DNA from: a virus
Length of the DNA: 26,718 bases
Virus record (IMG/VR): IMGVR_UViG_3300035681_001763
Coordinates: 1 to 26,718 of that record
Direction: 5' to 3' (one strand)
Below are positions 1-26,718 of the stretch, piece by piece; the first letter of the stretch is position 1; every line of letters begins with the position of its first letter. Below the pieces are notes generated by a model that did no database searches, was not told the origin of the DNA, and saw only the letters and a program-made list of their open reading frames with translations. Position numbers and translations under genes: made by a program.

Positions 1-114
1 CCAGATGCTCCGCAAATAGCTTGTACTTTACTGCAATTAACCGATAATGGTTTAACTTGGAGTATTCAAGTTAAACAAGATCAAGGACAGCAAGAGGTTT
101 ATATTTATGAGTGA
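1..114 (+). CDS. 3' end of an upstream gene, partial
   Basis: The first 37 codons read open from the window edge to a TGA at 112-114. The visible peptide begins PDAPQIACTLLQL and ends VYIYE. No family can be recognised from so short a tail. The stop overlaps the ATG at 107 of the next small ORF (ATGAGTGA arrangement), which is typical of tightly packed phage operons and suggests translational coupling. Presumed to belong to the same late or structural operon as the genes that follow. Confidence 0.55.
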   Translation, partial: PDAPQIACTLLQLTDNGLTWSIQVKQDQGQQEVYIYE

Positions 115-262
115 TATTAAAGACGGTTTTTTATTAGATGATTCTCACTTAAAGGGTAATGTTTTTGGGGGATTAATAACAAATGAAACTGCTGCCCCTA
201 GCAAGATTAAAGGGAAGAATCGAAGCAAGGACGGACTTCCAGAATCAAACCCTAAAGTGTAA
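107..262 (+). CDS. small overlapping ORF, 51 residues, hypothetical
   Basis: ATG at 107 overlaps the stop of the previous gene and is preceded by an AGAGG ribosome-binding-like stretch at about 93-97. The product begins MSDIKDGFLLDDSHLKGN and ends at TAA 260-262. It overlaps the first 80 bases of the 183-854 gene in another frame. The start arrangement favours a real gene, but the long overlap with the next start argues for caution: only one of the two start regions may be used. No recognisable domain. Confidence 0.35.
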   Translation: MSDIKDGFLLDDSHLKGNVFGGLITNETAAPSKIKGKNRSKDGLPESNPKV

Positions 263-854
263 AAAAACTAATTATCAATGTGGTGATGCTTGTATTCCCA
301 GAATCAAAAAATGTCGTCTTAGCGAAAAGCAATTAGAAAAGATTGTTCATCGCTACGAAGATAAAATTAAAGATTTACCAACGGAGAAAGCACTAATTAT
401 TGATGATAAAGGTAGGGTAATTTTAGATAAGGGAGGCGATCGCACTTCAGTTAATTTAACAGTAGATGATTTATTGAAAATGCGAGGCTCAATTGTTACT
501 CACAATCATCCTAATTTGGGATGGAGTAGGAATGATGCTAGAAGCAAAGGTTTAAGCTTTTCCTCCGCCGATATTCAAGTTGCTTGTATCACTAATTGCA
601 AAGAAATGAGAGCCGTTAGCAATGGTTATCGGCACTCTATCAAACCTCCTCCATCTGGTTGGGATGAAAAGTTGTGGAGCGATCGCATTAAACCAGCTTA
701 CGAAAAGTACGAAGGTGAGGTTTATAAAGAATTTGCTACCAAAATCATTACAGGCAGGATGAGAATAGATGTGGCAGAGGGTGATTATCACCACGAAGTT
801 ATTAAAAGAACGGCTAAAGATTTAGGAATGACTTATAAGCGAGAGGAAATTTAA
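183..854 (+). CDS. JAMM/JAB-like protein with N-terminal four-Cys motif
   Basis: The 223-residue product has two visible parts. Residues 26-44 hold a four-cysteine motif (C26, C33, C37, C44; C-x6-C-G-x2-C-x6-C, ending in a basic residue), the same motif found in the next two genes. Residues about 65-135 contain THNHP (H107, H109) followed by a Ser-x-x-Asp (S127 to D130), the order of zinc ligands in JAMM/MPN metalloproteases (HxH...SxxD). The family cleaves isopeptide or peptide bonds; in phages such domains occur on morphogenesis or injected proteins. The substrate is unknown. An in-frame stop at 177-179 fixes the start at or after 183, with GGGGGA upstream. One base separates it from the next gene. 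The protease assignment is an inference from the motif alone. Confidence 0.6.
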   Translation: MKLLPLARLKGRIEARTDFQNQTLKCKKTNYQCGDACIPRIKKCRLSEKQLEKIVHRYEDKIKDLPTEKALIIDDKGRVILDKGGDRTSVNLTVDDLLKMRGSIVTHNHPNLGWSRNDARSKGLSFSSADIQVACITNCKEMRAVSNGYRHSIKPPPSGWDEKLWSDRIKPAYEKYEGEVYKEFATKIITGRMRIDVAEGDYHHEVIKRTAKDLGMTYKREEI

Positions 855-855
855 A

Positions 856-1977
856 ATGTTTGATACTGAACACTTTGACTCTGAAACAACTGATGTTTTA
901 ACTGAGATCGGCAAAGTTTATGCAGATGAATTTGATGCACCAGTAACTATTCTGACAGCATCATTAAGTGAAGACATGATCGTTGGTCAGTTAATGAGTG
1001 GCGGCGACATCTACAATTATGCTGCTGATGGCAATGAAATAGGATTTAATTACTCTCCAGAGGATTCAGAAGAAATCAATGAATATGCTAGAGGCTTTTT
1101 AGAAAGTGGTTATGGCATTAAAACTGACAGCATGGATAGTCCCTGCGAATATGCTTTTGGCTTTGTGAGATTAGATGCACAAGTCAAGTGTAAAAAAGGT
1201 GGCGTAGCTTGCGGAAAAGTTTGCTTACCCAAGGGTGCTAAATGTAAAAAATATAACGGCACTGGCAATGCTGGTGCGATGAGACAAGCTGCGGGTAGAT
1301 TAAAGTCTCCTGGTGGTGTTGCGGCTGGTGTTGGTGCTGGTTTAGTTGGCGCGGCTACTGTAGCTGGTGCTGGTGGAGTTGCGTACTTAAACAGAAACGA
1401 GTTGGGACGTGGAGCGAAAGCTATAGGCAGTCGCTTGAAACAGGCAGCGAAGGAAGGAAAGGAAGAATTTACAAAAGGTACTGACATAGCCAAAGCAGCT
1501 TTAAAAGCAGGAGGAGAAGGAGTAAAAGGTGTACGCGCCGCAGAAGAACAGTCGAGAAAAGTAAGAGAATCCCTTGGAGGAAAAATATCAAGAAAAGAAG
1601 AATACGAAAACAGAAGGAATATGGCGGGCGTTATTGGAACAACAAGAGGGGCTTCGTTAGGAGCTGCCGCGGGTGCTGTTAAAGCTGGTACTCAAAATGC
1701 TGTTAGTGCTATTGGAAGTAACTTGAAGCTTGCTGGAAAAGATATCAAGATGACAGCTTCAAACGTTGCAAAAAATACTGGCAGACAAGCTAAAAAATTA
1801 CTTGGAAAGAATAAGCCAAAATCAGAAATATCTCCATCTTCTAAGGAAAAATCAAAATCAACAGAAGATCCAGAATCATTTCCTGTAGAGCAGACAGCAA
1901 AAGCTATTGTTGCAACAAATCAAGTTGCTGCTGAAACGAAACGAGGTCGAGGTCGTCCTAAAAAAGTAACAGAATAA
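856..1977 (+). CDS. hypothetical protein with four-Cys motif, hydrophobic Gly/Ala segment and AT-hook
   Basis: A 373-residue protein of unknown function. Residues 1-110 form an acidic domain. A four-cysteine motif follows (C112, C119, C123, C130). A Gly/Ala/Val-rich hydrophobic segment at about 153-178 could cross or insert into a membrane, and a second Gly/Ala-rich patch lies near 255-285. The rest is Lys/Glu-rich and probably helical. The C-terminus carries KRGRGRPKK (362-370), a good AT-hook for minor-groove DNA binding. Its ATG lies one base after the upstream stop, and it sits before two large virion-type genes, so it is probably in the same operon. A virion or DNA-injection role is plausible but unproven. 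Confidence 0.6.
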   Translation: MFDTEHFDSETTDVLTEIGKVYADEFDAPVTILTASLSEDMIVGQLMSGGDIYNYAADGNEIGFNYSPEDSEEINEYARGFLESGYGIKTDSMDSPCEYAFGFVRLDAQVKCKKGGVACGKVCLPKGAKCKKYNGTGNAGAMRQAAGRLKSPGGVAAGVGAGLVGAATVAGAGGVAYLNRNELGRGAKAIGSRLKQAAKEGKEEFTKGTDIAKAALKAGGEGVKGVRAAEEQSRKVRESLGGKISRKEEYENRRNMAGVIGTTRGASLGAAAGAVKAGTQNAVSAIGSNLKLAGKDIKMTASNVAKNTGRQAKKLLGKNKPKSEISPSSKEKSKSTEDPESFPVEQTAKAIVATNQVAAETKRGRGRPKKVTE

Positions 1978-2000
1978 AAATACATTTAAGGAAGGATAAT

Positions 2001-5000
2001 ATGGCGATCGCAAACAACAGCAAGTATCGAAAAGAAGTCTTTGATGCCGTATGTAGAAAGGGTAAAAAATGTGGTGAGATTTGTATTCCCAAAAAATCAA
2101 AATGTAGAGATGGCGAACAGAAACTTTCTCAACCTGAATCGTCCAAATCAAATAATTTTGGAAAAACTGCATTAATCACTGCTGCTGTGACTGGCGGTGG
2201 GACGGCTCTTGTTGCTGCTGGTACGTTGGGAGCGATCGCTGGCATTCAAAAAGTAAAGCAAGATTACATCAAGGGATTTGCTGAAAGTGGCAAGATAGCA
2301 CTGAAAGAATCAGAGAAAATAAAAGCACCTAAATTACCAGATAACATCAAAACGGCTGTATTTGCGGTTGGTGGATTTGGTACAAAAGATGCTTTTTCTG
2401 AAAGTGTACTGCTTGAAGAAAACATTAAATCTCTTGGGATTAAAAATCTTTATTCAGAGCCAATTGAATACAAGGACTTTAACGTAGCTAATAATCCTGC
2501 AAAAGATGGTGCAGCAAAAGCGGCTACTGAAGCTTTGAATCTGTTTCTAAAAACAACGACACAGAAAAAATACAATCCGGTAGCCAGACAATTAGCCGCT
2601 AAATTATTGGCATACAAAAAAGCCAACCCGAATGTTGATTTTCAATTAATAGGACATTCCGGGGGTGGTTTAACAGTTCAGGAAACTAATGAAATTCTCC
2701 ACACGTTGGGGATAAAAACCAAAACCACCGCTATTGGTTCTCCTGACGTGGGCATCATTCCTGGTAACGGTGATGTCGCCACTGCTGCATCAGACCAAGA
2801 TTATATTGTCAATGGGGCAGGTGGTGGTAAAGCTGTTAACAGAAAATCGTTTAACAAAGTAACAGAACACGGGCAAAACGCATATTTTGAAGATGCTGAC
2901 TTCAGGAAATTTGTTAAAGACAGACTAGCTACTCCAGTCCGACAGGACAGGATGGATAAAGCTAATTGCAAAGTTGGTAAAGAATGTGGTGATATTTGTA
3001 TTCCTAAAAAGTCTGTTTGTAGAGAGAGTCAATCTGCAAGCCTAAAAACTCCGGACGGAAAAGTTGCATTAGGGGCAACTGGAGCGATCGCTGCTGGGTT
3101 AGGTGTATCCGTCGGGACAATCATGGTTGCGAGGGAAAGATACCGCAGAAACTTACCTGAGTCAGTCAACATGGCAAGGGAGAAGGCGGATAAGATTGAC
3201 CCCAAGACTCTCAAGAACTTTGACGACAAGGAACAAATAACCCTCTTCCAGACTGGCTTCACTGGTGCTGGTGGCAATGTTCGGCGAATCGCTTATGAAC
3301 AGGGCGCAGAAAGAGTTGTTAAAAAAATGCTCCCTTCTCATGGTGTGGTAGTACGAGAAAATAAAGATTTTAATATTCCTCAAACAGTTGCCGATCCTGA
3401 CGCTAATTTAAGACCTGGAGATCCTGGATTTTATGGAACAGTGACTATCAAGAGTTCGACGCAATTCTTAGGAAATGCCATTAAAAAAACAGCATCTACA
3501 TTTTTTGCTACTGGTAGAAATCCTGAAGCGATAAATTTAGCGGCAGAAGCTTATGCTTATCATAAGAAATATCCTAAAAAATCCATTAATATTATTGGAC
3601 ATTCTGCTGGTGGAATAATTGCTCCTGAAGCAGCGAACATTCTCAAGGAAATGAAAGTTCCCACTAAAGTAGTAAATATTGGCGGTCCCGACTTTGGCGT
3701 AATTGATTATCCTGATTACAAAGCTTTTGCATCTCGAAAAGATCCTATTACTGGTATTTTTCCAAACCCCAAAGCAACTTATGTGAATGAAGTTGGCAAT
3801 CATAACTATGAGTCATATCTAACTAATCTCCAAGTCAGAAAAGAAGTATTAGATTTCTTTGAAACAAAACCAAAAAATGATTCATGTATAGAAGAGAGAG
3901 ATTTAATCTTAAAAAAGTCCTTGTCTGGAGTTGGACGGTTTGATGCAGCTAATTCCAGTAAAGATTTAGTCATCAAACAGTTTAGTATTTTACTTAGTCG
4001 AGCTTGTAATAAGCAGATAGGTAAAATAGTTAATATCAAATCTTCTCCAAATGGGGAAATAACAGGCTTATTTACTCTTGAAAATAAGCCTTTCAAATTT
4101 ACATTTAAAGATGGAAATTTAACTTACCAATCTACAACAAAACGTTCTGACAGTATTTACATTTATTATGATGCTGTTCCCAAAAAAGGCATATTAAAGG
4201 GCAAAAGAAAACGCTGCAAAGTTGGTATTTCTTGCGGTTCTACTTGTATTGAAAAAGATAATGTTTGTAAATTAAAAATCTCTGAGTTAGCAAAACCATC
4301 AGAATTATTGCAACTCAATCAAGCGATCGCTCGATTCAAGTTAGAAGAAAATACTCAACAGATTAATCCAGAACCTAAAAAAGAAGAGGATTATATTATT
4401 AATCCTGAAACTGGCAATAATTACACTATTCGAGAATTAAGAAAAGTTGCGTCTAGTAAAGGTGTAGTTGGTTATGGTTCTATGCCAATAGATGAGATGA
4501 GGTCTGCTATTAAGTTAGCAGATAGAAACCCAGAATCAGCGCAGAGAATTGTATCTGGTGTAGCGAGAAAACGTAGCTTGGGTACGAGAGCGATCGCTGT
4601 TTCCGGTTTATCTGGTAGAAATAAGAATCAGCGTGAGGCAAAACAAAAGCTCAAAGATGTCGTTGTTAATACCAAGAGACTGGAAGCACTCATTAAATTT
4701 GCTGGTTCAGCCCCAATCGCGTGGACTGCGGGTGCTGTGGGAGCATTTTTGCTAGGGACAAGTATTAGAACCTATGAACAGACCAAAGGAAAATACCGTG
4801 AAGGGTTTGATGAATCTGCCAAATTAGCAGAAGAAAGAGCCGTTAAACTTAGCTTGACTCATATTCCCCAGGATAATATTACTTTTGCTGTCGGCTCAGG
4901 AAAGGGATATGGAGCAGAAGAAATAAAAGACTTGCTACAGAGAAAAGGGTCTGATTTGAGTGACGGCGATCGCTGGCTTACTCGAAATAACTATGTAATC

Positions 5001-6191
5001 CCATTCAACCTACAAGAAACAGGTATTAACAAAAAATCCAATGAAACTGGTAGTGGGGATGAAATTCTTGATGGAATGAAAAACTACCTACAAACATTTA
5101 CGAGAGGAAGCAATCAAGATGCGATTGACTTAGCGGCTAATTTGTACGCTTATGGAATACAAAGGAAAATTACCAATCCCACTGAACTTAAAAATAAATA
5201 TAAAAAGATAAATGTTGTAGCGCATGGAATGGGTGGACAAACCACAAAAGAAGCATTGGAATTGCTGTCTCGGATGGACATAAAAGGTAGTCCAACAGGG
5301 AAGGAAATTCTCAAGCAAGTTAATGTCGTCAACTTAGGAACTCCCCATTTTGGATTTGCGGAAAATTTAACTAGAAGACAACGGACAATTATCAGTCCTC
5401 AAGATCCGGTATCAAGTATCCCTAGTATTGGTGGCGGGGCTAGAAAGCAATGGATTAGCTCAGTAAAAGGACACTCAGCAAAAGACTATCTTGAAGATGA
5501 AAGAGTTAGAAATGCTATCAGGGAATCTTTTGGGTACTACGAAGGTGGACTTGATGAATTGACCAGAAGAAGCAAAAAAAGAGCCGCGTCAAAATCAAAA
5601 CCAAAAAGAACAGATGCTTATGAAATTCAGAGAGAATCAAGCTTAAAAGATATTATTTCTGGTGATCAAAATTCAGATTCGGATGTTAAACTCGATTTCC
5701 TTGGTGGGTGTTCAGGAGGCAATAAACGCTGTGGTGATATTTGTTTACCTCCTGAAAAACAGTGCCGATTAAATTACTCCTCAAACCCACAGGAATACAG
5801 TAGAAAAAGATTACTTGCAAGGGCTGGGAAGGGTTCTATTGCAAGAGCTTCTAGAAGTTTAGGACAAAATGCAGAAAGAACATTATTAAAAGCAAATAAT
5901 TTAGTTGATGGAATAGTAAATAGAAATAAAACAATTAGGCAGAAAATCGAAAAAGCAGCAGTAAATACAGTTGCACCGTTAGCTATTGATCTAGGACTCG
6001 GACCGATAAGCCAAAAGCTGAAGGAAGAACCCATAGAGAAAAAATTAAAAGGAGTAGATAAAGCACTGGTTAAGCTCCAGGAAGAAAAAGATATTGCCTC
6101 TAATCAATTGAAAGAAAAACTTAGTTCCGGGCAAGAGAAAATTCGTAATTTCGTTCAATCAAGAATCAAGAAAAAGACGATTAACAAATAA
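2001..6191 (+). CDS. tandem triple lipase-like alpha/beta-hydrolase protein with four Cys motifs
   Basis: A 1396-residue protein built from a repeated module: four-Cys motif, hydrophobic segment, then a lipase-like domain. Cys motifs start at C18, C323, C739 and C1237. Hydrophobic segments lie near 55-85, 350-375 and 900-925. The putative triads line up well: module 1 S220 (GHSGGG), D267, H290; module 2 S535 (GHSAGG), D581, H601; module 3 has Gly at 1076 (AHGMGG) where Ser is expected, with D1135 and H1158 retained. The order and spacing resemble class-3 lipases. Modules 1 and 2 may hydrolyse lipids or esters; module 3 is probably inactive. The last 130 residues look coiled-coil. GGAAGGA at 1989-1995 is a good ribosome-binding site. 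A membrane-active virion component is an inference. Confidence 0.7.
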   Translation: MAIANNSKYRKEVFDAVCRKGKKCGEICIPKKSKCRDGEQKLSQPESSKSNNFGKTALITAAVTGGGTALVAAGTLGAIAGIQKVKQDYIKGFAESGKIALKESEKIKAPKLPDNIKTAVFAVGGFGTKDAFSESVLLEENIKSLGIKNLYSEPIEYKDFNVANNPAKDGAAKAATEALNLFLKTTTQKKYNPVARQLAAKLLAYKKANPNVDFQLIGHSGGGLTVQETNEILHTLGIKTKTTAIGSPDVGIIPGNGDVATAASDQDYIVNGAGGGKAVNRKSFNKVTEHGQNAYFEDADFRKFVKDRLATPVRQDRMDKANCKVGKECGDICIPKKSVCRESQSASLKTPDGKVALGATGAIAAGLGVSVGTIMVARERYRRNLPESVNMAREKADKIDPKTLKNFDDKEQITLFQTGFTGAGGNVRRIAYEQGAERVVKKMLPSHGVVVRENKDFNIPQTVADPDANLRPGDPGFYGTVTIKSSTQFLGNAIKKTASTFFATGRNPEAINLAAEAYAYHKKYPKKSINIIGHSAGGIIAPEAANILKEMKVPTKVVNIGGPDFGVIDYPDYKAFASRKDPITGIFPNPKATYVNEVGNHNYESYLTNLQVRKEVLDFFETKPKNDSCIEERDLILKKSLSGVGRFDAANSSKDLVIKQFSILLSRACNKQIGKIVNIKSSPNGEITGLFTLENKPFKFTFKDGNLTYQSTTKRSDSIYIYYDAVPKKGILKGKRKRCKVGISCGSTCIEKDNVCKLKISELAKPSELLQLNQAIARFKLEENTQQINPEPKKEEDYIINPETGNNYTIRELRKVASSKGVVGYGSMPIDEMRSAIKLADRNPESAQRIVSGVARKRSLGTRAIAVSGLSGRNKNQREAKQKLKDVVVNTKRLEALIKFAGSAPIAWTAGAVGAFLLGTSIRTYEQTKGKYREGFDESAKLAEERAVKLSLTHIPQDNITFAVGSGKGYGAEEIKDLLQRKGSDLSDGDRWLTRNNYVIPFNLQETGINKKSNETGSGDEILDGMKNYLQTFTRGSNQDAIDLAANLYAYGIQRKITNPTELKNKYKKINVVAHGMGGQTTKEALELLSRMDIKGSPTGKEILKQVNVVNLGTPHFGFAENLTRRQRTIISPQDPVSSIPSIGGGARKQWISSVKGHSAKDYLEDERVRNAIRESFGYYEGGLDELTRRSKKRAASKSKPKRTDAYEIQRESSLKDIISGDQNSDSDVKLDFLGGCSGGNKRCGDICLPPEKQCRLNYSSNPQEYSRKRLLARAGKGSIARASRSLGQNAERTLLKANNLVDGIVNRNKTIRQKIEKAAVNTVAPLAIDLGLGPISQKLKEEPIEKKLKGVDKALVKLQEEKDIASNQLKEKLSSGQEKIRNFVQSRIKKKTINK

Positions 6192-6207
6192 ATAAAGCGG
6201 TGGAAAT

Positions 6208-9200
6208 ATGGCAATCAACCCAGGTAATACATCATCTAATGCTGTAGAGATTAATATTCAGGCTAAAGATAATGCAACGAATACTATCAAGGGTACACAA
6301 GTTGCGATCGCTAAACTCAAGGATGAATCAAATCTTTTAGCAAAATCATTGTCTGTCACCAGTAATTCACTGGCAACTGTCAGCACTGTAGCGATCGCCA
6401 CAGGAGCTAAATTAGGAGACGTAGCGACTGGGATTGCTGGCGTAGGCAATGCTACTGTATCAGCAATTACTCGCGGTATTGCAACTCTTGGCAGTTTAGC
6501 CACTGTAGTTGGCTCTGTCAGAGAATCGCTTAATAGTCCAGTTGTAACCAGCGTTTTCTCTGTTATTAGTGCTGAGGCAGAAGCCGCATTAAATAGCGCG
6601 ACTTCATTAAGTGATGTCCTGCGAACAATTACACCTGTTGCTACTGCTTTTGGAGAAGGTTTTACCCAAAAATTATTTAATTTAGATACTCGATCTACAT
6701 CACAAAAAGTAAACGATAGCATTATTCAAATTGCTGACAATGCTAGAAATTCAGCCATAACATCTATCAAGGGATTATTTAAAGCATCTACTCCTGAATT
6801 AACTTTTAATGATCAACTTCTAAAGTTTATTGGTATTGATTCTGATAATGCAAAGGCTACTCGGAAAGCACAGCAAGCAGTAGGTGAACTCAGTGATTCA
6901 ATTATTGGATTCTTTACAGTCTTAGACAGAGAAGTGTCCACTATTGTCACAGATACAGGTTTCGAGAAAGTATTTGCAGACGTAAAAACAAGGGATATAT
7001 TTAAACCGATAATTGCTCAAACGGGAATTGTTGGCGCATTGCCAAACGCTATCAAAGATTCTTTGTCAGTGCCTTTAGACAGGGAAATTGGGGCATTTAC
7101 ATCAAACTTTATTAATAGTTTAGGAAAAGGTGTTTCTTCAAATAAAAACTCTTCTCTAATCAAGGTATCTTTCAACGATTTATTGCAAAATTCATTCACT
7201 GATGCGATCGCTATTTCTTACGGGAGAAGAATTGGTACACAGATTGAATCTGTTTTTGGTTCAGTCCAAAAAGTAACTAATTCTGTAAGTAGCAAAGCAG
7301 GAGCATTGTTGGCTAGTCGCATTTTTGATGGAGTAGACGAGAATCGGGCTAAACGCGCAAAATCAATTATTGGTGATTTAACCGATGGATTAAGTGGGAA
7401 ATTCATAACAGCCGCAGGAGGCGATGGTGGGGGATTAATTAATAGATTACTATTAGGAACTGCTGGGAAGGTAGTAGATAGCAGTTTATCTAGCCTTTTG
7501 GGATTTGGTATTAATAGAGCAATTAATACTGTCCAGAGAGATATAGAGGGGCGTGGTTCTGTCGTGATCGCCTCCGCATTTGGCAAACTATTTGGCTCGT
7601 CAAAAATTGGTGAGGCTGTTTCTACGTCTTTGCTTGAGTCTGGTTTATCCAAGCAAATATTTAATTATTTTGCTAGTTTTTTGAACCCAACGATATTAGT
7701 TGAACGGCTCAAGGGCTTATCCGGTGGACTAGCCAAATTAAAGGATGGATTTACTAGCGCAAACTCAGCGATTGATTCAACTTCCATCAATGTCTTAGTT
7801 AAACTTCAAAATATTGTAATTTCTATCCCTAGTAAATTAGCACAGATTCAACCGGGAATTTCTAGTTTATTAACTACATTAGGGCAAGGACTCACTAGCA
7901 TTGATGTCAAGATAATTGGAATCTTTGAAGCAATCAACAAAGCCGTATCTTTTGCTGCTAACGGTTCAGTTGGCTTGCTGTCAAATGTGAGTAAGTTCCT
8001 GGACTCTCTAAAAGCAAGTAGTTCATCTACTGGAATTGCCGGATTTATCACAAGTCTGCAAAAGGGAATAGAAAAAGCAATTCAAGCAATAGGATTTCTA
8101 CAACAAAAAATTAGGTCAATCTCAGATATTGGACTTTTGAATGTTTTAGGGGGTACGGAAAACTTACAATACTTCCTTTTAGAAATTGATGATTTTACCC
8201 AGAATATTGGACCGAGAACACAAGCTTTAATAACTAATATATTTAATTCTGCAACTACAAGAATTGGTGGTTTATCCAGTGGTATTCAAAATTTAATTAG
8301 CAATGTAATACTGGGATTGGATAACCTAAAACAAGGTATTCCAGGCTTTACAGAAGGTTTATTCAAAGGGATTAAATCTGGCTCAGATGGTGTTTTTACA
8401 CTTATTGATAGATTACGAATTAACTTGGTAGTTGCACTGCAAAGTGCTTCTAACGGGAAAGGAGGCTTTTTAGACTCACTAGCGGATAGTATTGCTGGGG
8501 CTAGAGTCCCAATCAGGGATTTTCAAGCATCAATAAATTCAGCGATCGCTTCTTCTAAAAATTTCGCAGATACATTAGGTGGCAACCTTTCATCCACGAT
8601 TACTAAACTACAGGGAAATCTTGTCGCTGGACAAATGCAAGTCGAGAAGTTTGGGCGATCGCTCCAAGACTCATTCTCTAATGTACTACGGAAAATTATT
8701 GGCGGCGCTCCTGATGTTATCCCTAACATTGTTATTGGTATTTACGACGGGTTGGGGAGAGTATTAGATAGTGTCGTGCAAAACGGCGTTATTAGTGACG
8801 GACTAAAGAATCAGTTTTATGAATTTGTAGATACAGCCCGTTCAGCCATTAATGAAGCCATCCCTATAATCCAATCAATTACACCATATTTAATTAAGCA
8901 AGGGGAAAGGCTAAGAGAATTTTTAAAGCAGAATTTAGGTAATATCGCTGAAGTCGCTGGTGGTGCTTTTGCTAAAATATTTCCTGCAATTAAAGGATTA
9001 TTCGATGGGGCAGGAACAGGATTTCTTGCCCCTTTCACTAGAGCAATTAAAGGACTATTCCTAGAAACTGCACAACAATCAGCCCGTTCTTTTGCCTCTG
9101 GCTTTATCGGTGAAGTATTTAACAGAATTGCGCCAGGGTTAGATATGCTGGACAAGGCTGTGATGAATGTTTTTAGCAGCCTTCGCTCTGTTGCTAGTCG

Positions 9201-12200
9201 TACATCTCAAGCATTAGATATATTTAGTGCGATTCCCGGTAAATTCGCTGGCTTTAATGAGCCGTTGGCAGTATTTGGATATTTTGAAAAAACTATTGGT
9301 TCTGTTGTAGGTGGAGTGTCGTTTTTATCTGAACGCTTAACATTCTTCACTCAGGGGTTATCTTCCCTCCAACAGTTAACCCAGAATGGACCGTTTAAAT
9401 TATTGATTGGGCAAACAGTTGAATTAAGAGAAAAACTTTTAGCTACCCAAGCGTCTTTAGTTGGTACATCAACTATTTTCAATAAGTTTACTGGGCAAGA
9501 GATTAAAGATCCCACAAAAGCAATTCAGGCTCTTGATTTACCTATCCTTGGACAAATAGAACAGTTGCGAAAAGAATCTTTAGAATTAGTTGGAGTCACG
9601 TCTAAAGATTTAGTTCCACTCTATCAACAAGTGGCTAGTCGGATTACATCTATTGGAGGAAGTCTAACGGATGCAAAAAATCTCGCTTTAGACTTTGCAG
9701 CCAGTTTAGGTACTTTAAATATTCCATTAGCACAGTCACAGCAAGAAATATCTTCTATCCTGACCGGACAAATTGACCAGAATAGCGCATTAGCAAAAAG
9801 TTTAAATATTACAAACGAGCAGGTTAATTTATATAAATCACAAGGGCGATTAGTAGATGAACTAAGGAAACGGCTAGAAGCGTTTAGAGCAGGTAATAAA
9901 TTAGCGGCTCAAAGCTTGGGTGGTCTCACAAGTAATATCCAAGAAATCTTTGACGAAATTGGCAGGAAAGCAGGGCAACCATTACTTGATCCACTACTTA
10001 AACAAGTGTCTGCTGTTTATAAGTTTCTTGAACAAAATCAGCAACAATTAATTGCATACTTTGGACAATTCTCTGACTATATGTTGAGAATTGGTGGTGC
10101 AATTACCGACTCAATAAAAATAGTTGCCAAATCGTTTCAGGGTTTAATCGTTCAAGCACCAATTTATTTATTCAAATCTTTAACTAATGCTGTCGAAGCT
10201 TTTAACAAGGCTATTCAGTTTGCAGCCCAAGCACTCGCTCCAGTAGTTAATACTTTATCTGCAATGCTTTCTGCTGCCTTTGCGCTAGGCGGTCCATTGC
10301 TAGGATTGTTCCTGACAACTAAAGTATTGTCCACTGCTGTCAGTACATTAGGTAATATGTTTGGCGCTGTCGCTCAACTAATTCCTGGGCTTGGGGAATT
10401 AATGTTTTTGTTGGATCTTCGATCTAACGGGCTACTCAACCAATTTGTAAATTTATCAAAAGTATTAAATGTTGGTGCGGCTGGTTTCTTGTTGCTGGGT
10501 AAAAATCTAGAATCCATCCCTGGCGCAGTTGGGATTTTACAGCAGTCGCTCGGTCCAGTTGGAGGACTTTTAGCTGGAATCATCCCTACAATTTCTGGAG
10601 TGGGTATTCAACTAGCAGGACTAATTGCTATTTTCCCACCAATTGGGGCGTTCCTTAGTAATTTACTTACTCTTGCTCCACTAGGATTGACAACCTTAGC
10701 TGGATTGGCTGCGGGAAGTCAATATTTTGCTCCCTTAGCACCATTATTCGCACAAGCTGCCGATGGACTAGGTTTATACACAAATGCCAGCACCAGAGCA
10801 GCAGTAGTTGGTGGGCAACTCAGAACAGTATTGCAGTCTGTAGGTAGAGCCGTTGCATCGAATGTCATTACCTTGGGATTACTTGCTGGTGGCGTTTACG
10901 CTGCATTTTTAGCATTTGATAATTTTGTTCTCAAAAATGAAGCAGTCAGAGAAATCCTGTCAGCCGTTGGACAGGGATTAGCTACTCTAGGGGATATCGT
11001 TAAATCTATATTTGGTAATCCATTTACAGCAGCGATCGCCGCAGTAGCATTATTGGGAACTACAATAGCAGTTGGTTTAATACCACCAGTCAGAACATTA
11101 ATCGCACTGCAACTAGGAACATGGACAGGGTTAGCAGCTACAGGATTAAATGCCCTATCTAAAGCAGTTGGCTTACTGGGATTGACTAATTTGGCGGCTT
11201 CTATAGCTAGTTCCAGTTTGGGATTCCAAGCATTAAGTGTTTTCATGACACAAGGAGCAGTAGCGTCAGCACAATTTTTAGCAACAAATGGGATATTAGT
11301 TAAGACTCTAGGGTTCTTGCCGCCAAGCCTTGCTTCTGCTACTACTGGTTTAGCGACATTTACAACTGCTTTATATACAGCGATCGCCCCCATGCTCCCA
11401 GTTATAGGAACAATTGCTTTAGTAGTAGCAGCGATCGCCAGCATCGGATTAGCAGTACAACAAGTAAAATTAGCTCAGGGTACAGCAGAAGTTGAAGAGT
11501 ATGGTAGACAGCTTGAGAATGTATCAGACCAATCTTTGTCACTCGCCCAAAGTTTAAAACGGGCTGGTGATGCACAAGCTGAAGCCAATAAAAAGGGTGT
11601 TCAACTTACCAAAGAACAGTATGCAGAAAACGCGAGATTATTAAAGCAAACTGAGTTGCAGCGAGAACGAATTGACAGAGAGATTAGAGAAAGACAAGAC
11701 AGACTGCAAGATATTACTGGTGACGAAAATAAAGCGGTACTGCAAACACAAATAGATCAGCTAAAAAGAGAGCAAGATTTATTAACAAGATTGTCGGGTG
11801 ACGCGATTCAAACTAAGCCCAAGGAAATACTTGATAAGGGGTCTGCTTTTGAACAGTTACGAATTAAAATTGAAGGTGCAAAAGCAGCGATTAAAGCACC
11901 TGCTGACGATACAGCGTTAAAACAAAAATCTCAGGAATTAATAGAAATAACTCAACAGCAATTAGAACTAGGTGCAATCACATCTGAGGAAGCTAGGAAT
12001 AATTTAGCTTTAGTTGCTGATAACGCTAAAGTTGAACAAGATATTAGAATTAAAGCCCAAAAAGCAATTATTGAATCATATAAACGTACATCAAGAGTTG
12101 ATGCGCTTAAAGCAGAATTTGAGTTAATCAATGCTCAGTTAGCCGCAGGGCAATTAACCTTTGCTGAAAATGCTAAGGCGATCGCTAATATCCAAAATTC

Positions 12201-14967
12201 CGCATTGGAAGACAGGATGAAGAATGAGGAAGCAGCGCATAAAGAGACTATGAAGCGACTGCAAGATGAATATGACGGCAAGAAGCTTTTACTGGAACAA
12301 GATTTACTTTCTGCTAGACTTACTGCGGATCAAAATCTAGGAACAGAATTAGGAGATCAACAGTTAGCTAAAGCTGAAGAAATTAGTCAGCAATTACAGC
12401 AATTAGAGGCTGCAAATAATCAACAAAGGCAGGATGAAGCTAAACGTAATGCCGAAGCTAATGCCGCACTGACACAGCAAATTACAGAGAATCAAACAAA
12501 GCAATATCAACTTGCTAAGGAATTAGAAAAGCAAGTGCGAGACGGTTCAATCAGTGAGGAACAAGCCGCATTACGCCAATCTTCAGAAGCTAAAAAAGCG
12601 GAATTAGCTGTCCAGTTAAAATCAACTGAAGATGCTTACAAAAAACAAAAGGAGATAATTAATCAGCAATTTGAACAGGATAGAACTACTGCCGAAAATC
12701 AGTTAAAAGATAAGTTCAAGGAACTCGCTAAATTAACACCAGGAAGCGATGCTTATGTAAAAGTTGCTCAAGATGCGATCGCTTTAAATAAAAAAATAGA
12801 AAATTCTCAAGCATCTACTAAACAAGCACTGGCAAAAGCTGACAGGGATTATTTAGCGGAAAAAACTAAATTAGAATCCCAATCTCTCCAGGCAAGTGCT
12901 GACAACGAGAAAAAACAACGGGATGCAGCAATTAAATTTCTTGACACTAAACAGAAAGAAGCTCAAGACATCCTTCAAAAATCCCAGAATCAACAGTTAA
13001 TTAATATCCAGAAACTAGAAAATGCAGGTGTTGTAATTAAAGAGGAAACCGAACTACTGAAAACTAAAGCTACTGGAGAAAGAATTAATAATGATTTACG
13101 GCTAGAACAGGAAAGGTTAAAGAAATTAGAATCACTTGAAAAGCCCAAAAACCAACAAGAAAGATTAGCTCTTGATGCACAAATTCGAGGTTCTAGGCTA
13201 AAAACTCAAGACTTGATTCGCCAAGGATTAGAGAATGAGCAAAAAGCTTACGACGGGCAAATTAGCTTAGTTAAAGCCAATATCAAATTAGAGAGTGAAG
13301 CTAAGGAGACTAAACTAGAAAGACAGCGTTTGACATTGGGCGAAGCCGCGATCGCGCAACAAATCGCTAGACAAAAAGTTACTGATTTAGAGAATGAATT
13401 AGCATTAGAAACTAGAAATAAACAACGGCGATCGGCGATAATTCTGGAGTTAGAAAAAGCTAGGACTGCGGCGAGACGGGCGGGGATTGCTGATGAATTA
13501 AATGATTTTGATAACACTACTGCACAACTACAAGCTGGACTTGAGAATAGATATAACAATGGTCAAATCTTTCAATCACGAATTAGAACTATTGAGGCGC
13601 AGAGAGCCGTTGAACGCGCTCAAAAAGAATTTGACCTTGAAAAAGATAATGTTGATAAAAAATATAAATTACAATTGGCACTGGAGAAAGCTAAGACGGC
13701 TTTACTTGATGCCCAAATTGCCGAGCGTAAGGAATTAATTGAAACTGAGAATCAGGAATATCTTAATCAAATCGAGGAGCAGAACCAAGCAATTAAACGC
13801 CAGTCAATGCTGTACGAAGTCATGGCTTCTGCACTGACCGAGAGAAACAAGATTTTAGAAGCTGGTAAAAATTTAGCTGCTGCTGCTGCCGGATTCATAG
13901 CTAGTGAACTTGATGTTTTATCTAAAGTTGAAACCAGCGAATATCGTCGTAAACAATTAGCGGAAATTGCGGCGGCTATTAAATTAGAGGCATTGCAAAA
14001 ACAACAGGAATTTGAGCGTCAAAGTTTAGAAAATCAAATACTACAAAATAAATTAGCCTTGGAACGTGAAGCAATTCAAAACAGAATTAACCAAGCTACT
14101 AAAATAGCTGAAATTGCTAAACAACAAGCTGAAATTGAAGTTTTCAAAGCAGATCCTCGCAATGAAAATCGTTCCGGTAGAGCGCAATTGAGAGCCAAAG
14201 AATTAGCTTTAGAAGCTAATCAATTTGGATTGGTTCAATTAGGGCTGCAAGGTGGATTAATTCAACAGCAATTAGGAGGACAAGATGCTTTGGCTAACAT
14301 CCAACGGCGATCGCTCGAACTCAAGCAAAAAGGAGATCAACGGCAAGCTGAAGCTGAATTAATTAATGCTTTACCACCGGGAAGAAGGCAACGAGCCGCA
14401 AGGGCATTAGAACAGCAGATTATAGAAGAACAAGGATTTAGTAATTTTCAAGGCTTTATAGATGCTGGATTATCAAAATCCAGAGGGATAGTTGAAAAGA
14501 GATTTGGTATTACACCATCCATAGACTTGCTTGGTGCTGTAGACCCAGAATTAGCAGGACTGCTAGAAAACTTATCTCCATCTCAACGAGCAGCCGCTAT
14601 AGGAAACGTCCAAAGCAATTTTGACAAACAATTTGGTGGCACTCAGTCATTGAGTAATGTTTCCTCTCCTAATCCCACTGGTAAACCATTGCAGTTACTT
14701 CCAGAATTTCAGGGTAAATTAACTCTACCTTCACCAACTCAAAGCGGTTCATCAATTGTGAATTTAGAGAAATCTGGTAATTTGTTCCAAACTGGTGTAG
14801 AGAAATTAATTGATTATTTGGATAGCCAGAAGAAAGATACTAGAGGCACTAATTACAATATCAATATCACGTCACCGGTTGGCAATACTTCTACCTCTGG
14901 AACTGCTAAAGTATCCACATTGGAAGATACCCTGAGAATTGCTAAACAATTAGCAGGTATTCGCTGA
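6208..14967 (+). CDS. tail tape-measure protein
   Basis: A 2919-residue protein, the longest gene here. It shows the classic tape-measure layout. Residues about 1-1350 are a low-complexity, Ser/Ile/Leu-rich helical region. Several strongly hydrophobic segments lie near 1355-1400, 1450-1505, 1550-1570, 1604-1643 and 1729-1753. A very long Gln/Glu/Lys/Ala-rich coiled-coil region follows from about 1760 to 2690. The C-terminus ends with a short Ser/Thr/Gly-rich segment. Tape-measure proteins set tail length and are expelled with the DNA during entry. With the usual rule of about 0.15 nm per residue, this length suggests a tail of roughly 440 nm, assuming no processing. No peptidase motif was recognised. 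It starts 16 bases after the lipase-like gene with GGTGGA upstream. Confidence 0.9.
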   Translation: MAINPGNTSSNAVEINIQAKDNATNTIKGTQVAIAKLKDESNLLAKSLSVTSNSLATVSTVAIATGAKLGDVATGIAGVGNATVSAITRGIATLGSLATVVGSVRESLNSPVVTSVFSVISAEAEAALNSATSLSDVLRTITPVATAFGEGFTQKLFNLDTRSTSQKVNDSIIQIADNARNSAITSIKGLFKASTPELTFNDQLLKFIGIDSDNAKATRKAQQAVGELSDSIIGFFTVLDREVSTIVTDTGFEKVFADVKTRDIFKPIIAQTGIVGALPNAIKDSLSVPLDREIGAFTSNFINSLGKGVSSNKNSSLIKVSFNDLLQNSFTDAIAISYGRRIGTQIESVFGSVQKVTNSVSSKAGALLASRIFDGVDENRAKRAKSIIGDLTDGLSGKFITAAGGDGGGLINRLLLGTAGKVVDSSLSSLLGFGINRAINTVQRDIEGRGSVVIASAFGKLFGSSKIGEAVSTSLLESGLSKQIFNYFASFLNPTILVERLKGLSGGLAKLKDGFTSANSAIDSTSINVLVKLQNIVISIPSKLAQIQPGISSLLTTLGQGLTSIDVKIIGIFEAINKAVSFAANGSVGLLSNVSKFLDSLKASSSSTGIAGFITSLQKGIEKAIQAIGFLQQKIRSISDIGLLNVLGGTENLQYFLLEIDDFTQNIGPRTQALITNIFNSATTRIGGLSSGIQNLISNVILGLDNLKQGIPGFTEGLFKGIKSGSDGVFTLIDRLRINLVVALQSASNGKGGFLDSLADSIAGARVPIRDFQASINSAIASSKNFADTLGGNLSSTITKLQGNLVAGQMQVEKFGRSLQDSFSNVLRKIIGGAPDVIPNIVIGIYDGLGRVLDSVVQNGVISDGLKNQFYEFVDTARSAINEAIPIIQSITPYLIKQGERLREFLKQNLGNIAEVAGGAFAKIFPAIKGLFDGAGTGFLAPFTRAIKGLFLETAQQSARSFASGFIGEVFNRIAPGLDMLDKAVMNVFSSLRSVASRTSQALDIFSAIPGKFAGFNEPLAVFGYFEKTIGSVVGGVSFLSERLTFFTQGLSSLQQLTQNGPFKLLIGQTVELREKLLATQASLVGTSTIFNKFTGQEIKDPTKAIQALDLPILGQIEQLRKESLELVGVTSKDLVPLYQQVASRITSIGGSLTDAKNLALDFAASLGTLNIPLAQSQQEISSILTGQIDQNSALAKSLNITNEQVNLYKSQGRLVDELRKRLEAFRAGNKLAAQSLGGLTSNIQEIFDEIGRKAGQPLLDPLLKQVSAVYKFLEQNQQQLIAYFGQFSDYMLRIGGAITDSIKIVAKSFQGLIVQAPIYLFKSLTNAVEAFNKAIQFAAQALAPVVNTLSAMLSAAFALGGPLLGLFLTTKVLSTAVSTLGNMFGAVAQLIPGLGELMFLLDLRSNGLLNQFVNLSKVLNVGAAGFLLLGKNLESIPGAVGILQQSLGPVGGLLAGIIPTISGVGIQLAGLIAIFPPIGAFLSNLLTLAPLGLTTLAGLAAGSQYFAPLAPLFAQAADGLGLYTNASTRAAVVGGQLRTVLQSVGRAVASNVITLGLLAGGVYAAFLAFDNFVLKNEAVREILSAVGQGLATLGDIVKSIFGNPFTAAIAAVALLGTTIAVGLIPPVRTLIALQLGTWTGLAATGLNALSKAVGLLGLTNLAASIASSSLGFQALSVFMTQGAVASAQFLATNGILVKTLGFLPPSLASATTGLATFTTALYTAIAPMLPVIGTIALVVAAIASIGLAVQQVKLAQGTAEVEEYGRQLENVSDQSLSLAQSLKRAGDAQAEANKKGVQLTKEQYAENARLLKQTELQRERIDREIRERQDRLQDITGDENKAVLQTQIDQLKREQDLLTRLSGDAIQTKPKEILDKGSAFEQLRIKIEGAKAAIKAPADDTALKQKSQELIEITQQQLELGAITSEEARNNLALVADNAKVEQDIRIKAQKAIIESYKRTSRVDALKAEFELINAQLAAGQLTFAENAKAIANIQNSALEDRMKNEEAAHKETMKRLQDEYDGKKLLLEQDLLSARLTADQNLGTELGDQQLAKAEEISQQLQQLEAANNQQRQDEAKRNAEANAALTQQITENQTKQYQLAKELEKQVRDGSISEEQAALRQSSEAKKAELAVQLKSTEDAYKKQKEIINQQFEQDRTTAENQLKDKFKELAKLTPGSDAYVKVAQDAIALNKKIENSQASTKQALAKADRDYLAEKTKLESQSLQASADNEKKQRDAAIKFLDTKQKEAQDILQKSQNQQLINIQKLENAGVVIKEETELLKTKATGERINNDLRLEQERLKKLESLEKPKNQQERLALDAQIRGSRLKTQDLIRQGLENEQKAYDGQISLVKANIKLESEAKETKLERQRLTLGEAAIAQQIARQKVTDLENELALETRNKQRRSAIILELEKARTAARRAGIADELNDFDNTTAQLQAGLENRYNNGQIFQSRIRTIEAQRAVERAQKEFDLEKDNVDKKYKLQLALEKAKTALLDAQIAERKELIETENQEYLNQIEEQNQAIKRQSMLYEVMASALTERNKILEAGKNLAAAAAGFIASELDVLSKVETSEYRRKQLAEIAAAIKLEALQKQQEFERQSLENQILQNKLALEREAIQNRINQATKIAEIAKQQAEIEVFKADPRNENRSGRAQLRAKELALEANQFGLVQLGLQGGLIQQQLGGQDALANIQRRSLELKQKGDQRQAEAELINALPPGRRQRAARALEQQIIEEQGFSNFQGFIDAGLSKSRGIVEKRFGITPSIDLLGAVDPELAGLLENLSPSQRAAAIGNVQSNFDKQFGGTQSLSNVSSPNPTGKPLQLLPEFQGKLTLPSPTQSGSSIVNLEKSGNLFQTGVEKLIDYLDSQKKDTRGTNYNINITSPVGNTSTSGTAKVSTLEDTLRIAKQLAGIR

Positions 14968-14997
14968 TATAATAATATTTATTTTGCGATCGCATCT

Positions 14998-15612
14998 ATG
15001 ACATTTAGTATTGATATTCCCCATTTTAAATGTTTTATTAATAAATCATTTCTTTATGATTGGGATTCTCAGCAAATTGGATATATACCCGTTCGCGTAT
15101 TTGGACTAACTTCTATTCCTGGTAGATCCGTTGGTTTCAACCTGATGACTAACCAAGGAGCGCAATTTGCTAGAGTCCCCATTCATGCCTTAGCTTGGAA
15201 GGAAGATGGTGAGCAGTTGCCATTGGATTGGTTGCAATTGTGGGATTGCCTAAGTTATGAACCCTGCGCGATCGCCTATTCTTATCTTTCCGAATTACGC
15301 TGTAAGACTATTCTCAAAGACAGAAAATGGTACGATGGCGAATATGTATTCACGATTGATTGGGCTGGTGGTGACTGGGCGGAAGACCCCAGTGAGCATA
15401 AATGTGGCCATGTTTTAAAATTGGATAATGGATGTTTCGCAATACAACCAAATAATAGAATTGTTTGGTTCGATCCGAGTTTTATAACTGAACCACTAAC
15501 GGAAAATCCTGGATATAAAATCCACACTCACAGATATAAAAGCGAATCTTCTGGTAAGTGGATATCGGAAGATAGTGATAAATTTTTCTATGATATTCAA
15601 AAATACGAATAA
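14998..15612 (+). CDS. conserved phage-type hypothetical protein, 204 residues
   Basis: A soluble protein with no signal peptide or membrane segment. It is rich in aromatic residues; the central part (about 45-90) reads like a family of unknown function that I associate with cyanobacterial phages, but I cannot confirm that without a search. It follows the tape measure by 30 bases, so a role in tail completion or baseplate assembly is possible from position only. The HIP1 octamer lies just before the start, with no good ribosome-binding site, so the start may be weak or a few codons later. Confidence 0.6.
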   Translation: MTFSIDIPHFKCFINKSFLYDWDSQQIGYIPVRVFGLTSIPGRSVGFNLMTNQGAQFARVPIHALAWKEDGEQLPLDWLQLWDCLSYEPCAIAYSYLSELRCKTILKDRKWYDGEYVFTIDWAGGDWAEDPSEHKCGHVLKLDNGCFAIQPNNRIVWFDPSFITEPLTENPGYKIHTHRYKSESSGKWISEDSDKFFYDIQKYE

Positions 15613-15753
15613 GTAAATTGATGAGAGCGATCACTTATCCCTACTCAACGCACAATCTTGTAGAGTTAGTGAGCGATCGCATTTCCATTGTACATCGTTT
15701 TTAACTAATGTTATTATCTCTATTTAATTTGTAATATACAATAAAACAGGATT

Positions 15754-16131
15754 ATGCAACTAGAAAGAATGCCGCAGCTTGGTCAAGTCTGGCAAGATTT
15801 TAAGAATAATAAATACAAAATACTTTTTGTCACTGGTAGTCCAATTAAATTGCTGGAGGATTTATATAATGTTAATGAAGACATTAAACATCATGAAACA
15901 GGATATAAATGTCTTCTAGCCTATAAGAACAATAAGACTGCTTTGATTTACGAACATGATGTGTGTACTGGCAATTGTTTAGAAGGTGATTATGTGATTT
16001 ATCGGCGCATGAATCCTAAGTATCCACAAATATGGGCGTGTTCATTAGACGAGTTTTTAGGGATAATTAGTTCACCTTATATTGAGGATGTTGTTTGTAA
16101 TAATTATCCAAGATTTAATAGGGTTAGTTAG
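15754..16131 (+). CDS. small hypothetical protein, possibly DUF1653-like
   Basis: A 125-residue protein. The pattern VWQDFKNNKYKILFV near the N-terminus, YVIYRRM near residue 85 and WACSLDEFLG near 100 resembles the small beta-fold DUF1653 family (a hydrophobic strand, a VvYr-type strand, then W-x-x-x-x-x-x-F). The resemblance is by eye only. It stands alone between two non-coding stretches, with an A/T-rich upstream region. The function is unknown. Confidence 0.5.
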   Translation: MQLERMPQLGQVWQDFKNNKYKILFVTGSPIKLLEDLYNVNEDIKHHETGYKCLLAYKNNKTALIYEHDVCTGNCLEGDYVIYRRMNPKYPQIWACSLDEFLGIISSPYIEDVVCNNYPRFNRVS

Positions 16132-16282
16132 TATTCTAGATATTAGTGTGTGTTTGTAAATATTAGAAGCGCGATCGCCCCAAACTCGAAATAATAAAGT
16201 TACACGCATAGAGAAGCATAAACAACTATCACTATTTAGCTAATCCATCAAAAGCATTGATATTACTGCACTTTATAACTCA

Positions 16283-16388
16283 TGAGTACAGAATCTTTTT
16301 CTTAGTTATAAGAGATTTAATTTCTTTTATTCCAAGAGAAGAAATAAATTAAATATATATAATAATCAAGAGAAAGATTCTGTACTCA
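16283..16388. repeat. long imperfect inverted repeat
   Basis: Arms at 16283-16303 and 16368-16388 are 21 bases each and complementary at all but one position (left arm begins TGAGTACAGAATC, right arm ends GATTCTGTACTCA). A second, nested stem lies inside, around 16315-16326 and 16338-16354 (ATTTAATT...AATTAAAT and TTCTT...AAGAA). As RNA this could form one long hairpin; as DNA it could extrude a cruciform or be a small MITE-like insertion. No clear target-site duplication flanks it. It could act as a bidirectional terminator or as a structured RNA. Confidence 0.6.
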
Positions 16389-16416
16389 AGCTAGATACAG
16401 TAAAGCTTTTAGATGC

Positions 16417-16444
16417 TTGACATTTAGTGGAAATAGTTTACAAT
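16417..16444 (+). promoter_or_regulatory. sigma70-type promoter for the 16541 gene
   Basis: TTGACA at 16417-16422, a 16-base spacer, then TACAAT at 16439-16444. Both hexamers are near consensus. Transcription would begin around 16451, leaving a leader RNA of about 90 bases before the ATG at 16541. Confidence 0.7.
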
Positions 16445-16455
16445 GTATAGAACGG

Positions 16456-16495
16456 ACAAAACGCCCCAGTGTTTTAGACACTAAGACGTTTTTGT
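16456..16495 (+). promoter_or_regulatory. 5'-UTR hairpin, possible attenuator
   Basis: An outer stem (ACAAAACG at 16456-16463 with CGTTTTTGT at 16487-16495, one bulged T) encloses an inner perfect stem (AGTGT 16468-16472, ACACT 16478-16482). It sits immediately after the predicted transcription start and ends in a T-rich stretch, so it could terminate or attenuate transcription, or mark a small RNA. Confidence 0.45.
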
Positions 16496-16540
16496 TTATC
16501 TGCCCGCTCGACCTGACCGATAAGACCGAGAAAAGAATAT

Positions 16541-17422
16541 ATGAATCATACTGCAAATCTACTCCAGTCACAAGGTACAACCGTACTCAATCAGATAGAA
16601 ATTGCCGAAACCCGCGAATTAGCGTTTGAATTTGCCAACAATTTAGATAACAAACAACTCCTAACCCAAATGGGGATGTTTAACGCCTACGCATGGAGAG
16701 CCGCCGTAAATCATAACGCGCTCTATCGTGAAGGCGACAAATACAGAATTAGCTATCCAGAATGGAACAACTTGCTCAATTGTTCACGCCAAGGGCAATT
16801 AGAAATTGTTGTGGCCACTGAATGGCTACAAGAGTACATGAAGGAGAACTGGAAAGGAGCGTGTCACAGCGAAAATACCCTAAGAAAATATCGGAAATTG
16901 CAATTACAATTAGGATTATTTTACTTTGACATTGAGAACCGCCCCAAGGGTGCATATTGGGGAAGCAGAAACGGACAAAAAGGCCACGCTACAGCTACAC
17001 CACCAAAGCTAGAAAGAGTAGACTTATCCAGAATATTGATTTTCTATCAAGTTTTTGATCAAGTCTACAGAGACAGGCTGAATCAAATACTAACTATTTC
17101 TGAAGATATAACTGCTTTTGACTTTATGCCGGAACACGGTGGCATGGTCATGATCGAGTTGTACAATGCCCTGAATATTAGCGACTTTCAGGGAAATGTT
17201 GGTGCATCAGAAATAGTTTGTGAACCACAAAAGGAGGTGTCAGTAGCAAAACCTCGCGTAGCTTTCAAATGGAGAAATAATCCTAAAAACTTCTTTGATC
17301 CGGCAATTTGGAAGTATTTAGTCACCAAAGCTAATTTTGTGGCCAGCCAAATCAAAGAAATTGCTGTAGAAATAGCTTCTGAACTAATGCCTCTTGGGAC
17401 TCTTGAGGAAGTTTCGTATTAA
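16541..17422 (+). CDS. hypothetical protein, 293 residues
   Basis: No family recognised. The product is soluble and mixed-charge. Residues about 60-130 are helix-rich with basic and aromatic residues (YRISYPEWNNLL, then ENTLRKYRKLQLQLGLFYF) and could be a winged-helix or other nucleic-acid-binding fold. The C-terminal 60 residues are amphipathic helices. It is the first gene behind a strong promoter and a structured leader, ahead of a small OB-like gene, an HTH gene and the terminase genes. An early or regulatory role is a guess from position. Confidence 0.6.
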   Translation: MNHTANLLQSQGTTVLNQIEIAETRELAFEFANNLDNKQLLTQMGMFNAYAWRAAVNHNALYREGDKYRISYPEWNNLLNCSRQGQLEIVVATEWLQEYMKENWKGACHSENTLRKYRKLQLQLGLFYFDIENRPKGAYWGSRNGQKGHATATPPKLERVDLSRILIFYQVFDQVYRDRLNQILTISEDITAFDFMPEHGGMVMIELYNALNISDFQGNVGASEIVCEPQKEVSVAKPRVAFKWRNNPKNFFDPAIWKYLVTKANFVASQIKEIAVEIASELMPLGTLEEVSY

Positions 17423-17569
17423 TTACTAAATTTGGAAAATAGCAAAATGAGAAAAATTAAAGTTAGCTTCTTTGAGCGAAGACTGATATTCAATTATTGA
17501 ATCGAAAACTGTCAAAACTTATGAAGTTAGAAAATTCAGGATTGTAGCGATCGCGTAATAGGAGTAAAA

Positions 17570-17875
17570 ATGATCACCGCAGGAAAACTAGAAGTAACAG
17601 CTAAAATCACAGAACTACCCAAATCATCCACTGACAAGAACAAGTGGCATGAGTTCTTTGTTAATTGTGACGGGACTAAAATCAGGGTTCACGTCAAGCC
17701 TAAAGTTTGGAATAAACTGCTTTATGCTCATGAGAATTACCCTATGTGGGTGGCATCAATCACGGGTAAAGTAGGTGAACCAATATCAGGTGGCTTTAAC
17801 ATCCTTGAACCTGCTATCCAAGTATTCGAGAAAAAGCCCAAGCCCCCAAAAGAAGAACCAGCAGCAGAAAATTAG
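17570..17875 (+). CDS. small OB-like/FinO-like annotated family protein
   Basis: A 101-residue protein beginning MITAGKLEVTAKITELP. The pattern of alternating beta strands, the conserved-looking VKPKVWNKL and MWVASITGKVGE, and an acidic, Pro/Lys-rich tail recall small cyanobacterial proteins that databases have labelled fertility-inhibition FinO-like. I recall that labelling from memory and cannot test it. The fold suggests an OB-like or nucleic-acid-binding domain. AGGAG at about 17560 gives a good ribosome-binding site. It is separated from the upstream gene by about 150 bases with no gene. Confidence 0.55.
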   Translation: MITAGKLEVTAKITELPKSSTDKNKWHEFFVNCDGTKIRVHVKPKVWNKLLYAHENYPMWVASITGKVGEPISGGFNILEPAIQVFEKKPKPPKEEPAAEN

Positions 17876-17876
17876 T

Positions 17877-17910
17877 TAATGAGCGATCGCAATTAATGAG
17901 CGATCGCAAT
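17877..17910. repeat. tandem duplication around two HIP1 sites
   Basis: The unit AATGAGCGATCGCAATT occurs twice in immediate succession, just after the stop of the previous gene. Each copy contains a full HIP1 octamer. This is a short local duplication of a cyanobacterial genome-wide motif, not a mobile element. Confidence 0.6.
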
Positions 17911-17987
17911 TGCATGGGAATTGCGAAAACAAGGATTTGATGTTTTACTTTTCCCTGTAAAATAACGTATTTTTATGGCATTTACGG

Positions 17988-17993
17988 TATAAT
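17988..17993 (+). promoter_or_regulatory. weak -10 element upstream of the HTH gene
   Basis: A perfect TATAAT stands 58 bases before the GTG start at 18051, but I find no good -35 hexamer at the usual distance. It may depend on an activator or be fortuitous. Confidence 0.35.
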
Positions 17994-18050
17994 CATTTAG
18001 AATAAATACTTGCTACTAATACTTTAAAGTCGTTTATCCATAGTATTTTT

Positions 18051-18434
18051 GTGCAATTTGAAATTGATCGTAACAAGATAAATGAATTAAAAAATATGAG
18101 TAATTATAGGAAAACTCGTATTTGCCAAGGTACGTCTGTGTATACGTGGGGAAGATGGATAAAAGATAAACATTCCCCTGGTATCCGAACCTTAGAAGAC
18201 ATATCTAAACACAGTGATTTTAACTCAGCAGAATTAGCGATCGCTATTCTAGAGCTTCGGCAAGAATATCTGGAAAAGCAATCTTCTGGTTACTCATTTG
18301 AACGGCAGGTAGAAGAAATGAGTGAAGAACAATCAAAAGAACTTTTAATAAAGTTGTATAAGCATATAACAGATTGTTCTGGAATGCCCGAACTTGATGA
18401 TTTCGAGAAGCGCGTATTCCCACTAGTCAGTTAG
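18051..18434 (+). CDS. Cro/CI-like helix-turn-helix protein
   Basis: A 127-residue protein read from a GTG start. Residues about 1-58 fit the XRE-type HTH pattern: FEIDRNKINELKN as helix 1, then TRICQGTSVYTWGRWI as helices 2-3, and TLEDISKHSDF as a following helix. Starting at the ATG at 18096 would remove helix 1, so the GTG is preferred even though no clear ribosome-binding site is visible. The remaining part (about 60-127) is helical and acidic and may mediate dimerisation. It lies just before the terminase block, so it may be a local transcription regulator; its targets are unknown. Confidence 0.6.
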   Translation: MQFEIDRNKINELKNMSNYRKTRICQGTSVYTWGRWIKDKHSPGIRTLEDISKHSDFNSAELAIAILELRQEYLEKQSSGYSFERQVEEMSEEQSKELLIKLYKHITDCSGMPELDDFEKRVFPLVS

Positions 18435-18461
18435 TATTTTCTATTCATTCGTTTATGCAGA

Positions 18462-18470
18462 TGCTATAAT
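18462..18470 (+). promoter_or_regulatory. extended -10 promoter for the terminase block
   Basis: TGCTATAAT is an extended -10 element (TGn followed by TATAAT). It lies 26 bases before the ATG at 18497, giving a short leader. No strong -35 is needed for this promoter type. Confidence 0.55.
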
Positions 18471-18496
18471 CTCAATAAATTACTAGTATCAAAATT

Positions 18497-18766
18497 ATGC
18501 CTACCAAAAAGATAGAACCTGAGATTTTAGAGACAACTGAAGAAGTCCCAGAAATAGCCGCTCCTTTTGGAGGAATAACATCTGAGTCTGTTTTGGGAGT
18601 ATTAGGCGATCGCCGTCGTCAATTTTTGGTTGAGAATTTCACAGCATCAATGCTAACAGGACTAAAAATTGATTTGGACGGAAAAATGCCAAATCAAGAG
18701 CAAAGAAAAAAGATTGTTAATTTTGCTGTCAAAATGGCAGATGATGTAATTGCAGCAACCGATTAG
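18497..18766 (+). CDS. small hypothetical protein, 89 residues
   Basis: An acidic N-terminal third (Glu/Pro/Thr-rich) is followed by a helical part rich in Lys, Arg and Ala ending KMADDVIAATD. I do not recognise a family. It sits 175 bases before the small terminase gene and has its own extended -10 promoter. Small genes with this composition are common before terminases, but nothing here fixes its function. The gap to the next gene contains two HIP1 sites and no other feature. Confidence 0.55.
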   Translation: MPTKKIEPEILETTEEVPEIAAPFGGITSESVLGVLGDRRRQFLVENFTASMLTGLKIDLDGKMPNQEQRKKIVNFAVKMADDVIAATD

Positions 18767-18941
18767 GAGTTTGGATATTACGCCATTACAGAAGATTCGG
18801 ACTTATAAGCGATCGCTGGGACTGGATTAAGAGCGATCGCTGGCAGTAAATCAATAATCCCTAAGAAGTATTTCATATTGCCTCTAAATGTGTTATCTAT
18901 AAATCAAGTATTATTAATTAGCCACTTACTAATAATCGAGG

Positions 18942-19442
18942 ATGTCTGAGAAACCCGTATACGAAAAACTAGAAACTGAAACACCAAAAGCTTATGAAGC
19001 ATTTTGCGCTTATCGTGATATGGGTTCATCGCGATCGCTTCATAGGGTAAGGGACGAAGAGGGCAAATCTCATGGTACTTTAGAGAAATGGTGTAGAGAT
19101 CACAATTGGGTCAAAAGAGTTGAGGCTTACGACATAGACCAAGAAGCGATCGCTAGACAAATTTTAGAGGAAGAAAATAGAGAAGCTTACAGAGAAAAGT
19201 TGAGAAAGTATCGCCAAGAAAATGAAGAAATTGGCAATGCACTTCGAGCAACTGCTGTAATTGTGTTAAAGAAATTCAGAACATTTGCTAATGATTTAGA
19301 TCCTAAAGATATCAAGCCTAGCAATTCGGCTAATATTGTTAGAGCAATAGATACTTGTTTAACACAAGGCGATCGCTTGTTATCTGATTCTTTGGCAATA
19401 GAAAAACTATTACAACAGATGAGTTCTGATGAGGAAGATTAG
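18942..19442 (+). CDS. terS: terminase small subunit
   Basis: A 166-residue protein. The N-terminal half looks like the HTH of small terminases: YEAFCAYRDMGSSRSL, then HGTLEKWCRDHNWVKRVEAYD, where a Trp-basic-x-x-x-Tyr-Asp pattern ends the DNA-binding part. The middle is a long charged helix (about 70-105) and the C-terminus is acidic and helical, as expected for the oligomerisation and TerL-contact region. TerS recognises the packaging site and stimulates TerL. Its last 14 bases overlap the start of the large subunit gene, which supports the assignment. The ribosome-binding site is weak. Confidence 0.75.
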   Translation: MSEKPVYEKLETETPKAYEAFCAYRDMGSSRSLHRVRDEEGKSHGTLEKWCRDHNWVKRVEAYDIDQEAIARQILEEENREAYREKLRKYRQENEEIGNALRATAVIVLKKFRTFANDLDPKDIKPSNSANIVRAIDTCLTQGDRLLSDSLAIEKLLQQMSSDEED

Positions 19443-21018
19443 AGGCAAAGATATTATTCTTCAGGATATATATGCCGAAAATCCTTTGGTAGATTATCAT
19501 TCGCAAAAGTCAGATAAGCGATCGCATAAAGCCAAGCGAAGTATTCAGGATGAATTTATTGAACAGTTGTGGAAACCGCAAAAAGGATTCCAGCAAAAAG
19601 TTTATGAGTCAGAAGCGGATGAACTTTTAGTGGGTGGCGCGGCTGGACCGGGGAAGACGGCAGTTTTATTGATTGTGGCAACGCGATCGCATAGGAACTC
19701 GATTATTTTTAGACGGGAATATTCTCGACTCAAGGACGTAATTGAGAAAAGTCGCAGATTATTAAATTCTACTAGCGGTAGATACAACAGCACAGATAAA
19801 ATTTGGCGACTTCCTGGCGGGAGAACATTAGAATTTGGTGCGGTTCAATATGAAGATGACAAAGAAAACTATCGAGGTCGAGAGCATGATTTAAAAGGTT
19901 TTGATGAATTGACAGAATTTAGTCAGACTCAGTACGAATTTATTATCACCTGGAATCGTTCATCCGAACCTACTCAACGCTGTCGGATTATATCTACCTG
20001 TAACCCTCCATCTTCAACTGAGGGAGCGTGGATTATTGATTATTGGAGTCCTTGGTTAAAAGAGGATTATTCAGGCGATCGCGCATTACCCGGCGAACTA
20101 AGATGGTTCGCAACCTTAGATGGTGAATCTGTAGAAGTTCCCAATGGTGAAGCGTTTGAACATACCAATCAGGACGGAATAACAGAAACTATTATTCCTC
20201 GCTCTCGCTCATTTATCCCTGGTTCATTGGATGAAAACATCTACTTGCGAGATACCAATTATCGAGGGATGCTACAGCGATTACCTGAACCACTGCGATC
20301 GCAACTCTTGTACGGTTCATTCAAAACTGTTGCTAAGAAAGATGACCCTTGGCAGATTATTCCAACTGAATGGTACGACGCTGCTGTAGCGAGATGGAAA
20401 GAAGCTGCACCAGCCCCACAATCACATTTAGGAGTTGATGTGGCCAGGGGCGGAGATTGTTCAAGTGTAATTGCCGTAAGACATCATCATTGGCTTGCAC
20501 CATTAATAGAAATTCCTGGGAAGGATACACCTGATGGTGATTCTTTAGCTATGGAAATAATCAAGGTGATGCGATCGCAGAAAACAGAAATTAGGATTGA
20601 CGTGGTAGGAGTCGGTAGTTCTCCTTACGATTCTTTGAGAAGATTAAATGTTGAGCCAATTCCTATTAATGGCGGTGCTTCTGTTAAGGACGAAGACGGC
20701 AATCCCAAGAAAGATAGAAGTGGCGTTTTGCAGTTTTACAACCTGCGATCATATCTCTATTGGAATATGAGAGAAATTCTTGACCCCAAAAATAAAATGA
20801 ATATCGCTTTACCGCCTGACTCCAGATTAAAAGTAGAGTTGTTAGCACCGCGTTGGTCAGTCACAAAAGGTAGGACTGAATTTGGGGAAATCAGAGTCGA
20901 AAGTAAAGATGATATTGTTAAGAGAATCGGGCGATCGCCTGATAAAGCAGATGCCACGGTTTACGCATTTGGGGAGATAGAAAATGAATTGTCTTATGAG
21001 TGGATGCGGGAGATTTGA
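19429..21018 (+). CDS. terL: terminase large subunit
   Basis: A 529-residue packaging motor and nuclease. The ATPase part shows Walker A GGAAGPGKT (69-77) and Walker B with the catalytic pair D159-E160. A motif III-like ISTCNPPS follows. The C-terminal RNase H-like nuclease has three aspartates in the expected order: D337 (GVDVARGGD), D391 (IRIDVVG) and D508 (DKADA). TerL translocates phage DNA into the prohead and cuts it at the end. The start overlaps terS by 14 bases. The gene appears intact. Its stop codon (21016-21018) touches the first base of the CRISPR array that follows, so it is the last phage gene before the insertion-like segment. Confidence 0.92.
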   Translation: MRKIRGKDIILQDIYAENPLVDYHSQKSDKRSHKAKRSIQDEFIEQLWKPQKGFQQKVYESEADELLVGGAAGPGKTAVLLIVATRSHRNSIIFRREYSRLKDVIEKSRRLLNSTSGRYNSTDKIWRLPGGRTLEFGAVQYEDDKENYRGREHDLKGFDELTEFSQTQYEFIITWNRSSEPTQRCRIISTCNPPSSTEGAWIIDYWSPWLKEDYSGDRALPGELRWFATLDGESVEVPNGEAFEHTNQDGITETIIPRSRSFIPGSLDENIYLRDTNYRGMLQRLPEPLRSQLLYGSFKTVAKKDDPWQIIPTEWYDAAVARWKEAAPAPQSHLGVDVARGGDCSSVIAVRHHHWLAPLIEIPGKDTPDGDSLAMEIIKVMRSQKTEIRIDVVGVGSSPYDSLRRLNVEPIPINGGASVKDEDGNPKKDRSGVLQFYNLRSYLYWNMREILDPKNKMNIALPPDSRLKVELLAPRWSVTKGRTEFGEIRVESKDDIVKRIGRSPDKADATVYAFGEIENELSYEWMREI

Positions 21019-21563
21019 TTACCAATCACATGACATCCTCTGTTATTCCTAACTGTTATTCCTAACAAGATATTTATATATTTCTCCTACTTGCCAATCA
21101 CATGACATCCTCTGTTATTCCTAACTGTCACAAAATAATTTTTGTCTTAAAACTATTATTACTTGCCAATCACATGACATCCTCTGTTATTCCTAACGTC
21201 TGTCATAGCAGCAATTAATCTTTTTATTCAACTTGCCAATCACATGACATCCTCTGTTATTCCTAACTCTACTTTGGTTAATTTTCTTCCCTGTTCATTA
21301 GCACTTGCCAATCACATGACATCCTCTGTTATTCCTAACGACCGCCAAGTCTGAGGGGTTTTGTTTTGGGAGTTGTCATAATGCTTGCCAATCACATGAC
21401 ATCCTCTGTTATTCCTAACTGGTTTAGAAGGGGCGCGGCTCGGTGCGGACAACGCCTTGCCAATCACATGACATCCTCTGTTATTCCTAACTATCCTTCC
21501 GCATAATGCAGTCTATTATATTTGCGACTTGCCAATCACATGACATCCTCTGTTATTCCTAAC
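21018..21563 (-). CRISPR. CRISPR array, 8 repeats and 7 spacers, type V-U-like
   Basis: Repeats of 36 nt lie at 21018-21053, 21090-21125, 21162-21197, 21232-21267, 21304-21339, 21384-21419, 21456-21491 and 21528-21563. On the plus strand they begin CTTGCCAATCACATG and end GTTATTCCTAAC. Copies 2-8 are identical; copy 1 has two changes in its first four bases. Spacers are 36, 36, 34, 36, 44, 36 and 36 nt and all differ. On the minus strand the repeat begins with GTTA-GGAA-TAAC, a small stem with a GNRA-type loop. The degenerate copy lies on the terL side, so the leader side should face the nuclease gene and the likely transcription direction is minus, the same as the nuclease. No cas1 or cas2 and no AT-rich leader are visible. 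Confidence 0.93.
21054..21066. repeat. 13-nt duplication of the repeat end
   Basis: TGTTATTCCTAAC, the last 13 bases of the repeat, is repeated directly after repeat 1. The first spacer interval is therefore only 23 nt of unique sequence plus this copy, totalling 36. It duplicates the segment that forms the GTTA/TAAC stem on the minus strand. Confidence 0.8.
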
Positions 21564-21568
21564 CCCTG

Positions 21569-23209
21569 TCACCAGAGAGTAAGCTGTGTATGGTTTTGAG
21601 AGGCACTTTCCGAAGGTCGCTGTTTTTTTGGCATTTTCTTTTTATTTTTGGCTGTTGGATTGGCTGAAATTGAGTCATGGCAAGCAACCGAAGTTCCCAG
21701 AAATAATGAAGGATGATATGTGATTGGATCACCATATTCAGGTGATGGTGCTATTTCCGATCGCTCGGTCTTAGCTTCCTGATGACATTCCGTACTGGAA
21801 TCAGAGTCAGGCTTTCGGGTTTCCCCATGTTCCCACGCCCAAGCGCGGTACACTGTTTTAAATTCTTTCTGCCCTTTAATCAAGATGTTTTTCGCTGCAT
21901 TAGAATCGCGCCCATCTTCATAGCCACATTCTGTACAGCGATGGGTTCTTTGACTCAAGGCTTTTTTAATTTTAGCACCACAATTTGAACAGTCAACTGT
22001 AGTGTAATGAGCCGCAACTTTTACAAACTCTCTGTCAGTATCCTTGCACTTTGTTTCAATTTTACTAATCAAATCTCCCAAGGCAGCATCAGCAAAACTT
22101 TTATTTAATCCTGCTTTACGTTTTGCCCCATTCTGTTCATAGCCTTTACCATCCTCACGCTTTTTAGCTTTTGGCTTGCGACTAAGATTTTGTATTTTTA
22201 AATCTTCCATCACAATACCGGAATATTCCCGTACTACTTTAGTAGATAGCTTATGATTAAAAGCGTTACGACTGCGACGGATTTTTTCATGATGCAATGC
22301 AATCTTTTGATAAGTTTTCTTCTGGTTACATCCTCCTTTCTGTTGTCTGGATGCTTTACGCTGTAATCGTCTTAACTTAGTTTGTTGTTTCCTAAATAGT
22401 TTTGGTGGTGCAACTTCTCTACCTTGATCTGTCGTTATAACTGATAATAAGCCTGGATCAATTCCTACTGCTTTATCGGATTTTGGCAGGGATTCATTCG
22501 GAATATCAACACATACATGAAGATAGTATCCTGATGGTTCTTTGACTATTTTGGCACTACCCCATTCTATCCAATCATGTCTAGCAAATAAGCTTTTAAT
22601 TTTGAGTTTACCAAGTTTAGGAAATTGGATAAAGCCATTATCAGATCCGGGTATTCTTTCCGGTTTTAACAGTTTTGACTTACCGCCTGCATGAAGACTT
22701 GTGAGCGATCGCACTTTATCCTGCTTACCTTTAAATTTAGGTTTTTGAGTAGGACGTTTAGGGTCGCTGTATGCTTGCCATGCTTTTTTAAGTGTATCCG
22801 CCATACCCTCTTTAAATTCAGATGGTATATCAATTACAAATTGTGGAGAATTATCATTTCTAAAATATTTAAATTTCCCAGGTTCTTCAATGTTCCTGTA
22901 TTCTCTAATTGGACAATAAGGATAGCCACTTTTAGGACGGACAACACCACCACCGACTAATCTGATTTTCTCCCATTTCTCAGTAGTCTTACCCTTCTTA
23001 TCTGTGGTTTCAACTTTACGCCATTTCCATCGCAGTGGTAGTCCATCGGGGATATTGCGATCGCCTATTTGAGTTCTGTAATACTTCTGTCTATCAGCAA
23101 GTTTGAGAGATAGACCTTTATTCCACACCCATTTAATATCTTGCAGCCATTTATCAATAGTCTGTGACTGTGCGAGTGTGGGATAAATTTTAAATTCGAT
23201 AGTTTTCAT
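21569..23209 (-). CDS. TnpB/Cas12-like RuvC nuclease, candidate type V-U effector
   Basis: A 546-residue protein of the TnpB (IS605 OrfB)/Cas12 superfamily. The split RuvC site is intact: D251 (VGIDPG), E335 (VMEDLK) and D435 (GRDSNAAKN). A zinc ribbon with C407, C410, C425 and C428 precedes RuvC-III. TnpB proteins of about 400 residues use an omega-RNA to cut DNA; this one is longer because of an expanded N-terminal region (about 40-140) and a tail of about 100 residues. Its stop lies five bases from a CRISPR array, with no tnpA or cas1/cas2. This matches type V-U effectors, such as the cyanobacterial V-U2 (C2c8) group. It is convergent to terL. The alternative is a solitary tnpB next to an unrelated array. 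Confidence 0.85.
   Translation of the reverse strand: MKTIEFKIYPTLAQSQTIDKWLQDIKWVWNKGLSLKLADRQKYYRTQIGDRNIPDGLPLRWKWRKVETTDKKGKTTEKWEKIRLVGGGVVRPKSGYPYCPIREYRNIEEPGKFKYFRNDNSPQFVIDIPSEFKEGMADTLKKAWQAYSDPKRPTQKPKFKGKQDKVRSLTSLHAGGKSKLLKPERIPGSDNGFIQFPKLGKLKIKSLFARHDWIEWGSAKIVKEPSGYYLHVCVDIPNESLPKSDKAVGIDPGLLSVITTDQGREVAPPKLFRKQQTKLRRLQRKASRQQKGGCNQKKTYQKIALHHEKIRRSRNAFNHKLSTKVVREYSGIVMEDLKIQNLSRKPKAKKREDGKGYEQNGAKRKAGLNKSFADAALGDLISKIETKCKDTDREFVKVAAHYTTVDCSNCGAKIKKALSQRTHRCTECGYEDGRDSNAAKNILIKGQKEFKTVYRAWAWEHGETRKPDSDSSTECHQEAKTERSEIAPSPEYGDPITYHPSLFLGTSVACHDSISANPTAKNKKKMPKKQRPSESASQNHTQLTLW
21695..21770 (-). ncRNA. putative tracrRNA/omega-RNA-like scaffold with anti-repeat, inside the nuclease gene
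   Basis: The plus strand at 21699-21727 matches the reverse complement of the CRISPR repeat at 23 of 29 positions without gaps, including GTGATTGG and AGGATG. RNA made in the nuclease direction could therefore pair with the crRNA repeat; two of the six mismatches become G-U pairs. Directly beside it is a perfect 6-bp hairpin (ATCACC 21728-21733, GGTGAT 21741-21746), then a CCGA-GCGA-TCGG hairpin (21757-21768). The segment encodes residues about 481-505 in the nuclease tail. Ends are uncertain, and transcription or processing is inferred, not seen. Confidence 0.6.
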
Positions 23210-23242
23210 GTAGACTTGAAATGTGGGTGTGCTATACCTACT

Positions 23243-23285
23243 CCTAGTGGTGAATCGGTGCTATCAACACCATCACGCGACTAGG
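23243..23285. repeat. imperfect palindrome upstream of the nuclease gene, IS605-end-like
   Basis: CCTAGT (23243-23248) pairs with ACTAGG (23280-23285); inside are GTGA with TCAC and GGTG with CACC around a 7-base loop, with small bulges. It stands 33 bases before the nuclease start. IS200/IS605 elements carry subterminal imperfect hairpins of this kind at their left end, so it may be a relic of the transposon end. It could instead be a terminator or a regulator site. Confidence 0.5.
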
Positions 23286-23430
23286 TTTAATATTAAGACT
23301 ATATCATAATGAGCAATAAACCAGAAAAAGCCCCAATTAGTGAAATAATCCCTATATTGGTTGCTATAAAATCGTGATGAGGCTTATACTTGCTCCGGTG
23401 ACGCTAAAGTTATATTTTTCAGTGCTTATC

Positions 23431-23757
23431 ATGAGTGACCAAAGAACCGAAGCTCAAAAAAAACTTGATGAAATGTTATTTCGTCTACAACTTGAATCCA
23501 AATTATCCGTATTTGCTTGGTTGTATCTAATAGGCGATCGCCCCTCTGATCTATCCCATCAAGAAATAATAGAATTAGCAATAACAGCTACCTCCGTTAG
23601 ACTACAAAGACTCGATATTCCTGATAAATTCCCGTTAGGATTAATCTTGATTTGGGGTGATGCCAGTTTAGCAGCTTGTAATATCAACCCGGACAAAAAT
23701 AGAGTTATGTTATTTACAGCATCCATTGAGAATTACATTCTAAACCAGGACATTTAA
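23431..23757 (+). CDS. small hypothetical tail-region protein
   Basis: A 108-residue protein starting MSDQRTEAQKKLDEM. An ATG 57 bases earlier (23374) is in frame but would add a hydrophobic stretch with no support; the later start is preferred because its first residues match the N-terminus of the next large gene (MTDLRPESQKKIDEA). The body is helical (ESKLSVFAWLYLIGDRP onwards) with no known family. It is the first plus-strand gene after the CRISPR-nuclease segment and leads into the tail-fibre genes. A HIP1 site spans its stop region. Confidence 0.6.
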   Translation: MSDQRTEAQKKLDEMLFRLQLESKLSVFAWLYLIGDRPSDLSHQEIIELAITATSVRLQRLDIPDKFPLGLILIWGDASLAACNINPDKNRVMLFTASIENYILNQDI

Positions 23758-23775
23758 GCGATCGCCCCAAAAACT

Positions 23776-23856
23776 ATGCAATATCTAACAATCAAAGAAC
23801 TACACGTCGTAGAAAAAAGAGATAAAATTGTAATACCTGCGAATTACTATTTATGA
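23776..23856 (+). CDS. possible 26-residue leader ORF
   Basis: ATG at 23776 opens MQYLTIKELHVVEK and closes with a TGA that overlaps the next ATG (ATGA at 23853-23856). The next gene has no good ribosome-binding site of its own, so re-initiation after this ORF is possible. It is very short and may be chance. Confidence 0.25.
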   Translation: MQYLTIKELHVVEKRDKIVIPANYYL

Positions 23857-25439
23857 CAGATTTACGACCTGAAAGCCAAAAAAAGATTGATGAGGCTTAT
23901 CTAGACTATCCTAATCCCGGTGACTTCCCTGAATTTGATGCAGGGAAATATGGAATTACTGAGTTTAAACAGGCGATCGCAAATGCCGAGGTTGGAGCAG
24001 TCTTAGGCTCAGGATCTGCTGCTGAGTTCGGAACTAAAATAGACGCTGCAACAATGCCTACGGGCGGGACTGGCAATTTAGGCTGGTTGTCTGCAATTTG
24101 GAAATTAATAAGCGATCGTATCCCTGCACTTTCAAACGGGAAAATCCCCGTAGAAGTAGGGAGTTTGAACGTTTCTGTCAGCAATGCTTCTTTAGAAATT
24201 GCTAATGATGCAGGTAATCCAATTCCTATTAGTGATGCTGGGGGTAGCATTACTGTAGATGGTACGTTTTGGCAAGCTACACAACCCGTGAGTGCAGCCA
24301 GTTTACCTTTACCGACTGGTGCAGCTACAGCAGCTAAACAACCCGCGCTAGGAATAGCCGGAACAGCTAGTACAGACGTAATTACTGTGCAAGGCATTGC
24401 GGGAGGTGTTGCTCAACCTGTAACCATTGCCACATTACCAGCATTAGCAACTGGTACAAACACCATAGGAGCTATTAGTAATACTTCATTTGCCGCTACA
24501 CAAAGCGGCACTTGGAATATCACTAATATTTCCGGTACTGTTTCTCTGCCCACTGGAGCATCTACCAGTGCTTTACAGACTACGGGAAATACTTCTTTAA
24601 GTAATATTGACTCCAAAACCCCGGCATTAGGTCAAGCTTTGGCTGCGGCTAGTAGTCCAGTAGTATTACCATCGGCAATGGTGACTGATTTAAAATCAGT
24701 AAGCATTACAGGAACATTGCCAGCATTTGCGTCTACACCTACTTTTAATATTGGTACAGCACCAAGTTTAACTTTCACTAACACTAGCTTTACAGCTAAC
24801 GCTGGCACTAACCTCAACACATCAGCATTAGCGTTAGAAAGTGGTGGTAATCTAGCGGGAATAAATACTAAATTACCTTCAGGCTTGACTGTTAGTAGCA
24901 CTAGATTGCTGGTAGATGGTAGTGGTGTAACTCAGCCTGTAAGTTTGGCTAGTGTACCCGCAGGGCTGGCATACGAAAGCACTGTAACTATTACTCGTGC
25001 TGCAAATACCACAGCTTATATAGCTAATGATGTGTATGGTGGTGTATTCCAGCTTACTAACATAGGTGCTAGTGGTGGGTATGTATTCCTAAACTACTTA
25101 GGAATTATCTTCAATATCACAGCCTTACCTAGTGGGATGGGTGCTTTTGCTGTTTATCTTTATTCAGGTTCACCACCGTCTGCTATTGCTGATAACAGCC
25201 CATTTAGTATTCCTGCCGGAGATACAGCAAGTATTTTAAATCTAAATGGAATTATTTTAACAGCTTCATTAGCAAGGGGCGGTGGTCGTGTAGTAGCTGA
25301 AGCTTTGAATATAAATCAACTATTTAAGTTGGCTACTGGGCAAACTTCTTTATGGGGTTATCTCGTGACATTAGGGGGGTTCAATCCTGCGGCTAACTCT
25401 GAAACAGCAACCATCTGTGCTAGGAGTTTTGCACCATGA
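23853..25439 (+). CDS. phage tail or virion structural protein
   Basis: A 528-residue protein. After the shared N-terminus, residues about 120-350 are Ala/Ser/Thr/Gly-rich, beta-type repeats in the style SITVDGTFWQATQPVSA and LPTGAATAAKQPALG, which I recognise from many phage tail or fibre-associated proteins. The C-terminal domain (about 370-528) has a jelly-roll-like pattern with ANTTAYIANDVYGGVF, LPSGMGAFAVYLY and LATGQTSLWGYLVTLGGF, also recurrent in phage virion proteins. It probably forms part of the tail fibre or tail tip. It overlaps the next gene by four bases (ATGA), so the two are co-translated. Its exact place in the virion is not determined. Confidence 0.7.
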   Translation: MTDLRPESQKKIDEAYLDYPNPGDFPEFDAGKYGITEFKQAIANAEVGAVLGSGSAAEFGTKIDAATMPTGGTGNLGWLSAIWKLISDRIPALSNGKIPVEVGSLNVSVSNASLEIANDAGNPIPISDAGGSITVDGTFWQATQPVSAASLPLPTGAATAAKQPALGIAGTASTDVITVQGIAGGVAQPVTIATLPALATGTNTIGAISNTSFAATQSGTWNITNISGTVSLPTGASTSALQTTGNTSLSNIDSKTPALGQALAAASSPVVLPSAMVTDLKSVSITGTLPAFASTPTFNIGTAPSLTFTNTSFTANAGTNLNTSALALESGGNLAGINTKLPSGLTVSSTRLLVDGSGVTQPVSLASVPAGLAYESTVTITRAANTTAYIANDVYGGVFQLTNIGASGGYVFLNYLGIIFNITALPSGMGAFAVYLYSGSPPSAIADNSPFSIPAGDTASILNLNGIILTASLARGGGRVVAEALNINQLFKLATGQTSLWGYLVTLGGFNPAANSETATICARSFAP

Positions 25440-26608
25440 GAAATGCTACTAGATCGGTGGTTTTGAGAAAAAGTGGAATAGACAGAGACAGTTTGTTGTC
25501 CAAATTCTTATTTTATTTTGATGCTAACCAAGGCGTAACATCTACAGGAAGCAATATTTCTGAATGGCAAGATATAGCTTCAGGATTAGTGGCTACTCAA
25601 GCTACCAGTGCTTCACAGCCTTTAATTGATTTTAGAAATGGACAGGTTTATGTAGATTTTGCAAACAATAACACTAGATTTTTAACTGTCAATAATCCTC
25701 TGACTATTGCTAATGCCAGTAAGGTTTATTTTTGTTTTAGCAATGTAATTATTGCTGGGACTATCAATGCTTCTTCCATATCTTCATTTGAATTAGGAAG
25801 ATATGGGAATCTCTTCAGTGCGATTATTTTATTTAATGGAATGCCTTCTGTTGAAGAGGATTCAATAATACTTGAATTTTTAAAAGGAAGGTTAATCTAC
25901 AATTCTCAAACTATAAATTCTATTTTTTTGCAAGCAGGAGATTTATTAACAAAAAGAGTCAGTACAATATCAGACGTATTTTTTCCTAGTATTACTAACT
26001 TTCAATCGGCTTTTCAAGGTTGCTCATCACTAACTAGCTTCCCTTTGATTGATACTAGAAATGTGACTAGCCTTCAATCTACTTTTTTTGATTGCTCTTC
26101 CCTGGCTAGTCTTCCATTACTAGATACAAGGAATGTCAGTGCTTTTTCATTTATATGTCGTGGATGCTCATCCCTAACTAGCTTTCCATTAATTGATACT
26201 AGCAATGGTACAATTTTTAATCAAGGATGGTCTTTTACCCCTTCATTAACTAGCTTCCCATTAATTAATATCAACAAAGGGACTACTTTTCAATTTGCTT
26301 GGATTAATTCTGGAATGGTCAACTTTCCAGCTAACTTTTTTGATAATTGGACGGCTACTCCAATAGCGAGTTGTTTTGAAGGTACTTGGCAAAATTGCAC
26401 AGCATTAACTTCGCAATCTGTAGAGAATATTTTAGTATCAATAGCTGCTTCTGGAAGGTCTGCACCCGCAGGTGCTACAGGCACACAGCCTGATATTACC
26501 ATCAACTATAGTACGGCTACAGGATCTTTGTCTGCCGCAACTAACAGCGCAGTTTCTACTCTCAAATCAAGAGGATGGAAACCTAGAGTTAACGGAACAT
26601 ATATTTAA
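25436..26608 (+). CDS. candidate receptor-binding protein with lectin-like and BspA-type LRR domains
   Basis: A 390-residue protein. Residues about 24-60 (FYFDANQGVTSTGSNISEWQD) match the start of concanavalin/LamG-like domains in phage tail proteins. From about 185 to 310 there are four to five copies of a unit of about 23 residues with the core CSSLTSFPLIDT followed by NVT-type residues, as in BspA-type or DUF285 leucine-rich repeats used in surface binding. The C-terminus (about 325-390) ends in GWKPRVNGTYI, as in other surface or tail proteins. It is coupled by an ATGA overlap to the tail protein and has an AGGAG site. A host-recognition role is inferred. Confidence 0.7.
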   Translation: MRNATRSVVLRKSGIDRDSLLSKFLFYFDANQGVTSTGSNISEWQDIASGLVATQATSASQPLIDFRNGQVYVDFANNNTRFLTVNNPLTIANASKVYFCFSNVIIAGTINASSISSFELGRYGNLFSAIILFNGMPSVEEDSIILEFLKGRLIYNSQTINSIFLQAGDLLTKRVSTISDVFFPSITNFQSAFQGCSSLTSFPLIDTRNVTSLQSTFFDCSSLASLPLLDTRNVSAFSFICRGCSSLTSFPLIDTSNGTIFNQGWSFTPSLTSFPLININKGTTFQFAWINSGMVNFPANFFDNWTATPIASCFEGTWQNCTALTSQSVENILVSIAASGRSAPAGATGTQPDITINYSTATGSLSAATNSAVSTLKSRGWKPRVNGTYI

Positions 26609-26620
26609 GGATTTGAGACA

Positions 26621-26718
26621 ATGACAAAACAAGAATGGCTGCTTACTCAAATTAAAAAATTCCCTGAATTATCCGCTAGGGAATTAACAGGTAAACTTAA
26701 TGATAAGATATTGGTTGA
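26621..26718 (+). CDS. 5' end of a further gene, partial
   Basis: ATG at 26621, with AAGGA about ten bases upstream, opens MTKQEWLLTQIKKFPELS and continues to the window edge (32 codons). The beginning looks like a small helical phage protein. It follows the receptor-binding candidate by 12 bases and is probably in the same operon. No family is assigned. Confidence 0.5.
   Translation, partial: MTKQEWLLTQIKKFPELSARELTGKLNDKILV

What the first reader, a model, noticed from the sequence alone, without database searches (positions are those of the whole stretch)
21018..23209. Minimal CRISPR system made of an array and one TnpB-like nuclease inside a phage region
Eight 36-nt repeats with seven unique spacers lie five bases from the stop codon of a 546-residue RuvC/zinc-ribbon nuclease with all three catalytic acids (D251, E335, D435). 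There are no cas1, cas2 or other cas genes, and no TnsB/TnsC/TniQ genes as in Cas12k transposons. This fits a type V-U-like system, of which the V-U2 group was described from cyanobacteria. Its position between terL and tail genes means the phage itself may carry it, perhaps against rival phages, plasmids or host genes. I infer the link from proximity and shared orientation; activity is not shown.
Basis: partly seen in the sequence, partly recalled or inferred. Interest (0 to 1): 0.95.

Follow-up and report, generated by a model that had tools for sequence, protein, structure and literature searches.

The report
Cyanophage type V-U2 mini-CRISPR locus
A virus of cyanobacteria carries a one-protein CRISPR system of a kind already reported in a related virus, and some of its stored guide sequences resemble the replication region of cyanobacterial plasmids, which suggests it is used against plasmids.

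Summary
In detail: eight 36-nt repeats and seven spacers, 5 nt from a 546-aa TnpB-like nuclease with D251/E335/D435. It is a type V-U2 (C2c8) effector (PADLOC Cas12u2, 5.7e-160). Phage carriage is not new: cyanophage CL131 has the same system (93.6% aa; PMC6293099, passages).

Three additions. (1) A candidate tracrRNA anti-repeat, reported absent in CL131, lies inside the effector's 3' coding end (21699-21727). Similar placement recurs in several V-U2 loci but not in L007, L008, L010, L011 or L013. (2) A near-identical phage shares the three distal spacers but not the effector-proximal ones, so the array turns over, although Cas1 was found in 0 of 12 phage records. (3) Spacers of this phage and its nearest kin match the replication region of Nostocaceae plasmids (7 of 102 spacers at E<=1e-5, 0.0 in shuffles). 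Spacers of three V-U2 systems encode CyRepA1 replication-protein peptides.

Most likely it attacks host plasmids. Cleavage, TAM and crRNAs are unshown; a relative's newest spacer matches phage DNA, including its own.

The parts
21569..23209 (-). V-U2 (C2c8) effector gene, 546 aa, TnpB-like RuvC nuclease with zinc ribbon
   Evidence: ORF; PADLOC Cas12u2 5.7e-160; Pfam OrfB_IS605, Cas12f1-like_TNB, HTH_OrfB; catalytic residues invariant in 14 relatives
21018..21563 (-). CRISPR array: repeats at 21528-21563, 21456-21491, 21384-21419, 21304-21339, 21232-21267, 21162-21197, 21090-21125, 21018-21053 (the last degenerate and touching the terL stop codon)
21699..21727 (-). candidate tracrRNA anti-repeat inside the effector's 3' coding end
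   Evidence: 79% complementary to the repeats; duplex -33.3 kcal/mol against shuffled repeats mean -22.0, sd 1.6; z -4.5 within 320 nt; co-variation with L006/CL131; cis fold z -2.78
21126..21161 (-). spacer 6: 32/36 match beside the replication gene of linear plasmid contig G070:C58
   Evidence: an overlapping site is hit by CL131's terminal spacer
21340..21383 (-). spacer 3: weaker match (26/34) on the same contig, upstream of the replication gene, overlapping the site of L005 spacer 1 (30/36)
   Evidence: E 0.002 on its own
21054..21089 (-). spacer 7 (terminal, ends in a partial repeat): weak match in CyRepA1 genes, 20/22 in pANACY.06 and 17/17 in G070; peptide score within the control range
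   Evidence: suggestive only
21492..21527 (-). spacer 1, most effector-proximal; L005 spacer 3 matches it 30/34 from the same start; no target found
21528..21745 (-). anti-repeat to first repeat, folding in cis as one closed stem
   Evidence: MFE -55.5 kcal/mol, z -2.78, 1 of 200 shuffles as stable
19429..21018 (+). terminase large subunit gene against whose stop codon the array abuts
   Evidence: Pfam Terminase_6N; PHROG terL
21572..21586 (-). codons of the C-terminal QLTLW motif of the effector
   Evidence: conserved in most array-linked relatives, out of frame in CL131

Best explanation
A phage-borne type V-U2 CRISPR system. One transcript of the effector strand would carry the TnpB-like nuclease, a tracrRNA-like anti-repeat buried in its 3' coding end, and the array (transcription inferred). 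The anti-repeat pairs with a repeat to make a guide RNA like a split TnpB omegaRNA (pairing supported by sequence; processing not shown). The RuvC nuclease then cuts DNA that matches a spacer (inferred from intact catalytic residues). In this phage group the recognisable targets are the replication regions of host plasmids, at least one of them hairpin-ended and linear, so the system most likely removes or blocks a resident plasmid during infection. New spacers enter at the effector-proximal end; as no Cas1 was found in the phages, acquisition probably uses host Cas1-Cas2 in trans (inferred).
For: V-U2 profile match and intact RuvC/zinc residues. Anti-repeat in window (z -4.5), L005 (-6.0), L068 (-7.7), L057 (-3.4), L054 (-3.4) and others at similar distance from the first repeat, with repeat and anti-repeat co-varying between the window and L006/CL131. 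Spacer turnover between records that differ at 3 of 1641 nt of the effector and 0 of 1599 nt behind the array. Three independent array searches over 217 genomes led to the same 20-kb plasmid contig, which carries CyRepA1, a ResT/TelK resolvase and terminal palindromes of 102 and 104 bases. 7 of 102 spacers (6 independent) reach E<=1e-5 on seven contigs against 0.0 per set in 50 mononucleotide and 100 dinucleotide shuffles. CL131_s2, L068_s6 and L054_s11 encode CyRepA1 peptides with scores 59, 68, 57 against a control maximum of 43.
Against: No expression, cleavage or interference data. Matches are 83-92% over most of the spacer (one 33/33 stretch), to plasmids of other strains. The seven contigs were chosen because spacers hit them, so the shuffles do not correct for selection; the per-genome E-values (2.3e-9 to 4.8e-5) over 217 genomes do so only roughly. 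All seven hits come from the 28 spacers of the window group, none from the 74 of L007/L008/L010/L011/L013. CL131_s2 also matches CyRepA1-type genes on apparently chromosomal contigs. L008_s1 matches its own phage. L005's array also gave an unexplained 77-nt hit at 77% across spacer and repeat in G175. No TAM consensus. The anti-repeat is weak in CL131 (z -1.4) and L006 (-2.0), not seen in L007, L008, L010, L011, L013, and in the wider scan the Microcystis-type and CL131 values did not clearly beat shuffles. 24 spacers found nothing in 72,556 plasmid records.
Confidence: 0.55

Rival explanations
1. The array is mainly a weapon against rival or sibling phages, and the plasmid-like spacers are a minority.
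For: L008_s1, the most effector-proximal spacer of its array, matches 37/37 in its own phage genome and 36/37 in a related phage. L011_s18 is complementary to a V-U2 repeat plus adjoining sequence. Published virus-borne mini-arrays target related viruses (PMC11656645, passages).
Against: 99 spacers gave no match in 50,697 phage records except CL131's own array and one 22-nt chance-level hit. In 628 kb of related phage DNA with arrays masked, none of the window-group spacers was among the eight best hits apart from L006_s4 at E 0.003.
Confidence: 0.2
2. The plasmid matches reflect acquisition bias only: host Cas1-Cas2 samples multicopy replicating DNA, and the array has no selected function, or the effector acts as a gene regulator.
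For: No Cas1 in 12 phage records; a self-matching newest spacer in L008; the CL131 authors proposed a regulatory role (PMC6293099, passages).
Against: RuvC and zinc residues are invariant in 14 effectors; arrays of separate systems converge on one gene family; effector and array are retained in many phage records.
Confidence: 0.17
3. A homing element: the last repeat plus flanking terL sequence acts as a TnpB-style guide that targets the empty terL site of related phages and spreads the cassette.
For: In the window and L006 the last repeat runs directly into terL sequence. Position relative to terL differs among relatives, and cassette-free relatives exist.
Against: In CL131 the last full repeat is followed by a plasmid-like spacer, not terL. 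No element ends were recognised. terL in L006 is rearranged, so its junction may be a recombination scar.
Confidence: 0.08

Closest known systems
Type V-U2 CRISPR-Cas of cyanophage vB_AphaS-CL131 (MG209611; PMC6293099, passages read)
   Same: Phage-borne, effector 93.6% identical, 36-nt repeats, array downstream of the effector, near terL, no other cas genes reported
   Different: Different spacers and 9 of 36 repeat positions differ; about 0.4 kb from terL instead of abutting it; effector frame ends early through a TGA and a frameshift. The paper found no tracrRNA and named one spacer target as a primase pseudogene.
C2c8/V-U2 loci of cyanobacterial plasmids (Microcystis aeruginosa NIES-2481 p1)
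   Same: Same family (36% identity in A3), array of 23 repeats, anti-repeat-like stretch in the same place, one spacer encoding a CyRepA1 peptide
   Different: On a plasmid; a different repeat ending in GATTGAAAC
Type IV and V-M (Cas12m) CRISPR systems of plasmids (PMC11656645, passages)
   Same: Carried by a mobile element and directed at plasmids
   Different: Other effectors; Cas12m has an inactive RuvC, whereas here the acids are intact; the carrier here is a phage
TnpB / IS605 RNA-guided nucleases and the TranC intermediates (LaTranC, PDB 9jfo)
   Same: RuvC plus zinc-ribbon core; sequence matches to TnpB 8bf8 (8.3e-31) and LaTranC (9.2e-15); guide scaffold overlapping the 3' end of the gene (recalled for TnpB)
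   Different: A multi-spacer array instead of one flank guide; no transposase partner or element ends seen

Membership tests
Type V-U2 (C2c8) | Effector of the C2c8/V-U2 clade | tested here: met
   Best of 15 PADLOC families is Cas12u2, 5.7e-160; a PADLOC model named Cas12f follows at 5.9e-152. No tree was built.
Type V-U2 (C2c8) | CRISPR array next to the effector | tested here: met
Type V-U2 (C2c8) | No adaptation genes in the locus | tested here: met
   Cas1 in 0 of 12 phage records, most of them possibly fragments; Cas2 not searched
Type V-U2 (C2c8) | Found mainly in cyanobacteria (PMC6293099, passages) | tested here: met
   Named relatives: Aphanizomenon phage, Dolichospermum, Microcystis, Chroococcidiopsis
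Type V-U2 (C2c8) | RNA-guided activity | not testable with these tools
   needs experiment
Cas12k (type V-K CAST) | Inactivated RuvC (PMC11656645, passages) | tested here: not met
   D251, E335, D435 present and invariant
Cas12k (type V-K CAST) | tnsB, tnsC and tniQ genes nearby | not tested
   No profile search for them was made; the ORF list was only read by eye
IS605-type TnpB element | Single guide at the element end, no array | tested here: not met
   An eight-repeat array is present
IS605-type TnpB element | Recognisable transposon ends | tested here: inconclusive
   Comparison with cassette-free L019/L020 and with L006 gave no clear ends

The most novel reading that the evidence does not exclude
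Cyanophages carry a TnpB-derived CRISPR system as a plasmid-eviction weapon, refreshed with new spacers through host adaptation enzymes. Arrays of separate V-U2 systems on phages and plasmids converge on the CyRepA1 replication protein and the flanking replication region of cyanobacterial plasmids, some of them linear, guided by a tracrRNA encoded inside the nuclease's own coding end.
Probability: 0.42. Interest if true: 0.8.

Novelty: new member of a known kind. Interest (0 to 1): 0.6.

Why it matters
I found no study of V-U2 activity, guide RNA or targets in the searches named in the report. A guide-RNA candidate and a likely target make the system directly testable: effector, anti-repeat RNA, repeat-spacer RNA and a CyRepA1 plasmid. 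If right, a phage uses a one-gene CRISPR system against host plasmids, with spacer turnover it cannot perform alone, and an intermediate between TnpB and Cas12 has a definable job in nature.

Tried and rejected
Left open: L007_s4, 29/32 over part of the spacer, in a gene that reads like a radical-SAM enzyme (name recalled); a hit of 26 spacer-5 bases plus repeat in G084 and a 77-nt hit at 77% across spacer and repeat in G175; CL131_s5 on a 7.7-kb contig of unknown nature, 30/32.

Led nowhere: spacer 1 as exact/degenerate pattern in IMG/VR and as codon-degenerate pattern in 217 genomes; the source of L011_s18; 24 spacers against 72,556 plasmids; L011 array against 217 genomes; the first genome-contig scan. 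A strong complementarity between L007-type repeats and effector codons for QFPKLGK is unexplained. The beta-clamp reading of QLTLW (consensus recalled) stays a note, because CL131 has it out of frame. The AlphaFold model is poor (mean pLDDT 53.6; residues 453-546 below 50), so I ran no fold search.

Counting notes. The 102 spacers are the 101 distinct spacers of ten arrays (L003 and L004 counted once) plus CL131's terminal one, added after its flank was seen to match. Window s6 and L005_s5 are one spacer at two lengths, so 7 hits are 6 independent ones. Searches covered 99 (one terminal, one trailer spacer dropped); one search used 24. The output was cut in the middle; the comparison with phage DNA was repeated with arrays masked, which revealed L008_s1. 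Other masked hits there (L010_s7, L010_s2, L008_s4, L013_s22) seem to lie just beyond arrays, in decayed trailer ends; I did not test that further.
Full report
Observation. The window is a 26.7-kb virus record. Pfam gives OrfB_IS605, Cas12f1-like_TNB and HTH_OrfB. The best PADLOC family is Cas12u2, that is V-U2 or C2c8, at 5.7e-160. Terminase small and large subunits precede the array.

Already known. One of 50,697 phage records matches the cassette DNA: cyanophage vB_AphaS-CL131, effector 93.6% identical. Its 2018 description (PMC6293099, passages read) already calls it a phage-encoded type V-U2 system, with 10 spacers, no tracrRNA found, and one spacer partly matching a DNA primase pseudogene of Nostoc piscinale. 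Phage carriage of V-U2 is therefore not new. A search for cyanophage, CRISPR and V-U2 together gave that paper and one review, which repeats it as targeting the host genome. I saw no paper on targets or tracrRNA of V-U2 in the listings. The library holds only open-licence papers, and two relevant ones (PMC10691335, PMC12171694) are not held.

Relatives. IMG/VR gave 11 loci with the protein and 30, partly the same, with a profile. Genome contigs gave none at first, then a Dolichospermum circinale scaffold (L057) and a Microcystis contig (L058). Three groups emerge: window-like (L003-L006, CL131); about 70-75% identical (L007, L008, L010, L011, L013, L057); and about 36-42% (L068, L072, Microcystis-type and others). 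Arrays reach 28 repeats in the phage records of the first two groups. Two terL relatives, L019 and L020 (83% DNA identity up to the terL stop), carry no cassette in records of 60 and 52 kb. In CL131 the cassette lies about 0.4 kb behind terL; in L006 it lies within a rearranged terL 3' end. The cassette is thus a variable accessory; how it moves is unknown.

Candidate tracrRNA. Positions 21699-21727, in the effector's last codons, are 79% complementary to the repeats. I scanned for the best duplex between repeat and the region from 700 nt upstream of the effector to the first repeat. In the window it lies 175 nt before the first repeat (-33.3 kcal/mol; shuffled repeats mean -22.0, sd 1.6), in the 41%-identical L068 at -185 (-43.0; mean -22.2, sd 2.6), in L006 at -190 (-28.8; mean -26.2, sd 1.0), and in five of seven Microcystis-type loci at about -205, where it did not clearly beat ten shuffles. 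In CL131, L007, L008, L010, L011, L013, L057, L058 and L078 the best duplex lay elsewhere. Restricted to 320 nt before the array, z is -4.5 (window), -6.0 (L005), -7.7 (L068), -3.4 (L057), -3.4, -2.8, -2.6, -1.8, -3.3 (L054, L071, L069, L073, L076), -2.4 (L078, other position), -2.0 (L006), -1.4 (CL131), and -0.5 to 0.9 in L007, L008, L010, L011 and L013. The window repeat pairs at -33.3 with its own anti-repeat but at -26.9 and -24.8 with those of L006 and CL131. Their repeats pair at -28.8 and -27.1 with their own and at -19.6 and -15.1 with the window's; L006 and CL131 are interchangeable. Anti-repeat plus first repeat folds as one closed stem, z -2.78, 1 of 200 shuffles as stable. This resembles a TnpB omegaRNA split in two (recalled comparison).

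Spacer turnover. L005 differs from the window at 3 of 1641 nt in the effector ORF and 0 of 1599 nt behind the array; an ungapped comparison upstream of the effector gave 594 of 1400 differences, which I did not resolve. Yet its three effector-proximal spacers differ from the window's four, while three distal ones are shared, one of them 2 nt longer. One proximal pair, window s1 and L005_s3, matches at 30 of 34 from the same start. So spacers seem to enter at the effector side, and homologous sites are sampled more than once. Cas1 was found in none of 12 phage records: ten with an array, L012 with effector only, and cassette-free L019; apart from CL131 they may be fragments.

Targets, DNA. Over 217 Nostocaceae genomes the window array's best hit is spacer 6, 32/36, E 1e-5, on a 20,076-base contig, G070:C58; the next (3.4e-4 and weaker) lie partly in repeats. 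The CL131 array, searched separately, hit an overlapping site on the other strand with its terminal spacer, 36/39, and a second copy 33/33. The L005 array hit the same contig at two places, and window s3 (26/34, weak alone) overlaps the L005_s1 site. The contig carries CyRepA1 (NF042913, 3.2e-65), a ResT/TelK telomere resolvase (1.5e-42) and perfect palindromes of 102 and 104 bases at its two ends: a hairpin-ended linear plasmid by its anatomy. A related plasmid, pANACY.06, also has CyRepA1 and a protelomerase. CL131_s2 matches 9 of 217 genomes at 86-89% over its full 36 nt. I read five of these sites, all in long ORFs of similar sequence, and profile-tested two, both CyRepA1 (G071, G174); several lie on chromosome-sized contigs. 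L006_s5 hits the 22.5-kb contig G071:C29 at 36/39, the contig that also has the CL131_s2 site. CL131_s5 hits a 7.7-kb contig of unknown nature at 30/32. In all, 7 of 102 spacers (6 independent) reach E<=1e-5 on seven contigs; shuffles give 0.0 per set. All seven come from the 28 spacers of the window group, none from the 74 of L007, L008, L010, L011 and L013. The contigs were picked because spacers hit them, so the decisive point is that three arrays, searched separately over 217 genomes, met on one 20-kb contig. 165 further spacers of 11 loci gave no hit at E<=1e-4 on the contigs in hand and one at 2.9e-4, L068_s6 in CyRepA1.

Targets, protein. Translations of 267 spacers were scored against 17 CyRepA1-type proteins. 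L068_s6 (QWGCFKPDKPR, 68), CL131_s2 (GTGISLDTQHF, 59, identical to G071) and L054_s11 of a Microcystis plasmid system (LSLHYFLTTGKP, 57) exceed all controls (reversed proteins at most 36; five shuffles at most 43). The next two, 43 and 42, are within the control range, as is window s7 at 34. L068 and L054 effectors are 41% and 36% identical to the window's, so separate V-U2 systems hold spacers against one gene family.

Against. In 628 kb of related phage DNA with arrays masked, L008_s1, the most effector-proximal spacer of its array, matches 37/37 in its own genome and 36/37 in a related phage. So acquisition does not spare phage DNA in that relative. No TAM emerges from the flanks. The true plasmids of the phages' hosts are not in hand. 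Plasmid replication regions may simply be over-sampled.

Verdict. A new member of a known kind (V-U2 on a cyanophage), with a guide-RNA candidate and a plausible plasmid target that make it testable.

Noticed in passing
L068 and L072 (records G016, G017): Two V-U2 effectors in tandem in one virus record, frames of 569 and 637 aa.
   Followed up: no
L167 (Microcystis LSC13-02 contig C171) and L166 (C262): A V-U2 effector ORF sits between a Cas6 gene and a long array, next to an IS605-type TnpB ORF; its repeat recurs with 1-3 mismatches in a second array on contig C262. This hints at shared processing or adaptation with a class 1 system.
   Followed up: partly
L055, L056 (Chroococcidiopsis plasmids): Proteins annotated C2c8 lack the first RuvC Asp and the zinc ribbon, and no repeat array was found nearby.
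   Followed up: partly
L011:9003-9038 (spacer 18): This spacer is complementary to a V-U2 repeat plus adjoining sequence, as if taken from another V-U2 array; its source was not found in IMG/VR.
   Followed up: partly
L008:7772-7809 (spacer 1); L044:13840-13876: The most effector-proximal spacer of this phage array matches its own phage genome 37/37.
   Followed up: partly
window:21572-21586 and relatives: C-terminal QL[ST][LI]W motif in most array-linked effectors, absent from three arrayless TnpB-like proteins (L082, L084, L086) and from L077; resembles a sliding-clamp-binding motif (recalled); out of frame in CL131.
   Followed up: partly
L013 array spacers 6, 9, 16; L007_s14/L011_s14; L007_s17/L013_s25: Spacers within one array and in different phages sample homologous sites, on either strand; targets unknown.
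   Followed up: no
L002 (CL131) terL, record 58844-61651: The terL frame is 937 codons with its two homologous parts separated, which looks like an intein or other in-frame insertion.
   Followed up: no
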